In this document: positions 1 through 64,000 of the stretch, piece after piece | Position numbering within the stretch: position 1 is the first letter of the stretch | Layout of the letters: each line of letters starts with the position of its first letter | Source: Natronomonas aquatica | GTDB lineage: Archaea > Halobacteriota > Halobacteria > Halobacteriales > Haloarculaceae | DNA: 64,000 bases | Assembly (NCBI RefSeq): GCF_024449025.1 | Contig: NZ_JAHLKM010000006.1 | Coordinates: forward strand, 62,001 to 126,000 | Reading direction: 5' to 3' | Position numbers and translations under genes: made by a program | Notes under the pieces: generated by a model | Told to the model about the DNA's origin: nothing | Database searches by the model: none | What the model saw: the letters and a program-made list of their open reading frames with translations, nothing else

Positions 1-971
1 CGCCACCACTCTTGTCCGTCCGGACGCCCGGATCGAAGACGGATTCGCGGATCTGATCCGGGATCCCACGGCCGTCGTCGGCGATCTCGACGACGACGCC
101 CTCCTCGGTCTCCGCCGCGGCGACGGCTATGGTGAGATCGTCGGGCGGATTGTGTGTCACGGCGTTGTCCAGGATGTTGTGAAACACCTCGTCGACGAAC
201 TGGTTCGATTCGACGTATAGCCCGTCATCGATTCGGGTCCGAGTCTCGATTTCGGGGGCGTTGCTCTGGATCACACTCATCTGCTCCCGGAGAACCGTGG
301 AGAGATCGACGGGTTCGAACTCTTCGTCGCCGGTTTCGGATTCTAACACGGCGTTGGCCGTCTCCAGGAGCCGTTCGATATCGGCCGACCGGTCCCGGAT
401 GCCGGCGACCGGATCGACCCGGGAGTCGACCGCGGCAGGATCGACCGCCTCGGTGTACTCCGAGATCGCCATCAGGTGGTTCTGGATGTCGTGATCGAGC
501 AGCCGCAACAGGAAGACGAGCGTCTCCTCGCGCTCGGCTTTCTCGGCGACCAGCCGCCGGTTCCGGACCGCCTGCCCACGGTTGAGCCCGACGAGGACGC
601 CGGCCGCCGCCCCGACCGAGCTCACGATGACGAACTCGTTTAAGAACTCGAGTGTGACGACGCCGGCACTGAGCTCCGAGGCCGATCCCCAGACTGCGAG
701 AAACCCCATCAGCGCCGCCCCGAACGCACACCGCTTTGCCGCGATCAGACACTCGTCGGTCGAGAGGTCACTCCGGTAGACGAGGATCCCGGACATGGTG
801 AGGATGTAGCCGAAGAGGACGTGGACGACGACCCCGAGAACGAGCCGATGGAGCGAGGTCGTTCGGGGCCGATACAGGACGAACCACAGCGCGAGCCCGG
901 CGGCCGCAAACGCTATCCCGAGCGTCCAGAGGAGTATCGCGACCTGCGATCGACGGCGGTTCTCAGACATC
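1..971 (-). CDS. Membrane sensor histidine kinase (C-terminus cut by window edge)
   Basis: Sensor kinase that autophosphorylates a histidine and passes the phosphate to an unidentified response regulator. ATG is at 969-971 and 323 residues are visible. There are four hydrophobic segments (about residues 8-33, 41-64, 80-98 and 105-128), then a short helix and an H-box DHDIQNHLM with His160. The N-box HNILDNA (264-270) and G1 box DDGRGIP (298-304) follow, and the ATP lid and end lie beyond base 1. No PAS or HAMP domain is visible, so the membrane domain is the likely sensor. The upstream neighbour is divergent, so the partner cannot be seen. Confidence 0.88.
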
Positions 972-1273
972 GATCGTGATCCCGGTCGGTCCCCCGAACG
1001 ATCTATGCCGAAATCGGCGGCGGCGGAGCGCATCCGGGTGGCCTGCGGCTCGGACCGTCGGGTAAGGGTACCCCGCCGGAGGCTGTCGGTCAGAGATAGC
1101 TCCCCGCATACATCGCAGTATCACACCGGAGGTCACCACTGTTCGGGTCGCTTCACGGACCGTTTCAGCGTTCGAAACGGACGGCTCGACGCCGGCCGTG
1201 CGTGCCGGCGGCACCGCGGCCGACATCGAGGGAGGGCGACAGTGTTTTATCCTCTCCCGATGTCGGTCGCAGT
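972..1273. other. Intergenic region with a perfect inverted repeat
   Basis: About 300 bases lie between the divergent histidine kinase and the small ribbon-helix-helix gene. I see no convincing gene here, since the open frames have poor haloarchaeal codon use and no recognisable product. It holds a perfect 7-base inverted repeat with a 7-base spacer at 1160-1180 (CCGTTTC/GAAACGG), and a TATA-like TTTTAT at 1245-1250 placed to drive the next gene. Confidence 0.6.
1160..1180. repeat. Inverted repeat CCGTTTC-N7-GAAACGG
   Basis: Arms 1160-1166 and 1174-1180 pair perfectly around a 7-base centre. The spacing suits a dimeric protein operator or a short hairpin. It lies 65 bases upstream of the TATA-like box of the small gene at 1274, outside the core promoter. 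Function is inferred only from symmetry. Confidence 0.35.
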
Positions 1274-1417
1274 ATGCCACCGTCCGACGAAGCCGTCGAG
1301 ATCGACATCGCGTTCGACGACGGCCTGCTCGCCCGGATCGATCGCCTGTGTCACACCCCGGGATACGACACCCGCTCGGACGTCGTCGCGGCGGCGATCG
1401 AGGCCAAAGGCGAGTAG
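1274..1417 (+). CDS. Small ribbon-helix-helix-like protein (47 aa)
   Basis: A 47-residue protein with a beta strand (IDIAFDDGLLARID) followed by two short helices ending in TRSDVVAAAIEAKGE. This resembles the CopG/MetJ ribbon-helix-helix fold, which usually binds DNA as a dimer. The ATG at 1274 was chosen because TTTTAT at 1245-1250 lies about 26 bases upstream, which fits a leaderless transcript; longer in-frame starts precede that box. The next gene, rqcH, begins 56 bases downstream on the same strand. No toxin gene adjoins it, so a toxin-antitoxin role is not supported. Its target is unknown. Confidence 0.65.
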   Translation: MPPSDEAVEIDIAFDDGLLARIDRLCHTPGYDTRSDVVAAAIEAKGE

Positions 1418-1473
1418 CCGGGGCGCGCCGGACGACCCGTCAGGCATTTCTTCGGGCCGAATCAGCTACGTGT

Positions 1474-3573
1474 ATGGACCGAAAGCGGGCGATGACGAGC
1501 GTCGATCTCGCCGCATTGGTCGGTGAGTTACGCGAGTACACCGGCGCAGTCGTCGACAAGGCGTACCTCTACGGCGACGGTTTCGTCCGTCTGAAGATGC
1601 GCGATTACGATCGGGGGCGGGTCGAACTCGTCCTCGAAGTCGACGACCCCAAACGCGCCCACGTCGCCGCCCCCGAACACGTCCCCGACGCCCCCGGACG
1701 GCCACCGAACTTCGCGATGATGCTCAGAAACCGGATCGCCGGCGCGAACTTCGAGGGCGTCGAACAGTACGGCTTCGATCGTATCCTCACGTTCCGGTTC
1801 GAACGCGAGGACGCGACGACGCTGGTCGTCGTCGAGCTCTTCGGGGACGGCAACGTTGCCGTCCTGAACGAAGACCGGGAGGTCATCGACTGTCTCGAGA
1901 CCGTCCGGCTGAGTTCCCGGACAGTCGCCCCCGGCTCGCAGTACGGCTACCCGGAGGAGCGGTTCAGCCCCCTCGGTTGTGACTACAAAACGTTCGCCGC
2001 GCGGATGAGCGAGTCGGACACCGACCTCGTCAGGACCCTCGCCACACAGCTCAACTTCGGCGGTCTCTACGCCGAGGAGCTGTGTACCCGGGCCGGCGTC
2101 GAGAAAACGATCGACATCGAAGAGGCGACCGACGACCACTACGAGGCGCTCTTCGGCGCGCTCGAACGCCTCAGAGAGCCGATTCTCGAGGGGCGGACCG
2201 ATCCACGGCTCTACGAGACCACGGAGGGTGAGGTCGTCGACGCGACGCCGCTTCCCTTGCGGGAACATGAGGCCGAGGGCTACGACGCGACCGGCTTCGA
2301 GAGCTTCAACGGCGCGATCGACGAGTACTTTTACCGACTGGAGAGCGAGGCCGAGGAATCGGTCGAGACGGGGAGCGATCGTCCGGATTTCGAATCCGAG
2401 ATCGAAAAGTACGAACGTATCATCGAACAGCAGGAGGACGCGATCGAAACGTATGAACAGCAAGCCGAGCGCGAACAGCAGAAAGCGGAGTCGCTGTACG
2501 GAAACTACGATCTCGTCGACGAGATCCTCTCGACCGTTCGGGAAGCCCGCGAGGAGGGACGTTCCTGGACGGAGATCGAGGACACGTTCGAGGCGGGTGC
2601 CGAACGCGGGATCGGGGCGGCCGAAGCGGTCGTCGGTATCGACGAGGCCGAGGGGACGGTCGCGATCGACCTCGGGGACGGGAAGATCGACCTCGATCCC
2701 TCGGTCGGCGTCGAGAAGAACGCCGACCGGCTCTACACCGAGGCAAAGCGCGTCCGGAGCAAAAAGGAGGGCGCACAGGCGGCGATCGAGGACACCCGCG
2801 AGGATCTCGAAGACGTCCGACGGCGTCGCGAGGAGTGGACAGCCGACGACGAAGAATCCGAGGAAGGGGCGGACCGAGAGCGGGATTACCTCTCGATGGC
2901 GTCGGTCCCCGTTCGCTACGACGAGAAGTGGTACGAGCGGTTCCGGTGGTTCCGGACGAGCGACGGCTTTCTGGTGATCGGCGGGCGAAACGCCGACCAA
3001 AACGAGGAACTGGTCACCAAGTACCTGGATCCTTCAGACCGGTTCTTTCATACCCAGGCCCACGGCGGGCCCGTGACGATCCTGAAGGGAACCGATCCCG
3101 GCGAGCCGGCCCGTGACGTCGATATTCCGGAGCCGAGCAAGCGGGAGGCCGCACGGTTCTCCGTCTCCTATTCGTCGGTCTGGAAGGACGGCCGTTTCGA
3201 GGGCGACGCCTACGAGGTCGGCCCGGATCAGGTGTCGAAAACGCCCGAGAGCGGCGAGTACATCGAGAAGGGGAGCTTCGTCATCCGCGGCGACCGCGAG
3301 TATTACCGGAACGTCGCCGTCGGCGTCGCCGTCGGCGTCAAATGCGAACCCGACACCCGCGTGATCGGCGGTCCGCCGACGGCGATCGAGCCGGTCGCCG
3401 AAACCGCGGTCCGGATCGAGCCCGGCCAGTACGCCCAAAACGACATCGCGAAGCGGCTCTATCGGACGCTCCGCGAGCGGTTCTCGGATACCAGCTTCGT
3501 CCGAAAGATCGCGAGCCCGGACCGGATCCAGGAGTTCTGTCCGCCCGGCGGAAGCCGAATCGTTGACGAGTGA
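1474..3573 (+). CDS. rqcH: NEMF/Rqc2-family ribosome quality control protein RqcH
   Basis: A 699-residue NFACT protein. Family members bind large ribosomal subunits carrying stalled peptidyl-tRNA and help add C-terminal tails. The NFACT-N domain (about 1-240) carries the PPNFAMMLRNRI motif and the Asp102-Arg103 pair, which matches the DR motif needed for tailing in characterised homologues. A charged coiled-coil region (about 300-450) leads to an NFACT-R domain (about 480-580) with KWYERFRWF and GGRNADQNEEL. The start at 1474 (MDRKRAMTSVDLAAL) matches haloarchaeal homologues; an open extension back to 1198 lacks family similarity. Pelota lies one gene downstream, placing two stalled-ribosome factors together. 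Confidence 0.92.
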   Translation: MDRKRAMTSVDLAALVGELREYTGAVVDKAYLYGDGFVRLKMRDYDRGRVELVLEVDDPKRAHVAAPEHVPDAPGRPPNFAMMLRNRIAGANFEGVEQYGFDRILTFRFEREDATTLVVVELFGDGNVAVLNEDREVIDCLETVRLSSRTVAPGSQYGYPEERFSPLGCDYKTFAARMSESDTDLVRTLATQLNFGGLYAEELCTRAGVEKTIDIEEATDDHYEALFGALERLREPILEGRTDPRLYETTEGEVVDATPLPLREHEAEGYDATGFESFNGAIDEYFYRLESEAEESVETGSDRPDFESEIEKYERIIEQQEDAIETYEQQAEREQQKAESLYGNYDLVDEILSTVREAREEGRSWTEIEDTFEAGAERGIGAAEAVVGIDEAEGTVAIDLGDGKIDLDPSVGVEKNADRLYTEAKRVRSKKEGAQAAIEDTREDLEDVRRRREEWTADDEESEEGADRERDYLSMASVPVRYDEKWYERFRWFRTSDGFLVIGGRNADQNEELVTKYLDPSDRFFHTQAHGGPVTILKGTDPGEPARDVDIPEPSKREAARFSVSYSSVWKDGRFEGDAYEVGPDQVSKTPESGEYIEKGSFVIRGDREYYRNVAVGVAVGVKCEPDTRVIGGPPTAIEPVAETAVRIEPGQYAQNDIAKRLYRTLRERFSDTSFVRKIASPDRIQEFCPPGGSRIVDE

Positions 3574-3656
3574 CGACTCTCCCGACGGCGGCATCGCGAC
3601 AGGTCGGTCCGGATCTGTCCACGGGTTATAAGCGCCCGCCGGTCGTCGGATGCGGT

Positions 3657-4796
3657 ATGTTCCGGCAGGCGCTGGGTTATCCCACCCGACCGCCCGAGGG
3701 CGGACGCTCCGTCCTCGCCGGCGGGCTCGCTCTCATCGCGATCACCGCCTGTTTCGGGGTCGCGACGCTCGATGCTCCGTACGCGTATCTGGCCGCCGTC
3801 GGCCTCCTTCCGTGGCTCCTCGTCCGGGGGTATTACGTCCGAACCATCCGAACGACGATCGGCCGGGATCGCCCCCTACCGCCCCGTTTCGGCGACCTAA
3901 AGCGGTTGCTCCTCGACGGCGTGACCGCGGTCCTGATCGCCGTCGTCTATCTGTTTCCCGGTGCCGTCGTCCTCGGACCGCTCGCTGTCGTCCGGGCGTT
4001 CGAGCCCGACGTGGTCACGTCGCTCACCGCGTCGGTTCCAGGTTCGGCGGTCACGGCGCTTTCGGCCCTCGTCGGACTGCTGGCGGTCGTCGCGCTCATG
4101 TCGGTCATCGGCGCGCTCTACGTCCTTCCCGTGGCGGTCGCGCGGTTCGCCCACTCCGGTGAGTGGCGGCGGGCCCTGGAACTCCGGACGGTCGTCGACG
4201 GCGCGCTGACGGAGGATTACGTCATCGCGTGGGGAGTTACCGTCGTCCTGCAGGCGCTTTTGTTGCCCGTCGCATACCTGCTTCGAGTCGTGCTCTTCGG
4301 GTTTTTCCTGCACTTTATCGTCGCCGTCGGCGTCCGGTACTGCTACGGACAGGGAGTCGGCGCGGCGCTCGAGTTGGACCCCGTCGGATCGGATCACGCC
4401 GACGCCCGCACGGGCGGCCCCGACGCCGACGTCGAACGTGATCCCGTACCGGCGTTCACGCGGGTCGATACCGCACGGTGGGGCGTCCGCCCCGGCGAGG
4501 ACGACGAACCGATGTCGAAGAGCCGTCGGTTCGGTGGGGAGGTCCGTTCTCGAGGCTCCGTCGTCCCTCCCGAACCGACGGACGAACCGGGAGGCCAGTC
4601 CGCCGAAGTGACTGTCGCGGATGCCGGCCCCGGGCGGGAGTCTAGGGGTGCAGGCGACCTGGGGGCCGACGGGACGGATGACCCAGACGGATCCGACGAC
4701 ATGGAGGACCCCGAGGGCTCCGAAAACGGCGAGAGATGGGATCTACCGTCCGCTGTCGAACGGGTTGTCGACGACGAGACGGGCCCGGACCGTTGA
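3657..4796 (+). CDS. DUF4013-like membrane protein
   Basis: A 379-residue membrane protein. The first 230 residues hold several hydrophobic segments with the pattern of haloarchaeal DUF4013 proteins ([23 protein letters not shown] region). The last 120 residues are a disordered acidic tail rich in Asp, Glu, Gly, Pro and Ser. The start is the ATG at 3657, since the upstream extension is not hydrophobic. It sits between rqcH and pelA on the same strand, with gaps of 83 and 65 bases. DUF4013 function is unknown; a link to ribosome rescue rests on position alone. Confidence 0.75.
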
Positions 4797-4861
4797 GAGA
4801 CGCTTCGAGAACCTGTGTGTCGAATCCGAGAGCACTTACCCCTGCCGGGCGGACGGCCCGT

Positions 4862-5929
4862 ATGCGTATTGCCGACCGCGAGGACGCCGAGGGCCGTCGG
4901 GAACGGATCACCGTCGTCCCGGAGAGCCTCGATGACCTGTGGCATCTCACGTACATCCTCGAGCCCGGCGACGCGGTCTCCGGCGACACGACCCGCCGGA
5001 TCCAGCGCGACGACGACAAGATGCGGGACACTGGCGGGCAACGCGAGCCGATGTGGGTCGAGATCGATGTGAGCGACGTCGAGTTCGCGAAGTTCTCGAA
5101 CCGGCTTCGCGTCGGCGGCGAAATAACGGGTTGCTCGCGGGAGGACCAGATCGGCTTTCATCACACGTTCAACGTCGAAGACCACGACGAGGTGGCCATC
5201 GAGAAAGTCTGGCAGGTCGATCAGCTCGAACGTCTAGAGGAAGCCGTCGAGGCGGCCGAACAGCCCGACGTCGCGATCGTGACCGTCGAGGAGGGTGAAG
5301 CCCACGTCCACACCGTCGCCCAGTACGGCGTCGAGGAACGGGCGACGATCACGGGGACGACCGGCAAAGGCGAATACGCCCGAGGGCGCGAGGAGCTGTT
5401 CGACGAACTCGCCTCGATCGTCGGACGGCTCGACGTCGAGGCGATCGTCCTCGCCGGCCCCGGCTTCACGAAGCAGGACGCCCTCGATTACATCGAGGGC
5501 AACGCCCCGGAGGCGGCCGAAAAGATCCAGACCGTCGATACCGCAAGCGTCGGCGACCGCGGCGTCCACGAAGTACTCAAACGGGGTGCGGTCGATCGGA
5601 TCCAGACGGAGACACGTATCTCGAAGGAGGCCGAACTCATAGACGAACTGATGGAACGGATCGCCGAGGGTACGAAAGTCGCCTACGGAATCGAGGAGGT
5701 GGCCGAGGCCGCCGAGTACGGCGCGGTCGAACAGCTGTTGATACTTGACGAACGGCTCCGGGTCGAGCGGGCCGGTGAGGGGGATTGGGAACTCGACGTC
5801 AACGACGTCGTCGAGAACGTCGAACGGCAGGGTGGAGAGGTCACCGTCTTCTCACACGAGTTCGACCCCGGACAGCAGCTTTCGAATCTGGGCGGGATCG
5901 CCGCCTTGCTCCGGTATCGGCTGAACTGA
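4862..5929 (+). CDS. pelA: mRNA surveillance protein Pelota
   Basis: Archaeal Pelota (Dom34), 355 residues, the usual family length. It resembles release factor aRF1 but lacks the GGQ peptide-release motif. With the GTPase aEF1A it enters the A site of stalled ribosomes and, with ABCE1, splits them. An Sm-like N-terminal domain (about 1-130) is followed by two eRF1-like domains (about 130-260 and 265-355), including the segment [12 protein letters not shown] and the C-terminal GGIAALLRY. The ATG at 4862 gives the canonical start [18 protein letters not shown]. The next gene is convergent, so transcription probably ends here. Confidence 0.95.
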
Positions 5930-5950
5930 TCGGGAAGTCGAACCGGATCG

Positions 5951-6718
5951 TCACTCCCCGTCCCGCCGTCGGAGATCGACCGTCAGCCCGTCGCGGGCGA
6001 CCCGGACGTCCCCGTCGAACCGTTCCTCGACCGACTCGGTCATCTCGTCGTGGTGGCCGTCGGTATGGGGGTACAGATGCGTCAGATAGACGCGGCCGAT
6101 CTCGTGGCCTGAAAGAACCGCGCCGAGCTGGCTCGGCGTCGGGTGGTTGTCGACATCGATCCCGTCAGGGAACGAACAGTCGTGGGCGAGGACGGCCGAT
6201 CCGTCGGCGAGCTCGGCGACCGATTCGACCGCCTCGGTGTCCGCCGAGAATGTAAAGGCCGCGTCGGCGGTCTCGAAGCGGTAGGCCAGACAGTACATCG
6301 AGTGGACGGTCTCGACGGCCTCGATGTCGTAGCCCGCAAGCGAGAACGCTCCGGGACCGACCTCGCGAAACGAAAGCTGGAACCGCCCCTGCATGTAGTC
6401 GTGAACCGAAAGCAGCCCCTCGAGTAGTTCCCTCGTGCCCTCGGGACCGACGATCTCCAGTTCGGTCTCGCCGGCCAGCCACCGCGCCTTCAGAAGCGCC
6501 GCGAGATCCGAGACGTGATCGAGGTGATGGTGGGTCAAAAGGACGGTTCCGATCCCCTCGTAGCCGACGTCCGTCGCCGCGAGCCCGTGGAGGACACCGC
6601 TGCCGCAGTCGACCAGCAGTGGTTCGGCGTCGCCGTCGGGGTCCTCGAGCAAGAGACCGGTCTGGAACCGCTCGCCGGTCGGCATCGCCGCACCGGTTCC
6701 CAGAAACGTTACACGCAT
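5951..6718 (-). CDS. Metallo-beta-lactamase-fold hydrolase
   Basis: A 255-residue MBL-fold protein that begins with the RNase Z/arylsulfatase-like strand MRVTFLGTGAAMPTGERFQT. It carries the zinc-binding signature THHHLDH at residues 62-68, a later histidine in VHSMYCLAYRFE, the metal aspartate in FSADTEAVE, and C-terminal THLYPHTD. This is shorter than typical archaeal RNase Z (about 305 residues), and I see no clear tRNA-clamping arm, so a tRNA 3'-processing role is possible but unproven. It is divergent from the Lhr-type helicase, with 85 bases between the starts, and convergent with pelA. Confidence 0.85.
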   Translation of the reverse strand: MRVTFLGTGAAMPTGERFQTGLLLEDPDGDAEPLLVDCGSGVLHGLAATDVGYEGIGTVLLTHHHLDHVSDLAALLKARWLAGETELEIVGPEGTRELLEGLLSVHDYMQGRFQLSFREVGPGAFSLAGYDIEAVETVHSMYCLAYRFETADAAFTFSADTEAVESVAELADGSAVLAHDCSFPDGIDVDNHPTPSQLGAVLSGHEIGRVYLTHLYPHTDGHHDEMTESVEERFDGDVRVARDGLTVDLRRRDGE

Positions 6719-6803
6719 ACCGGCGTCTCGGCGCGAGGTGGCAAGTGTGCTGTGGTTGATCGAGGGGAACGCACTTGCCGATCGGACGCCTACGGGTGGA
6801 CAG

Positions 6804-9626
6804 ATGAGTGAGGCATCTTCGGCAGAAGCCTCCGTCCGAAAGCGGCTGGCCAAACACGGGTTCGAGTACGACACCGAAGCAGTCGACATCGACGACGCCG
6901 ACGCCTTCTCCCGGCTCGCTTTCGACGTCCAGGAGTGGTGGATCGAGCAGTTCGGTGAGTTCGTCCCCGAAAACGGCGGACTCTTCACCCCCCCACAGAA
7001 GGGGGCGATCCCGCGGATCGACGAGGGGGTCAACACGCTCGTCTGTGCGCCGACCGGCAGCGGCAAAACTCAAAGTAGCTTTCTGGCGATCATCGACGAC
7101 CTGTTCGAACGTGCCGAACAGAAGGACGAAGGGCTCGAAAACAGCGTCTACTGTCTGTACGTCTCGCCGCTGAAGTCACTGGCCAACGATATCCACCGGA
7201 ACCTCGCCCGGCCGCTTTCCGGGATCACCGATCGGCTGGCCGATCGCGGCGAGGATGTCGAGATCCGACACGCCATCAGACACGGCGACACGAGCGACAG
7301 CGACCGGCAGGCGATGCTCGAGGAGACGCCACACATCCTCAATACGACCCCCGAAACGCTCGCTATCCTGCTCAACAGCCCGAAGTTCAAACGGAAACTC
7401 GAGACCGTCGAGTACGTCATCGTCGACGAGATCCACTCGCTCGCCGAGAACAAACGCGGGACGCATCTGTCGGTTTCCCTCGAACGGCTCGAACGACTCT
7501 GTGAGACCTCGCCGACACGGATCGGCTGTTCGGCGACGGTCGAACCCCTAGAGACGATGGGGCAGTTCCTCGTCGGCGGGACGCCCGGTGGGAACGACGA
7601 TGACGGCGACGGCGAGGCCGGCTGGCAGTCCCACGAGTTCGACGTCGTCGACGCCCGCTTCGTCCGGGAGTTCGACTTGGAACTCGAATGTCCGACCGAC
7701 GATCTAATAAACACCCCACGGAAGGTCATCACCGACCGGTTCTACAACCGACTCGACGATCTCGTCTCCGAGCATACGAACACGCTGGTGTTTACGAACA
7801 CGCGGTCGGGGGCCGAACGCGTCCTCCATAACCTCCGCGAGCGCGGCGAGTACGACGAGTCCAACTCCGGCTGTCACCACGGCTCGCTCTCGAAGGACCG
7901 CAGGACAGAGATCGAGGAGGGGTTGAAGAACGGCGATCTCGACGTCGTGACGACGTCCACGTCCCTGGAGTTAGGGATCGATATGCCGTATATCGACCTC
8001 GTGGTACAGGTCGGCTCGCCCAAGAGCGTCGCCGCACTGCTCCAGCGCGTCGGACGGGCGGGTCACCGCCTCGACCGGACGGTCAAAGGGCGGATCGTCG
8101 CGCTGGATCGGGACGAACTCCTCGAGTGTGCGGTCATGTTAAAAAAGGCCGAGGAGGGCTTCGTCGACCGGGTGTTCGTCCCCGAGAACGCCGGGGACGT
8201 CGCCGTCCAGCAGGTCTACGGGATGGCCATAAACGGCCCACGCCCCGAAGCGGAGATCAGAGAGATCCTGAAAAGCGCCTATCCCTACCGGAACTACACC
8301 GACGAGGAGTACGAGTCGCTGTTTCAGTATCTGACCGCCGACTACGACGGGATGGAGGACAGAAACGTCTATGCAAAAGTCTGGCGTGACGAGAACGACC
8401 CGCCCGGCGGCGAACACCACTACGAGGATTTCGAGCCGGGGACGCCGCTCGTCGGCAAGCGTGGACGCCTGGCCCGCGTCATCTACATGACGAACATCGG
8501 GACGATCCCGGACTCGTTCAGCTGTGAGGTGTTTACCCGCTCGGGCGAGGAGTGGGTCGGCAGCCTCGACGAGGAGTATCTCGACACCCTCGAGGCCGGC
8601 GACGTGTTCGTCCTCGGTGGACAGCGCTACGAGTATCGCTACCGGCGTGGGTCGAAAGTCTACGTCGACCCGACGAGCGCCCGGCCGACCGTTCCATCGT
8701 GGTTTTCCGAGCGGCTCCCGCTGTCCTACGACCTCGGCCGGGAGATTCTCCGGTTCAAGCGGGAGCTTCTGGATCGGCTCGAATCGGACGGGCCACCCGC
8801 CGTCCGGCGGTGGCTCCGGGAGCTCCCGCTCGATGAGAACACCGTTCGTGGTCTGACTCGGACCTTCGATACCCAGCGGCGCTACGCCGGCACCGAGAGC
8901 GTCTCGACGGACCGGCGACTCGCGATCGAGGTCGAACTCGACCGCGAGGAGTACCGGCGGAACTACTACGTTCACGCCAACTACGGCCGGCAGTTCAACG
9001 ACGGGCTCTCCCGGCTTTTGGCCTACCGCTGTGCCCAGCGGGCGAACGCGAACGTCAAAATCGCGGTCGCGGATCAGGGATTTACGCTCTCGATGCCCCT
9101 GAACCGGAAGGTCGATATCGACTCGATTCTCCGGGGAATCGATCCGGCTGACGTCCGCGAGGATCTTCGCGCGGCGCTCTCGGGGACCGACCTGCTCAAG
9201 CGGTACTTCCGGATCAACGCGACCCGGTCGCTCATGATCCTCAAACGCTACAAGGGCCACGAGAAGTCGGCGAGCCAACAGCAGGTCTCCAGTGAGATGT
9301 TGCTGGGGTTCGCCGAGGAGAAACCGGGGTTCGCGGTGCTAGAGGAGACGTACCGGGAGATCTTGGAGGACAAACTCGACGTCGAAGCGGTCGAGACGTT
9401 CCTCGCGGACGTCGACGCGGGGAAAATCGACGTGGTCCGACACCGGATCGATTCGCCGACCCCGCTGGCGTTCGGGCTGGCGACGCTGATGGCCAGCGAC
9501 GTCGTACTCGCCGAGGACGAATCGGCCGTCCTCCAGGCGTTCCACGAGCGCGTGATGTCCGAGATCGGCGAGAGCGAAGATCCCGAAATCCCTGTCGATA
9601 CCGACGGCGGAACGGAAGATCCCTAG
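6804..9626 (+). CDS. lhr: Lhr-type DEAD/DEAH-box helicase
   Basis: A 940-residue superfamily 2 ATPase of the Lhr family, ATP-dependent 3'-5' helicases tied to DNA repair and nucleic-acid remodelling. Visible motifs are TPPQKGAIP (Q-like, 62-70), Walker A APTGSGKT (82-89), DEIH (208-211), SAT (243-245), and motif VI in LLQRVGRAGHRLDRTVKGRIVALDRDE. A winged-helix and Lhr-specific region follows, and the last 300 residues form the accessory domain. The start is the ATG at 6804 (MSEASSAEAS). Its stop overlaps by four bases the stop of the convergent membrane-protein gene. Confidence 0.9.
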   Translation: MSEASSAEASVRKRLAKHGFEYDTEAVDIDDADAFSRLAFDVQEWWIEQFGEFVPENGGLFTPPQKGAIPRIDEGVNTLVCAPTGSGKTQSSFLAIIDDLFERAEQKDEGLENSVYCLYVSPLKSLANDIHRNLARPLSGITDRLADRGEDVEIRHAIRHGDTSDSDRQAMLEETPHILNTTPETLAILLNSPKFKRKLETVEYVIVDEIHSLAENKRGTHLSVSLERLERLCETSPTRIGCSATVEPLETMGQFLVGGTPGGNDDDGDGEAGWQSHEFDVVDARFVREFDLELECPTDDLINTPRKVITDRFYNRLDDLVSEHTNTLVFTNTRSGAERVLHNLRERGEYDESNSGCHHGSLSKDRRTEIEEGLKNGDLDVVTTSTSLELGIDMPYIDLVVQVGSPKSVAALLQRVGRAGHRLDRTVKGRIVALDRDELLECAVMLKKAEEGFVDRVFVPENAGDVAVQQVYGMAINGPRPEAEIREILKSAYPYRNYTDEEYESLFQYLTADYDGMEDRNVYAKVWRDENDPPGGEHHYEDFEPGTPLVGKRGRLARVIYMTNIGTIPDSFSCEVFTRSGEEWVGSLDEEYLDTLEAGDVFVLGGQRYEYRYRRGSKVYVDPTSARPTVPSWFSERLPLSYDLGREILRFKRELLDRLESDGPPAVRRWLRELPLDENTVRGLTRTFDTQRRYAGTESVSTDRRLAIEVELDREEYRRNYYVHANYGRQFNDGLSRLLAYRCAQRANANVKIAVADQGFTLSMPLNRKVDIDSILRGIDPADVREDLRAALSGTDLLKRYFRINATRSLMILKRYKGHEKSASQQQVSSEMLLGFAEEKPGFAVLEETYREILEDKLDVEAVETFLADVDAGKIDVVRHRIDSPTPLAFGLATLMASDVVLAEDESAVLQAFHERVMSEIGESEDPEIPVDTDGGTEDP

Positions 9627-11317
9627 CCGCCAGCGACGGTTCGGTTGTCCCCGGCACGCTCGTCGTCCGGCTCGACGATCGTCGTCTCCTGGCCACGCTC
9701 TACGGGGATCCGTTCGACCACGTCGCCGTTCTCGTCGGTGATGATGATGTAGTAGGCGACTTCCCGGTCCGTATCGTCGCCCTCAACCGGTTCCAGATCC
9801 GATTCGTCGACCGTACCGGCGACGAACGACCGAACCGCGTCGTCGTCGCGGATCTCGACGGCCCGGCTCGAATCGGCGTTGACGAAGACGTTCCGCGTCA
9901 CGTCGGTGAAGTCGGTCGGCGAGACCTTGATGTGCCACCACAGGTCGCCGTCGATCGTGACCGGAACCGGCTCGGTGACGACGAAGTTCTCACCCCAGTT
10001 CGTCTGTGAGTCCGCCGATCGAGCGATCCCCATGGCCCGTTCGGGGCCGGTCAACGTTTCCTCTTCGGTCCCGAAGAAGGCGTACTCGCCCGTTTCGGCG
10101 TCGGCGAACCACACCTCGTCGAGCCCCCGGGTATCCTGTCCGTACGGCTCCATGGCGGTCACGTACGACATCCGCTCGTCCTCCAGGTCGATGACGAACG
10201 GCTGGGCGTTGTCGGCGCCGGAGGGGAGCCGAGCCACCTCGATTTGCCCCTCGTGAGCGCCGACGACCGAGAGTTGGTTGACGATCCCGTTCCGATAGCC
10301 GAGCGATCCCATCTCATCGCGCGTGAGTGTGAGCGGATACAGCCGCTGGCCCTCGAGAATCGGGTTCGATCGGGCCTCTTGCGGGCTGAGGTGTTCGATC
10401 TCGCCGTCGGGGTGGAGCAACGCGCCGCCGTCCCACGTCGGCGTCGTGTGTGGCAGCGGCGTCAGGTGCCACTCGTGGCCCGTTTTCGGGTAGTACATGT
10501 ACGGTCGCCCGTCGTGGCTGAACTCGACGGCTGCGTCGTCGTACTTCGCGAAGTAGTCGGTCTTCTTGAGGTTCCAGTCGGCCGATCGGTGCAGCACCAT
10601 CCCCTCGCCGTAGGTGAAATCCTCCTCGTAGACCTGGATCTGTCTGTCGTCCATCCGGGTCATGTCGGTGACGAGGACCCCACGCTGGTGTTCGACGACC
10701 CTGTTCCGGAAGCCGTCGGGCTGGATCGCATAGGACCACGCCAGCGATCCGTTCTCCATGCGGGCGATGTCGCTGGTCCCCAGCCTGTGTTGACGGTACG
10801 AGACCGATCCGCGGGTGGTGATGTCGGCCACCTGACGGGGAACGACCCGCGGGTTCTCTGGGTTGGCCTGCGGGAACTCCTCGACCTCGGTCGCCTCGTC
10901 CATCGTCTCTTGGGCCAGCGTCCGCTGTTCGAGCATGCCGGCGGGTACGCCGACGAGTACCGAGAGGACGGCGAACACACCGACGGCGACGGCGAACAGC
11001 CGGAGTTTCCGTCCGGGGGACCCCTGAAGACTCAACAGGACCTCGAGCGGGCCGTCGGCCTCGCGCAGGACGCGTCCGATCGGGGGCCCCGAGTCCCCGA
11101 CGTCGAACGGCGGAAGAAACCAAAGCACGAGCGCTGCCAGGATCGATCCGCCGCCGAAGACGGCCATCCCGGGCGAATAGAGGATCCCGTAGACGATCCC
11201 GTGCCAGAGCGGCCGGGTGAGATACCCCACGAAGAGAACGATACCGAGACCGAGGAGTCGTATGGCGGCGTGGATCGCGAGCGATCGGGCGCCGCTGGAG
11301 GGACTTTCGTCTGCCAT
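9623..11317 (-). CDS. Uncharacterised membrane-anchored protein (564 aa)
   Basis: I do not recognise a family. The protein has three hydrophobic segments (about residues 15-37, 41-68 and 103-125), then about 430 polar residues probably outside the membrane. The outer part is beta-rich, with many Tyr/Trp/Asp segments (for example YMYYPKTGHEWHLTPLP and NWGENFVVTEP), and no metal-binding or catalytic signature that I can name. A TTATTAC element at 11341-11347 lies about 27 bases upstream, which fits a leaderless start. It follows rtcB by 73 bases on the same strand and ends in a four-base convergent overlap with lhr. Confidence 0.75.
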   Translation of the reverse strand: MADESPSSGARSLAIHAAIRLLGLGIVLFVGYLTRPLWHGIVYGILYSPGMAVFGGGSILAALVLWFLPPFDVGDSGPPIGRVLREADGPLEVLLSLQGSPGRKLRLFAVAVGVFAVLSVLVGVPAGMLEQRTLAQETMDEATEVEEFPQANPENPRVVPRQVADITTRGSVSYRQHRLGTSDIARMENGSLAWSYAIQPDGFRNRVVEHQRGVLVTDMTRMDDRQIQVYEEDFTYGEGMVLHRSADWNLKKTDYFAKYDDAAVEFSHDGRPYMYYPKTGHEWHLTPLPHTTPTWDGGALLHPDGEIEHLSPQEARSNPILEGQRLYPLTLTRDEMGSLGYRNGIVNQLSVVGAHEGQIEVARLPSGADNAQPFVIDLEDERMSYVTAMEPYGQDTRGLDEVWFADAETGEYAFFGTEEETLTGPERAMGIARSADSQTNWGENFVVTEPVPVTIDGDLWWHIKVSPTDFTDVTRNVFVNADSSRAVEIRDDDAVRSFVAGTVDESDLEPVEGDDTDREVAYYIIITDENGDVVERIPVERGQETTIVEPDDERAGDNRTVAGG

Positions 11318-11390
11318 CGGGGGAGATAGCGCGGCCCCAGTAATAAGCGTCGGCGGTGTGTTGACCCGGTCGTTTATGATCGGTCGCGAA

Positions 11391-12848
11391 TCAGCCCTTG
11401 ATATTACAGATCGGCGTGACCCGGACGACCTTGTCGCCGATCCCGAGTTCGTCCGAAACCCGGACGACCTCGTCGACGTTCTTGTAGACGCCGGGGGCTT
11501 CCTCGGCGATCGTCGCCCCGCTTTGAGCCTTGACGTAGACCTCCCGGTCGCGCAGGTCCTCCTGGACGTCCTCGCCCCAGTACTCGTTTTTCGCCCGCGT
11601 TCGGCTCATCAACCGGCCGGCGCCGTGGGCCGTCGAGCCGAACGAGACGTCCAGCGATTCGGCGCCGCCACAGAGGACGTACGATCCGGCACCCATGCTG
11701 CCGGGGATGATGACCGGCTGGCCGACATCGCGATACGCCTCGGGGACCTCCTTCCGTCCGGACGGGAACGCACGCGTCGCCCCCTTCCGGTGGACGTACA
11801 GCTCCTTTTCGCCGCTGTCGACCGCGTGAGTCTCCTTTTTCGCGATGTTGTGGGCCACGTCGTAGAGCAGCTCCATCTCCAGATCGCGCCACGAGGCCCC
11901 GAAGACGTCCTCGAAGACGGTCCGGGTCCGGTGGGTGATGAGCTGTCGGTTGACCCATGCGAAGTTGATCGCCGCACACATCGCCCCGTAGTACGCCTCT
12001 GCGAGCTGCGAGCCGGCCGGCGCGGCGGCCAGTTCCTTGTCGGGGAGCTGTGAGAGCAGCCCGCCGTGGGCCTGCTCGATCTCCCGGAGGTAGTCGTTGC
12101 AGACCTGATGGCCCAGTCCACGCGAGCCGCAGTGGATCAACACGACCACCTGTCCTGCCTCGAGCCCGTAGGCGTCGGCGATCCGCTCGTCGAAGACGTC
12201 GGTGACGCGCTGGACCTCCAGAAAGTGGTTCCCCGACCCGAGCGAGCCCATCTGGTTTCGGCCGCGGTCCTTCGCCTTGTCGGAGACGGCCGCCGGATCG
12301 GCGTCGGGTCGTCGCCCCTCGTCTTCACAGTGGGCCAGGTCCGACTCGACGGCGTATCCCTCCTCGAGACACCACTCGACGCCACTTTCGAGGGCGGCTT
12401 CGACCGTTCCCCTATCGCCCTCGACGATCCCGCCGCCGCCGAGCCCCGTGGGGATCGCCTCGAAGAGCGCGTCGACGAGTTGCTCCTCGCGACCACGAAC
12501 GTCGTCGTATTCGAGGTTTGTTTTCAGCATTCTTACGCCGCAATTTATATCGTAACCGATCGATCCGGGCGAAATACAGCCGTTCTCGGCGTCGATCCCC
12601 GCGACGCCGCCGACCGGGAATCCGTACCCCTGGTGGCCGTCGGGCATACAGATCGCGTACTTCTCGATCCCCGGTAGATGGGTCGCGTTCTTCAATTGCT
12701 GGAGCGTTTTGTCCTCGGCGATCTCCTCGAGCAGGCGTTCGCTGGCGAACACCCGGGCCGGGACGCGCATACCGCCCTCCGGGGGGATCTCCCAGACGTG
12801 TTCGCGGACCTTATGGAGCGTAATCCCGCCCGCGTCGAACGTGGTCAT
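11391..12848 (-). CDS. rtcB: tRNA-splicing RNA ligase RtcB
   Basis: A 485-residue RtcB, which joins 2',3'-cyclic phosphate (or 3'-phosphate) and 5'-OH RNA ends with GTP and Mn2+. In archaea it seals tRNA exons after intron removal. Diagnostic segments are MPDGHQGYGFPVGGVAG, SPGSIGYDINCGVRML (metal Cys), GSLGSGNHFLEVQ, HCGSRGLGHQV and STAHGAGRLMSR, whose His is guanylylated in homologues. The length is normal, with no intein. The start at 12848 is followed by MTTFDAGGITLHKV and lies about 26 bases from a TTATTGG box, so the mRNA is probably leaderless. It is divergent from the che operon. I see no archease gene beside it. Confidence 0.96.
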   Translation of the reverse strand: MTTFDAGGITLHKVREHVWEIPPEGGMRVPARVFASERLLEEIAEDKTLQQLKNATHLPGIEKYAICMPDGHQGYGFPVGGVAGIDAENGCISPGSIGYDINCGVRMLKTNLEYDDVRGREEQLVDALFEAIPTGLGGGGIVEGDRGTVEAALESGVEWCLEEGYAVESDLAHCEDEGRRPDADPAAVSDKAKDRGRNQMGSLGSGNHFLEVQRVTDVFDERIADAYGLEAGQVVVLIHCGSRGLGHQVCNDYLREIEQAHGGLLSQLPDKELAAAPAGSQLAEAYYGAMCAAINFAWVNRQLITHRTRTVFEDVFGASWRDLEMELLYDVAHNIAKKETHAVDSGEKELYVHRKGATRAFPSGRKEVPEAYRDVGQPVIIPGSMGAGSYVLCGGAESLDVSFGSTAHGAGRLMSRTRAKNEYWGEDVQEDLRDREVYVKAQSGATIAEEAPGVYKNVDEVVRVSDELGIGDKVVRVTPICNIKG

Positions 12849-12871
12849 ACCTACCGTTCGACGGCGGCGGC

Positions 12872-12880
12872 CCAATAAGT
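12872..12880 (-). promoter_or_regulatory. TATA-like box of rtcB
   Basis: On the minus strand the sequence reads ACTTATTGG, centred about 27 bases before the rtcB ATG at 12848. This is the spacing of a haloarchaeal leaderless promoter. Confidence 0.5.
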
Positions 12881-12945
12881 TACGACACGGTCGCCGGTCC
12901 CCGGAGACGTATCGAACTGCGTGACGAGCAGTGAGTCCGAACGGG

Positions 12946-12973
12946 TATTGATATGGACTCCGGAAAAGGTCCA
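12946..12973 (+). promoter_or_regulatory. che operon promoter with overlapping inverted repeat
   Basis: TATTGATAT at 12946-12954 is centred about 27 bases before the ATG at 12977. It overlaps an inverted repeat, TGGAC (12954-12958) and GTCCA (12969-12973) with a 10-base spacer, lying between the TATA-like box and the start. A repressor bound there would block TFB/TBP or polymerase. The regulator is unknown. Confidence 0.45.
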
Positions 12974-12976
12974 CGT

Positions 12977-13087
12977 ATGAGCGAGTCGGTTGCACCGTTC
13001 CGTCCCGGAACCGGGACCCAGTTTCGCCCCGGCTGGAACGCCATCGGACCTGGGGTGAAGGTCGAACCGGAGTTCGAAACACCATGA
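12977..13087 (+). CDS. 36-codon ORF translationally coupled to cheB
   Basis: A short ORF encoding a Pro/Gly-rich peptide that starts MSESVAPFRPGTGTQF and ends VKVEPEFETP. Its ATG lies about 27 bases after a TATA-like box, so it would be the first start codon on a leaderless che mRNA. Its stop TGA (13085-13087) overlaps the cheB start in an ATGA junction, the same arrangement used between later genes of the operon. It does not resemble CheW or CheY. It may be a leader peptide that delivers ribosomes to cheB, a small protein, or the remnant of a deleted gene. Confidence 0.45.
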   Translation: MSESVAPFRPGTGTQFRPGWNAIGPGVKVEPEFETP

Positions 13088-14175
13088 CGCGGGCCGAGGT
13101 CGCCGGCGCCCGGTCGTCGACGGATCTCCGGGCCGTCGTCGTCGATGACTCCCAGTTCATGCGCACCGTCATCGGCGACATGCTCGAAGACGAGGGAATC
13201 TCGGTCGTCGAGACCGCTTCCGACGGCGCCGCCGGTGTCGAGGCTGTCGAACGGCACGATCCGGACGTGGTCACTATGGACCTCAAAATGCCGGGGATGG
13301 ACGGTATCGATGCCGTCGAAGAGATCATGTCGATCCATCCGACGCCGGTCTTGGTGCTTTCGGCCCACGCCGCCGACGGCGCCGAGTTGACCTTCGAGGC
13401 GATGGACCGCGGCGCGGTCGACTTCTTCGAGAAGCCAAGCGGCGAGGTCTCGGTCGGGATCAAACAACAGCAGGACAGACTCGTCGAGACGGTTCGGTCC
13501 GTCGCGGCGGCGGACGTTTCGGCGACCGAGGCGGCGGCCGATCACACGCCGACCACCGCGAGCGTCTCGGGTCCGGCCTCCGAGTACGTCGAAAACCCGA
13601 CGCTTCTGATCGGTTCCTCGACCGGCGGTCCGACCGTAGTGGAGGGAGTCCTCAGCGAACTCCCCCTGGAGGCGGATCTGCGGATCCTCGTCGTCCAGCA
13701 CATGCCGGACGGGTTCACCGATCGGTTCGCCGAACGGCTGGATTCGGCGAGCGAGTACAGCGTCAGGGAGGCGACCGACGGCGCACGGATCGGCGGCGGC
13801 GAGGCCCTGGTCGCGAAGGGGGGCAAACACCTACGGGTGTCGGGGTACGGCGGCGGGCGGATCCGCGTGTCCCTCTCGGAGAGCGAACCGGTCAACAACG
13901 TCCGCCCGGCCGTCGACGTGACGTTCGAGACGGCGGCGGCACAGATCGACGGGCCGCTGACGGCCGCGATACTGACCGGGATGGGAAAAGACGGGGCCGA
14001 GGGAGTCCGTAACGTAAGCGGCGCCGGCGGAACAGTGCTCGCACAGGACGAAGAGACATCCGCGGTGTTCGGAATGCCACAGCGGGCGATCGAGACGGGG
14101 GTCGTCGACGACGTCCGACCCCGGGACGAACTCGCCGCCGGCGTTCTGAACGCGATCACGACACGGGAACAATGA
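13084..14175 (+). CDS. cheB: Chemotaxis protein-glutamate methylesterase CheB
   Basis: CheB removes methyl groups from, and deamidates, taxis receptors to reset adaptation. The 363 residues hold a receiver domain (about 16-135) with phospho-acceptor Asp66 in VVTMDLKMPGMDG, a linker, and a methylesterase domain (about 172-360). The catalytic triad is visible as Ser179 in IGSSTGGP, His206 in VVQHMP and Asp303 in LTGMGKDGAEG. Phosphorylation by CheA should activate it. The start overlaps the preceding 36-codon ORF (ATGA), and its stop overlaps the cheA start at 14172-14175. Confidence 0.95.
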   Translation: MTRAEVAGARSSTDLRAVVVDDSQFMRTVIGDMLEDEGISVVETASDGAAGVEAVERHDPDVVTMDLKMPGMDGIDAVEEIMSIHPTPVLVLSAHAADGAELTFEAMDRGAVDFFEKPSGEVSVGIKQQQDRLVETVRSVAAADVSATEAAADHTPTTASVSGPASEYVENPTLLIGSSTGGPTVVEGVLSELPLEADLRILVVQHMPDGFTDRFAERLDSASEYSVREATDGARIGGGEALVAKGGKHLRVSGYGGGRIRVSLSESEPVNNVRPAVDVTFETAAAQIDGPLTAAILTGMGKDGAEGVRNVSGAGGTVLAQDEETSAVFGMPQRAIETGVVDDVRPRDELAAGVLNAITTREQ

Positions 14176-16454
14176 ACGACGATCACATCCACGCCTTCGT
14201 CTCCGAGAGCCGCGAGAGCATCACGGACCTCAACAACGCACTCCTGGCGCTCGAGGACGATCCGAACGACGAAGAGGCGATCGAGTCGGTGTTCCGAACG
14301 GCCCACACGCTGAAGGGGAACTTCGGCGCGATGGGCTTTTCGAACGCCAGCGACCTCGCCCACGTACTCGAGGACCTCCTCGACGAGATACGCGACGGCA
14401 ACATCGAGGTCACACCCGAGATCATGGACGCCGCCTTCGAGGGCGTCGACCGGATCGAGACGATCGTCGACGAGATCGAACGCGACGGCGACTCGAAGAC
14501 GAACCCCGAGGAGACGACCGCCCGGCTTCGGGCGGCGATCGAGGAAGGAAACGCGACAGCCGCCGACTCGGGGGCGGTCGAGGAAGCGACCGGATCCGAC
14601 GGTGACACTGGGGACGCCGACGCGGAATCCGAATCCGACGGCGTCGACACCGACGTGGCGTTCGCTCACGCCGAGGAACCACCCGTGTTCGAAGACACCG
14701 ACAGCTTCGTCCACGCCCGAATCGGCGTCGATCCCGACGGGATGCTCGGTGTCGACGCGATGTTGGTTCTCGAGCCGGTCTCGGAGACGTTCGACCGGAT
14801 CGAGACCGCCCCGGAGCGGGACGAGATCGAGGAGGGCGAGTACGACGGCGAGTTCGATCTGTTCGTCCCGGACGCCGATCCGGACGACCTCGCCGAAACG
14901 CTCGAAACGGTCGGCGCGGTCGAACGCCTCGAGCTGACCGAGATCGGAGCCGACGCGGAGAGAACGGCCACCGGAGCCGATGAAGCGGTCGAGGAAGCCG
15001 ACGAAACGGACGTCGCCGACACAGTCGGTGGCGAGGAGACGACCGACGCGGCAACTGACGGTCCCGAGGAGGCCGATGAAGCCGGGGATGCCGGGAAAGC
15101 AGACGAAGCGACCGACGACGGCAACGCGAGCGAAGACGACGGGGACAGCGGTTCCGACGGCGGAAGCTCCCAAACGAGCCCCTCCAGCGGGAGCGATATC
15201 TCCTCTGTCCGGGTCGACGTCGACCGGCTCGACGAACTTCACGGCCTCGTCGAACAGCTCGTCACCGGCCGGATCACGATCCGTCGTGCCATCGAAAACG
15301 AGGACTTCGAGACGGCCCAAAACAGTCTGAACGACTTCGATAAGGTAACCTCGCGGTTGCAAAACACCGTCATGGACATGCGGTTGATCCCGCTCCGACG
15401 GGTCGTGAGCAACCTCCCCCGCGTCGTCAGGGACGTCGCCAGAAGCGAGGGCAAGGAGATCTCCTTCGGGATGCACGGCCAGGACATCGAACTCGACCGG
15501 TCGATCCTGACCGAGATCGAGGACCCGCTCATTCATATCCTCCGCAACGCCGTCGATCACGGGGTCGAAGCGCCCGAGGAACGCGAGGCGGCCGGCAAGC
15601 CACGCGAAGGGGAAATCGAGCTCCGGGCCACCAGAGAGCGCGATCACGTTACGATCACCGTCTCCGACGACGGCGCCGGGATCGATCCCGACGCGATGCG
15701 CCAGAAGGCCGTCAATGAGGGGGTCATACCAGAATCCGAGGCCGAGACGATGCCCGACGACGAGGCGTACGACCTGATCTTCCATCCGGGCTTTTCGACC
15801 GCCGAGGAGGTGACCGACGTGAGCGGCCGCGGCGTCGGGATGGACGTCGTCCACAGCACGGTCGAACAGCTCGACGGCACCGTGAACGTCGACAGCGAAC
15901 TCGGCGAGGGGACGACGGTCGAACTCCGGCTTCCGGTGTCGGTCGCGATCGTCAACGTTCTGTTCGTCACCGTCGGCGAACAGGAGTACGGGATCCCGAT
16001 CAAGAATATCGACGAACTGACACACGCCACCGATACCGAGACGGTCAACGGCGAGACGGTCGTCAGACACGACGACGAGGTGTATCCCGTCATCCGACTC
16101 GAGGAAGCCCTCGAGATCGAAGGACAGATCGCGGCCGCTCGAGCCGCGGAACCCGACGACGCGGCGGTCGCGACCGACGGCGGTCCCCCCGAGGAAAGCG
16201 GCAGCCAGAACGGGTCGGATTCCTCGGTCGAAACCGGCGACGGCCACCTCTCCGACGACGACGGTATGCTGGTTCGGATCCGCGAGTCCGTCCGCCCGGT
16301 CGCGCTCCGCTGTGACTCGTTTAGCGATCAGGAGGAGGTCGTCGTCAAGCCGCTGGAGGGGTCGCTCAGTGGGATTCCGGGGCTCAGCGGTACGGCAATC
16401 CTGGGCGACGGAAACATCGTTCCGATACTCGACGTGGTGAGTCTCGAGAGATGA
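14172..16454 (+). CDS. cheA: Chemotaxis histidine kinase CheA
   Basis: CheA autophosphorylates in response to receptors and feeds CheB and CheY. The 760 residues run as an HPt domain (about 1-105) with phospho-His45 in FRTAHTLKGNFGAMG, a P2-like region (about 165-265), an acidic Ala/Asp/Glu/Ser linker (about 270-345), a dimerisation domain, a HATPase domain with HILRNAVDHGVE, DDGAGIDP and RGVGMDVV, and a CheW-like C-terminus. A second acidic, low-complexity insert splits the CheW-like part (about residues 655-700). It overlaps cheB and cheR by four bases each. No separate cheW is in the window. Confidence 0.95.
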   Translation: MNDDHIHAFVSESRESITDLNNALLALEDDPNDEEAIESVFRTAHTLKGNFGAMGFSNASDLAHVLEDLLDEIRDGNIEVTPEIMDAAFEGVDRIETIVDEIERDGDSKTNPEETTARLRAAIEEGNATAADSGAVEEATGSDGDTGDADAESESDGVDTDVAFAHAEEPPVFEDTDSFVHARIGVDPDGMLGVDAMLVLEPVSETFDRIETAPERDEIEEGEYDGEFDLFVPDADPDDLAETLETVGAVERLELTEIGADAERTATGADEAVEEADETDVADTVGGEETTDAATDGPEEADEAGDAGKADEATDDGNASEDDGDSGSDGGSSQTSPSSGSDISSVRVDVDRLDELHGLVEQLVTGRITIRRAIENEDFETAQNSLNDFDKVTSRLQNTVMDMRLIPLRRVVSNLPRVVRDVARSEGKEISFGMHGQDIELDRSILTEIEDPLIHILRNAVDHGVEAPEEREAAGKPREGEIELRATRERDHVTITVSDDGAGIDPDAMRQKAVNEGVIPESEAETMPDDEAYDLIFHPGFSTAEEVTDVSGRGVGMDVVHSTVEQLDGTVNVDSELGEGTTVELRLPVSVAIVNVLFVTVGEQEYGIPIKNIDELTHATDTETVNGETVVRHDDEVYPVIRLEEALEIEGQIAAARAAEPDDAAVATDGGPPEESGSQNGSDSSVETGDGHLSDDDGMLVRIRESVRPVALRCDSFSDQEEVVVKPLEGSLSGIPGLSGTAILGDGNIVPILDVVSLER

Positions 16455-17269
16455 GCCGGACCGACACCGAACCGGAACTCGGCGAGGTCGTCCAGTATAT
16501 CGCCGACAGCATGGCCTTCGAGCCGGACTCCTACAACGAGTCGTATCTCGATCGCCGGGTCTCCGCCCGGATGCGTCGGACCGGCTGTGAGGAGTACGGC
16601 GAGTACCTCGAGTTGCTCTCTTCGGACGCCGACGAGCGGGCGGCGCTTTTGGACGCGTTGAGCATCAACGTCACGAGCTTCTTCCGGAACCCCGAGGTCT
16701 GGGAGGGCATCCGGGACGTGCTCGCCGAGCTGACCGAGGACAGCCGGACCGTCAGGTGTTGGAGCGCCGCCTGTGCCGACGGGCGGGAGCCGTACTCGAT
16801 CGCGATGCTCGCCCGTGACGACCGGCGGATCGACGAGGGTGCAGTCGAGATCACCGCGACCGACATCGACGCCGAGACGCTCGGGGAGGCCCGCGAAGGC
16901 GTCTACGAATCGACCCGCACCACCGATATCGGCGCACAACTGGAGCCGCTTTCGAACCCGAACGATCACGTCGACGTTTCCGAGGACGGGACCGCCTTCA
17001 CCGTCAGGCCGGCGGTCAAACGGATGGTGTCTTTCGAACAACACGACCTGATAAGCGGCCCCGCAAAGAGCGGATACGATCTGGTTCTGTGTCGGAACCT
17101 CCTGATCTACATCGACCGGTCGTACAAAGAGCCCATCTTCGAGACGCTCACCGGGGCGCTCCGATCGGAGGGAATCCTGACGATCGGGAAATCGGAGACG
17201 CTGCCGCGGACGTTCAGAAATAAATACGAGCCCTACGATAGGAGCAACCACATCTACCGGAGGGATTGA
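16451..17269 (+). CDS. cheR: Chemotaxis protein methyltransferase CheR
   Basis: CheR transfers methyl groups from S-adenosylmethionine to receptor glutamates, opposing CheB. The 272 residues contain an N-terminal helical domain (about 1-75) and the conserved NVTSFFRNPEVW (73-84). The SAM-binding segment WSAACADGREPYSIAM (104-119) differs from the usual GCSTGEE form but keeps the glycine and glutamate. The segment DLVLCRNLLIYID near residue 215 is the family catalytic region. The start overlaps the cheA stop, and the stop is one base from the next start codon. Confidence 0.94.
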   Translation: MSRTDTEPELGEVVQYIADSMAFEPDSYNESYLDRRVSARMRRTGCEEYGEYLELLSSDADERAALLDALSINVTSFFRNPEVWEGIRDVLAELTEDSRTVRCWSAACADGREPYSIAMLARDDRRIDEGAVEITATDIDAETLGEAREGVYESTRTTDIGAQLEPLSNPNDHVDVSEDGTAFTVRPAVKRMVSFEQHDLISGPAKSGYDLVLCRNLLIYIDRSYKEPIFETLTGALRSEGILTIGKSETLPRTFRNKYEPYDRSNHIYRRD

Positions 17270-17270
17270 G

Positions 17271-18593
17271 ATGTCACTGTACCAGCTGGAGCGAGAGCGG
17301 GATATCGACGAGCTGGTCGAGACGCTGCGCCGGAGTGACAACCCCTCGATCCGTCGCCGGGCGGCCGAGATCATCGGCGGGCTGTTCGAGTCCGACGACG
17401 TCGACGGGACCGACGTCCTGCCGGAGCCGGAAACGCAAAACGATCTCGGGATCGAAACCGAAAACACAGAGACAGAGAGCGATTCCGTCGTCGACGTGTT
17501 GGTCTCCGTCGTCGGAGAGGACGACGACAGGGGCGTCAGGGCCGCCGCGATCGACGCCCTCGATAAACACAGCCAGGAGGCCATCGAGCGAGTCGTCACC
17601 GAACTGTCCGAGAAAGATCTGGGGTCCGCGGCGGACTGGGTCGCGGCGAAGGCGTTCGCGGAGGTTCTCGACGACGAGCAACCGGAACTTCGCATGGCGG
17701 CGGCGACCGGGCTGGGACGGGTCGGCGATCCGAGCGTGACCGCGGCACTGGTCGAACGCCTCGAAGATTCCGATCCCAGAGTCCGCTGTCGGTCGGCAAC
17801 CGCCTGCGGCCGGATCGGGGATCCGCGTGCGGTCGAACCGCTCGAGGAACGGCTCCGGAACGACCGGGACATCGACGTCCGTCGAGCGGCGGCCGAGGCG
17901 CTCGGCGAGATCGGCAACGAGGGCGCGATGCGGGTGTTGATCGACGGGGCCGGCGACCCGAACGAGTCGATCCGCCGGGTCGTCGCGGATTCGCTCGGAG
18001 CGTTCGGAAGCGTCGCGCCGGTCGAGACGCTGGCCGACCTTCTCGAGGACGAAAGCGAGGCGGTCCGGCGGACGACGATGTTCTCGATGGTCGAGATCCT
18101 CTCGAACGCCCCGCCACAGCGGAGCCACGACGTCAGGGAGGCGACCGCGGAGAAACTCGAGTCGGCCACCGCCGGGGAAGTGATTCCACCGCTCTCGGAG
18201 ATCCTGACCGAGAGTTCCGGCACCCCACAGCGGCGTAACGCCGCCTGGCTCCTCGGACGGGTCGTCGGCGACCAGCACCGCGAACTCGCCCGGGAGGCGC
18301 TCGTCGACGCCCTCGGCGACGACGACGGGATGACCGCCCAGTTCGCCGCGACCAGCCTCGCCCGACTCGGGGACCCGTCGCTCGAGTCGGAGCTGCTCGA
18401 ACTCGTCGACGACTCCGAGGCCGACGAGGCGGCACGCTCGAAGGCACTGTTCGTCCTCGGAAAGGTCGGCGGCGAGACGACCCGTGAGGAACTCGGCGAG
18501 TTCGTCGACCGGAGCGAAAGCGACGCGCTCCGCGAGCAGGCGTTCTCCGCGCTGTCGAAACTCGGCGGGATCGGCGCCGGTGAGACCCCATGA
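17271..18593 (+). CDS. HEAT-repeat protein of the haloarchaeal che operon
   Basis: A 440-residue alpha-helical repeat protein. From about residue 80 to the end it consists of HEAT/PBS-lyase-type repeats of about 31 residues, such as DPSVTAALVERLEDSDPRVR and DPRAVEPLEERLRNDRDID. A HEAT protein beside cheF is also known in the Halobacterium che region, where it was linked to the CheF/CheY interaction network. That supports a scaffold role between the Che system and the archaellum motor. It begins one base after cheR and overlaps cheF by four bases. No enzyme motif is visible. Confidence 0.85.
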   Translation: MSLYQLERERDIDELVETLRRSDNPSIRRRAAEIIGGLFESDDVDGTDVLPEPETQNDLGIETENTETESDSVVDVLVSVVGEDDDRGVRAAAIDALDKHSQEAIERVVTELSEKDLGSAADWVAAKAFAEVLDDEQPELRMAAATGLGRVGDPSVTAALVERLEDSDPRVRCRSATACGRIGDPRAVEPLEERLRNDRDIDVRRAAAEALGEIGNEGAMRVLIDGAGDPNESIRRVVADSLGAFGSVAPVETLADLLEDESEAVRRTTMFSMVEILSNAPPQRSHDVREATAEKLESATAGEVIPPLSEILTESSGTPQRRNAAWLLGRVVGDQHRELAREALVDALGDDDGMTAQFAATSLARLGDPSLESELLELVDDSEADEAARSKALFVLGKVGGETTREELGEFVDRSESDALREQAFSALSKLGGIGAGETP

Positions 18594-19453
18594 GCAAGTC
18601 GGAACGCAAGCTGATGGACACGACCGGCCGGTTCACGCAAGTCGTCCGCGACGGCCGGAAGCTCAACGACATCGACTGGACCGACGGCCGAATTCTGCTT
18701 TCGAACCGACGGCTCGTCCTCGCCGGCACCGAAGGCAAGCGGACGCTGCAGCTCTCGAAGATCGACCGCATCGAGGGACGATACGACGTCAACCGGACCA
18801 TCGCACAGGTCACCGACTACGTGAGCGTCCGGATCGGCAAGGACGTCTATCTCGTCTCGACCGGCGAATCCGAGAGCTTCGAACGGATGTTGCACAAGAC
18901 GATCCTCGACGGCGAGATCGTTCTCGTCAAACACCCCGCCATCGAGGGCGGCGTCGTCCAGGACGTCAACTGGCGGAAGGCCCGCGTGAAGATCGACGAG
19001 GACGCGGTCAACCTCGCCGTCGAGGACGGATCCTTCGTCCAGATCGAAATCGACGACGTCGGGACAATCGAACAGAACGAACGGACGGTAAAATCGGAGG
19101 ACAGGCCGGTCTTGGAGGCCGAACACACCGTCGAGGGGACGAGCGTCGAGACGTACCTCTCAGGGAACGGCAAACACTGCTCGGTGTTGAGTTCCGTCCT
19201 CGAGCGGGGTGCCGAACAGAACGCCTCGTCGATCGACCTGAGCAAGGACGAAACGGAGGTGCTGATGGCGCTGTACTCGGGCGTCTCCTCGTTCGAGGTC
19301 CCGGAGTTTCTCGATATGGATCCCGACGACGTCGAGGAGATCTACGAGCGGCTCATCGAACTCGACGTCCTCCAGGAGGTTCGGATCAGACGGGAGGTCG
19401 CTTTGAAACCCCGCGGACGGAACATCGCCAGTGAGTCGATGAACAGCCAGTAG
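18590..19453 (+). CDS. cheF: Archaeal taxis protein CheF (DUF439)
   Basis: CheF is the archaea-specific adaptor that connects phosphorylated CheY to the archaellum motor proteins and sets rotational direction. The 287 residues start MSKSERKLMDTTGRFTQV, carry the beta-rich DUF439 body (about 1-190), and end in a helical, winged-helix-like part (about 205-275) with DETEVLMALYSGVSS. It is the last gene of the operon and meets the next gene convergently after 18 bases. Its presence predicts archaella, although no archaellin genes are in the window. Confidence 0.9.
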   Translation: MSKSERKLMDTTGRFTQVVRDGRKLNDIDWTDGRILLSNRRLVLAGTEGKRTLQLSKIDRIEGRYDVNRTIAQVTDYVSVRIGKDVYLVSTGESESFERMLHKTILDGEIVLVKHPAIEGGVVQDVNWRKARVKIDEDAVNLAVEDGSFVQIEIDDVGTIEQNERTVKSEDRPVLEAEHTVEGTSVETYLSGNGKHCSVLSSVLERGAEQNASSIDLSKDETEVLMALYSGVSSFEVPEFLDMDPDDVEEIYERLIELDVLQEVRIRREVALKPRGRNIASESMNSQ

Positions 19454-19471
19454 CGGTAGCAGCGTCGGGTT

Positions 19472-20467
19472 TCAGTCGTCTGTTTCGGCCCGGGCAGATT
19501 CGGCACGGGGGATCGTCACGTCCGGGAGCGCGTTTTCGATCTGTTCTCGCTGTTCCTCGAACTCACCGGGGAGTACGAGCCGTCCGCCGAGGTCCTCGGG
19601 CGGTTCGTCGCTGGCGTAGCCGGGGCCGTTCGTGGCGAGTTCGAAGAGAACGCCTGCGAACTCCCGGAAGTAGACCGACCGGAACCAGTGGCGGTCGATC
19701 TGTTCGGTCGGACGAAGCCCCATCGACCGGACGGCTTCGCGCATGGCGTCCTGATCGGCGTCGGTCGGCGTCCGAAACGCGACGTGATGGACCGTCCCCG
19801 ATCCCTGCCGGCCCGCCTCGACCGCCGGGAGGACGTCGACGTATTTACCGACGGGTCCGCCGGCGGCGAACCGTGTCCGCTCCTCGCCGGGGACGTCCTC
19901 GGCTACCCCCTCGGTTCCGTGTTCCTCGAACCCCATCGTCCCCAGCAGATCCTCGGTGGGACCCGGATCACCGAGCCAGAGGGTAACCGAGTGGAACCCG
20001 CGGATCGCTGCCGTCTCGGGGACGAAAGCCGTCCACGGAACCGTCGGATCGTCCTCGGGGAGCTCGACCTCGACCAACTCGACGGGGAGCCCGCCGGGAT
20101 CTTCGAAGGGGAGGACGGTCTCTCCGAACCGTTCGATACGCTCGCCGTATTCGACCCCGTACCGGTCGAACCGCTCCTCCCAGTACCCGAGGCTCCCTTC
20201 GGGGACGCGGAAGGCGGTACGGGCGACCTGCCCGGAGCCGACGCTCCCGCGGGAGAGATCCTCCCACGGGAAGAAGGTCATGCTCGTCCCAGGCGTACCC
20301 TCGGCGTCGCCGAAGAAGAAGTGGTAGGTCCCGGGGTCGTCCTGGTTGATCGATCGCTTGACGAGTCGGAGCCCGAGCGTCTCGATCCAGAACTCGAGGT
20401 TGCCCTGGGGGTCGTTCGTGACACAGGTGACGTGGTGGATGCCGGGCGTCGGCGGTGGCGTCGTCAT
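19472..20467 (-). CDS. VOC-fold ring-cleaving dioxygenase-like protein
   Basis: A 331-residue two-module VOC protein of the MhqO/ring-cleaving dioxygenase type, extradiol enzymes that use Fe or Mn to open hydroquinone or catechol rings. The first module has GIHHVTCVTNDPQGNLEF with a metal His; the second has GFHSVTLWLGDPGPTEDLL and GTVHHVAFRTPTDADQ. The C-terminal FREFAGVLFELATNGPGY supplies the conserved glutamate. I chose the ATG at 20467; an adjacent GTG at 20470 would add one residue. The substrate cannot be read from the sequence. The gene is divergent from a small orphan gene. Confidence 0.87.
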   Translation of the reverse strand: MTTPPPTPGIHHVTCVTNDPQGNLEFWIETLGLRLVKRSINQDDPGTYHFFFGDAEGTPGTSMTFFPWEDLSRGSVGSGQVARTAFRVPEGSLGYWEERFDRYGVEYGERIERFGETVLPFEDPGGLPVELVEVELPEDDPTVPWTAFVPETAAIRGFHSVTLWLGDPGPTEDLLGTMGFEEHGTEGVAEDVPGEERTRFAAGGPVGKYVDVLPAVEAGRQGSGTVHHVAFRTPTDADQDAMREAVRSMGLRPTEQIDRHWFRSVYFREFAGVLFELATNGPGYASDEPPEDLGGRLVLPGEFEEQREQIENALPDVTIPRAESARAETDD

Positions 20468-20560
20468 CACCCCTCGGTACGGGCTCTGGAACCTTGAACG
20501 TGCGCTGACACGGATGTTACCGGCTATCCTCGCCTCGCCGCGGTTCGGGCGACAAACAGG

Positions 20561-20570
20561 TATATTTTTA
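20561..20570 (+). promoter_or_regulatory. TATA box of the orphan gene at 20595
   Basis: TATATTTTTA lies in a short AT-rich island, centred about 29 bases before the ATG at 20595. It is one of the strongest TATA-like elements in the window, and the mRNA is probably leaderless. Confidence 0.55.
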
Positions 20571-20594
20571 ATTACTGATGCTAGTTACAACGGT

Positions 20595-20918
20595 ATGGCT
20601 GTCCATGGCACTCGAGACGCCGGCGCGGGCCTCGCTACTCTCCCGGAGGTCGTGCCGTTCGAGATCCCGCATCTGTCCCGGCTGAGCTGGGAACTCGGCT
20701 CCCGTGTGATCGAGGGTACGGAGTCGGTACACGCCGGCGAGTGGCGTCACGCGAGGGGACGGTGGCGACTGTCCGTCTTCGAGGTAACCGACAACACCGT
20801 CCTCATCCGTGTCCGCACCTCGGTCGGCAGGGAGCGCTTCTACGACGCGATGCAGTCCGAACTGGAGTCGGCGCTGCCGGCGATCGAGGCGTCGGCCTCG
20901 TGGCGTCGGATCGAGTGA
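20595..20918 (+). CDS. Hypothetical protein (107 aa)
   Basis: I do not recognise this small soluble protein. It begins MAVHGTRDAGAGLATLPEV and has an alpha/beta pattern with RWRLSVFEVTDNTVLIRVR and FYDAMQSELESALPAIE, without cysteines or an obvious catalytic motif. The start was fixed by the strong TATA box 25-34 bases upstream. It stands alone between a divergent VOC gene and the convergent ahbAB gene. Codon use is normal for the region. Confidence 0.7.
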   Translation: MAVHGTRDAGAGLATLPEVVPFEIPHLSRLSWELGSRVIEGTESVHAGEWRHARGRWRLSVFEVTDNTVLIRVRTSVGRERFYDAMQSELESALPAIEASASWRRIE

Positions 20919-20927
20919 CCGAGGGTA

Positions 20928-21986
20928 CTACTCTCCGCCCTCGACGATCGCCTCGTAGCGCGCGCCGGTCTGTTTCAGCGTCTCCGTCGAGTAGAGCCGC
21001 TCGTGGTCGACAGGCAGATACTCCGTGGCCAGTTCGTCGATCTTCGTATCGACTGCCGCCGGATCGCGGCCGTGGATCATGGTAAAGAGGTTGTAGGGCC
21101 ACCCTTGTTCGCGCCGGCGGGGGCGGTGATAACACAGCGTCACGTAGGGGAGTTCTCCGACCGTCTCCCCGTAGTCGTCGAGGTCGCCGTCGGGGACGTC
21201 CCAGACGACCATGCAGTTCGAATCGAACCCGGTCACGACGTGGTTGACGATACAGCCGATCCGCTTGATACAGCCGTCCTCGACCAGTTCTTCGATCGCA
21301 GCCAGCACGTCCGAGACGGGTGCGTCGACCGCCGAAGCGATCTCCCGGTACGGCGTCTCCGAGAGCGGGAAGCCGTCCTGGATCTCGAGGATCAGCCGCC
21401 GATCGAGCGCCGAGAGGTCGGCGGCGGCCGTCTCGGAGATCCGGGTGGCGTCGACGTCCGTCGAGGCGACGGATTCGCGGGCGAACCGGTCGCCGTTGAC
21501 GACCGGGAACTCGAGGTCGATGTAATAATCGGTCACCATCGGCAACTTCAGCACGGAACAGCCGGTCTCGGATTCGATTTCGGCGAGGATCTCCTTCCGT
21601 TTTTCCAGCGAGGCCGCCGTGACGACGAACCACATGTTCCACTCATGATCGCGGCGGTAGTTGTGGTTCACCTGGCGGTGGGCGTTGACCGTCTCGGCGA
21701 TCTCCGCAAAGCGGTCTTCGGGGGCTCGAACGGCGGCAAGCGTCGAGGAGCCGATGACAGGGGGATTCAGAACCGCGCCGAACCGCCGGAAGATACCGGA
21801 CTCATAGAGCCGCTCGACGCGACGCAAGGCCTCGTTCTCGTCGGTCCCGAGTTCCGCCCCGACCCGCCGGAACGGACGCTCGACGACCGGAAACCCCGAC
21901 TGGAAGCCGTCGATGAGCGCCGCGTCGACCCCGTCGAGGTCGGCGCGCCAGTCACCATCATCGCCCTCGGAGGCTGGCTTACTCAT
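20928..21986 (-). CDS. ahbAB: Siroheme decarboxylase, AhbA/AhbB-type fusion
   Basis: A 352-residue protein made of two consecutive Lrp/AsnC-like halves (about 15-175 and 190-350). Each half has a winged helix followed by an effector-like domain. It matches the AhbA/AhbB (NirDLGH) siroheme decarboxylases of alternative heme synthesis: first half FRRFGAVLNPPVIG and HNYRRDHEWNMWFVV, second half IKRIGCIVNHVVTGF and CYHRPRRREQGWPYNLF. The reaction is removal of two acetate carboxyls of siroheme to give didecarboxysiroheme. In many archaea the two halves are separate genes. A purely regulatory Lrp role is less likely given the NYRRDHEWN motif. Confidence 0.85.
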   Translation of the reverse strand: MSKPASEGDDGDWRADLDGVDAALIDGFQSGFPVVERPFRRVGAELGTDENEALRRVERLYESGIFRRFGAVLNPPVIGSSTLAAVRAPEDRFAEIAETVNAHRQVNHNYRRDHEWNMWFVVTAASLEKRKEILAEIESETGCSVLKLPMVTDYYIDLEFPVVNGDRFARESVASTDVDATRISETAAADLSALDRRLILEIQDGFPLSETPYREIASAVDAPVSDVLAAIEELVEDGCIKRIGCIVNHVVTGFDSNCMVVWDVPDGDLDDYGETVGELPYVTLCYHRPRRREQGWPYNLFTMIHGRDPAAVDTKIDELATEYLPVDHERLYSTETLKQTGARYEAIVEGGE

Positions 21987-22111
21987 TACCCCACCTAGGG
22001 ACGCGGGGGTTTAGGGTTCATCGGTTCCGTCGATCCGGGCGGCGAATCGGTGGCTAGCCGTTCGGGTGCCGAATCAGGGACGTTTTTGTTTCGGGCGTCC
22101 GAAAGTCGTGT

Positions 22112-23176
22112 ATGGCACAAGCGACGGAACGGTACGGGGAGTGGCCGCTGAAGCGGCTGATGACCGAGGTCGTCGGCTCGGGGCACAAATCCGCCGACGA
22201 CATGACCCGCGAACAGGCCGAGGAGGCGTTCCGCCGGATCCTCGGCGGCGAGCCGGACCCGACGACACTCGGGGCTTTCTGGCTCGCGAACCGCTGGAAG
22301 CGCAACACGCCCGAGGAACTGGCCGCCTACGTCGACGTGATGGCCGAGGGTGTCGAGACCGCCGAGCCGGACTGCGATCCGGTCGACTGCGGCGCGAACT
22401 ACGACGGGAAGGGCCGGAGCGCGCTCTTGGGGGTCGCCGCCGGCCTCGTGGCAGCGGCGGCCGGCACGCCGGTCGTCGCCCATTCGGGCGATCGGGTCCC
22501 GACACAGAAACAGGACGCATACAAACACGTCCTCGACGAACTCGGGGTCAGGACCGACCTCTCGCCGTCGGAGTCGGCCACCATGACCGACGAAGTCGGG
22601 TTCGGTTTCTATTATCAGCCGAACTTCGCCCCCGAGATAGTCGCTCTCACCGACCGACGCGATCAGATGGGCGTCCGGACGTTCGTCAACACCATCGAGA
22701 CCCTTGCGAACCCGGCGGGGGCGTCCGTCCACCTGGGTTCGTTCTATCATCTCCCGTACGCCAAGCGGATCATCGATACGTTCCGGGCCGCCGAAACCGC
22801 CGCCGTCAGTCGTGCCGTCATGTTTCAGGGACTGGAGGGGTACGACGACGTCCGTCCGGGATCGACGAAGGTCGCCGTCTGGAACGAAGGAAAAGAGATC
22901 GACGACTTCGACGTCGAAACCCCGGAGTACGGGATGGACTTCGAAAGCGAGGATCTCGGTGTCTCCGACGTCGCCGCCGATTCCGCGGCGATCACCGAGG
23001 CCGTCCTCGAGGGCGACCGAACCGACCGCTTTGCCGACGCCGTCGCAGTCAACGCGGCACTGCGGATCTACGCTGCCGACGACACGGAGGATCTCGATTC
23101 GGGGCTGGAAGCCGCCCGCGACGCGATCGAATCGGGGGCGGCGGCCGAACGGCTCGAGGCGCTCCGGGCGTTCTGA
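22112..23176 (+). CDS. Anthranilate phosphoribosyltransferase-like protein (TrpD2 type)
   Basis: A 354-residue protein with the TrpD/nucleoside-phosphorylase fold: a helical N-domain with GEPDPTTLGAFWLANRWKRNTPEEL and an alpha/beta body. The PRPP signature GTGGD of true TrpD is replaced by DCGANYDGKGRSALLG, and KHGN by AHSGDRVPTQK. It is therefore closer to the TrpD2/YbiB group, some of which bind nucleic acids rather than make tryptophan. No trp genes are nearby. A TTTTTG element about 30 bases upstream supports the ATG at 22112. The biochemical role is unassigned. Confidence 0.72.
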   Translation: MAQATERYGEWPLKRLMTEVVGSGHKSADDMTREQAEEAFRRILGGEPDPTTLGAFWLANRWKRNTPEELAAYVDVMAEGVETAEPDCDPVDCGANYDGKGRSALLGVAAGLVAAAAGTPVVAHSGDRVPTQKQDAYKHVLDELGVRTDLSPSESATMTDEVGFGFYYQPNFAPEIVALTDRRDQMGVRTFVNTIETLANPAGASVHLGSFYHLPYAKRIIDTFRAAETAAVSRAVMFQGLEGYDDVRPGSTKVAVWNEGKEIDDFDVETPEYGMDFESEDLGVSDVAADSAAITEAVLEGDRTDRFADAVAVNAALRIYAADDTEDLDSGLEAARDAIESGAAAERLEALRAF

Positions 23177-23185
23177 GGCGGTCGG

Positions 23186-23479
23186 CTACCGGACCCGAAG
23201 CGAGAGGGCGATGATCGAGAGCCCGAGCAAAACGAACAGGCTCTCTACGAGTATCCCGACGCCGAGGGGGACGTTCAGCAGCTCGAAGGTGACGCCGGCG
23301 AGTAGGACACCGATAACGATAAACGCGAACCCGACTGCGAGAAAGCCCAGCGCCCGGTCGTAGGTGCGTCGGTACGCACTGAGAGCCAGATACGTCACGA
23401 TGCCTCCGATGACGAGGATGAGCGTCTTGACGACTGCGATCGCAAGCTGGACTTCCTGAACGACACTCGTTTGTATCAT
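23186..23479 (-). CDS. Small membrane protein paired with a winged-helix regulator (DUF7521-like)
   Basis: A 97-residue protein with three hydrophobic segments (about 12-34, 45-65 and 70-92) and short polar ends. It starts MIQTSVVQEVQLAIAVVKTL two bases after the stop of the upstream regulator gene, so the pair is co-transcribed. Haloarchaea carry many such pairs of HTH protein and small three-helix membrane protein (DUF7521-type), of unknown role. An upstream in-frame ATG at 23509 lies inside the regulator gene and was not chosen. Confidence 0.75.
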   Translation of the reverse strand: MIQTSVVQEVQLAIAVVKTLILVIGGIVTYLALSAYRRTYDRALGFLAVGFAFIVIGVLLAGVTFELLNVPLGVGILVESLFVLLGLSIIALSLRVR

Positions 23480-23481
23480 GG

Positions 23482-23868
23482 TTAGATCTCCTTTCGTACC
23501 TCGGACCACATCTCCGCGAGCCGTTCGTCGGCCCGCTTTGTGGGTCGTTCGATTTCGATTTCGATATCGATCCGGTTGTCGCCCCCGTCGTGTGTAATGA
23601 TTATCTCTTCGAAATCGATCTCGTATCGGGTTGCGTGGCTCCCGTCCTCGCGGATCTCCGTGCCCTCCCGGACGATCGTTGCCTCCGAGAGCCGATCGAG
23701 TTTCCGGTACAGCGTCGAACGAGGGATCTCACACTGATCGAGGAGTTCCCGTGCGGTCAACGGCTCGGTCAGCCTCGAGAGGATGGCGCGGCAGTCCTCG
23801 TCGTGAAGCGCCTCCAGCACCGCCTCGGTGTCGGGAGCGTCGTCCTCGACCAGCGGATCCCGGGCCAT
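23482..23868 (-). CDS. Winged-helix transcriptional regulator
   Basis: A 128-residue DNA-binding protein. Residues about 14-75 form an ArsR-like winged helix: VLEALHDEDCRAILSRL, ARELLDQCEIPRSTLYRKLDRL (recognition helix) and the wing IVREGTEIREDG. The C-terminal half is a beta-hairpin rich in charged residues (IDIEIEIERPTKRADERL). A TTTTATGT box centred near 23895 is 27 bases upstream, fitting a leaderless start. It forms a two-gene operon with the small membrane protein and may regulate itself. The signal is unknown. Confidence 0.82.
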   Translation of the reverse strand: MARDPLVEDDAPDTEAVLEALHDEDCRAILSRLTEPLTARELLDQCEIPRSTLYRKLDRLSEATIVREGTEIREDGSHATRYEIDFEEIIITHDGGDNRIDIEIEIERPTKRADERLAEMWSEVRKEI

Positions 23869-24059
23869 TCGGCGGATCTTTCGGCCGGTGACATAAAAGA
23901 CGGTCGTGTTTCGATCGATAGTGGACGCGGTCGGTCCCTCCTCGAAGCTTACTCGAAAAGTCGATCGAAGACGATGCGCTCCTGCTGGCTGTGAACCGCC
24001 CCGGGGTCAAGCCCCGAGGCACCCGGCCTGCCCCGCCTGTAGAGACGTATACCGGCACA

Positions 24060-26054
24060 TCAGAGCCATTCGTCGGGTTTCGTGTCGTAATCGAGGTCCG
24101 TTGCCGCGATGTCCGCGACCGACTCGTCGGGGAGGTCTTCTCTCTCGAAGGACTCGCCGTCGAAGCGGATCAGCGTTCCTTGCTCGGTCGGTTCCGGTTC
24201 CCTGTCGCGTCGGCGTGCGACCTCGATGTCGTGTTCGTCGAACTCCTTTCGGATCGTCTTCAGCGCGACGGGACGGCCCCACAGTTCGAAGACGCGCTCC
24301 AGCGTCTGTTTGGCTTCCCGGAAATCGAGCTCGACGCCGTTGTATTGGTGGATCAAAAGCAGCTCGTTGCGGTTCCGGAAGTTGCCGTCTTCGACGGCGA
24401 TCGTCGGCTTCCCGAAGTTCGTGAACTGCAGCATGAGCTTCTTTTTGACGTCCGCCGCGTCGGTCGAGGTAACCCGGAAATCGTCCGTCGTGTGGGTGTA
24501 CTCGTAGGTGAAATAGTCGTTGTCCTCGACGAACTCGTCGGTGAGGAAGGCATCGAGGAACGTCACGTCGTTGTGGCTCTCGCGGACCTCGAACATACGG
24601 TCCCAGCCGGCCGTCCGATCGACGTCCGCGACCGCGGCCTCGATCGAGCCGTAGCGGTCGGTCTCGAAAAGGTACCTGGCGGTCCGTTCGAGTTCGTTCT
24701 GGGAGACGGATCCGAGGAACCCCCGATGTTCGCGCTTGACGAGCGAGTAGTGTCGCTCTGCCAGTCCCTGGTAGGTCAGGAGCTTCCAGGGGTACGTTTC
24801 GACCGTCTCGTGATCTAGCTCCCCGTCACGAACCCCTGAGAGAATTTCTCTGTCGATCCGGGGATCTTCGGGGTCGAGCTCTTCCAGATGGCCGACGGGG
24901 TCGTCGACGACCGGATCCGGCTCCAGTTCCTCCAGCACCGCATCGAGATCGACGGTATCGTTGAAGTTCCGCCAGGTCACCCCCTCGACACGGAGCAGGT
25001 GTTCGATGACCGCCCGGCGGTTGCGGCGGTTCTCGACGTACTGCCACAGCTCGAAGCCGAGTTTGTAGGGGTTCAATCCCGGCGAGCCGAGCACCTGCGC
25101 CATGTGGTCGGCATAGGAGACGAACTCGTCTTCGGTAGCGAAGTTCTCGTCGGCCATCATCTTCGACTCCCAGTATGCCGCCCACCCCTCGTTCATTACT
25201 TTCGTCATCTTCTGGGGGGCGAAGTAGTACGCCTCCTTGCGGAGCAACTCGAGGGTTTCGCGTTGCCACTCCTCGTACTCGACGGCCTTGCCCGAGTCCC
25301 CGTCGTAGGCCTTCCCGTGGGTCGTCAGGAACGCCAGAAGATCCCGCTCCGGGCTTTCCGGGAACGTCGGTCCGTCCTCGTCTTCGCTGATCTGCTCGAG
25401 CCATTCGTCGTCGAACACCTCGCGTTTGACCTCCGAGGAGAGATCGAGTTCCTCGAGTTGCTCGTCGATGTCCTCGCCGGTCGGGGAATCTTCTTCCCAC
25501 TCTCCGGACGTCGAGAACGGCCTGTGTTGGTCGATGTTGTCCTCCAGACAGAGGACGTGGTCGATCCACTCCTCGATTTCCTCCCGGTCGATCTCCGGGT
25601 CCGCCATGTATTCGGCGACCGTCTCGGCGTGCCGTTCGAGCATAGCCGCCGCCTCGGGGTCGGTCCCGAACATCCGGAACCACTCGTTGTTCCTGAAGAA
25701 GTCGGCGTGAGCTTCGACGTGGGTGATGACCGCCTTCTGGTCGGCGAGATCGTTCGATTCCTGCAGGAAGGCGTTCGACGGGTCGTCGTTGTTGACGATC
25801 TCGAAGGCCTTCCCGCCGAGGAACTGCCGCTGTTTCCGCTGGCGGTCGTACTGCATTCCCCACCGCCAGTGGGGATACCGGCGCTGGAAGCCCCCGTAGG
25901 CGATGAGTTCGTTCATTTCGTCGTAATCGACGATCCAGTAGTTCACCGGAAACGGGTCGAGCCCCAACTTCCGTGCCAGCCGGTTCGCTTCCCGGGTCGG
26001 TTCCTCGAGGCTGTCGGCGATACGCTGTTTGTGGATCCGATCGTCCATGCTCAT
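24060..26054 (-). CDS. SpoVR/YcgB family protein
   Basis: A 664-residue SpoVR-family protein, the normal family length, with N-terminal [33 protein letters not shown] and C-terminal [18 protein letters not shown]. SpoVR was named for Bacillus spore cortex, but haloarchaea do not sporulate. In enterobacteria its homologue YcgB is co-expressed with YeaGH in stress and starvation. Its biochemistry is unknown. It is the last gene of the prkA operon and overlaps the DUF444 gene by ATGA at 26051-26054, so translation is probably coupled. Confidence 0.92.
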
Positions 26055-27382
26055 GTGTCGTCGTCCTCCGTGCTGAGGACCGTATAGATCGCATCGACCA
26101 CGTCGTCGGCCCCCTGGACGTAGGCCACGGCGACGTTCGAGTCGTCGCCGAAGTGCCGTTCGAGTTCTTCGGCGTGGGTCGCGTTGATCGCGTTACCCGA
26201 CGGTTGCGTCTCCACGTAGGCGTGGAGGTTCGCGTCGATCCCCTCCATCAGCGGGATCACCCGCTGTTCGGTGTCGTTCGAGGAGTTCTCCGAGTCCCCC
26301 GCCGCGAAGACGTAGCGGTTCCACTCGCTCCAGGGGTACTCCTCGTCCAAGATCTCCGCCGCCAGTTCGTAGGCGCTCGATATCCGCGTTCCGCCGCCGC
26401 TCCGGATACCGAAAAAGTCCCCGCGGTCGACCTCCCAGGCGTCGGCGTCGTGGGCGATATAGACGAACTCGGCGTTGTCGTACTTGCCGGTCAGATACCA
26501 ATCCAGCGGCGTGAACGTTCGCTCGACGAGTTCGCGTTTCGACTCCCGCATCGATCCCGAGACGTCGCGGATGTTGACGACGACGACGTTCTTTTCGCGT
26601 TCCTCGACGATCTCCGGGTAGCGGTACCGCTCGTCGGATCGCCTGAACGGGATCTCTTCGATCCCCTCCCGGCGGATCCGGGCGGCCGTCGCTTCTCGGT
26701 CGACGTTGGCTTCCATCTCCTCGATCGAAACCCACCGCGAGCGCTCTCCGTCGGGGATCGAGCCGTCGGCGTCGTCGATCCAGGCCCGCGACACCGGGAT
26801 GTGCTCCCCGCGGGCCCACTCGAAGACGGCTTCCGGCCCCCACCCCTCGACGCGGAGGGCTTCTTTTATATACTCCTCGTCGAAGTCCATCGCCAGTTTC
26901 CGTTTTAGACCCTCCTTGAACAGCCGCTCGAAATCGAGCGTGCTCGCCGGGCCGCTTCGGGTGATGTCGGTGAAATCGCCCTCGGTCTCCTCGATCACTT
27001 CCTTGCCTTTCGGATCGAGGTCGAGTCCGAGTTCCTCGTCGAGTTCGCGGGCGAACTCCTCGGGATCCATCTCGTAGTACTCGTGGTCGGCGCCTTCCTC
27101 GCCCGGCTCGTCGCCGTCATCGCCGTCGTCGCCGTCGCCGGCCGCCTCTTCGGGTTCGCCGACAGGATCACCGACGTCCGGTGTTCCGCCGTCACCCTGG
27201 CCGACGCCGCCTATGTCACGGGGATCGTAGACGAACTCCGGAGGGTCGACGATCTTGATCGGGACCTTCACCTCGTCGGGGCGAGAGTCGCCCAGATCGC
27301 CGTACTGGATGAACTCGGTGAGGTCCTGTCGTCGTTTCTCGCCCACCTCGCGGTACCGCTCGAGGTCGTCTTCAAGCCCCAC
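26051..27382 (-). CDS. DUF444/YeaH family von Willebrand A-like protein
   Basis: A 443-residue DUF444 protein. The acidic N-terminus (about 65-110, Gly/Asp/Glu rich) is followed by a helical region and a vWA-like domain. The MIDAS motif DVSGS is at 273-277 in [15 protein letters not shown], and [12 protein letters not shown] and [10 protein letters not shown] are further conserved parts. In bacteria YeaH is partnered with the kinase YeaG (PrkA). It lies 15 bases after the second prkA gene and overlaps spoVR, inside one leftward operon. It may be a substrate or adaptor of the kinases. Confidence 0.92.
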
Positions 27383-27397
27383 TGGCGGTCACCTCCT

Positions 27398-29680
27398 TCA
27401 GTCCCATCGGTAGCTCACCTGTCCCATAACGTGTCGGCTCGTCAGCTCCGCAGCCGCCTCCGAGTAGCCGAACAGCTCCTTCATGTTCCGGAGCGTCCGC
27501 TCTTTGACCGCCTCTGTTTCGGTTCCCGAGGGTGGATCCGCCCACTGGGCGGGATCCAGATCGCCGTAGGTTCGTCGGACGTCGTCCCAGTCGTGGCTGC
27601 CGAGGACCGTCTCGATGACGGGGATCTCGCGGGGATCGACGTCCGAGATCCGGAAGTCCTCGTCGCGGTTCCGCCAGGCGTAACGGTTCAACGCAGTGAG
27701 GATCTTCTCCGACCGGAAGGCCTCGACGCCCTCGGTCGGCGCGGCCCCCTCGTAGTCGTCCTCGTCGAACCGGCCCAGGTGTTCGATCTCGAACACCTTC
27801 ATCTTCAGCGGATCCGGGTCGGTCGGCTCGCCGCGGTCGTTCTCGATCGTCTCGCCCTCGACCCACGCGTAGACGTGTTCGAGGTACTCTTCGACTGTCG
27901 CCTCGTCGACCCGCTTTTGACGCATGGCGGCGTCGATCACGTCGGCCTCCTGCTGGCCGAAGATGTGGTTTTTGACCGGGACGAGACGGGTTTCGTATTC
28001 GGCTCGCTCGTTCGGCGAGAAGACCGGCGCGTCCTCGAGCCCCTCGACCATCGCGTTCAGGACGTCACGCGGCATGATCACGTCCTCGACGTTCAACGTG
28101 GGGTGGTGGCGGTCCGTCTCCTCGTGGAGCAGGTCGGCGACGACATCGCGGGTGTAGGTGACGGGGATCCCGCCTTTCCCTTCGGTCGCGTCGCCGAATT
28201 CGAACTCCTCTTTGTACCGGCGTTCGTCGCCGTCCTCCAGGTACCCGCGGTCGTAGACCAGTGCCTTGTCGACGATGTCCAGCCCGGGCGGGAGGGTTTC
28301 GTCGTCGAGCCTGGTTCCCACCGCATAAAGCGCCGCGGCCTCGATCGTGTGCGGCGCGAGTTCGCGGTCCCGGACGGTCCCGTCGGCGCCGCGAACCGAG
28401 ACGACGACCGACTCGCGGATCTTCGCCGCCAGTTTATCGTAGCTGTCGGCCTCCCAGATTTCGGTCTCGTTGGTGAGCTCCCGGCAGAGGAGTTCGGCCT
28501 CCAGAGAGAGGTTCGTCAGGTACGTGAACTCGTGTCTGTCGAGCCGCCGCTTCAGCGCCTTCAGGGGGTCTGCGTCCTCCCGGTCGGCGTGTCTGTTCAG
28601 CTGTGTCTCCAGGTCGGGATTCGAAATAAGCATCATCTGGGTGTCGATGTCCATCCCGATCCCCTTGTCGAGCTTGACGGTCCCTTCGTCGGGGACGTTC
28701 AGAAGCTTCCCGAGCAGATCGGAGTGTTGGGCGGCGTCCTCGACGACCGTCAGCAGGCCGTTTCCCTGCGAGAGGACGCCGTCGTAGCTGAACGCCTGGG
28801 GGTTCTTCCGCCCCCTCGAATCGAGCTGCTGGAGCATCCCGGCCATCCACGAGCCGACGAGCCGCTCTTTCGGCGATCCGTCGTCCTCGCTGTGGAGGAC
28901 GCCGATCCCCCGTCCGAGGTCCACGACGTAGTTTTTTACTCGGAGGTGTTTTCCGTCGGTGATCGCCGAAAAAAGGTCCTCTACGTCCCGTCTGCGGTAC
29001 TGCTCTTCGAGGTGATCGTAGGCCTCCCGGCTGAACGGGTCCAGCCGGGCCTCGAGATGGATCGGGATGTGGTCCTCGAGAGTCGCGTTCAACTCTTCGA
29101 GGAGTTTCTCCCGAACCGGCTCGGGGAACACCGACAGGGGATGGACCTGGACCGGCGAGGGGTACCAGTCGTCCTCGTCGGTCGGGACGCCGTCGCCGTA
29201 CGTCATCCCGGAGGCGGCCTCGCCGCCGACGCCGGCAACGTTCCACTCGACGGTGTAGCGGCGCCCAGCCTCGGTCTTCGAGTACTCCCTGAGCCCGTTT
29301 ATCAGACACCGCTTGAGCTCGGACTTGCCGGTCGCCGTCGGGCCGTCGAGCCAGAGGATTTTCTCTTCTTTGCCGCGTCTGGCGGCGATCGACCGGAGGT
29401 CGTCGACGAGGGCGTTCAGCGTCTCGGTGTTGCCGAGGATGGCGTGTTCGCCGTCGTTGTGGGGGTCGTCGAAAAAGCGGTACCGCTCCTTGCGCTCGCC
29501 CTCCTCGACGACGGTTCGGGTGCCGGCGGCCTCTATCGCCGAAAGCAGGTACTTCGAGGCGTGGGCCGCCGAGGCGGGGTTCTCGAGGACAGTCTCGACG
29601 TACTCCTCGAGTTCCATCGGCGGCTCGTAAGTCTCCCGGAGTGCGTCGTCGGCCCGTTCGATGTACTCGTCTGCGGTCAT
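27398..29680 (-). CDS. PrkA-type serine protein kinase, second paralogue
   Basis: A 760-residue PrkA-like protein: an AAA+-like ATPase domain with Walker A GPTATGKS (113-120) and a C-terminal PrkA domain (EKILTALNRYAWRNRDEDFRISDVDPREIP region). PrkA proteins are ATP-dependent Ser/Thr phosphorylation or protease factors acting in nutrient stress. It is divergent in sequence from the paralogue upstream and has a longer C-terminal half. The start at 29680 (MTADEYIERADDALR) overlaps the upstream stop by ATGA; an extension further upstream would run into the other prkA gene in a wrong frame. Confidence 0.9.
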   Translation of the reverse strand: MTADEYIERADDALRETYEPPMELEEYVETVLENPASAAHASKYLLSAIEAAGTRTVVEEGERKERYRFFDDPHNDGEHAILGNTETLNALVDDLRSIAARRGKEEKILWLDGPTATGKSELKRCLINGLREYSKTEAGRRYTVEWNVAGVGGEAASGMTYGDGVPTDEDDWYPSPVQVHPLSVFPEPVREKLLEELNATLEDHIPIHLEARLDPFSREAYDHLEEQYRRRDVEDLFSAITDGKHLRVKNYVVDLGRGIGVLHSEDDGSPKERLVGSWMAGMLQQLDSRGRKNPQAFSYDGVLSQGNGLLTVVEDAAQHSDLLGKLLNVPDEGTVKLDKGIGMDIDTQMMLISNPDLETQLNRHADREDADPLKALKRRLDRHEFTYLTNLSLEAELLCRELTNETEIWEADSYDKLAAKIRESVVVSVRGADGTVRDRELAPHTIEAAALYAVGTRLDDETLPPGLDIVDKALVYDRGYLEDGDERRYKEEFEFGDATEGKGGIPVTYTRDVVADLLHEETDRHHPTLNVEDVIMPRDVLNAMVEGLEDAPVFSPNERAEYETRLVPVKNHIFGQQEADVIDAAMRQKRVDEATVEEYLEHVYAWVEGETIENDRGEPTDPDPLKMKVFEIEHLGRFDEDDYEGAAPTEGVEAFRSEKILTALNRYAWRNRDEDFRISDVDPREIPVIETVLGSHDWDDVRRTYGDLDPAQWADPPSGTETEAVKERTLRNMKELFGYSEAAAELTSRHVMGQVSYRWD

Positions 29681-31749
29681 TCCGATTCCATCTCGACTTT
29701 CGCGACCTCGGCGCCCGCGAACTCCAGGAGTTCCTTTGCGCCCTCCGTGCTGTAACCCTGCTCTTCGAGGGCGTCGATCCAGGCGTTTCGCTCCTCGTCG
29801 TCGAGTTCGCCGCTGGAGACCAGCGCCGAGAAGTTGATGTTGTGTTTCTTGTCCTCCCACAGTTTGCGCTCTAGGGCCCGCCGGAGCCGGTCGTTGTCCT
29901 GCGGTTCGAACGTCTCGCCCTCGCGGGCCCGCCGGCTGACCCAGTTTGCGACCTCCTGTCGGAAGTCGTCCTTTCGGTCGGCCGGGACGTTGAGTTTCTC
30001 TTCGACGGCCCGCAGGAACGTTTCGTCGGGTTCCTGCTCGCGCCCGGTGATCTCGTCTTCGACGGTGTCGTCGTCGATGTAGGCCATCACGTGGTCCATG
30101 TACTTTTCGCCCTGTCGCTGGATCTCGTCGAGATCGTACGCCAGGGCGTGACGGACGTCCTCGATCGCTCGCTCTTTGTACTCCTCGCGGACCAACTCCA
30201 GATACCGGTAGTACGTCTCGAAGTTCTCCTCGGGGATCGACCCGTGGTTCTCGAGGTTTCCCTCGAGGTGATTGAACGCTGTCAGCGCCGAGAGGAACAT
30301 CCGTTCTCTGTGCATCGAGTCCATGATCGCCTCGGCGATCTCGTCGCCGATAAAGCGCGGAGAGACCCCGTCCATCCCCTCGCCGATGTCGGCCGTCTCG
30401 GCGGCCTCTTCTCGGAGTTTCTTGAGGTCGATGTCCTCGCTTTCGTCGATCTCACCGTTGTAGGCTTTGGCCTTCTGGACGACCGATACGTTCCCGCCGT
30501 CGGGCTCTTCGATGCGGGTCAACACGCCGAACAGTCCCGCCATCTCCAGGGTGTGTGGTTCGACGTGGATATCGGGAAGGTCGGCGTTGTTCAGCATCTT
30601 CCGGTAGATCTGTGCCTCCTGTTCGTACTGGAGGACGTACGGGAAGTCGATCCGTTTGGTCCGGTCGTTGAACGCCTCCATCTTCTCGTCGCCCTTCTTG
30701 TCGCGGTACTCCGGCATGTTCGTCCGGCCGACGATCACCTGATCGATGTCGATCCGGGGGTTGTTCTTCGGCTTGATCGTCTGTTCTTGTGTCGCGTGCA
30801 GAAAGTCATAGAGGAACTCCCGCTGGAGTTTAAGCAGTTCCTCTCCGGAGAAGAGCCCGCGGTTGGCGTTACAGAAGGCCCCCGAGTAGTCGAACGCTCT
30901 GGGATCGCTCTCGCCGTAGACGGCGATCTTCGAGTAGTTGACGTCACCGGTGAGTTCGGTTTCGTCCTGGTTCTTCTTGTCCTTTGGTTCGAACGTTTCG
31001 ATGCTCTGGCGTTTGTTCTCGTTGGCGATGAGCCGGATAACTTCGACGTGATTCTCTAAGACGGCCTGCAGATCGTCGTCGTAGTACTCCAAAAGCGCGT
31101 CCATATAGAATTCGCTTGCTGGGTCCAGCGACTGCTCGTTTCTGATCGTGTACGGCGCATCGAGCGCCTCGTTTATGTTCTCGATGACGCGTTCGCGCTG
31201 TTCGAGCGGCAGGAGAACGATCGGATCCTGGTTCATCGGCGAGCGGACGACATCGTCGGCGGGGTCCTGATCCGGAAGGACGTCACAGAGGCCGGTCCAC
31301 CGGAAGGTGTACATTCGACCCGCATCGCGTGCCGTGTAGTCCTCGAAGTACCGCCGGACCTGCCGGTCGAAGTCGGATTTCCCGGATCCGACGGGTCCGA
31401 GCAGGAGTTTGATTCGCTTTTCGGGCCCGAGCCCGCGGGCGCCGGATTTTACCTTGTTGGTGAACTCGTGGATAGCCTCGTGGACCACCTGCCCATAAAA
31501 GGTGTTCTCGCCGTCGCCGAGCGGATCCTCGGCGGCGAGATCGTACTCGACGACTCCAGCATCCTCGTCGTAGGATGTCCCGTAGTAATCGAACATGTCT
31601 GCGACGCGCTGGTGGGCGTTGCGGGCGATTCGCGGGTGTTCGTACAGTTCTTCGAGGTACCACTGAAACGACCGCGTCCGGCGGAGGTCCGAGGGGATCG
31701 TATCTCTGTACTCCTTGCTGAGTTCTTCGAGGGTTTCCATGTCGCTCAT
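29677..31749 (-). CDS. prkA: PrkA-type serine protein kinase, first paralogue
   Basis: A 690-residue PrkA, the first gene of the operon. The N-terminal AAA+ domain has Walker A GPVGSGKS at 118-125 and the conserved DENKRQ-like stretch IANENKRQSIETFEPKDKKN. The C-terminal PrkA kinase-like domain includes VQKAKAYNGEIDE, SPRFIGDEIAEAIMD and CNANRGLFSGEELL. The start chosen is MSDMETLEEL at 31749, which matches haloarchaeal homologues; METLEEL at 31740 is possible. Two paralogous kinases in one operon suggest a heteromeric or hierarchical pair. About 160 bases upstream lie AT-rich promoter candidates. Confidence 0.93.
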   Translation of the reverse strand: MSDMETLEELSKEYRDTIPSDLRRTRSFQWYLEELYEHPRIARNAHQRVADMFDYYGTSYDEDAGVVEYDLAAEDPLGDGENTFYGQVVHEAIHEFTNKVKSGARGLGPEKRIKLLLGPVGSGKSDFDRQVRRYFEDYTARDAGRMYTFRWTGLCDVLPDQDPADDVVRSPMNQDPIVLLPLEQRERVIENINEALDAPYTIRNEQSLDPASEFYMDALLEYYDDDLQAVLENHVEVIRLIANENKRQSIETFEPKDKKNQDETELTGDVNYSKIAVYGESDPRAFDYSGAFCNANRGLFSGEELLKLQREFLYDFLHATQEQTIKPKNNPRIDIDQVIVGRTNMPEYRDKKGDEKMEAFNDRTKRIDFPYVLQYEQEAQIYRKMLNNADLPDIHVEPHTLEMAGLFGVLTRIEEPDGGNVSVVQKAKAYNGEIDESEDIDLKKLREEAAETADIGEGMDGVSPRFIGDEIAEAIMDSMHRERMFLSALTAFNHLEGNLENHGSIPEENFETYYRYLELVREEYKERAIEDVRHALAYDLDEIQRQGEKYMDHVMAYIDDDTVEDEITGREQEPDETFLRAVEEKLNVPADRKDDFRQEVANWVSRRAREGETFEPQDNDRLRRALERKLWEDKKHNINFSALVSSGELDDEERNAWIDALEEQGYSTEGAKELLEFAGAEVAKVEMESE

Positions 31750-31907
31750 TCTATCACGGAGACGCACGGGGCGTCCCACCCGGGTGTCCCGGGATGGCCG
31801 CTGTCCCGGTATCGCGTCGTGCTATGTTATGCCAGCCCCCGGGCACGAACCCGGCTCTGCCGGACGGGACAGCACACCGAAAGCGATGGACGACGACAAT
31901 ACCGGGA

Positions 31908-31920
31908 CTATATTATAAGA
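31908..31920 (-). promoter_or_regulatory. Candidate promoter of the prkA operon
   Basis: On the minus strand the sequence reads TCTTATAATATAG, a good TATA-like element. It would start transcription near 31890, giving prkA an mRNA leader of about 140 bases, unusually long for a haloarchaeon. No closer TATA-like box is obvious. Confidence 0.4.
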
Positions 31921-31932
31921 GAGTACTACAGG

Positions 31933-32060
31933 TATAAAAATATTTTCCCAACGAGGCTGAAGGAAGCTGTATCGACAGAACAAAACTGGCAAACATCGCG
32001 CGATACAGCCGCGATCGGTCTGAAGCCGTTCCGGGATCGTTCGCCGGGGCTTATATGGAG
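31933..32060 (+). ncRNA. Candidate small RNA or structured leader with 9-bp hairpin
   Basis: TATAAAAATATTTT at 31933-31946 is a strong TATA-like element on the plus strand and predicts a start near 31965. Exactly there begins a perfect 9-base inverted repeat, GCTGTATCG (31966-31974) and CGATACAGC (32001-32009), with a 26-base loop. The RNA would therefore start in a stable stem. No open frame with normal codon use follows. It could be an independent small RNA or the start of a long tfb leader. The 3' end given is approximate. It is not RNase P RNA or SRP RNA by their conserved motifs. Confidence 0.35.
31966..32009. repeat. 9-base inverted repeat GCTGTATCG / CGATACAGC
   Basis: Arms 31966-31974 and 32001-32009 are perfectly complementary, separated by 26 bases. 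As RNA it forms a nine-pair stem on either strand. Confidence 0.6.
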
Positions 32061-32247
32061 AACTCGGCATCGATCCGGCCATCGGTCGGCCGAGAGCCGG
32101 CGAGCGAGCCGACAGGAGCTACGGCGGTTCTGAAGTAACGTTTATAATCTATAACGGTTCGAAACGTGAATTCGAATGAGATATGTTACCGTGAAATATC
32201 GGTCGAAACGCCCGTATTCGGCAATTTCCGGCTGAGAACCGACGAAA

Positions 32248-32257
32248 GATTTAAGTA
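32248..32257 (+). promoter_or_regulatory. tfb promoter (TATA box)
   Basis: GATTTAAGTA matches the haloarchaeal TATA consensus and is preceded by purine-rich ACGAAA, as expected for a TFB recognition element. The predicted start near 32279 would leave a leader of about 65 bases before the tfb ATG. Confidence 0.55.
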
Positions 32258-32345
32258 GTTTTCGGACTAACGTAGTATTAGGAGACGTCCGGCCCGGATT
32301 CTACGGTATTCCGCCCCCGGAGCCGGAAGTAACTCACCCCCCATC

Positions 32346-33320
32346 ATGAGTGACACTGGAATCCGAACCTACGCGGAGGAGAACCGAACCGAAACGGCCG
32401 AACGGACGGAAAACACCGAGGACGTAGCGACCTGTCCGGAGTGTGGCGCCCGCCTAAAGACCGACACCGAACACGGCGAGACGGTCTGTTCGGAGTGCGG
32501 ACTGGTCGTCGAGGAGGACGAGATCGACCGCGGGCCGGAGTGGCGCGCCTTCGACAGCGCCGAGAAGGACGAAAAGAGTCGTGTCGGCGCGCCGACGACC
32601 AACATGATGCACGACAAGGGCCTCTCGACGAACATCGGTTGGCAGGACAAAGACGCCTACGGGAACCAGCTGTCGAACCGCCAGCGCCGGAAGATGCAGC
32701 GGCTCCGGACCTGGAACGAGCGGTTCCGGACGCGCGACTCGAAGGAGCGCAACCTCAAACAGGCGCTGGGCGAGATCGAACGCATGGCCTCGGCGCTCGG
32801 GCTACCCGAAAACGTCCGTGAAACCGCAAGCGTCATCTACCGCCGCGCGCTCGACGAGAACCTCCTGCCCGGCCGCTCCATCGAGGGCGTCGCCACCGCC
32901 GCGCTCTATGCGGCGGCCAGACAGGCGGGAGTCCCCCGCAGCCTCGACGAGGTAGAGCGCGTCTCCCGCGTCGACAAGATGGAACTAACCCGGACATACC
33001 GCTATATCATCCGGGAACTGAACCTCGAGGTCAAGCCGGCCGACCCCGAAAGCTACGTTCCGCGGTTCATCAGCGACCTCGATCTCACCGACGAGGTCGA
33101 ACGGCGCGCCCGCGATCTCATCGAGGCGGCCCGCGAGGCGGGCGTCCTCTCCGGGAAATCACCCGTCGGGCTGGCCGCGGCCGCCGTCTACGCGGCGGCG
33201 CTTCTGTGTAACCGAAAGGTGACCCAAAACGAGGTCAGCGAGGTCGCGGACATCTCGGAGGTCACCATCCGGAACCGTTACAAGGAACTGCTCGAGGCCG
33301 GCGAGATCGCGACGGCGTAG
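32346..33320 (+). CDS. tfb: Transcription initiation factor TFB
   Basis: Archaeal TFIIB homologue, 324 residues. It bridges TBP-bound promoter DNA and RNA polymerase. The zinc ribbon uses Cys30, Cys33, Cys48 and Cys51 (TCPECGARL, VCSECGLV). The B-reader/linker GPEWRAFDSAEKDEKSRVGAP and two cyclin folds (about 120-215 and 220-318) follow, with the recognition helix near SEVADISEVTIRNRYKEL. Haloarchaea carry several tfb genes for different gene sets, so this may be one of several. The unusual upstream region suggests regulation beyond a simple core promoter. Confidence 0.96.
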   Translation: MSDTGIRTYAEENRTETAERTENTEDVATCPECGARLKTDTEHGETVCSECGLVVEEDEIDRGPEWRAFDSAEKDEKSRVGAPTTNMMHDKGLSTNIGWQDKDAYGNQLSNRQRRKMQRLRTWNERFRTRDSKERNLKQALGEIERMASALGLPENVRETASVIYRRALDENLLPGRSIEGVATAALYAAARQAGVPRSLDEVERVSRVDKMELTRTYRYIIRELNLEVKPADPESYVPRFISDLDLTDEVERRARDLIEAAREAGVLSGKSPVGLAAAAVYAAALLCNRKVTQNEVSEVADISEVTIRNRYKELLEAGEIATA

Positions 33321-33412
33321 CGGCCCTGAAACCGACCGAAAGCGGATCGGGGCTCCCGGCGGCCCACGTGCCGTGACAAAGGTTTTCATACCCGGACGTC
33401 ATTAAGAGCCGT

Positions 33413-33586
33413 ATGGAGACGTACGTTCGATTACTGTGTCCGGAGTGTGGCAAGACGTGGCAGAAGTCGCCGAGTGAACTCCCCGACCCCACCCGGACAT
33501 TCCACTGCCCTGGCTGTCACGCGAGCCGGCGGCTCTCGGAGTTTGCCCGAACCGAACACGACCTCCAGAACCTCAGGAACTTCTGA
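33413..33586 (+). CDS. Small zinc-ribbon protein (57 aa, DUF7836-like)
   Basis: A 57-residue protein, METYVRLLCPECGKTW at the N-terminus, with two CxxC knuckles (Cys9/Cys12 and Cys32/Cys35) that should hold one zinc. Such small CPxCG proteins are abundant in haloarchaea and often act as regulators, though their partners are mostly unknown. The start lies about 25 bases after the AT-rich stretch ATTAAGAGCC, fitting a leaderless mRNA. It sits between tfb and a convergent DUF420 gene. Confidence 0.8.
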   Translation: METYVRLLCPECGKTWQKSPSELPDPTRTFHCPGCHASRRLSEFARTEHDLQNLRNF

Positions 33587-33614
33587 TCCGCCGCGGTTCC
33601 CGACCCGTCCCGCG

Positions 33615-34178
33615 TCAATAGACGTGGTACAAAAGCAGGTAAATGACGATCCCCATCGAAAACGAGACGAGCCAAAGCGCCGCGGCGACGCGGCCGACCC
33701 GGGGATGGATCGAGCCGTAGATCTCCTCTATCGGCCGCGTTCCGGCCGACAGAAGCGCATAGAACACGAACGGGACACAGAGGATCGCCAGCCCGATATG
33801 TACCAGCAGGACGGGAAAATACACGAACGTCCGGATCCACTCGGGGCCGCCGAAAGTGTTCGGCCCCAGGACGGCGACCCGGTAGAGATACAGCAGGAGA
33901 AACGCCGCAAACAGCCCGAAACTGGCGAGCATGAGGGTTCGGTGGCGCTCGACGTGCCCGGCCCTGATCGCACGAACCCCGGCGAGGATGGTCCCGATGG
34001 CCGCCAGGCTGATCGCAGCGTTGAGATGCGGTATCGCGTGCAAAACGGACGTCGGCCGCGGGAGCGCCCCGACGGGGAGCAACTGCAGCGCCGCGGCGAA
34101 CACCAGCGCGAGCGATCCGACGGAGAGAAGCGCCGTCAGGGCCGGGACGTGTTCTTTCGCCCACCTACTGTCTGCCAT
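33615..34178 (-). CDS. DUF420 membrane protein
   Basis: A 187-residue protein with five hydrophobic segments. It matches the DUF420 family (YozB/CtaM-like), whose members are linked to assembly of heme-copper oxidases. Diagnostic residues are the histidines in HAIPHLNAAIS, AGHVERHRTLML and GSIHPRVGRVAAALWL, probably heme or copper ligands in the membrane. The start at 34178 begins MADSRWAKEHVPAL. Cytochrome oxidase genes are not in the window, so the link is from family knowledge. Confidence 0.85.
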   Translation of the reverse strand: MADSRWAKEHVPALTALLSVGSLALVFAAALQLLPVGALPRPTSVLHAIPHLNAAISLAAIGTILAGVRAIRAGHVERHRTLMLASFGLFAAFLLLYLYRVAVLGPNTFGGPEWIRTFVYFPVLLVHIGLAILCVPFVFYALLSAGTRPIEEIYGSIHPRVGRVAAALWLVSFSMGIVIYLLLYHVY

Positions 34179-34278
34179 ATCAGACTGTAGCGCGAGCGGA
34201 AGGAAAGGCCTTGTCTTCGCGCGATTCCGGGCGGTCGGACTCGCGAGTACCGGTCGGTGTTCCACGAGAGGTTTGCGT

Positions 34279-34299
34279 GGGTGCTGTCTTCGAGCACCC
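34279..34299. repeat. Hairpin downstream of tRNA-Leu
   Basis: GGGTGCT (34279-34285) and AGCACCC (34293-34299) form a perfect seven-pair stem with a 7-base loop, 33 bases beyond the 3' end of tRNA-Leu in its direction of transcription. It may be a terminator or a processing signal. It is preceded by TGCGTGGG, the same eight bases as the end of the tRNA gene. Confidence 0.4.
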
Positions 34300-34331
34300 G
34301 CACTGGATACGGCGAGGTGAATCGCCAACAG

Positions 34332-34416
34332 TGCGTGGGACCGGATTTGAACCGGCGGACCTCTACAGGACAGCGCCCTCAACGCTGCGCCGTTGGCCTG
34401 GCTTGGCTACCCACGC
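34332..34416 (-). tRNA. tRNA-Leu (anticodon GAG)
   Basis: An 85-base class II tRNA. Acceptor arms GCGTGGG and CCCACGC pair perfectly. The anticodon stem CAGCG/CGCTG encloses the loop TTGAGGG with anticodon GAG, read for CUC/CUU codons. A long variable arm and the T arm GGTTCAAATCC follow, with discriminator A. No CCA is encoded and no intron is present. A TATA-like CTTTTATTGT lies at 34454-34463, about 40 bases upstream. Confidence 0.95.
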
Positions 34417-34453
34417 ACGCTGTCGGTGACCGCATACGAGCGTACCGTGGGGG

Positions 34454-34463
34454 ACAATAAAAG
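34454..34463 (-). promoter_or_regulatory. TATA box of tRNA-Leu
   Basis: CTTTTATTGT on the minus strand lies about 42 bases before the tRNA 5' end, which predicts a short leader removed by RNase P. Confidence 0.5.
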
Positions 34464-34613
34464 GGCTTTCCTTTGGCTCGGATGATCGTTCCTTCGGGCG
34501 GGTTTTTCTGCGTCCGACGGAACGGAAACACCGACGGACGCACCGCGGGAAGTGTCGAATCGAGCGTCTGTTGGAGCGCGAGGTTCAAGTGCGTTCCGGG
34601 CCTCGGAACACGC

Positions 34614-35105
34614 ATGGCGAAATACTCCACCGGCGACCTCGGGGGCGACTCCGGCGGCGCCTGTGAACTCTGCGGCGCCGAGGGGCGGTCGCTCGAGACG
34701 GCGACGGTCGCGGGGGCGGAACTGGAGGTCTGCAGCGAGTGCCGCAAACACGGCGAGGGGTCGAAATCGGATCCGGACGAACGGAAACGGGAGCGCAAGC
34801 GACGAAAGGAAACCGCCCGGAACGTTGCCCGACTCGAGGACGCCCGGGCGGCCGACACCGACTGGGAGGAGGGAACCGAGTACGAGGACGATCCGTTGCC
34901 GTATCTCGCAAGCGGGTACGGTGCCGCGCTGGAGGCGGCCAGACAGGACGCCGGGCTAGGGACGGACGAACTCGCCGCGGCGATCGACGCCGACGAGGAC
35001 GACATCGTGGCGATCGAACAGGGCCGGGCGGCGCGGGCGGGTGTCGGCGGCTCGCTCATCGAGGCGCTTGAGGAACACCTCGACATCGAACTCGCCGACC
35101 GCTGA
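34614..35105 (+). CDS. Multiprotein bridging factor 1-like HTH protein
   Basis: A 163-residue archaeal MBF1-type protein. The N-terminus has a zinc-ribbon-like part with Cys17/Cys20 and Cys40/Cys43 (ACELCGAEG and VCSECRKHG), then a basic helix (about 55-75). A C-terminal Cro/CI-like helix-turn-helix (about 105-160) includes LEAARQDAGLGTDELAAAID and EDDIVAIEQGRAA. Archaeal MBF1 associates with the ribosome and protects reading frame or regulates transcription. The start is the ATG at 34614, and the gene leads into the AlaX gene 38 bases later. Confidence 0.85.
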   Translation: MAKYSTGDLGGDSGGACELCGAEGRSLETATVAGAELEVCSECRKHGEGSKSDPDERKRERKRRKETARNVARLEDARAADTDWEEGTEYEDDPLPYLASGYGAALEAARQDAGLGTDELAAAIDADEDDIVAIEQGRAARAGVGGSLIEALEEHLDIELADR

Positions 35106-35143
35106 CCGACCGGTTTTTGGTATCGAGGTGCGAGACGACCGGT

Positions 35144-36316
35144 ATGGCACCGTCGAAGGCGCCCGACGATCCCGAGACGCTCACGTTCGAGGCGACCGTC
35201 GAGGAAGGCGGCACTGAGGTCGTCCTCTCGGAGACGTACTTCTACCCGACCGGGGGCGGACAGCCCGCCGACCGCGGTACGCTCGGGGGATGCGAGGTTA
35301 TCGAGGTCACGGACGAGGGGGGATCCGTCGTCCACACGATCGACGGAAAGCTCGAAGCGGCGACGACCGTCACCGGAGCGATCGATCCCTCGTTCAGGCG
35401 GTACTGTATGCGTGCCCACACGGCCAGCCACGTTCTCTACGGCGCCGGACGGCAGTGCTTCGAGGAACTCGGGTACGGCGGGTTCGACATTTCGTCGGAG
35501 AAGGTACGGGTCGACCTGCGGACGCCCTCGGCGATCGACGACGACACCCTCGTCGAACTCGAACGGCTCACGAACCGCTGTGTCTGGGACTCCCGTGACG
35601 TGTCCTGGGAACGGCTCCCCCGCGAGGAAGCGCTCGGTCGCGAGGACGTCGCGTTCAACACCAAGACCGAGGAGGGGATCACCGGCGAGACGGTCCGGAT
35701 CGTCGAGATCGACGGCTGGGACGTCGCCGCCTGTGGCGGGACCCACGTCCCCAACACGCGCCGGATCGGCCCCGTCACGGTACTCGATCGATCGAACCCC
35801 GGCGAGGGGCTGACGCGGATCGAGTTCGCCGTCGGCCCCGACGGTATCAACCGGCGGATACTGGAGAAACGAGCCGCCCTCGAGGCGGCCGCCGAGGTCG
35901 GCACGAACGTCGGATCGCTCCCGGCTGAGGTCGAACGGCTCCGGACCGACCGAAACGCGATGCGGGCCGAGCGCGAGGAACTCCGATCGGAGCTTCTCGA
36001 GATCCGCATCGAAGCTGTGGCCTCGGACCCCTTCGACCGCGACGGCCGACACTGGGGCGCCGGCGTCGTCGAGGCGGACGCGAACGCGCTCGCGGAGGCG
36101 GTCCGGGACCGTCCCGACGACGTCGACGTACTGGTACTCGTAACACCGGACGGACAGCTCGCAGTCGGCTCGGGATCGGCCGACGCTGCCGAGGTTGTCG
36201 AGGACCTGACCGAGCGGTTCGGCGGTGGCGGCGGCGGCTCGCCGGCCGTCGCACAGGCCGGTGGACTCGACGCAGACGGCGAGACCGTAGTCGATTACCT
36301 CCGGAGCCAGGAATGA
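35144..36316 (+). CDS. alaX: AlaX-type alanyl-tRNA editing protein (long form with DHHA1)
   Basis: A 390-residue free-standing editing protein related to the AlaRS editing domain. It should hydrolyse Ser- or Gly-tRNA(Ala). The motif YPTGGGQPADRG (34-45) is followed by zinc ligands HTASH (92-96) and CGGTH (197-201). A coiled coil (about 240-275) and a C-terminal DHHA1-like domain ending FGGGGGGSPAVAQAGG complete the long form. The ATG at 35144 was chosen over an upstream frame in the previous intergenic gap. Its stop overlaps the HAD gene by ATGA. Confidence 0.92.
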   Translation: MAPSKAPDDPETLTFEATVEEGGTEVVLSETYFYPTGGGQPADRGTLGGCEVIEVTDEGGSVVHTIDGKLEAATTVTGAIDPSFRRYCMRAHTASHVLYGAGRQCFEELGYGGFDISSEKVRVDLRTPSAIDDDTLVELERLTNRCVWDSRDVSWERLPREEALGREDVAFNTKTEEGITGETVRIVEIDGWDVAACGGTHVPNTRRIGPVTVLDRSNPGEGLTRIEFAVGPDGINRRILEKRAALEAAAEVGTNVGSLPAEVERLRTDRNAMRAEREELRSELLEIRIEAVASDPFDRDGRHWGAGVVEADANALAEAVRDRPDDVDVLVLVTPDGQLAVGSGSADAAEVVEDLTERFGGGGGGSPAVAQAGGLDADGETVVDYLRSQE

Positions 36317-36846
36317 TCGACAGCTACCCGACGACCGTGTTCGATCTCGACGGGACGCTCGTCCGGCTGAACGTCGATTGGGACGCCGTCGCCGAGGACG
36401 CCGCCGCGGCACTCAGAGATCACGGCGTCGATCCGCCGGACTCGCTGTGGGAGATACTGGAGACGGCCGAGGCACACGGCCGCCGGGCAGCCGTCGAGGA
36501 CGTCATCGCGACCCACGAGCGCGACGGGGCGGCGACCTCGACCCGGCTGCCGGCGGCCGATACCGTCCCCGGGGCGTCGGTCGGCGTCTGCTCTCTGAAC
36601 TGCGAGGCAGCCTGCCGGATCGCGCTGTCGACACACGGGATCGACGGAATCGACACCGTCGTCGGCAGAGACACCGTCTCGACCGAAAAGCCGGACCCTC
36701 GGCCGCTCTTGGAGACGATCGATCGGCTCGACGGCGAGCCGGAAAACGCTGTTTTCATCGGCGACAGCGACCGGGACGGGACGACGGCCGAACGCGCCGG
36801 CGTCGACTACGTCGACGTGTCGGCCTGGCTTCGGGCGTACAGATAG
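36313..36846 (+). CDS. HAD-family phosphatase
   Basis: A 177-residue haloacid-dehalogenase hydrolase of the phosphoglycolate-phosphatase type. Visible motifs are the nucleophile FDLDGTLV, motif II in GVCSLN, the lysine in STEKPDPRPL, and the acidic motif IGDSDRDGTTAE. The small helical cap lies at about residues 18-80. It overlaps alaX by four bases, so both are translated together, perhaps to deal with a by-product of the editing reaction, although that is only positional inference. The substrate is not readable. Confidence 0.88.
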   Translation: MIDSYPTTVFDLDGTLVRLNVDWDAVAEDAAAALRDHGVDPPDSLWEILETAEAHGRRAAVEDVIATHERDGAATSTRLPAADTVPGASVGVCSLNCEAACRIALSTHGIDGIDTVVGRDTVSTEKPDPRPLLETIDRLDGEPENAVFIGDSDRDGTTAERAGVDYVDVSAWLRAYR

Positions 36847-37049
36847 ACCGATACCATGGTACAGAGCCAGACGACGGCGCCGACACGGATCGCGAAGTTC
36901 GCCCGCTGGCTCCAGGCCGGTAGATCGACGAACAGCGAGAGCACGGCGACGACGGGCGCCCCGACAACGATCGTCAGCACGAACGTCGTCTGCATCACCC
37001 AGCCGTAATCGACGCCGTCGGGGTCGGTGGTCTCGACGCGGGGTGGCAT
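36807..37049 (-). CDS. Small membrane protein (DUF5822-like, 80 aa)
   Basis: An 80-residue protein with two hydrophobic helices (about 19-43 and 54-72) and N-terminal MPPRVETTDPDGVDYGWVMQ. It matches the haloarchaeal DUF5822 pattern, of unknown function. Its start immediately follows the stop of the small zinc protein upstream. Its last 13 codons overlap the end of the convergent HAD gene (36807-36846), a sizeable convergent overlap for this genome. Confidence 0.75.
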   Translation of the reverse strand: MPPRVETTDPDGVDYGWVMQTTFVLTIVVGAPVVAVLSLFVDLPAWSQRANFAIRVGAVVWLCTMVSVYLYARSQADTST

Positions 37050-37232
37050 CTACCGGTCCCGTTCGGATCGGCACTCCGGCCCACAGAAGTGCTCCGTCAC
37101 GACAGTCCCGTCCTTGACCCGCGTGACGACGCGGTGTGTGGGCTCCTGCAGTATCGGGTCGTCACAGACCGCACAGCGCGGTGCCTCCTCCTCTGTTACT
37201 TCCTCGCCGAGATCCGAGGTCGGGTCCACCAT
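37050..37232 (-). CDS. Small zinc-binding protein (DUF7576-like, 60 aa)
   Basis: A 60-residue protein with a treble-clef/TRASH-like set of ligands: Cys20, Cys23, His48, Cys50 and Cys54 (PRCAVCDDPI and EHFCGPECR). It matches the haloarchaeal DUF7576 pattern. It ends exactly where the small membrane protein begins, so the two form an operon. Possible roles include metal sensing or protein contact; none is shown. Confidence 0.78.
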   Translation of the reverse strand: MVDPTSDLGEEVTEEEAPRCAVCDDPILQEPTHRVVTRVKDGTVVTEHFCGPECRSERDR

Positions 37233-37309
37233 CCTACATCGGCGTTAGGCGGGAGCTATATGAACGGTTATGTTCGCGCTTTACCGCGCTGTCCGTCTCC
37301 ACCGTCGGC

Positions 37310-38497
37310 TCACCGATCGCGGCTCACCGACTCGCCCGGGTCGGTTCTGGCGCCGGCCGACAGGACCACCCCCGGCGCGAGGCTCGTGTTGATCCCCGTT
37401 TTCGCCCCCGGTCCTGCGACGACGCCGTACTTGCGTCGGCCGGTCGAGACGCGTTCACCCTTCACGGTCTGGCGGACGTCGGCCCCGTCGTGGCGGAGGT
37501 TCGCCACCTGGGTCCCCGCCCCGAAGTTTACCCCGGGACCGAGAAGGCTGTCGCCGACATACGAGAGGTGTGGAACGTTCGTTCCGGCCATGAGGACGCT
37601 GTTTTTGACCTCGACAGCGTGACCGACGTGACAGCCTTCCCCGACGAGCGTCGCCCCCCGGAGGTAGGCGTTCGGCCCCACCTCCGCGTCGGATCTGACG
37701 ATCGCGGGCCCCTCGACGACGACGCCGGGTTCGATCGTCGCCCCGGCCTCGATAACGACCGACTCCCCGAGTTCCGCCCCTGCCGCGACGTCGCCGTCGA
37801 TCCGACCTTCGAGTTCGGCGATCTTCCACTCGTTTGCGGCGAGTAGCTCCCAGGGACGCCCCACATCGAGCCACCGCGAGAGCGTCACCGGCGTCACCAC
37901 GGTCGCCTCGATCGTCCGGGCGACGACGTCCGTGAGTTCGTACTCGCCGCGTTCGCTCTCGCCGACATCGAGGTACTCGAGGGCGCCCTCGGGGAAGGCA
38001 TAGGCCCCCGCGTTCGCCAGGTTCGAGGGCGGATCGTCGGGTTTCTCGACGATCCCGGTGACCCGGTCGCCGGCGGACGTCGTCGAGAGGACGCCGTAGT
38101 TTCCGGGGTCGTCGACCGCGATCGCGGCGATCGCGGGGGCGGCCTCGAAGAGTGCCTCGACGGCGGCCGGTTCGTAGACGTTGTCCCCGTTCAGAACCAC
38201 GAAGGGACCTTCGAGATGCGGGCGGGCCGCCCGGACGGCGTCGGCGGTGCCACGCTGGTTCTCCTGGACGGCGATCGAGACCGGAACGTCGCGGTACTCG
38301 TCGCTGAAGAAGTTCCGGACCGCCTCGGCCTCGTAGCCGACGACGACGACGAGTTCGGAAGCGCCGGCGGCGACGGCCGCATCGGCGGCGTGGGCACACA
38401 GCGGCCGATCCGCGACCGGCAACATCGGCTTGGGGACGGTCTCGGTCAGGGGTCGCATTCGCGTTCCCTCGCCGGCGGCGAGGATGACTGTCTGCAT
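37310..38497 (-). CDS. Bifunctional sugar-1-phosphate nucleotidyltransferase (GlmU-like)
   Basis: A 395-residue enzyme with an N-terminal nucleotidyltransferase domain (about 1-235) bearing the signature LAAGEGTRMRPLTETVPKPM and the metal Asp in VLNGDNVYE. A C-terminal left-handed beta-helix (about 245-390) of hexapeptide repeats ends with the GlmU-like acetyltransferase stretch LSYVGDSLLGPGVNFGAGT. It probably makes UDP- or dTDP-sugars, most likely UDP-N-acetylglucosamine from glucosamine-1-phosphate, for glycan and S-layer synthesis. The ATG at 38497 was chosen because the open frame further upstream shows no similarity. Confidence 0.88.
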   Translation of the reverse strand: MQTVILAAGEGTRMRPLTETVPKPMLPVADRPLCAHAADAAVAAGASELVVVVGYEAEAVRNFFSDEYRDVPVSIAVQENQRGTADAVRAARPHLEGPFVVLNGDNVYEPAAVEALFEAAPAIAAIAVDDPGNYGVLSTTSAGDRVTGIVEKPDDPPSNLANAGAYAFPEGALEYLDVGESERGEYELTDVVARTIEATVVTPVTLSRWLDVGRPWELLAANEWKIAELEGRIDGDVAAGAELGESVVIEAGATIEPGVVVEGPAIVRSDAEVGPNAYLRGATLVGEGCHVGHAVEVKNSVLMAGTNVPHLSYVGDSLLGPGVNFGAGTQVANLRHDGADVRQTVKGERVSTGRRKYGVVAGPGAKTGINTSLAPGVVLSAGARTDPGESVSRDR

Positions 38498-38535
38498 ACC
38501 CGTGACGTCGCCCGTCCCGAATAAAAACGGTCGGA

Positions 38536-39882
38536 CTACTCTTCGAGGGTGGTCTCCTCGATCGCCGGCGGTTCGCCCTCGTCGGCCTGCCGACGGACGT
38601 CGACGTGGTAGTGTTCGAGGATGTCCCGGCCGAGGAGGAGCGGATAGTCCATGTGGGCGCGGTCCTCGATGCTCGCGGTGACAGTGTGTTGTTTCCCGCC
38701 GACGCCGACGACCAGATCGACGACGGGCCGCGAGCGCCCGGATTTGACGCTGCCGGATTTGATCTTGACGATGTCCTTGATCGGTCCGGTCCCGATCTCG
38801 GCGGCGAGCTGGGCGTCGATACTCGTCCGGGTCGCGCCGGTGTCGGATTTCGCCATGACGGTCCGCTGGCCGCTCGTACCCATCGCGACCACTTCCTCGA
38901 CGTACCCGATGACGGGCGTCTCCGTCGGGACCGTCTTCTCGGGGCGGGGCATACACGCCGGCCGGGAGTCGTCGAGGTTCGCCGTCAGCTCGTACACCCG
39001 TTCGGGGTTGACCTCGCCGCCGGCGCGTTCGATCGCGAGGCGAGCGATGTGAGGCGCCGGCGAACGCCCCGTCGCCTTGAACAGCCCCCGGAACCCCGCC
39101 GTCGGGTTCACTTCGAGGAGATGATACCCGTCTTCCCCCTCGACGATGTCGACGCCGGCGTAGTCGAGGCCGATCTCGTCGGTCGCGCGCTTGGCCATCG
39201 TGACGATCTCGTCGGACAGTTCGTCGGTTACGTCGACGACTTCGCCGCCCAACGCGACGTTCGTCCGCCACTCGCCTTCGGGTGCGTAGCGGTTCATCGC
39301 CCCAACGACGCGTTCGCCGACGACGTACACCCGGAGATCGTGGTGCTGCTCTTCGTCGTGCTCTATGAGTTCCTGCAGGAAGGCCTGTCTGGCCCCGACC
39401 ATCGGGTTCACCGGATCGTCGGTGTCGAGCTTCCAGGTCCCGCCGCCGTGGGTGCCGATCGCCGTCTTGTAGACGACCTCATCGCCGAACCGGTCCCGAC
39501 GGGTGTTCAAAAGATCGCCCGAAAGCGCCATCAGCGCGTCCGGAACCGGGAGCCCGGCCTCCGCGAGAGCGGTTCCGGAGGCGAACTTGTGCATCGCCGT
39601 CATCGTCGCCATCGGCGTATTCAGCATCGGGCAGATCCGATCGAGCATCGTCGCCAATCCGAGCGCCTCGGCGGGCTGTTCTTCCTTCGAAAGCAACAGC
39701 CGGTTGACGATGATGTCGACGTCCGGTTCGAGCGCGACCTCCCCGTCGGTTATCTCGACGGCTGTGTTTTCGGTTCGGAGCCAAGCGGTGTCGTATCCGA
39801 GATCGTCGACGGCGTTGAGGATCGCCTTCGTCTCCTTGGAACTGTGGAGACTGAGAACGCCGACGGTGAGCGAATCGGTCAT
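38536..39882 (-). CDS. RimK-type ATP-grasp ligase fused to aspartyl-protease-like domain
   Basis: A 448-residue fusion. Residues about 1-300 are a RimK-family ATP-grasp ligase (AIGTHGGGTWKL loop, metal site LLEVNPTAG at 256-264), which normally adds glutamate to a protein or cofactor end. Residues about 325-435 form a retropepsin-like domain (family once called ATP-dependent zinc protease) with DTGATRTS from Asp347 and LLLGRDILEH. In bacteria these are often neighbouring genes. The start is the ATG at 39882. It faces an AstE-like deacylase gene 102 bases away, suggesting a write-and-erase modification system. Confidence 0.87.
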   Translation of the reverse strand: MTDSLTVGVLSLHSSKETKAILNAVDDLGYDTAWLRTENTAVEITDGEVALEPDVDIIVNRLLLSKEEQPAEALGLATMLDRICPMLNTPMATMTAMHKFASGTALAEAGLPVPDALMALSGDLLNTRRDRFGDEVVYKTAIGTHGGGTWKLDTDDPVNPMVGARQAFLQELIEHDEEQHHDLRVYVVGERVVGAMNRYAPEGEWRTNVALGGEVVDVTDELSDEIVTMAKRATDEIGLDYAGVDIVEGEDGYHLLEVNPTAGFRGLFKATGRSPAPHIARLAIERAGGEVNPERVYELTANLDDSRPACMPRPEKTVPTETPVIGYVEEVVAMGTSGQRTVMAKSDTGATRTSIDAQLAAEIGTGPIKDIVKIKSGSVKSGRSRPVVDLVVGVGGKQHTVTASIEDRAHMDYPLLLGRDILEHYHVDVRRQADEGEPPAIEETTLEE

Positions 39883-39984
39883 ACCGTGCTTGCGACCGGT
39901 TCGGGCAAAACGCTGCCGATACGGCGGACGCCCCCTCGGCACCGCGGTCCACGCGTTTATACTCTTGCTCTCCGAGGCTCGGGT

Positions 39985-40983
39985 GTGACCACAGCCTTCA
40001 CGTACAACGGCGGGGCCGTCGAACCGGGCGAGACCACGAACGTCCGTTTCACCGTCAGCGAGACCTACCTCGGGGACCCGGTTCGGATCCCGGTGACGAT
40101 CGTCAACGGCGAACACGAGGGTCCGACGCTGTGTCTCGCGGCAGCAACCCACGGCGACGAACTCAACGGGATCGAAATCGTACGGGAGGTCGCCCACGAG
40201 TGGGATCACTCGGATCTCCGCGGGACGCTCGTCTGTCTGCCCGTGCTGAACGTGCCGGGATTCATCGCCCAACAGCGCTACCTTCCGATCTACGATCGGG
40301 ATCTGAACCGATCGTTCCCCGGCCAGTCCGCCGGGACCAGCTCGAAACGGATCGCCGATCGGGTGTTCCGGAACTTCATCGAGCCGTGCGATCTCTGTCT
40401 GGATTTTCACACGTCGACGCGTGGACGGAGCAACATGTTACACGCCCGTGCCGATATGGCCGACTCCGCGGTCGCGCGGGTCGCGAACGCCTTCGCCTCG
40501 AACGTCATCATCGACAGCGAGGGACCGGACGGCTCGTTGCGCCGGGAGGCGAGCAAGGCGGGGACGCCATCGATCACCGTCGAACTCGGCGAGGCCCACC
40601 GGTTTCAGCGACCGCTCATCGACGCCGCGCTCGAGGGGGTCCTGTCGGTGATGGCCGAGTTCGGCATGCTGGAGACGGAAACCGTCAAATGGCCCGGCTG
40701 GCGGACCGTTATCGAGGGATCCGACGAGAAGACCTGGCTGCGGGCCGACGCCGGCGGGCTCGTCGATATGCACCACGAACGGGGCTCGCTCGTCGAAGCC
40801 GGCGAGACTGTCTGTACGATCTCGGATCCGTTCAAGGCCGAGGTGACCAAAATCGAGGCGCCCTTCACCGGACTCCTCATCGGGATCCCCCAGAACCCCC
40901 TCGTGTACCCGGGAAACCCGCTGTGTCACCTGGTCGCTCTCGAGGAGCCCACGCTCCGGGCGGTCCGACAGATACGCGGGTAG
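39985..40983 (+). CDS. Succinylglutamate desuccinylase/aspartoacylase family protein
   Basis: A 332-residue zinc amidohydrolase of the AstE/ASPA family. Zinc ligands are His56 and Glu59 (AAATHGDELNGIE) and His142 (LDFHTSTRG), with substrate-binding DLNRSFPG and VELGEAH. The C-terminus (about 235-320) is a barrel-sandwich domain with KAEVTKIEAPFTG, as in family members. The start is a GTG at 39985, because no ATG lies near and the sequence from there aligns with the family. It is divergent from the RimK fusion. The physiological substrate is unknown and may be an acylated amino acid or modified glutamate tail. Confidence 0.85.
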   Translation: MTTAFTYNGGAVEPGETTNVRFTVSETYLGDPVRIPVTIVNGEHEGPTLCLAAATHGDELNGIEIVREVAHEWDHSDLRGTLVCLPVLNVPGFIAQQRYLPIYDRDLNRSFPGQSAGTSSKRIADRVFRNFIEPCDLCLDFHTSTRGRSNMLHARADMADSAVARVANAFASNVIIDSEGPDGSLRREASKAGTPSITVELGEAHRFQRPLIDAALEGVLSVMAEFGMLETETVKWPGWRTVIEGSDEKTWLRADAGGLVDMHHERGSLVEAGETVCTISDPFKAEVTKIEAPFTGLLIGIPQNPLVYPGNPLCHLVALEEPTLRAVRQIRG

Positions 40984-41034
40984 GTGGCTGATTAAACGAC
41001 TCCCGACACCGAGTTCCCCGACAACCGTTCGCAG

Positions 41035-41051
41035 GTAGTAACTACTATACC
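41035..41051 (+). promoter_or_regulatory. sdhCDBA promoter with overlapping palindrome
   Basis: A perfect palindromic element GTAGT-A-ACTAC (41035-41045) overlaps the TATA-like TACTATACC (41043-41051). The box is about 29 bases before the sdhC ATG at 41076, fitting a leaderless mRNA. The palindrome sits where TFB would bind, so it is a candidate operator for the respiratory operon. Confidence 0.45.
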
Positions 41052-41075
41052 GACGCGGTCCGGAGAATACGGTGC

Positions 41076-41468
41076 ATGAGTCAATCGTACGACCGAGGTC
41101 TGATAGAGGACTTCGGGCGGTGGCAAGAGTTCTCCGCCGGGATGTGGGCCTGGATCTTCCACAAGTTCACCGGCTGGGTACTCATCGGCTATCTGTTCAC
41201 ACACGTCGCCGTGTTGAGTACCGCGACGGTGGACGGGGCGACCTACACGTCGACCCTCCAGGGGCTCGAGAGCCTCCTTCTCGTCCGGTTTCTGGAGGTC
41301 GGCCTGCTCGCGGTCGCCGCCTTCCACATACTCAACGGGATCCGGCTGCTGTTCGTCGATCTCGGCGTCGGGCTCGGGGCACAGGACAAGGCGTTTTACG
41401 CCGCGCTGGTAGCGACCGCGGCCGTCACGGTCGCGAGTATTCCGACGTTCCTCGTGGGGGCGTTCTGA
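41076..41468 (+). CDS. sdhC: Succinate dehydrogenase cytochrome b subunit
   Basis: A 130-residue membrane subunit of respiratory complex II with three hydrophobic helices (about 25-50, 72-92 and 108-128). Conserved features are the quinone/heme-side segment [15 protein letters not shown] and histidines in [10 protein letters not shown] and AFHILNGIR, likely heme ligands. The start lies about 25 bases after the TATA-like box. It is first in sdhCDBA, and sdhD begins two bases after its stop. Confidence 0.9.
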
Positions 41469-41469
41469 T

Positions 41470-41835
41470 ATGGCGGAACATTACTCCTCCTTCGAGCCGA
41501 AGGGGACCCGCTGGCTGATACAGCGGATTACGGCCGCGTTCCTAGTAGTCGTGTTGGCGTATCACTTCATGATGCTCCACTTCGTCAACCACGCGGCCGA
41601 GATCACCTTCGCCGGGACACAGGTCCGGATGAGCCAGGTCGGCTACTTCGCGACGATGGTGCTGTTTTTGATCACCGCGGCGTTCCACGGCGTCAACGGT
41701 GTGTACAACGCACTCGTCAATCAGGGTCTCGACGGCACCCAGAAAACCGTCGTCAAGTGGCTTCTCGTTGTCGCTGGAGCGCTCTTGATCGTCCAGGGGA
41801 TCCGCGTCGCGAGCGCCATGACGGGGCTGTTCTAA
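41470..41835 (+). CDS. sdhD: Succinate dehydrogenase membrane anchor subunit
   Basis: A 121-residue membrane anchor with three helices, starting MAEHYSSFEPKGTRWLIQRI. The segment YHFMMLHFVNHAAEIT and the later FHGVNGVYNAL carry candidate heme/quinone histidines. The conserved N-terminal WLIQRITAAF motif is typical of haloarchaeal SdhD. It is packed between sdhC (one base gap) and sdhB (two base gap). Confidence 0.9.
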   Translation: MAEHYSSFEPKGTRWLIQRITAAFLVVVLAYHFMMLHFVNHAAEITFAGTQVRMSQVGYFATMVLFLITAAFHGVNGVYNALVNQGLDGTQKTVVKWLLVVAGALLIVQGIRVASAMTGLF

Positions 41836-41837
41836 CC

Positions 41838-42701
41838 ATGAGTACGCAAATCCAGGAAAGCGAGACCGAAACGGAGACAGAAGAGACGTCCGAACACCAA
41901 ACGCGGCGGCTGGCCGAGAAGCGCGAACGGGCGGACATGGCCGAACGGGCCGAGACCGACCTCTCGGGCGCCGACGAGACGGCCCGGATCAAGGTCTTCC
42001 GGTACGACCCCGAGGTCGAGGGCAAGAAGGATCCCCGGTTTGACACCTTCGAGATCCCGTTCACCAAGGGGATGACGGTGCTCGATGCCCTCATCTACGC
42101 GCGGGATCACTTCGACTCCTCGCTTACCTTCCGGCACTCCTGTCGGCAGGCCATCTGTGGGTCGGACGCGCTCTTTATCAACGGCCGACAGCGGCTCGGC
42201 TGTAAGACCCAGATGGTCGATCTGGAGTGGCCGGTCCAGATCGAACCGCTGCCGCACGCCGAGGTCGTCAAGGACCTGGTCGTCGATATGGAACACTTCT
42301 ACGACCAGATGGAGGCCGTCGAGCCGTACTTCCAAACGAACGACCTCCCGGACGGTGAACTCGAAGAACAGAAACAGACCAGAGAGAACCGAGAGAAGGT
42401 GAAGATGTCCACGCGGTGTATCTGGTGTAGCGCGTGCATGTCTTCGTGTAACATCGCGGCGGGCGACAACAAGTATCTAGGTCCGGCGGCGATCAACAAG
42501 GCCTACCGCTTCGCGATGGATCACCGGGAGGGCGAGGACATGAAGGAACACCGCATCAACATCATCGAGCAAGAACACGGCGTCTGGCGGTGTCAGACGC
42601 AGTTTTCCTGTACGGAGGTGTGTCCCAAAGACATCCCGTTGACGGAACACATTCAGGAGCTGAAACGCGAGGCAGTCAAAAGCAATCTGAAGTTCTGGTA
42701 A
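41838..42701 (+). CDS. sdhB: Succinate dehydrogenase iron-sulfur subunit
   Basis: A 287-residue electron-transfer subunit. An acidic N-terminal extension of about 50 residues precedes a ferredoxin-like domain with the [2Fe-2S] cysteines in HSCRQAICGSDAL and RLGC. The C-terminal domain has the clusters CIWCSACMSSC and TEVCPKD for [4Fe-4S] and [3Fe-4S] centres. Electrons pass from SdhA to the quinone site in SdhCD. The extension is longer than in bacterial SdhB and is probably disordered. Confidence 0.95.
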   Translation: MSTQIQESETETETEETSEHQTRRLAEKRERADMAERAETDLSGADETARIKVFRYDPEVEGKKDPRFDTFEIPFTKGMTVLDALIYARDHFDSSLTFRHSCRQAICGSDALFINGRQRLGCKTQMVDLEWPVQIEPLPHAEVVKDLVVDMEHFYDQMEAVEPYFQTNDLPDGELEEQKQTRENREKVKMSTRCIWCSACMSSCNIAAGDNKYLGPAAINKAYRFAMDHREGEDMKEHRINIIEQEHGVWRCQTQFSCTEVCPKDIPLTEHIQELKREAVKSNLKFW

Positions 42702-42738
42702 CCGTACGCTCAAGACGCTCAAATCCCAACTACAAACT

Positions 42739-44574
42739 ATGACAATACACGAACACGACGTCGTCGTGGTCGGTGCCGGCGGAGCCGGACTCCGCGCCGC
42801 GATCGCGGCCGACGAGGAAGGCGCCGATGTGGCGATGGTCACGAAACTCCACCCGGTCCGTTCGCATACCGGCGCGGCCGAGGGCGGTATCAACGCCGCC
42901 CTTCGGGACGGCGACGACTGGGAACTGCACGCCTACGACACCATGAAGGGGTCGGACTACCTCGGGGACGCCCCCGCTATCGAGACACTCGCCCAGGACG
43001 CTCCCGAAGAAGTCATCCAGCTGGAGCACTGGGGGATGCCCTTCTCGCGGGAGGACGACGGCCGCGTCTCCCAGCGGCCCTTCGGCGGGCTGTCGTTCCC
43101 CCGGACGACCTATGCCGGCGCCGAGACCGGCCACCATCTGCTGCATACGATGTACGAGCAGGTCGTAAAACGGGGAATCAAGGTCTACGACGAGTTCTAC
43201 GTCAGCCGGCTCGCGGTCACTGACCACGACGACCCGGAGGATCGGGCGTGTCACGGCTGTATCGCCTACGACATCAAATCCGGCGAGGTAGTCGGCTTCC
43301 GGGCGAGAAACGGCGTCGTACTGGCGACCGGCGGCGACGGGCAGGTCTTCGATCACACGACAAACGCGGTCGCGAACACCGGCGACGGCCCGGCGATGGC
43401 CTACCGGGCCGGTGTCCCCGTAGAGGACATGGAGTTCGTTCAGTTCCACCCGACGACGCTGCCGTCGACGGGCGTACTCATCTCCGAGGGCGTCCGCGGG
43501 GAGGGCGGCATCCTCTACAACAGCGAGGGCGAGCGGTTCATGTTCGAATCCGGCTACGCGAACAACGCGGGCGAACTCGCCTCCCGCGACGTCGTCTCTC
43601 GGGCCGAGCTGACGGAGGTCAACGAGGGCCGCGGGTTCGAAGACGAGTACGTCTATCTCGATATGCGTCACCTCGGCGACGAGCGCATCTACGACCGGCT
43701 GGAGAACATAATCCACCTCGCGGAGGACTTCGAGGGGGTCAACCCCGTCGAGGAGCCGATGCCGGTCAAACCCGGCCAGCACTACCACATGGGCGGCATC
43801 GAGACGAACGAGCACGGCGAGACCTGCGTATCGGGCCTGTACGCCGCCGGCGAGTGTGCGTGTGCCTCGGTTCACGGCTCGAACCGCCTCGGCGGCAACG
43901 CCCTGCCGGAACTCATCGTCTTCGGGGCCCGTGCGGGACACCACGCAGCCGGGCGCGATCTCGGAGAAGCGGAGGTGCCGACCGGCCCCTCGGCCGAAAG
44001 TGAATCCGAGGATTCGCTCGACACGCCGGTCAATCCCGGCGCACTCGATGCCTCCGACAGCGACGTCGCGGCCGACGGCGCCCTCGTCGAACCCGACGAA
44101 CTGGTCGAACGCGCCGTCGAGACCGAACGCGATCGAATCGAAACGATGCTCGAATCCGACGGGACGAACCACGCCGAGATCCGCGAGGACCTCCAGCAGG
44201 CGATGACCGAGAACGTCAACGTGTTCCGGGAGAAAGAGAGCCTGAAGGAGGCGCTGGAGGTCATCCGCGAGTGCCGCGAGCGCTACCAGAACGTCGCCGT
44301 CTCGGATCCCTCCCGGACGTTCAACACCGATCTCATCCACACGATCGAGACCCGCAACCTCATCGACATCGCCGAGACGATCACGCTCGGGGCCCTCGCA
44401 CGCGATGAGTTCCGGGGGGCCCACTGGCGCCGGGAACACCAGGAACGGAAGGACGACGAGTGGCTCAAACACACGATGATCGCCTGGAACGACGGTTCGC
44501 CGCAGCTCTACTACAAGCCGGTCGTCCTCGAAGGCGAGAACAAAGAGTACGAACCGAAGGTCCGCTCGTACTGA
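42739..44574 (+). CDS. sdhA: Succinate dehydrogenase flavoprotein subunit
   Basis: A 611-residue catalytic subunit that oxidises succinate to fumarate with FAD. The dinucleotide fold VVVGAGGAGLRAAIA (8-22) is followed by RSHTGAAEGG, whose His43 corresponds to the covalent FAD attachment site. The active-site stretch HPTTLPSTGVLISEGVRGEGG and the FAD-binding GSNRLGGNALPE follow. A variable acidic insert (about 415-455) splits the capping region. It lies 37 bases after sdhB, completing the complex II operon. Confidence 0.96.
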   Translation: MTIHEHDVVVVGAGGAGLRAAIAADEEGADVAMVTKLHPVRSHTGAAEGGINAALRDGDDWELHAYDTMKGSDYLGDAPAIETLAQDAPEEVIQLEHWGMPFSREDDGRVSQRPFGGLSFPRTTYAGAETGHHLLHTMYEQVVKRGIKVYDEFYVSRLAVTDHDDPEDRACHGCIAYDIKSGEVVGFRARNGVVLATGGDGQVFDHTTNAVANTGDGPAMAYRAGVPVEDMEFVQFHPTTLPSTGVLISEGVRGEGGILYNSEGERFMFESGYANNAGELASRDVVSRAELTEVNEGRGFEDEYVYLDMRHLGDERIYDRLENIIHLAEDFEGVNPVEEPMPVKPGQHYHMGGIETNEHGETCVSGLYAAGECACASVHGSNRLGGNALPELIVFGARAGHHAAGRDLGEAEVPTGPSAESESEDSLDTPVNPGALDASDSDVAADGALVEPDELVERAVETERDRIETMLESDGTNHAEIREDLQQAMTENVNVFREKESLKEALEVIRECRERYQNVAVSDPSRTFNTDLIHTIETRNLIDIAETITLGALARDEFRGAHWRREHQERKDDEWLKHTMIAWNDGSPQLYYKPVVLEGENKEYEPKVRSY

Positions 44575-44638
44575 GACGGCCCTCCGGGCCATCTGTCGTC
44601 GGTTGGTTTCCCTCTCCGAGGCCAAACGCCGAGGCGCT

Positions 44639-45019
44639 TCACCCGATAAAACCGTCCGTGCTCCACTCGGCGTCGTCGCCTTCCGGTTCGATCGACACGG
44701 GAGCGCTCACTAGCACGAAGGCGGCTTCCTCGTCGTCGTTTCGGATCTGTCGGGTCGCCTCCGGCGGGATCCAGACGGCATCGCCGGTCTCCATCCCGAC
44801 GGATTCGCCGTCGATGACGACCGTCGCGGTCCCCTCGATGAGGACGTAGATCTCCTCGTGGCCGTTCTCGGTGTGATCGTGGGGTCGGCTCTTCCAGTTC
44901 GGCTCACACCGCGTGATCGTGACGCCGACGTGCTCGCTTTCGAGAGGTTCTCTGAGAAAGTGCATCCCCCCGGAGACTGGCTCGATCTCGCGGTAGTTGA
45001 CGCGTTTGTACGTGCTCAT
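44639..45019 (-). CDS. Cupin-domain protein
   Basis: A 126-residue single-cupin protein. The metal-binding motif is HDHTENGHEEIYVLIEG (PHDHTEN, with two His, Glu and a later His-like position) and the second cupin motif is GDAVWIPPEATRQIRN. Cupins of this size are often metal-dependent isomerases, dioxygenases or sensors; the substrate is not readable. It stands alone between sdhA (convergent) and thiM. Confidence 0.82.
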   Translation of the reverse strand: MSTYKRVNYREIEPVSGGMHFLREPLESEHVGVTITRCEPNWKSRPHDHTENGHEEIYVLIEGTATVVIDGESVGMETGDAVWIPPEATRQIRNDDEEAAFVLVSAPVSIEPEGDDAEWSTDGFIG

Positions 45020-45073
45020 ACCCCCCGTAGAACGGCCACCGAAATAGTTGTCACGCCGTGACAGGGGCGTTGG

Positions 45074-45904
45074 TCAGGCCGAAAGGACCCGTTCGATCCG
45101 TTCGTTTCCCGACTCGGGGGGGCGGTCGGCCATCCCGGCGACTGCATCGAGGAACGCGATCCGGTAGCTCGCCGGCCCGTCGTAGGAGCCGTCGGTCGCG
45201 GCGCGTTCTCCCGCCAGCCCGAACCCGACCGCCCCGGAAAGCGCTGCCTCGAGGGGGCGATCGAGCTCGATCCCGGCGGCGAACGTCGCGAGCGTGACGC
45301 CGAGCATACAACCGGTTCCGACGACTTGCCCCATCATAGGGTGGCCGACGGCGAGTTCGTATGCGCCCTCGGCGTCGGCGACGACATCCGTCTCCCCGGA
45401 GGCGACGACGACGGTGTCGTACTCGCGGGCACACGAGACCGCACGCTCGGCGATCTCGGCGTACTCGCCGACGGACTCGACGCCACGGACCTCGGCGTCG
45501 GCCCCCGAAAGCGCCGTGATCTCGGCGTGGTTTCCCTTCAGGACCGTCACGTCGAGTTCCTCGACCAGCCGGGTCGCCACGCGCGTCCGGGTCGGCGTCG
45601 CGCCGACTCCCACCGGATCGACGACGAGCGGCAGACCGTGTTCGCTTGCCGCCCCGCCGGCGGTCAGCATCGTCGCCTCGCCGGCCTCGTCGACCGTCCC
45701 CATGTTCAACAGACAGCCGTCGGCGGCGGCGACCATGTCTCCGACCTCCCGTTCGTCGTCGGACATGACCGGCAACCCGCCCCAGTGGAGCGTGACGTTG
45801 GCCACGTCGTTGACGGTGACGTTGTTCGTCACGGCGTTGATGAGCGGTTCGGTATCGGCGATCGCGCCGAGGGCCCCCGCGAGATCGGTTTCGACCTCAG
45901 ACAT
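45074..45904 (-). CDS. thiM: Hydroxyethylthiazole kinase
   Basis: A 276-residue ThiM, a ribokinase-like enzyme that phosphorylates 4-methyl-5-(2-hydroxyethyl)thiazole in thiamine salvage. Features are TEPLINAVTNNVTVNDVANVTL at the N-terminus, the site VVDPVGVGATPTRT, VLKGNHAEITAL, and the phosphate-binding MGQVVGTGCMLGVTLA near the C-terminus. It overlaps thiE by eight bases (45897-45904), so the two are co-translated. Confidence 0.94.
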   Translation of the reverse strand: MSEVETDLAGALGAIADTEPLINAVTNNVTVNDVANVTLHWGGLPVMSDDEREVGDMVAAADGCLLNMGTVDEAGEATMLTAGGAASEHGLPLVVDPVGVGATPTRTRVATRLVEELDVTVLKGNHAEITALSGADAEVRGVESVGEYAEIAERAVSCAREYDTVVVASGETDVVADAEGAYELAVGHPMMGQVVGTGCMLGVTLATFAAGIELDRPLEAALSGAVGFGLAGERAATDGSYDGPASYRIAFLDAVAGMADRPPESGNERIERVLSA

Positions 45905-46541
45905 CCGCGTTCACCCCCCGGACGGCAGCTCCGAGTCGTCTGGTCGCGGCCTCGGGATCGTCGGCACCGGTGATCGCGGAGATGACGGCGACGCCGTCGG
46001 CGCCCGCCTCGACGACCGGTCGGGCGTTTTCGGGCGTGACGCCGCCGATCCCGACGAAGGGGAGGTCGGTCGCTTCTCGGACCGCCCGGATACGGTCGAG
46101 CCCGATATCCGACTGCTCGGGGTCGGTCTCCTTCGAGGTGGTTCCGTAGACCGCCCCGACACCCAGATAATCGGCACCCTCGCGTTCGGCCCGGCGGGCG
46201 GTTTCCGGTGTCGAAACCGATCGACCCACGAGGGCGTCCTCTCCGAGCCGGTCGCGCGCGACCGCGATCGGCAGGTCGTCGTCACCCAGATGGACGCCGT
46301 CGGCGTCGATCGCGGCGGCGAGATCGATCCGGTCGTTGACGATCAGCGGGATGTCGGCTTTACGAGTCAGTTCACGGACCGTCCGTCCGAGTTCATAGCG
46401 GTCCCGGGCGCTCGTGCCCTTCTCGCGCAACTGGACGGCGTCGACGCCGCCGCGGATGGCGGCTTCGACGATCTCGGCGGTCGATCGATCCCCCGACAGC
46501 GCCGTATCGGTCACCAGATACACGTCGAAACGCTGGGTCAT
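45897..46541 (-). CDS. thiE: Thiamine-phosphate synthase
   Basis: A 214-residue ThiE that joins HMP pyrophosphate and thiazole phosphate to thiamine monophosphate. TIM-barrel motifs are VDAVQLREKGTSARDR, IVNDRIDLAAAIDADGVHLGDDDLP, GRSVSTPETA, GADYLGVGAVYGT and the phosphate-binding GIGGVTPENA. The pair thiE-thiM makes a thiazole-salvage route. No de novo thiC or thi4 gene is in the window. Confidence 0.95.
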   Translation of the reverse strand: MTQRFDVYLVTDTALSGDRSTAEIVEAAIRGGVDAVQLREKGTSARDRYELGRTVRELTRKADIPLIVNDRIDLAAAIDADGVHLGDDDLPIAVARDRLGEDALVGRSVSTPETARRAEREGADYLGVGAVYGTTSKETDPEQSDIGLDRIRAVREATDLPFVGIGGVTPENARPVVEAGADGVAVISAITGADDPEAATRRLGAAVRGVNADV

Positions 46542-46631
46542 ACAACCGACTGGTACGCCTCGCCGGGGTATCGGTCTTTCCGTTCGAGCCGGGTGTATCC
46601 GATCCGGTGGTGTTCGCTTTCATCCGACCGG
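46542..46631. other. Short non-coding gap between thiE and the XapX remnant
   Basis: I see no gene or strong promoter here. A degenerate CGG-rich stretch precedes thiE. Confidence 0.4.
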
Positions 46632-46830
46632 TTACAGCCCCAGCGCAGAGAGCGGATCGAAGCCGATCCCAAGGTACTCGACGGTCCCGAAGCGGAGATA
46701 GATACCGGCGATCCCGAGAACGCCGGTGATCGGCGGCGGCGCCGTGATCGGGACGCCGACTGTTGGAGAGACCACACGGAGAAAAACCGGATCACAGCGC
46801 CAGGATCGGGAGGACGAGGTCGGTGCTCAT
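46632..46830 (-). pseudogene. Frame-disrupted XapX (DUF1427) membrane protein gene
   Basis: The ATG at 46830 opens MSTDLVLPILAL and stops at once. In another frame of the same strand the sequence continues as VGVPITAPPPITGVLGIAGI, then a second helix and GFDPLSALGL with a TAA at 46632-46634. This matches the small two-helix XapX family, whose hallmark is PIPAPPxLxGVLGIVGI. A third frame offers AVIRFFSV between the two. At least one indel, possibly a small deletion plus insertion, separates the parts, and the total of 199 bases is not a multiple of three. It is either a young pseudogene or a sequencing error in the T5 run. Confidence 0.6.
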
Positions 46831-46883
46831 CGTTCGGTTCGGCCCGAGACTCCATCCGATAAAGTGGTTCGGGAGATCCCGGA

Positions 46884-47489
46884 CTACCCCTGGGTTACCT
46901 CTTCGACCGCCTCGACGACGTCCTCATCGACGCGCCAAAGATACAGCGTCGCGTAACTCCGGTAGGGCGCCCACCGTTCGGCTTCGCTCACCATCTCCTC
47001 TCGGCTCATTTCTTCCTCGAAGAGCGTTCGCATTCCCTTCCGGACACCCAGATCGCCGACCGGAAACACGTCCGGACGCCCCAGCGAGAACAGAAGCTGC
47101 ATCCGGGCCGTCCACTCGCCGACGCCCTTGATAGTCGTTAGTTCCTCGATGACGGCCGTTTCGTCCATTCTCTCGAAGTACGCCCGGTCGTACTCGCCGT
47201 CGAACGCCCGGGCGATGTTACGGACGTACTCGGTTTTCTGCCGGGAGAGCCCACAGTTTCTGAGCAACTCCGGATCGGCGGCGAGGACCCCCGACGGGGT
47301 CACCTCGATGGACTCGAACAGGCGCTCTCTCGTCGCCTCTGCCGACGCCATCGAGACCTGCTGGCGCAGGACCGAGACGACGAGTCGGCGGAACATGTCC
47401 TCGGCCGGATCGAGTCCGAGCCGGCCGTAGCGTTCGACGAGCGGGCCGAGACGGTCATCGGAACGGAGGTGATCGTGTGGTGTCGACAT
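46884..47489 (-). CDS. HhH-GPD DNA glycosylase (AlkA-like)
   Basis: A 201-residue base-excision repair glycosylase. The helix-hairpin-helix is TTIKGVGEWTARMQLL, and the catalytic Asp lies in the following VFPVGDLGVRKG. The length fits the minimal AlkA/MagIII type acting on alkylated bases; there is no Fe-S cysteine cluster. The start at 47489 gives MSTPHDHLRSDDRLG; a longer frame upstream (47516) runs to the border of cysE. The neighbours are unrelated genes. Confidence 0.88.
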   Translation of the reverse strand: MSTPHDHLRSDDRLGPLVERYGRLGLDPAEDMFRRLVVSVLRQQVSMASAEATRERLFESIEVTPSGVLAADPELLRNCGLSRQKTEYVRNIARAFDGEYDRAYFERMDETAVIEELTTIKGVGEWTARMQLLFSLGRPDVFPVGDLGVRKGMRTLFEEEMSREEMVSEAERWAPYRSYATLYLWRVDEDVVEAVEEVTQG

Positions 47490-47519
47490 GGGTGAACGGA
47501 GGGACGCCGGGGTCAAAGC

Positions 47520-48083
47520 TCACTCGGAAGGGGACCCCTCGGCGGTCGACCGCTCCCCGGTCGCCGTTCCGATCGGCTCGGCCGGGACTCCAGCGACGGT
47601 CGTTCCCGGATCGACGTCGTCGACGACGACGCTTCCGGCCCCGACGGAGGCGTTTTCTCCGACCGTGATCGCACCGAGAAGCGTCGCGTTCGCCCCGACG
47701 GTGACGCCGTCCTCGAGCGTCGGATGACGCTTCTCCCGGCGCATCGAATCGCCACCGAGCGTGACGCCATGGTACAGGAGGACGTCGTCACCGATCTCGG
47801 CAGTTTCCCCGATCACGACGGCCGCACCGTGATCGATGAACAGCCGGCGGCCGATGTCGGCGGCCGGGTGGATCTCGACGCCGGTGAGAAACCGCACGAA
47901 CTGTGAGAGAAACCGGGCGGTGAACCGAAAGCCACGCCTCCACAGCGCGTGGGCGAGTCGATACCCCCAGATCGCGTGGAGCCCACTGTACAGAAGCGCG
48001 ATTGTCGCGGCGCTCGTCGCGGCAGGATCCTTCGCGAGTGCGGTCCGGACGTCCTCTCTGAGGGACTCGAGTATCGCCGTCAT
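47520..48083 (-). CDS. cysE: Serine O-acetyltransferase
   Basis: A 187-residue CysE-type enzyme that makes O-acetylserine for cysteine synthesis. The N-terminal helical part with [20 protein letters not shown] and the catalytic Asp/His segment [21 protein letters not shown] precede a left-handed beta-helix with GVTLGG and [21 protein letters not shown]. The start at 48083 gives [16 protein letters not shown], as in homologues. The C-terminal tail is short and not of the inhibitory cysK-binding type ending in Ile. Confidence 0.92.
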
Positions 48084-48147
48084 ACATTCGAGGGAGGCCG
48101 GCAGGCGGATCCTATCGGCGATCCGGGCCACGGGAGGGGGACGGACA

Positions 48148-48573
48148 CTACTCGTAGTAGCTCAACCGTTCGGTGACCTCGGCGAAGGCGACGTTCTCCT
48201 GGACGTCGGTGACCTCGATCCGGACCCGTTCGCCCCGCTCGGTGTCCGGGACGATGATCACGTAGCCGCGCTCGACGCGCGTGATCCCGTCGCCCTGACT
48301 CCCGATATCCTCGATCTCGACGGTCCGGTTCTCGCCCTCCGTAACGGGCGGTTCGGGTCTGTCGGAGTCGGACGTATCCGCATCCGACTCCGGCTGGGCG
48401 TCGGTCGTCGGCGTCGCCCCCTCGGTCGTGGGCAAAAGCGCGACGCGGTACGTCTCGGACGCCTCGAGTGCGCCGAGTTCGATCTCCCGGTCGGGTAGTT
48501 CGATGAGATACGATCCGTCCCGCTGTTCGACCGTCGCCGAAAACAGACAGTGAAGTTGTTCGGAAATCTCCAT
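48148..48573 (-). CDS. TRAM-domain protein
   Basis: A 141-residue protein. Residues about 1-45 are a variable beta-rich part, 46-80 a disordered acidic spacer, and about 82-138 a TRAM domain ([34 protein letters not shown]) that binds RNA. Small TRAM proteins are abundant in archaea and may act as RNA chaperones. It starts at an ATG whose upstream AT-rich stretch (CAAATAGAT) is a weak promoter. Its N-terminal extension is unusual, since most archaeal TRAM proteins are about 65-80 residues. Confidence 0.85.
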
Positions 48574-49092
48574 AGTAACGATCTATTTGGAACTTTGGGC
48601 CCGCCTGGAACTTGACTCCACCGGTTCAACCGACGACGGGAGCGTACGGAGCGTGCAAACATAAACGAAATATAACGGTATCCGGGTTCGAATCACCGAC
48701 CTCTCCGAACGGTCAACAGTGGCTTTTCGGTTCTATCGACGAGAATCGATTGTACGGAGCCGAAAACCCGTTTTCGAAGCGCCGGCTCAGTTTCGCTCGA
48801 TGCGACGGAATCGAACTCTGTGACACGGGACAGAATAGTCTCGCGACGGTCACTCGCTGTCGGTTGTCCGACGCGATGCGGTCTCGATCGGCTCTCAGTT
48901 CGTCGAGTCGGCCGAGATCGGCGTCCGGTTTCACGAGTACGACTCCGCGTTCCAGTGCCGTCCCGGCCGACCCGAATCCGGGGGCAACACCGACCGACAG
49001 CCGTATTCGTTCGCGGCCGTATCGATCAGTCGATCCCGATCTCTGGTGGACACCAGGCGCGTTTCGAGATCCCATCGCTGAAGCCAGCCGCC
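48574..49092. other. Half-kilobase region without a convincing gene
   Basis: Between the TRAM gene and the LarA-like gene. The left 150 bases are AT-richer, with ACATAAACGAAATATAACGG at 48658-48677 and a palindrome CGAAAA-CCCG-TTTTCG at 48761-48776. The right part has one minus-strand frame (about 48713-49096) with fairly normal codon use but no recognisable domain, and a plus-strand frame ending near 49080. It could be a decayed gene. I cannot support a product. Confidence 0.45.
48761..48776. repeat. Palindrome CGAAAA-N4-TTTTCG
   Basis: Arms 48761-48766 and 48771-48776 are perfectly complementary around CCCG. Symmetry of this type suits a dimeric regulator or a small hairpin. No gene start lies within 150 bases, so its role is unclear. 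Confidence 0.35.
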
Positions 49093-50427
49093 TCACTCGG
49101 GAGCGACCGGCGACGGGCGCACGAGATCACCGTCCCGGAACCGAACCGGCTCAGGTTCCGAGACGACCCGGAGGTCGTCCCGCTTGCGGGCCTCGGCGAC
49201 GAGCGACTCCGAGGCGTAGAGTCGCTCTAGGTGCATCGTATCCGTCGCCCGGAGCAGACGGATCTCGGATGGATCCCGCGGTCCGACCGTCGAGAGACAC
49301 GCGAGGAGACCGGCACGGTCCGTCTCGACGCCGGCCGGCGTCCGGGCGTTCCGGACGCTGCCCGAAGTGATCGCGTTGGTGACAGTCTTTTCGAGATCCA
49401 GCTCTTTCAGCAGGTCCCGATGTACGAAGTCGGCCTGGCCGATCCCCATGGCGTTTCCGTGGGACGCGTCGGTCAGCGACCGGGTGTAAATCCGGCGAAT
49501 GAACGGGGTTTCCGGTTCGGGTTCGTTGAACACGAGCATCCGACCCGTGACGTTCGTGTCCATTCCCGCCCCGCTTACGTCTTTGCCCTGCCGATCGAAG
49601 ACGACGACGTCCAGTTCCTCGAACGGAAGCGTCGGCATGTACTCGTAGGCCACCTCCAGCAGTTCGGCCTCGCGCTCGAGAAAGCCCGAGGCCGGAACGC
49701 CCTCGACGATGGCCGTATCGTCGCGCTGGTCCTCGACGATCGCGACCCCGCCGACGACGGGCAGGGCGTCGACGAGTACGTCGGTGATCTCCGGGATCAT
49801 GTTCCGGAAGCTCCACTCGAGCGCCCACTCGTGGGCCATCTTCGCGCCCCGCTGTTTCCCCATCCCGATGACCAGCATCTTCGAGAGCCCACTCTCGACG
49901 TCGCCGGCGAAGGAGGTGTGTGGTTTGATCCGGTTGATCGGCACGATCGCGTCGGTAGCGGCGGCGTGTGCGTCGGCGTAGACAGGGACCCCTCTGTCGG
50001 TCGTTCGGCCGACCTGTTCGACCTCCATAGTCGCGCGGATCTCACACTCGACCGCCCGTTCGGTGACACCGAGCGCTTCGAGCACCTCCAGCTGTCCGTC
50101 CACCGTCGCCCCGCCGTGGCTGCCCATCGCCGGGAACAGAAACGGTTCGTACCCCGCCTCGCGGATACCGGCGACGGTCCCACGAACGATCGCCGGGAGG
50201 TTCGCGATCCCGCGACTGCCGACACCGACCGCGACCTCGCCGCCGTCGGGGACGTCATCGAACGGGAGGGAGGCGGCCGCCTCGGCCGCACTAGCCTCGA
50301 TCCGCCCGTCGGGGATCGGGTCAGTCTCCCACACCTGCTCGATGACACCGAGCGGCGGGATCTCGCGGTCCTCACACAGTTCGACGATCGTCCGCTCGGA
50401 CACGACCGAACCATCGGCTTCGACCAT
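49093..50427 (-). CDS. LarA-like (lactate racemase family, DUF2088) protein
   Basis: A 444-residue protein of the nickel-pincer LarA family. Conserved segments are ELCEDREIPPLGVIEQVW, FPAMGSHGGATVDGQLEVLEALGV (nickel/cofactor His), IVPINRIKPHTSFAG (Lys and His) and VIGMGKQRGAKMAHEW. Characterised LarA racemises lactate using a niacin-derived cofactor made by LarB/C/E, none of which are in this window, and related proteins act on other 2-hydroxyacids. The start at 50427 lies about 28 bases from GATATTTGTT, a good leaderless promoter. Its substrate is not readable. Confidence 0.8.
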   Translation of the reverse strand: MVEADGSVVSERTIVELCEDREIPPLGVIEQVWETDPIPDGRIEASAAEAAASLPFDDVPDGGEVAVGVGSRGIANLPAIVRGTVAGIREAGYEPFLFPAMGSHGGATVDGQLEVLEALGVTERAVECEIRATMEVEQVGRTTDRGVPVYADAHAAATDAIVPINRIKPHTSFAGDVESGLSKMLVIGMGKQRGAKMAHEWALEWSFRNMIPEITDVLVDALPVVGGVAIVEDQRDDTAIVEGVPASGFLEREAELLEVAYEYMPTLPFEELDVVVFDRQGKDVSGAGMDTNVTGRMLVFNEPEPETPFIRRIYTRSLTDASHGNAMGIGQADFVHRDLLKELDLEKTVTNAITSGSVRNARTPAGVETDRAGLLACLSTVGPRDPSEIRLLRATDTMHLERLYASESLVAEARKRDDLRVVSEPEPVRFRDGDLVRPSPVAPE

Positions 50428-50595
50428 GCGGGTCCCAACGGGACGGACCAACAAATATCTCCTGTACCCTGTGAGGGGTCGAAACCGTGGCGACGGGCCC
50501 ACGACCGACCGGGGCTGTCCTGTCGACTCTTTCAAATCAGCGTGTTATTCACCATAGAGACCGCTGAAAAGTGCTGTACGCGACGGAGGAGCGAG

Positions 50596-50666
50596 TGCGC
50601 CGACCGGGATTTGAACCCGGGCCATGAGCTTGGAAGGCTCAGGTCCTACCACTAGACCATCGGCGC
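50596..50666 (-). tRNA. tRNA-Gly (anticodon UCC)
   Basis: A 71-base tRNA. Acceptor GCGCCGA pairs with TCGGCGC. The D arm GTCTAGTGGTAGGAC, the anticodon stem TGAGC/GCTCA with loop CTTCCAA giving anticodon TCC, and the T arm CCGGG-TTCAAAT-CCCGG are complete; the discriminator is A. No intron or encoded CCA is present. A TATA-like GTCTTATACG at 50689-50698 lies upstream. Confidence 0.95.
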
Positions 50667-50672
50667 GCAGTT

Positions 50673-50690
50673 CGGCGTAACACCACGCCG
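50673..50690. repeat. Inverted repeat CGGCGT-N6-ACGCCG upstream of tRNA-Gly
   Basis: Perfect 6-base arms (50673-50678 and 50685-50690) lie between the tRNA 5' end and its TATA-like box, and 42 bases beyond the MFS gene stop. It may be a hairpin in the tRNA precursor leader or the terminator of the MFS gene. Confidence 0.4.
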
Positions 50691-50698
50691 TATAAGAC
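50689..50698 (-). promoter_or_regulatory. TATA-like box of tRNA-Gly
   Basis: GTCTTATACG on the minus strand, centred about 27 bases before the tRNA 5' end, so little or no leader is expected. Confidence 0.5.
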
Positions 50699-50732
50699 CC
50701 TTTTCGTTCCGTACAGGGCGTTCGAGGAGCGG

Positions 50733-51983
50733 TCACTCGGAGGCGAGCAACACCCCGAACAGCGCGGCCAGGACGACCCCGACCCCGGCGATAGCGGGGA
50801 ACGCGGCGATAATCCCCCATCTCGTCGCGAGAACGCCGAACACCGCCGGGCCGATCGCGCTGCCGAGCGCAGAGCCGGTCTGGACGACACCGAAGAGGCT
50901 GCCGCTGTGGGCTTCCTCGGCTCGTTCGGAGACCAGGGCGTTTTTCACCGGGTAGACGGCGTACATCGCGGCCCCGATCACGACGAACCAGGCGACGAGT
51001 GCCGCGATCAGGAGGACGAACGGAAGGCCCGCGGTCGCGTGTGCGACGAGCAGGCTCGCCCCGACCAGTACCGCGGTCGCGAGGGCGGCCCCGATCCCGA
51101 GATAATACCGGTTCAGCCGGTCGGCGAGGTCCCCGCCCCAAAGCGAGGCGACGCTGCCGCCAACGAGCAGCGCGAAGAACGCGAGGTTGCTGACCGACAC
51201 CGTCGCGCCGGTCTCGGCGGCGACGTAGGAGGTGGTGAACGTCTGTATCGCGCGGTGTTGCAGCGACATGACGAGCGTGATGAGACACAACAGCCCGATA
51301 TCGCGGGTCGCCAGTTCGGTCGCCGTCGCCCGAACACCCCGGACCCACTCGGTAGCGGCGATCCGACCGCCGTCGGATCGGATCGAGGGCGTCACGTCGA
51401 CATCGAACGATACGAGAAAGTACGCGACGAGAAGCGTCGCGCTGCCACCGAGCAGCGCCGCGCCGAGCAGGGCGATACGCCAGCCCGAAACCGCCGCCAG
51501 TCCCCCGACGGCAAGCGGTGCGGCCATCGTTCCGAGCGTGCCGCCGACCCCGAACACGCCCATCGCTTTCCCCTCCGTGTCGGCGGTTTCGATATCGCTG
51601 ATAATAGAGAGGCCCGTCGGATGGAACGTGCTGCCGGCGATCCCGGCGACTACCTGTGCGATCGCCAGGGCTCCGTAGGTGGTAGCCATCCCCGCGATGA
51701 CGATCCCACCGGTCATCCCGACGAGCCCCGCGAGCATGAGCCGGTTTTTCCCGATCCGGTCGGCGACGAGTCCGGCGGGGAGCTGGAACAGCGAGTACAT
51801 GACGAAAAAGACCGTAAGGAGAAATCCAGCCTGCCCGTAGGTGACGCCGAGATCGGCGATCAAAAGCGGGATGATCGGCGGAATGACGATCGAGAAGAAC
51901 TCGTTGATACCGTGTCCGACCGTGATCGGCCCGACGGTTCTGGGGCGACTGACCTCCGTCATCCGCCGCAGTGCCCCAGGCAT
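50733..51983 (-). CDS. MFS transporter
   Basis: A 416-residue major facilitator with about 12 predicted helices. The loop 2-3 signature is GLVADRIGKNRLML, and its weak repeat GGDLADRLNRYYLG lies in the second half. The chosen ATG at 51983 is about 28 bases after CTTTTTATTATTA (52005-52017), a strong leaderless promoter; an internal ATG at 51962 is also possible. The family fits sugar-phosphate or drug antiporters, but no substrate can be named. It stands between tRNA-Gly and a divergent small gene. Confidence 0.88.
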   Translation of the reverse strand: MPGALRRMTEVSRPRTVGPITVGHGINEFFSIVIPPIIPLLIADLGVTYGQAGFLLTVFFVMYSLFQLPAGLVADRIGKNRLMLAGLVGMTGGIVIAGMATTYGALAIAQVVAGIAGSTFHPTGLSIISDIETADTEGKAMGVFGVGGTLGTMAAPLAVGGLAAVSGWRIALLGAALLGGSATLLVAYFLVSFDVDVTPSIRSDGGRIAATEWVRGVRATATELATRDIGLLCLITLVMSLQHRAIQTFTTSYVAAETGATVSVSNLAFFALLVGGSVASLWGGDLADRLNRYYLGIGAALATAVLVGASLLVAHATAGLPFVLLIAALVAWFVVIGAAMYAVYPVKNALVSERAEEAHSGSLFGVVQTGSALGSAIGPAVFGVLATRWGIIAAFPAIAGVGVVLAALFGVLLASE

Positions 51984-52004
51984 CTCTAACGGACGGTTAT
52001 CCGG

Positions 52005-52017
52005 TAATAATAAAAAG
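52005..52017 (-). promoter_or_regulatory. TATA box of the MFS gene
   Basis: CTTTTTATTATTA on the minus strand in a short AT-rich island, centred about 28 bases before the MFS start. Confidence 0.55.
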
Positions 52018-52136
52018 CGTACTGCTCGTCCCTGCCGGAGGTGACTGTCCCGTCAGAGGCTCTCCCGTGTCCCAATAACAAAAACGCGGAGACCGGACAG
52101 AGGTTCTTAGTGCGACGGGGACGATCGACAACCTGT

Positions 52137-52412
52137 ATGGAGGACCCGGAAGACGAGTTCGAATGGATCAGCGAGGAGGACCTTCGGGCGGCGACCGACG
52201 ACGAACTCGTCGAGCAGGTAATGACGCTGCAAAAGCACGTCCACACGCTGCAAAACGATCTCGACGAACTGCGGGAGCTAGTGTATCTGTTGCTTGATCT
52301 CCAGACCGGACTCGTCGAAGAGTTCCATCCGGAACTGCACGCGCTCCTAGAAGAACTCGAAACCGAAGGTGCCTCGGGGGACGTGATCGACTTCGACACC
52401 GAACCCGAGTGA
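52137..52412 (+). CDS. Small coiled-coil protein (91 aa)
   Basis: A very acidic 91-residue protein, MEDPEDEFEWISEEDLRAAT at the start, with a heptad-like coiled coil (about 22-70: VMTLQKHVHTLQNDLDELRELVYLLL). No enzyme motif is visible. The pattern is seen in haloarchaeal conserved hypothetical proteins. It may act as a dimerising adaptor. The start was chosen at 52137 because of the TTCTTA element about 33 bases upstream. It ends 39 bases before a convergent methyltransferase. Confidence 0.72.
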   Translation: MEDPEDEFEWISEEDLRAATDDELVEQVMTLQKHVHTLQNDLDELRELVYLLLDLQTGLVEEFHPELHALLEELETEGASGDVIDFDTEPE

Positions 52413-52451
52413 TTGACCGTCCGGGGACGGCTCGTTCCTCAAAAAACCGCC

Positions 52452-53087
52452 TCACGCCTTCTCGACGACCGCATAGCAGTTACCCGCCGAGGTGAACGAC
52501 TCCGCGACCGAAAGCGCACTCGCATCGAGATCGGCGTCGAACTCCTCGGGTGCGTAGATGTGGTAATACCGCGGGACGGTCGTTCCGTCGGGGAGCGTCC
52601 AGCCGACCTCGGTATCGAATCCCGTCCCCGTATCGCCGTCCTCGAAGCGGTCGTGGGTAGTGCTCCAGACGCTGACGAGGGCGGCTCCGTCGGCGTCGAG
52701 CACACGGGCGAGTTCGTCGAGGCTCCGCCGTCGGAGACGGCGCTCGGGCAGGTGATGAAGCGTCGCGATATAGAGCGCGAGCCCGACGCTGTCGTCGGCG
52801 AGCGGGAGCGCGGTCGCGTCGCCCTCGATGAGGTCCGCCCGGGGGACCCGTCCTCGGGCGATCGAAAGCAACTCCGGGCTGAGATCGAGGCCGACGACGC
52901 GGTCGGCGTGTCCGAGGAGCAACTCGGTGTGGCGGCCGTTGGCACAGCCGATATCGAGCGCCACCTCGGCGCGTCGGCCCGCACAGAAGGACTCGACGTC
53001 CGGCCACGGACGGTCCCGCGTCGCCGCGAAGTGTTCGGCGATCCGCTCGTAGGTCCCGCGCACGCCGTGACGATCGTTTCCGTCCAT
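52452..53087 (-). CDS. Trm9/ALKBH8-like SAM-dependent methyltransferase
   Basis: A 211-residue class I methyltransferase. The SAM motif I LDIGCANGRHTELLLG and motif II VVGLDLSPELL are clear. The N-terminal segment YERIAEHFAATRDRPWPDVESF is characteristic of the Trm9/ALKBH8 group that methylates the wobble uridine side chain cm5U in tRNA. The partner proteins (Elp3, Trm112-like) are not nearby. The start at 53087 gives MDGNDRHGVRGTYERIAEHF. Confidence 0.86.
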   Translation of the reverse strand: MDGNDRHGVRGTYERIAEHFAATRDRPWPDVESFCAGRRAEVALDIGCANGRHTELLLGHADRVVGLDLSPELLSIARGRVPRADLIEGDATALPLADDSVGLALYIATLHHLPERRLRRRSLDELARVLDADGAALVSVWSTTHDRFEDGDTGTGFDTEVGWTLPDGTTVPRYYHIYAPEEFDADLDASALSVAESFTSAGNCYAVVEKA

Positions 53088-53142
53088 ACCCCGGGTTTCC
53101 GGAGCACGGACAAGAAAACGCCGGTCGAGGCCGGACCGACAG

Positions 53143-55173
53143 TCAGGTTAGAACGACCAAAACGAGGTACGTGACGAGGAGCATCGCCGTCGCGTGTTTC
53201 ATGCCGTCCTTGACCGATCCGTTGCCCATGACGCCGCCGACGAGCCCCGAGACGACCGACTGGACGAGCGCGGTATGAAAGAACACGCGCTGGTAGGCTT
53301 CCCGATCGACGCTCGAGCCGCCGAGTCCCGGTACCCCGGCGGCACGGGCGTTGGCGGCGCTGCTGGTGTCCGGAAGGTTCGGGATCAACACCTGCTCTAA
53401 GGCCAGAATAACCACGAGGAAGACGAGAAACGAGACGTAAATCACGACGAGATACGTGAACATCTCCTGTTTGCGCTGTTTGCGGAGCATGAGATCCGAA
53501 CGGACCTGTCGGGCGGCGATCCGGAGGACGGGACCGATCTCGTTGGAAGCCCGCATCGCATTCGTGATCAGCGTCACCACCCTGGTCACCGAGGCCGTTC
53601 GTACCCTGGATTCGAACCGCGAGAGAGCTTTCTCGGCGGTAGCACCCCAGTTCATGTCCCGCCAGATGCGCTCGACCTCCGCATCTAGGGCCCCGACATC
53701 GCTCTCGCGGACCCGGTCGAACGAAGAGACCATCGCGATCCCGGCCTCGTTAAGACTGGCGAGACGCTCGAGGAAGTCCGGAACAGCGTCTTCGAGCCGT
53801 CTGAGCTGTCGTTTCCTGTACTCGTAGACGACGGCGAACGTCCCCATGAGGAAGACGACCGCCTGCACGAGGAGATCGTCGAGCACTTCGATATCGATGG
53901 CGTCGGCCGCCATCGCCGCCGGGAGCCGATAGCCGGTCACGAGGACGGCGATCGGGACCGTCACGTACAGCAGCCGAACGGGACGTTCGATGACGGATGC
54001 GACCGGCGTCGCGAGCGTCTTCCGGACCGAACGAAGCCGTCGGTACGCCATGAGCCGTCCGTGGTTGTCCGCCGACTCCGGGCTGGCGTAGCCGCCGTCG
54101 GATTCGATCCGCCGACCGCCGATCGGGGCCTCCGTTTCCGACATCCGATCCCGCGATCCGTCCGTTCCTGCCCGAAGCGGCTGGGTAACCTCGAGCAGGT
54201 AGCCTAAAAAGAGGAGGTTCGTCGCCGGGAGGATCAGGTACGCGATCATCCGCATCACCAACAGCGTGTCGCTGACCGTCAACCCGATTATCAGAAGGAT
54301 CGTGATCAGAAACAACATTCCCGCGACGGCGACGGTGACGTACACCTCGGCGGTCGTCGCCAGCAGGTTCAGTATCTCGGCCTGTTGTTCTTCGGCCTCC
54401 TCGCGGTAGCGATCGTACTGTTCGCTGAGAAATTCCGAGACGCTGCCGCCGCTCTGGAGAATACTCGCGAAGTTCTCGGTGAACGTCGAGAACTGCTGGG
54501 ACGGTGTCCGATCGGAGAGGTCCTCGACGGCCGTCACGAGATCGACGTTGAACAGGTCCATGTTCCGGACAGCCGTTTCGATCTCAGTCGCGCCCTCCCC
54601 GAACACGTTCTCGTTTGCGGCGAGGGTCCGGAACACGGCCGGGACAGACATTCCCCCGCGAGAGAGTGCGTACATGAACGCGACCATCCGAGGAAGCCCC
54701 GCGTCGATCTTTCGTTCGCGTGCGTCCGCCCGGATCGCCGGAAGCCGCCATCGGACGGTGTAGGCGCCGACCGCGGCGACGATCCCGATACCGACGCTCC
54801 CGACGGCGAGCAGGCCGAACTGCTCGGTCCCGAGGTTCGGATCGTCACCGAAGAACGCTACCGGATCCGTCCAGAGCTCGGCGGCGTCAGCCAGCGCGAA
54901 CACGCCCACGCCGGCGTAGAACGCGGCGATAGCCGAGACGAAGCCGGCAACGATGACATAGAGGTACGTCTTGCTCGCGTACTCCCGGTACGGGCTCCCC
55001 ATCGCCGCGGATCGCAACAGCCGCTCGCGGCGGGCGTCGAACTCGATCCCCCGACCGCCGAAGAGCCGGAACGCGGTTCTTGTGAGAGTGCGGTCGAGAC
55101 GGGCGCTGGCCGGCGCCAAGAGAAACGGGGTCAGAAGGGCGACCCCGAGGACAAGCGGGACCAGCCGGAGCAT
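53143..55173 (-). CDS. pilC: Type IV pilus platform protein (PilC/TadC, tandem T2SSF domains)
   Basis: A 676-residue inner-membrane platform with two type II secretion F domains (about 165-300 and 465-610) and several hydrophobic segments. The first F domain includes RMVAFMYALSRGGMSVPAVFRTLA, the second ERLASLNEAGIAMVSSFDRV. This two-domain form is typical of archaeal pilus systems and differs from archaellar FlaJ. Its start follows the PilB stop by one base on the same strand, so the two act as the motor and base of a pilus. Prepilins are not in the window. Confidence 0.9.
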   Translation of the reverse strand: MLRLVPLVLGVALLTPFLLAPASARLDRTLTRTAFRLFGGRGIEFDARRERLLRSAAMGSPYREYASKTYLYVIVAGFVSAIAAFYAGVGVFALADAAELWTDPVAFFGDDPNLGTEQFGLLAVGSVGIGIVAAVGAYTVRWRLPAIRADARERKIDAGLPRMVAFMYALSRGGMSVPAVFRTLAANENVFGEGATEIETAVRNMDLFNVDLVTAVEDLSDRTPSQQFSTFTENFASILQSGGSVSEFLSEQYDRYREEAEEQQAEILNLLATTAEVYVTVAVAGMLFLITILLIIGLTVSDTLLVMRMIAYLILPATNLLFLGYLLEVTQPLRAGTDGSRDRMSETEAPIGGRRIESDGGYASPESADNHGRLMAYRRLRSVRKTLATPVASVIERPVRLLYVTVPIAVLVTGYRLPAAMAADAIDIEVLDDLLVQAVVFLMGTFAVVYEYRKRQLRRLEDAVPDFLERLASLNEAGIAMVSSFDRVRESDVGALDAEVERIWRDMNWGATAEKALSRFESRVRTASVTRVVTLITNAMRASNEIGPVLRIAARQVRSDLMLRKQRKQEMFTYLVVIYVSFLVFLVVILALEQVLIPNLPDTSSAANARAAGVPGLGGSSVDREAYQRVFFHTALVQSVVSGLVGGVMGNGSVKDGMKHATAMLLVTYLVLVVLT

Positions 55174-55174
55174 C

Positions 55175-56815
55175 TCAGTTCCCCGGCTCCGACGGTACCG
55201 GCTCGCTCGCCGTCTCGGCTTCCGATCCGGCGGCCTCGATCCGATTCATGATATCGTCAGGGGCGGCGTAGTACCGGTTGACCATCGCTGTAAACCGCTC
55301 GTAGCCGTTTACCTCGCGATCCTGAAGGAACGCGAGAAACCGCCTGCGGCGGCGCATCTCCTCGAGGAGATCGGTCTTCGACCAGCCGCGCTCCTCGGCG
55401 ATCTCCTCGGTGATCCTCGCCGTCCCTTCCTCGAAACTGTCCGACGCGGAGTCCCACCGGTAGGCGCCGGTGTAGTCGAGTTCGCCCGTCCGCTGGTCGA
55501 TCCCTTCGATCTCGGCGATCGTGTCGGCCCGCCTGACCCGTTCGCTGCCGAAGCGGGCCAGCGTCTGCACACAGAGGATATCCAGCGACTGGACCATCGA
55601 TCGGGGGACGTTGATCGGCTCGTTCTCGAGGCGGTTGATGACCGTCTGGACCGAGTCGGCGTGCATCGTCGATAGCGTCGTGTGCCCAGTGTTCATCGCC
55701 TGAAACAGCGTGATCGCCTCCTCGCCACGGACCTCGCCGACGATGATGTACTCGGGGCGGTGCCGCAGCGCCGACCGAAGCAGATCGTACATCGTCACGT
55801 TCGCCGCGTCGTCGAGCCGATCGCGAGTCACACTGGAGAGCCAGTTGTCGTGGTGCAAGGACAGCTCTCGGGTGTCCTCGATAGTGATCAGTTTCGAGCG
55901 CGGCGGGATGAACATCGAGATCGCGTTCATCGAGGTCGTCTTGCCCGACGCCGTCCCGCCGGCGAAGACGAGGTTTTTGTTGTGTTCGATCGCCAGCCAC
56001 AGATACGCCATCTGCTCGAGGGAGTAAGTCCCGAACTCGAGGAGATCGATCGGCGTGAACGGCTCCTCGCTGTATTTCCTGACGGTGAACGCCGACCCGT
56101 GGGGCGTCACTTCCTCTCCGAGCGCGAGTTCCGCACGCGATCCGTCCGGCAGCGTGGTCTCGACGATCGGGCTGCCGACCGAGATGTGGCGTCCCGCCTG
56201 CTGGGCCATCGACACCACGTAATCGTCGAGGGCGCTCCGCCCGAAGGAGACGTTCGTTTCGATGTCCTGGTAGTCCTCGTGGTAGGCGTACAGCGGAATC
56301 TCGTAGCCGTCACAGGAGATGTCCTCGATGTGGGGATCGTGCATCAGCGGGTCGATCGGACCGAACCCCTGGAACCGTCGGTAGAGGTAATAATACAGCC
56401 GATAGATGACAGCGGCGTCGATATCGACCCCGTACCGTTCGAGCCGCCGTCTGAGTTCGAGCATGAGACTCTCCTCGGGCGGCCCCTCGTGGGTGCCGTA
56501 CAGAAGCGGCGTCCGGACGTCGTCGTAAAGCGTTTCAAGCAGATCACTCTCGAAGCGATCGAGTTCCGGCTCGATGGCCAGATACTGGTGCTCGTTTTCG
56601 TCCTCGTCGTATGTGATCGCGGCGTAAGAAAAGGGTGGATTGAGCCAGTACCGCTCGACGAGCCGGTCGACGAACGGCCGGTCGCCGACGATCGGGTCGT
56701 CCTCGCCGGGGCGGTACGGTCCCTCCGGAACTGACGACCCCCGAAGCGTATCGACGGTGTAAGCCAGTCGCTCGCGGATGGAACCAACCCCGTCGTCCGA
56801 TCGATCCTGTGGCAT
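55175..56815 (-). CDS. pilB: Type IV pilus assembly ATPase PilB
   Basis: A 546-residue secretion NTPase of the archaeal PilB/TadA class. An N-terminal domain (about 1-180) precedes a RecA-like core with Walker A GGTASGKT (286-293), the Asp box TIEDTRELSLHHDNW, Walker B YIIVGEVRGEEA and the His box MNTGHTTLSTMHAD. It hydrolyses ATP to drive pilin polymerisation. The ATG at 56815 has a Shine-Dalgarno GGAGGT at 56823-56828 and a TATA-like CATTTATCTTAATTG at 56856-56870. Longer frames upstream run past this promoter. Confidence 0.92.
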   Translation of the reverse strand: MPQDRSDDGVGSIRERLAYTVDTLRGSSVPEGPYRPGEDDPIVGDRPFVDRLVERYWLNPPFSYAAITYDEDENEHQYLAIEPELDRFESDLLETLYDDVRTPLLYGTHEGPPEESLMLELRRRLERYGVDIDAAVIYRLYYYLYRRFQGFGPIDPLMHDPHIEDISCDGYEIPLYAYHEDYQDIETNVSFGRSALDDYVVSMAQQAGRHISVGSPIVETTLPDGSRAELALGEEVTPHGSAFTVRKYSEEPFTPIDLLEFGTYSLEQMAYLWLAIEHNKNLVFAGGTASGKTTSMNAISMFIPPRSKLITIEDTRELSLHHDNWLSSVTRDRLDDAANVTMYDLLRSALRHRPEYIIVGEVRGEEAITLFQAMNTGHTTLSTMHADSVQTVINRLENEPINVPRSMVQSLDILCVQTLARFGSERVRRADTIAEIEGIDQRTGELDYTGAYRWDSASDSFEEGTARITEEIAEERGWSKTDLLEEMRRRRRFLAFLQDREVNGYERFTAMVNRYYAAPDDIMNRIEAAGSEAETASEPVPSEPGN

Positions 56816-56822
56816 CTTTGGA

Positions 56823-56870
56823 ACCTCCGACCGTGGATGTAACACTGTACGCGAGCAATTAAGATAAATG
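56823..56870 (-). promoter_or_regulatory. pilBC promoter and ribosome binding site
   Basis: CATTTATCTTAATTG (56856-56870) is a strong TATA-like element, predicting a start near 56836. GGAGGT at 56823-56828 lies seven bases before the ATG. A leadered mRNA with a good Shine-Dalgarno is uncommon among genes in this window. Confidence 0.5.
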
Positions 56871-56974
56871 TCCGCCGCGTTCGGCCGCCCGGATGGTCCA
56901 TCCGGAGAACGCCACGCGTCTGACGGGGGCGTTACGTTCATGCGTGGGCGGCCCCTATTGCCGGACAGGTAGGG

Positions 56975-57424
56975 ATGCGCCGCGATTATTTCACTCTGGA
57001 GGCGGCGGGTGTGCAGACCGACGACTCGGGACGGCCGACCGTGCGGATCACGTACGAGGGGCCGACCGAGGAACTCGAGTCACGACTCCGCCGCGGGGGA
57101 ACACCGCTCGACGGCGACGGGGTCGATATCACCTACCGGCTGCAGAACGCCCTCGACGCCGACAACCCGAAGGGGGTCTTCGCTATCGCCGATCGCGTCA
57201 CCGGCGAGTACGTCCTCGAGTTGAACGCCGACGCGGAGACGGTGTTTTCGGTGATCGAAACCGTCGCCGACGGCGACGAGAAGAACGGTCACTACCGGCT
57301 CGTCATCGAGACCGACGACGGGAGCGAACTCGCGGTCTACGAGAAATCGACGCTTCTGGTTTACGACCACGGGGGCGATTTGCTCCGCGAGAGGAGTCTC
57401 ATCCCGAGCGGCGTCGAAATCTGA
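56975..57424 (+). CDS. Haloarchaeal conserved protein (DUF5793-like)
   Basis: A 149-residue soluble protein, MRRDYFTLEAAGVQTDDSGR at the start, rich in beta strands (YVLELNADAETVFSVIETVA and HYRLVIETDDGSELAVYEKS). It matches the DUF5793 pattern found only in haloarchaea, with unknown role. It ends exactly one base before the convergent DUF5804-like gene. Confidence 0.75.
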   Translation: MRRDYFTLEAAGVQTDDSGRPTVRITYEGPTEELESRLRRGGTPLDGDGVDITYRLQNALDADNPKGVFAIADRVTGEYVLELNADAETVFSVIETVADGDEKNGHYRLVIETDDGSELAVYEKSTLLVYDHGGDLLRERSLIPSGVEI

Positions 57425-57877
57425 TCAGGCGCCGAACTCCGTTTCGGTGACCCGGACGACGAGCGTTTCCTCGGTTTCGTTGAGATCGTACTCGGGCAGC
57501 TCCGGGCCCGTCCGGGTGACGAACATCGGTTCGAGGAGTTCGCCGTCGGCGACGCCGAACACTTTCAGGTATCGCCCGGATTCCTCGGGGGCACACTCGC
57601 CGTCGCGGACCGCCGAGGCGAGCGACCGCGAGAGCCACTCCTCGTCGCTGATCGACGGTTCGAACACGAGCGCCTCCGCGACGAACCGGGCCAGGTACCA
57701 ATCGAGATCGTTCAGAATCGAGACGGCAGCACCCAGCGAGACCGTCCCGAGGGCGACCGTGTTCTCGTAGGGGGCAGTCAGATCGTACGTCGAAAGCGCC
57801 TCGCGGGCGGTCTCGCGGCTGACGAGTTCGTATCGGAGTTCGACGTCGTCGTCGCCGACAAGACACACCCGCGTCAT
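57425..57877 (-). CDS. Haloarchaeal conserved protein (DUF5804-like)
   Basis: A 150-residue protein starting MTRVCLVGDDDVELRYELVS, with alpha/beta pattern and segments TVALGTVSLGAAVSILNDLDWYL and EWLSRSLASAVRDGE. It matches the DUF5804 pattern. It is usually found beside methionine adenosyltransferase in haloarchaea, and here it is 48 bases downstream of that gene on the same strand, so the two may share an operon. Function unknown. Confidence 0.75.
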   Translation of the reverse strand: MTRVCLVGDDDVELRYELVSRETAREALSTYDLTAPYENTVALGTVSLGAAVSILNDLDWYLARFVAEALVFEPSISDEEWLSRSLASAVRDGECAPEESGRYLKVFGVADGELLEPMFVTRTGPELPEYDLNETEETLVVRVTETEFGA

Positions 57878-57924
57878 GGCTCGACGTCGGCGGCGAGGGA
57901 AAAAAGCGGTTTCGCCTCCCGACG

Positions 57925-59130
57925 TCAGAACGTCGTCAGTTCGCCGTCGATGACGCGCTGGGTGATGTCGGTCACGTTTTCGAGTTCACGATCGACGATC
58001 GCCCTTATTTCGGCCTCGATGTCGTCGACCTCGATGCCGTCCTCGGTTACGAGCGTCGCGTCGGCGACGTGAGGGCGGTCGATCGGCTGGCCGATCTGCG
58101 AGAGCAGTCGGATCCGGATCTCCTCGATGCCCGCGACCTCCCCGACGACGGCGTGGGCGATCTCCGTCGACAGGAGGTTGTAGATCTTCCCGATGTGGTT
58201 GACCGGGTTCTTTCCGGAGGTCGCCTCCATCGACATCGAGCGGTTCGGCGTGATGAGGCCGTTGGCACGGTTGCCGCGACCGACCGAGCCGTCGTCGCCC
58301 TGTTCGGCACTCGTCCCCGTCGTGGTCAGATAGATCGATCCGTCCTCGTAGTTGTCAGCGGTGTTGACGTGGACCGTCACGTCGCGGTCGGTGTATGTAG
58401 CAGCGAGATCCTCGACGAACGTCCGGATCCCGGCAATCGTCTCCTCGTACTCGTCGATGTCGGCGACGTATCGATCGACGATCGCGGCGGCGACGGTCAC
58501 GTCGATCGCCTCGCCCTCGCGTTTGCCCATCACCTTGATGTCCTGACCGACGCCCGGGTTCTCGTCGCTGTAGCGGCCGTTGAGCTGTCGCTCCGTCTCG
58601 AGGACGATCGTTTCGGTCTCGGTCAGCGGCGCGTGTCCGACGCCGAAGGAGGTGTCGTTCGACATCGGGACCTGCTTGCCGTCCTCGCCGAAAACTTCCT
58701 GTAGGTCACCCGACCCCTCACCGAGTCTGACGTCGACGACCACGTCCGTACCGAAATCGATGAACGGGAAGTTCTCCGTGATGTACTCGCGGGCCGCCCG
58801 GAGGGCGATCGTCTCGGCGGGGATTCTCGTACCCCCGTATTCTTTGGTCGCCCGACCCGTGATCAGAAGATAGATCGGATCGATGACCTCGCCGCCGCCG
58901 AAGGCCGGCGCCGCGCTGCCCGCGACGAGCTGGGTCTCGTCGGTGTTGTAGTGGAGCACCTTCCCGACGCGGTCGATGTACTCCCGCGCGAGCGCCTGTG
59001 AAACGTGTTCCGCGATCCCGTCACACAGCGAGTCGGGATGGCCGAGCCCCTTCCGCTCGACGATCTCGACGTCCTGAGCTTCGACCGCGCGGCCCACGAC
59101 GGGCTCGACGCGGATGTTTCGGTCAGTCAT
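57925..59130 (-). CDS. mat: Archaeal S-adenosylmethionine synthetase
   Basis: A 401-residue archaeal-type methionine adenosyltransferase, which makes SAM from methionine and ATP and differs strongly from bacterial MetK. Segments are [76 protein letters not shown], and [35 protein letters not shown]. The start at 59130 has an AGTTATAG box about 27 bases upstream. The product feeds CheR, the Trm9-like methyltransferase and heme enzymes. Confidence 0.95.
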
Positions 59131-59230
59131 TGCGGTCCCGTACTCCTCGGGCGGTTCTATAACTTACGGAAACCAAATTGACCATATAGATTACCGGTGT
59201 GCATGTATCGGAGAGAGCGGATCGGCCTAT

Positions 59231-59767
59231 TCACCGATCGGCCTCGATCAAAAGGCCCAGATACGAACGCCGAATCTGACTCTCGGGATCGAACCCCAGC
59301 CGCTGGAGCAGTTCGGCCGCCCCTTCGCGAGCCGGCTCGATCACCTCCGCTTCGGTCTCGACTTCGAGGAACTCCCCGAGCCCCGAGACGGTATCGAGTG
59401 TGACGGTGTACTCCCCGTGTCGGAACCGCTCGCGGGTCTTTTCGACCGTCGCGGCAGGCTCGAATCCGAGCCGCTCGAGGATGCCGTCGAAGACCGCGCC
59501 GTCGGCGATGGCCGTCTCCAGTTCCGTTCGGGTCTTCGATTCGGCCTCGACGAGCGGACCCTTGTACGTGACCCGCGTTTTCTCGCCCTCCGTGGCGGCC
59601 TCACGGCGGATTCTGAGTGCCTCGTCCGTCTCGGCGAACTCCCGAACCGGGTGATCGTAATAGGTATCCACCTGCCGCACCGTTCCCTCGGGGACAGCGC
59701 CGAGTCCCGACAGCCTCGACCGGACGCGGTCGTGGTCGGCCCGCACCTTCATTTCCACTTCGTACAT
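59231..59767 (-). CDS. CYTH-domain protein (CyaB/class IV adenylate cyclase-like)
   Basis: A 178-residue CYTH protein of the CyaB type. The defining ExExK motif is EVEMK at residues 3-7, followed by TYYDHPVREFAETDEALRIRRE, VTYKGPLVEAESKTRTELE and the barrel end VTLDTVSGLGEFLEVETEAE. Archaeal members may act as cyclases or triphosphatases; the activity cannot be chosen from sequence. The start at 59767 gives MYEVEMKVRADHDRV and places the motif at the normal N-terminal position. Confidence 0.87.
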   Translation of the reverse strand: MYEVEMKVRADHDRVRSRLSGLGAVPEGTVRQVDTYYDHPVREFAETDEALRIRREAATEGEKTRVTYKGPLVEAESKTRTELETAIADGAVFDGILERLGFEPAATVEKTRERFRHGEYTVTLDTVSGLGEFLEVETEAEVIEPAREGAAELLQRLGFDPESQIRRSYLGLLIEADR

Positions 59768-59860
59768 GGCGGTGAGGTCTCGGTCGACGGGCAAAAACGC
59801 CGTGGCTCCGTCCCGCAGTGAAACGTGATTGTTAAGGGTGCGACGGCTGTCGTAGGGAGT

Positions 59861-60853
59861 ATGAGCGACGAATCCGATGACGTCGAAGAGACCGAACCGG
59901 CCGACGAAGTAGCGGAGACGGCCGACGCCGAACCCAACGGCACCGAGACCGAGGAGCCGGACGACGACGAAGCGGAGGCGACGGGTCTACAGGACGGCGA
60001 TTTCGTCCGGATCGGCTACACCGCCAGAACCATCGAGGACGGCCAGCTTGTCGACACGACCGACGAGGAAGTCGCCGAGGAGGAGGGCGTCGCCGACCAA
60101 GGCGAGTTCGAACCCCGCGTGATCGTACTCGGGGAGGGACACCTATTTCCGGCGGTCGAGGACGACGTCCGCGGCAAGGAGGTCGGCGACGGGGGCAGCG
60201 TCGTCGTGAGCGCCGAGGAGGCCTTCGGCGAGTACGACGAGGAGGAGGTCCGGACCGTCTCGGCCGACAAGATCGACGAGGACGACCGCTATCCCGGCGC
60301 ACGGATCCAGATCGACGGCCAGGAGGGCGTCCTCGAGACGATCATCGGCGGGCGCGCACGTGTCGATTTCAACCACCCGCTCGCCGGCGAGGACATCGAG
60401 TACGACTACGAGATCCTCGGTACCGTCGAGGAGGACATCGAGCAGGCGCGGGGTCTGCTGAACATGTTCCTCGATATCGACCTCGAGATGTGGGTCGAGA
60501 CCGACGAGGTCGAGGAGACCCGCGTCGAGGAGCCCGACGACGAGGACGACGAGGACGCTGAGCCCGAAACCGTCACCGAAACCGTCGAGAAGCGAACGCT
60601 CTACGTCGAGTCGACGCCCCAGCTCTCGATGAACCAGCAGTGGATGATGCAGAAACAGCAGATCGCCGGCCAGCTTATTGATCTGACCGATATCGACCGG
60701 ATCCTGGTCCAGGAGATCCTCGACGGCGACATGGGGATGGGCATGGGCGGGATGATGGGCGGCATGGGCGGTGCCGGGGGCGACGTCGATATCGAGGAAG
60801 CCCTCGAAGAGGCCGACATCGACGCCGACGAGATCGCCGAAGAACTCGAGTAA
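59861..60853 (+). CDS. Long FKBP-type peptidyl-prolyl isomerase
   Basis: A 330-residue archaeal FKBP. A very acidic tail of 45 residues precedes an FKBP domain (about 47-190) with insert-in-flap (about 120-165) and the SlyD-like RVDFNHPLAGEDIEYDY. It may fold proteins in the cytoplasm. The C-terminal region (about 215-330) has an acidic part, a helical part NQQWMMQKQQIAGQLIDLTD, and a Met/Gly-rich tract (about 289-307) before an acidic end. The start at 59861 gives MSDESDDVEETEPADEVAE. Confidence 0.9.
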   Translation: MSDESDDVEETEPADEVAETADAEPNGTETEEPDDDEAEATGLQDGDFVRIGYTARTIEDGQLVDTTDEEVAEEEGVADQGEFEPRVIVLGEGHLFPAVEDDVRGKEVGDGGSVVVSAEEAFGEYDEEEVRTVSADKIDEDDRYPGARIQIDGQEGVLETIIGGRARVDFNHPLAGEDIEYDYEILGTVEEDIEQARGLLNMFLDIDLEMWVETDEVEETRVEEPDDEDDEDAEPETVTETVEKRTLYVESTPQLSMNQQWMMQKQQIAGQLIDLTDIDRILVQEILDGDMGMGMGGMMGGMGGAGGDVDIEEALEEADIDADEIAEELE

Positions 60854-60874
60854 CGCCGCGGTCCCGGCGCGGTC

Positions 60875-61777
60875 CTATTTTCCGGGCGGCTCCAGATCCC
60901 GCCCGAACTCGTCGAACCGCTCGAGGTCCGCCGGGAGATCGTAAGGGATCCGCCGTTCGTCCCGTAGCGACTGATGCTCGGTGTCGATCGGATCCGCGAC
61001 GTCCTCCCAGCCCGGCTTGATCCGGACGCTTTTCGCCGGCTGACCGACGACGATGTGGTGGGCGGGGACGTCCGACTGGACGACGCTCCGGGCCCCGACG
61101 ATGGCGTTCTCGCCGACCTTACAGCCGGCCCGAACCATCGCGTCGAAAGTCATCCGGGCGTCGTCTTCGAGGATCGTGTGGTAGTTGTCGACCTCGGTCT
61201 GGTCGACGATGTCGTGGTCGTGGCTGTAGATGTGGACGCCGTCGGAGACCGACACCCGATCGCCGATCGTCAGCCGGCCGCGGTCGTCGAGGTGGACGTC
61301 GTCGTGGACGACGACGTTGTCGCCGACGGAGATGTTGTGGCCGTAGGTGAACGTGATCCCCTTGAAGAACCGACAGCTCTCGCCACACTCCGCAAAGAGG
61401 TGCTCGGCGAGCATCCGACGGAACCGGAGGGCGAACTCGACGTTGTCGGCCATCGGCGTGGCGTCGAACTGCCGCCAGAGCCACTGGAGGTGTTTCGACC
61501 GTTCGAACTTCGTCTCGTCTTTCTCGGCGTAGTACTCGCTTTCCAGCGTCGCGTTGCAGGGATCATAACCCTGGAGTCGGACGCGTTCGGCCGGGGAGAC
61601 GGATTCGCCGGCCTGCCACCGGTCGTAGGCCTCCCGGTCGCCGTGGAGGTCGACGAGGACGTCCTCGACGACCGCGCAGGTGTCCTCCTCGCTCGAAAGC
61701 CGGCGATCGACCGTCTCGAGGAACGTCTCGAGGCCTTCCTCGGCCTCCGTCGGCAGCGAGACGTGGCGTTTCGTCAT
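60875..61777 (-). CDS. Hexapeptide-repeat acyltransferase
   Basis: A 300-residue protein with a left-handed beta-helix (about 155-260) typical of the maltose/galactoside/LacA acetyltransferases: FFKGITFTYGHNISVGDNVVVHDDVHLDDRG, the catalytic His in VHIYSHDHDIVDQ, and SVVQSDVPAHHIVVGQPAKSVRIKPGW. The N-terminal 110 residues form a helical domain. It probably acetylates a sugar or glycan. The start at 61777 follows MTKRHVSLPTEAEEGL; an upstream frame crosses the promoter region. It is divergent from an aldo/keto reductase. Confidence 0.85.
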   Translation of the reverse strand: MTKRHVSLPTEAEEGLETFLETVDRRLSSEEDTCAVVEDVLVDLHGDREAYDRWQAGESVSPAERVRLQGYDPCNATLESEYYAEKDETKFERSKHLQWLWRQFDATPMADNVEFALRFRRMLAEHLFAECGESCRFFKGITFTYGHNISVGDNVVVHDDVHLDDRGRLTIGDRVSVSDGVHIYSHDHDIVDQTEVDNYHTILEDDARMTFDAMVRAGCKVGENAIVGARSVVQSDVPAHHIVVGQPAKSVRIKPGWEDVADPIDTEHQSLRDERRIPYDLPADLERFDEFGRDLEPPGK

Positions 61778-61847
61778 ACCCGTCCTGACGGGCCTGTGGT
61801 TGTTAGGGATTGCTGTTGTGTGCGGTATGCACGATCGAAAGAGGCTT

Positions 61848-61869
61848 ATCAATACCTTCCATTATTGAT
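61848..61869. repeat. Inverted repeat ATCAATA-N8-TATTGAT
   Basis: Perfect 7-base arms (61848-61854 and 61863-61869) around CCTTCCAT, in the 156-base gap between the divergent acyltransferase (61777) and aldo/keto reductase (61934). It overlaps the AT-rich stretches that would serve both promoters. This is the layout of a shared operator. Confidence 0.5.
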
Positions 61870-61933
61870 TTTCGATCGCGGTACCCCGTGGACGAACCGC
61901 GGCCGATAAGTGAGAGAACCACTAAAAGCGTGT

Positions 61934-62992
61934 ATGAACTACCGCACGCTCGGCACGTCCGACGTCGAGGTCTCCGAGATCGGCTTCGGCGCCTGGGTCG
62001 TCGGCAGCGACTGGTGGGGTGACCGGAGCGACGAGGAGGCGATCGAGATGGTCCGGTATGCGATCGATCGGGGCATCACGTACTTCGATACCGGGGACGT
62101 CTACGGCCACGGCGACTCCGAGCGACTCATCGGGCGCGCACTCGAGGGCGTCCGCGAGGACGTCACCGTCGCGACCAAGATCGGCTACGACTTCTACAAC
62201 AACCCCCAGGCCGGCCACGGCGAGCTCCCCAAGGAGATGAACCGGGCGTACCTCGAGGAAGCCTTCGAGAAGTCGCTGGATCGGCTCGGGCTCGAACGGA
62301 TCGACGTCCTGCAGTTGCACAACGCCAACGTCGAAGAGATCGACGCCGACGTGCTGGAGTTCCTCGACGAACTCAGGGAAGGCGACCGTGTCGACGCCAT
62401 CGGCTGGGCGCTCGGACCCTCGATCGGCTGGCTCGCGGAGGGCGATATGGCGATCGAAGAGGAGTTCGACGCCGTCCAGCTCGTCTGGAACGCCTTCGAA
62501 CAGGAGGTCGGCAATCACTTCCTGGAGACGCTCGATCGGACCGGCTCCGAGACGAGTCTCATCCCGCGGGTTCCCCACTCGTCGGGGCTTTTGAACGAGC
62601 AGGTCAGGCCGGATACCGAACTCGACGAGGGCGACCACCGCGCGTACCGTCCCGACGAATGGTACGAGACCGGCTGGGAGAAACTCGAACGCCTCCGGTT
62701 TCTGGAACGGGACGACGAGCGGACGATGGCTCAGGCGGCGCTGCAGTGGCTGTTGTACCACGATCCGGTCGCAACCGTCACGCCGACGTTCCGGACCAGA
62801 GCCGACATCGACGAGTGGGCGGCCGCGAGCGACGTGCCGGCCCTCTCGGACGACGAATACGGGCGTGTCCAAGAGCTATACGCCGGGAACTTCGGAATCG
62901 ACGGCGACGACGGGATGGACGCACTCCGGTCTTCGGTCGGCGGGAAGGACATCGATTCGGCGGAGTTGGACAAAGAATCCGCCGGAAGCTGA
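61934..62992 (+). CDS. Aldo/keto reductase
   Basis: A 352-residue aldo/keto reductase. The catalytic tetrad is visible: Asp and Tyr in TYFDTGDVYGHGDSERLIG, Lys in VTVATKIGYD, and His in LQLHNAN. The NADPH-binding half includes PTFRTRADIDEW. It reduces aldehydes or ketones; the substrate is unknown. The start at 61934 gives MNYRTLGTSDVEVSEIGFG, as in the family. An inverted repeat lies 65 bases upstream. Confidence 0.9.
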   Translation: MNYRTLGTSDVEVSEIGFGAWVVGSDWWGDRSDEEAIEMVRYAIDRGITYFDTGDVYGHGDSERLIGRALEGVREDVTVATKIGYDFYNNPQAGHGELPKEMNRAYLEEAFEKSLDRLGLERIDVLQLHNANVEEIDADVLEFLDELREGDRVDAIGWALGPSIGWLAEGDMAIEEEFDAVQLVWNAFEQEVGNHFLETLDRTGSETSLIPRVPHSSGLLNEQVRPDTELDEGDHRAYRPDEWYETGWEKLERLRFLERDDERTMAQAALQWLLYHDPVATVTPTFRTRADIDEWAAASDVPALSDDEYGRVQELYAGNFGIDGDDGMDALRSSVGGKDIDSAELDKESAGS

Positions 62993-63064
62993 CGAGCAGC
63001 CGACAGGACGAACCCGGAGACCGAGTCCCGACGTTTTTATCCGTCGATCGCCGAGTGGTGACCG

Positions 63065-63544
63065 ATGGGACTCATTCGGATCGTGTGGGGAACCGCAAGC
63101 GGGCCGACCGCGATGGCCTCCTACGACGCCGCGCTCGCGGCGGCGAACGTCGGCGATTACAACCTCGTTTCCGTCTCGTCGGTGATCCCTGCCGACGCGA
63201 CGATCGAGGCCGTCGGCGAGGCGGCGTCGCTCGGGCCCGCCGGCGAACGGCTCACCGTCGTCGAGGCCCGAGCGACAGTCGAACCCGGCGCGGCGGGGCC
63301 GGCGGCGGCCTGTCTGGGCTGGTCGCGCGAACCCGACGGACCGGGGATCTTCTATGAAGCGTCCGGGACGGACCCCGGGGCGGTCCGCGATCGGGTCGAC
63401 CGCGGGCTCGCCGCCGGCCGCGAACTCCGGTCGTGGGCGTTCGACGACGGCGGGCGACGGGCCGTCACCGCCGACACCGATCCCGAAACGTACACGACAG
63501 CGGTCGTACTGGCGGTCTACGGCGAGAGTTCGTCGCTGTTTTGA
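63065..63544 (+). CDS. pdaD: Pyruvoyl-dependent arginine decarboxylase
   Basis: A 159-residue PdaD proenzyme that makes agmatine from arginine. The self-cleavage site is NLVSVSSVIPADA with Ser38-Ser39; the second Ser becomes the pyruvoyl group. A second conserved segment is GIFYEASGTDPG. Agmatine in archaea is the precursor of polyamines and of agmatidine at the wobble position of tRNA-Ile(CAU). A TATA-like TTTTTATCC lies about 30 bases before the ATG at 63065. The family length is normal. Confidence 0.92.
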   Translation: MGLIRIVWGTASGPTAMASYDAALAAANVGDYNLVSVSSVIPADATIEAVGEAASLGPAGERLTVVEARATVEPGAAGPAAACLGWSREPDGPGIFYEASGTDPGAVRDRVDRGLAAGRELRSWAFDDGGRRAVTADTDPETYTTAVVLAVYGESSSLF

Positions 63545-63607
63545 GCGCCGGCCGTCGGAGCGCTCTCCGGAGTCTATATGGCACCGACTGGCATATGATC
63601 CGACGGG

Positions 63608-63614
63608 TTTTTAT
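63608..63614 (+). promoter_or_regulatory. TATA-like box before the DUF5811-like gene
   Basis: TTTTTATC lies about 32 bases before the ATG at 63643, the usual leaderless spacing. Confidence 0.45.
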
Positions 63615-63642
63615 CGGCGTGCTCTCTACCGGGGGACAGTCA

Positions 63643-63975
63643 ATGCACGGAAACGCCCCCCACGGCGGCGCCTCGAAAACCGGGATCGAACCGACGCCGG
63701 AACACCGACAGACGCTGCGCCGTGACCTCGTCAACGTCGCCGTATCGACCCGCGAGTTGCTCTCGGACGAGTTCGTCGTCGGCGGCGAGATCTCCGACGA
63801 CGACGGCACCCTCCGGGCGACCGTCGCCGTACAGCCGCCCGCCGGTTCGGTCGTCACGACGGGACTGGACGTCGACGCGGCCGACGATATCGATACCCTC
63901 GCTGTCGACCTCGCGGCCGGCGCCGTCCTGGAGGCCAAACACGCTGCCCGGGATACCCACCGCATCGCCCGATAG
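63643..63975 (+). CDS. Haloarchaeal conserved protein (DUF5811-like)
   Basis: A 110-residue protein, MHGNAPHGGASKTGIEPTPE at the start, with VNVAVSTRELLSDEFVVGGE and ATVAVQPPAGSVVTTGLDVD. It matches the DUF5811 pattern restricted to haloarchaea. No catalytic or membrane motif is visible. It follows pdaD by 98 bases and has its own TATA-like box, so it is probably a separate transcript. Codon use is normal. Confidence 0.75.
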   Translation: MHGNAPHGGASKTGIEPTPEHRQTLRRDLVNVAVSTRELLSDEFVVGGEISDDDGTLRATVAVQPPAGSVVTTGLDVDAADDIDTLAVDLAAGAVLEAKHAARDTHRIAR

Positions 63976-64000
63976 CTCCCGTGTCGGTGCCCCGTCGATC

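Follow-up and report, generated by a model that had tools for sequence, protein, structure and literature searches.

Gene content of the locus

The window analysed here, a 64,000-nucleotide stretch of Natronomonas aquatica DNA, contains two divergent genes next to the succinate dehydrogenase genes (Table 1). One encodes a RimK-family ATP-grasp ligase fused to a RimB-type retropepsin, here called KB, in an open reading frame with an ATG start and a TAG stop. The other starts with GTG and encodes a zinc hydrolase of the AstE/AspA fold, here called AstE, with putative zinc ligands H56, E59 and H142. Both genes show a coding-like pattern of GC across codon positions, with third-position values of 0.85 (KB) and 0.84 (AstE). 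An earlier sequence-only reading of this DNA had described the fusion of an ATP-grasp ligase to a retropepsin-like domain correctly to the residue, the DTGA motif starting at D347, and had placed a divergent zinc hydrolase gene with its three ligands at exactly 102 bp, as found here. The fusion is no sequencing artefact, since 108 distinct relatives of KB are likewise single open frames with the same domain order. The sdhCDBA block probably lies outside the KB/AstE system.

Table 1. Coordinates of the KB–AstE locus within the window
Feature	Position	Strand	Basis
KB gene, RimK-family ligase with C-terminal RimB-type retropepsin, 448 aa	38536–39882	−	ORF; PF08443, PF05618 and TIGR00768 above cut-off
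RimK ATP-grasp domain, residues 97–274	39061–39594	−	PF08443
Retropepsin (RimB-like) domain, residues ~322–432	38587–38919	−	PF05618; alignment with 22 bacterial RimBs
Variable acidic C-terminal tail, residues 433–448, Glu-Glu end	38539–38586	−	Hypothetical S6-like acceptor tail
Divergent intergenic region between KB and AstE, 102 bp	39883–39984		Gene coordinates
AstE/AspA-fold zinc hydrolase gene, 332 aa	39985–40983	+	PF24827; AlphaFold2 model; fold matches
Succinate dehydrogenase genes sdhC, sdhD, sdhB, sdhA	41076–44574	+	Conserved neighbour

Ligase and retropepsin domains of KB

Both domains of KB exceed their Pfam cut-offs, RimK (PF08443) with 82.7 bits against 21 and Zn_protease/retropepsin (PF05618) with 39.4 bits against 27, and the protein also passes the RimK-family model TIGR00768 (150 bits, cut-off 143.4). 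Its sequence matches in the PDB are LysX and RimK structures together with a 'putative ATP-dependent zinc protease' (9g59). At the level of specific functions KB misses the equivalog cut-off for S6 glutamate ligase (NF007764; 64.7 vs 331 bits) as well as those for LysX (TIGR02144; 113.2 vs 275.6 bits), MptN (NF040720; 120.8 vs 350 bits) and CofF (TIGR04443; 43.8 vs 300 bits). The roles of LysX, MptN and CofF are rejected for KB on these missed cut-offs, and LysX is present as a separate gene: all 10 haloarchaeal genomes inspected carry a true LysX, and also a further (third) RimK-like gene, which persists in the KB-lacking genomes tested.

These results bear on a small-molecule alternative, with KB attaching an amino acid to some cofactor or metabolite (the F420 tail or an osmolyte, for example) and AstE cleaving off an acyl or amino-acyl group. 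MptN, CofF and LysX are RimK relatives that act on small molecules, the nearest characterised fold to AstE is that of a metabolite deacetylase, and no CofF scores over the cut-off in the 10 haloarchaeal genomes, all of which would suit such a role. Set against this, KB falls below the cut-offs of all three small-molecule ligases, the same genomes keep LysX and the third RimK-like gene alongside it, and it is hard to see what an attached retropepsin endopeptidase domain would do with a cofactor, all of which makes a small-molecule substrate unlikely.

Residue conservation was assessed across 108 distinct KB proteins from 126 fetched loci. The KB residues K99, K139, R184, R198, D245, E257 and N259 correspond to RimK positions 100, 141, 189, 203, 248, 260 and 262 and are each kept in 106–108 of the 108 proteins, with one alignment gap each at D245, E257 and N259. 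We take K99, K139, D245, E257 and N259 to be ATP and Mg positions. In Pseudomonas RimK, Thompson et al. report polyglutamate contacts at S7, R8, S14, R64, S68, R189 and N262 (PMC10092738, excerpts), and by that list five of seven contacts are kept in KB while two are altered. S7 and S68 correspond to S11 and S65 (103/108 each), R64 and R189 to R61 and R184 (108/108 each) and N262 to N259 (107/108), whereas R8 is replaced by Leu (L12) and S14 by Glu (E17). Because five of the seven contacts are kept, the tag handled by KB is, on sequence grounds, most likely α-linked glutamate.

The retropepsin domain carries DTGA at D347 and LLLGRD at residues 415–420. D347 is kept in 107 of the 108 KBs, the sole exception being a Natrononativus plasmid copy with Asn at this position, and G418, R419 and D420 are kept in all. 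An AlphaFold2 model of the isolated domain is poor (pLDDT 55.6). By Pfam domain coordinates the order is RimK followed by RimB in all 108 of these query-recovered proteins, and the RimB-N-terminal order of the published RimBK hybrid is absent from all of them.

The AstE-like zinc hydrolase

Residues 46–224 of AstE match the AstE_AspA_cat family (PF24827) with 167 bits against a cut-off of 25, and H56, E59 and H142 are invariant in 25 aligned sequences. Also invariant among the aligned relatives are R105, N108, R109 and E200; the first three, in a conserved RDLNR stretch, are presumably the superfamily residues for a free α-carboxylate, which would suit release of a C-terminal residue by AstE. 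Sequence matches in the PDB are DoeB-type structures, and the protein misses the equivalog cut-offs for DoeB (TIGR02994; 110.7 vs 402.7 bits), AstE (TIGR03242; 21.2 vs 305.65 bits) and aspartoacylase (PRK02259; 37.4 vs 180 bits). The AlphaFold2 model (pLDDT 88) has its best fold match in the deacetylase DoeB (Z ~35), followed by the cyanophycin dipeptide hydrolase CphZ (Z 29.4, rmsd 3.0 over 301 residues) and then by carboxypeptidases including Csd4 (Z 19.5) and the tubulin deglutamylase CCP5 (Z 17.5, 12–13% identity). Since its fold neighbours include CphZ and CCP5, AstE as modelled is more likely a peptidase finishing glutamate removal than an acyl deacylase. The sequence-only reading had called it a zinc deacylase, of which the zinc-ligand hydrolase fold stands and the acyl deacylase activity is the less likely part. 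Counting against the peptidase assignment, the best fold match, DoeB, is a deacylase.

Distribution and gene order in haloarchaea

The ligase–retropepsin fusion coupled to a single zinc hydrolase is near-universal in haloarchaea: among 292 genomes, 268 encode both KB and AstE, three AstE only, none KB only and 21 neither. These calls follow best E-values that fall into two groups, for KB ≤1e-115 in 268 genomes and ≥4e-25 in 24, with the lower-scoring KB matches of three genomes counted as present, and for AstE likewise strong in 271 and weak in 21. Fisher's p for co-occurrence is 4e-29, a value that ignores relatedness; adjacent genes, moreover, may vanish in one deletion. KB and AstE are divergent and within 1.6 kb of each other in 99 of the 101 genomes with paired coordinates (within 300 bp in 92; gap 83–1519 bp, median 157). 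In the two exceptions, the genes lie 195 kb apart (G136) or KB sits at a contig edge (G196). The sequence-only reading had held that its interpretation would fail if fusion and deacylase did not co-occur in other haloarchaea; we find the opposite.

At least seven genera include members with both genes alongside members that lack the two, a pattern suggestive of joint loss on several occasions. AstE can outlive KB, as seen in one of the three AstE-only genomes (G110), where only KB residues 2–66 are left beside an intact AstE.

Across 20 loci a frequent block is alkA-like/KB/AstE/sdhCDBA, and one might ask whether KB and AstE are simply old neighbours within it that share no pathway. Synteny with sdhCDBA and the HhH-GPD glycosylase gene in most of the 20 loci would suit such an explanation; however, all 24 KB-lacking genomes retain SDH, both genes are kept in G136 despite their separation, the pair occurs on plasmids in other contexts, and bacteria and methanogen relatives link these functions as well. 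Mere neighbourhood is accordingly highly improbable. The plasmid pairs outside the sdh block are divergent in Halolamina sp. CBA1230 (by hut genes) and Halorarius halobius (by acetolactate synthase) and co-directional in Haladaptatus pallidirubidus, again away from sdh. AstE adjoins three of seven annotated haloarchaeal plasmid copies of KB and is not adjoining in the other four. Retention of SDH in the KB-lacking genomes also rules out an SDH-linked housekeeping role, and the HhH-GPD (alkA-like) gene was dropped as a fourth component after its Pfam identification.

Rim and AstE genes outside haloarchaea

Among 246 genomes of the phylum, PF05618 is found in fusion-sized frames only in haloarchaea. 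In a family of methanogen relatives (f13), retropepsin, RimK and AstE are instead three adjacent genes in that order, with AstE adjoining RimK in eight of nine loci searched. This trio is 68–85% identical to that of Methanolobus bombayensis, and its RimKs pass the S6-ligase model (479.5 vs 331 bits).

AstE relatives in GTDB genomes were scanned, and the best 80 of 577 (79 bacterial, one methanogen) were taken for neighbourhood analysis. RimB and RimK homologues both occur at 50 of these 80 loci, in agreement with the sequence-only reading that the three genes are often neighbours in bacteria; RimK only is found at nine, RimB only at one and neither at 20, although for 19 of the last a RimB-like gene lies elsewhere in the genome. 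Within 115 genomes of the Alcanivorax order, taking E ≤1e-90 as a strong AstE match (AstE1) and E ≤1e-24 as a strong RimB match, RimB was detected in 47 of the 54 genomes that have AstE1 and in 17 of the 61 that lack it, and in 34 of the 54 only a few kb separate it from AstE. Hybrid-sized frames hold twelve of the RimB matches in this order, and in all 12 a DTGA or DSGA motif shares the frame with the ligase motif.

A conserved Glu-Glu terminus on KB

The C-terminal residue is Glu in 106 of the 108 distinct KBs, and 91 end in Glu-Glu; the other Glu-final proteins end in Leu-Glu (14) or Gly-Glu (1), and the two without a final Glu in Ser-Lys and Glu-Leu. Collapsing to distinct 15-residue tails leaves a Glu end in 93 of 95 and Glu-Glu in 80. 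The tail following the last VDV-like motif is 6–24 residues long and variable in both length and content. Asp makes up 17% of residues 3–15 from the end, yet is never last. Divergent plasmid copies of KB without an adjoining AstE end in Glu-Glu too. One haloarchaeal KB ends in Gly-Asp-Ser-Glu-Glu, and E. coli S6, the acceptor of RimK, is encoded with an Asp-Ser-Glu-Glu end.

Control families place these endings in context. Of 320 putative haloarchaeal genes, 54 were Glu-ended and 20 ended in Glu-Glu, 13 of the 20 being KB itself, and other families with at least six members reached no more than 33% Glu and 17% Glu-Glu. For 22 families near the S10/spc operon, taken from 20 genomes, the maxima were 87% Glu and 27% Glu-Glu, and the Glu-Glu ending stays at or below 27% in all 31 control families. 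A terminal Glu by itself is therefore no more than moderately unusual for an acidic tail; a conserved Glu-Glu does stand out. In bacteria and methanogens, Glu-Glu ends occur in 0/68 RimKs, 2/54 RimBs and 1/86 AstEs; as the ending is wanting there and in the bacterial hybrids, it is no general mark of Rim/AstE systems.

A proposed α-polyglutamate cycle

RimK/RimB ribosome modification has so far been treated as a bacterial system. Because bacteria and methanogen relatives cluster the same functions as rimB-rimK-AstE, we propose that KB and AstE are the haloarchaeal counterpart of the Rim polyglutamate system and form an α-polyglutamate cycle, an interpretation to which we give roughly even odds (probability about 0.5). 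The sequence-only reading had more broadly suggested a pathway for adding and trimming amino-acid tags. That suggestion agrees with the domains present, with the invariance of the catalytic residues and with the very strong KB–AstE coupling, and this cycle would accommodate it.

By analogy with its family, the RimK domain would be an ATP-dependent ligase joining glutamate to a glutamate at a C-terminus and is probably, as in known RimKs, a tetramer. The target of the ligase may be KB's own Glu-Glu tail, an S6-like acceptor carried on the enzyme, although that this tail is among the acceptors is a tentative and somewhat doubtful part of the scheme. The fused retropepsin would then form dimers inside the tetramer and trim long tails to a few glutamates, as RimB biochemistry suggests. 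Finally AstE, as a zinc enzyme of the carboxypeptidase superfamily, could take off the last glutamates or hydrolyse freed oligoglutamates to glutamate, acting as an exo- or dipeptidase that completes removal after KB has added and trimmed α-linked glutamates. Archaea are not known to have bacterial S6; with the tail on the enzyme, the KB module would need none, and the locus offers a candidate acceptor in organisms lacking that protein.

Points that sit less well with a polyglutamate cycle are the wide margin by which KB misses the S6-ligase model, the two altered polyglutamate contacts and the two KBs ending in Lys or Leu. Also to be weighed is how common a final Glu is on haloarchaeal acidic tails, as the control family with the highest proportion illustrates.

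Alternatively, the ligase might act on some other protein, such as one of the ribosome or of translation, with the Glu-Glu tail of KB serving as a pseudo-substrate or regulatory element that occupies the ligase or protease site. Bacterial RimK does act on S6 in trans, and a Glu-Glu kept on an otherwise variable tail could equally belong to a mimic or to an acceptor. The S10/spc region, however, yields no ribosomal acceptor: none of its 22 families across the 20 genomes has a conserved Glu-Glu end, and within this region no change in protein ends is visible between the 13 KB-bearing and the seven KB-lacking genomes. A separate target is, on balance, rather improbable.

A stronger form of the polyglutamate cycle, which we likewise consider rather doubtful, is that KB is a self-priming glutamate polymerase akin to glycogenin, whose own tail would grow α-polyglutamate for release by the retropepsin, with AstE recycling the last glutamates. 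If this is true, writer, eraser and substrate are one polypeptide.

The polyglutamate cycle also touches on an incomplete step of the bacterial system. RimB of P. fluorescens leaves 4–5 glutamates on S6, and the authors of that work argue that there must be a second 'reset' protease (PMC7343187, excerpts). RimB is further described as requiring about five glutamates and as stimulating RimK (PMC11957791, excerpts). The locus offers a candidate for the reset step in AstE, and, if KB is a self-priming polymerase as above, the bacterial AstE relatives beside rimB-rimK would be candidates for the 'reset' protease postulated by Grenga et al. 2020, in species with the gene. A general role as reset enzyme of Pseudomonas is unsupported, one large bacterial genome (G609) having four retropepsin matches and no AstE1.

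Comparison with known systems

Tubulin provides a eukaryotic parallel, in which ATP-grasp-type TTLL ligases add glutamate and CCP zinc enzymes of the carboxypeptidase superfamily reverse the reaction. Their sequences are remote from KB and AstE, and the likeness is one of fold only, as in the CCP5 match. The cyanophycin cycle offers another parallel, though its polymer-cutting peptidase CphB is presumably not a retropepsin. Like the KB/AstE pair, that cycle combines an ATP-grasp polymer synthase (CphA), a polymer-cutting peptidase (CphB) and an AstE-fold zinc dipeptidase (CphZ), but it handles an Asp-Arg polymer and involves no fusion (PMC12661447, excerpts). The rlo operon of P. aeruginosa also links a retropepsin to an ATP-grasp protein; its secreted proteases and inactive-transglutaminase membrane protein have no counterpart seen at the KB locus (PMC12239564, excerpts).

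RimB and RimK of Pseudomonas, which polyglutamylate S6 (RpsF) and trim it, are a DTG retropepsin and an ATP-grasp glutamate ligase that share with KB the catalytic and most polyglutamate-contact residues; KB differs in being one polypeptide, in its AstE partner, in the Glu-Glu tail on the enzyme and in a ligase domain far below the S6-ligase cut-off (PMC7343187 and PMC11957791, excerpts). The bacterial RimBK hybrid of Desulfotalea, from a survey of 5959 bacterial accessions, likewise joins ligase and retropepsin in one protein (PMC11957791, excerpts). What is already published is thus the bacterial Rim system and the RimB–RimK hybrid, to which the haloarchaeal fusion adds reversed order, the AstE partner and the Glu-Glu tail; these three features found no description in the titles, abstracts and passages of the literature searched. 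An AstE partner of Rim appears in none of the Rim literature covered, which leaves out subscription papers, Iyer et al. 2009 among them. That paper is said to treat RimK gene neighbourhoods and could already mention the rimB-rimK-AstE trio.

Bacterial hybrids run from RimB to RimK, in the published case (PMC11957791, excerpts) as in all 12 checked here, whereas haloarchaeal KB runs from RimK to RimB, and the Glu-Glu end of 91 of the 108 KBs contrasts with 0 of 12 hybrids. Vibrio plasmid matches had looked like ligase-then-protease fusions; in the one checked there are two separate genes, the ligase gene coming first and the retropepsin gene following in frame with it after 48 bp. This Vibrio order is a plausible precursor of the order in the haloarchaeal fusion.

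Natural variants and relatives of the fusion

In a copy of the RimK–RimB fusion carried on a plasmid of Natrononativus amylolyticus, the catalytic Asp is replaced by Asn while the Glu-Glu end is retained; this copy is a natural variant predicted to be protease-dead. The RimB of a bacterial Kiloniellaceae MAG ends in four consecutive glutamates. PF05618, the retropepsin profile, additionally hits ORFs roughly 180 aa long in methanogens, which have a HELEHL motif where DTG is expected and, by eye, look like relatives of peptide deformylase, and these matches may be spurious.

Within the Alcanivorax order, a second and more distant AstE group has a second retropepsin either as its direct neighbour or a few kb away (G610, G531, G606 and G614), a pairing that is possibly a parallel system. 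A second bacterial RimK subfamily of about 400 aa is also found close to AstE; its members bear a C-terminal TrkA_C ligand-binding domain, a hint of a ligand-sensing ligase. The third RimK-like gene of Natronomonas aquatica fell short of both the LysX and CofF cut-offs, and is present in 9 further haloarchaea, fusion-bearing and fusion-less alike. A gene for an AlkA-like HhH-GPD DNA glycosylase, often close to the fusion in other haloarchaea, lies 7 kb from it in the window.

Features discussed (L, fetched locus; G, genome; C, contig; G000, Natronomonas aquatica)
Feature	Location	Strand	Remark
Kiloniellaceae MAG RimB	L129:6545-7081	+	bacterial
PF05618-matching methanogen ORF	L091:9757-10299	-	similar ORFs in L096, L098
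Plasmid fusion, Natrononativus amylolyticus	L190:5001-6296		
Second AstE group with second retropepsin	G610:C2:292088-293732		
RimK with TrkA_C, member 1	L115:11060-12268	-	bacterial
RimK with TrkA_C, member 2	L137:2260-3465	+	bacterial
Third RimK-like gene	G000:C28:24854-25435	-	
AlkA-like glycosylase gene	window 46884-47516	-
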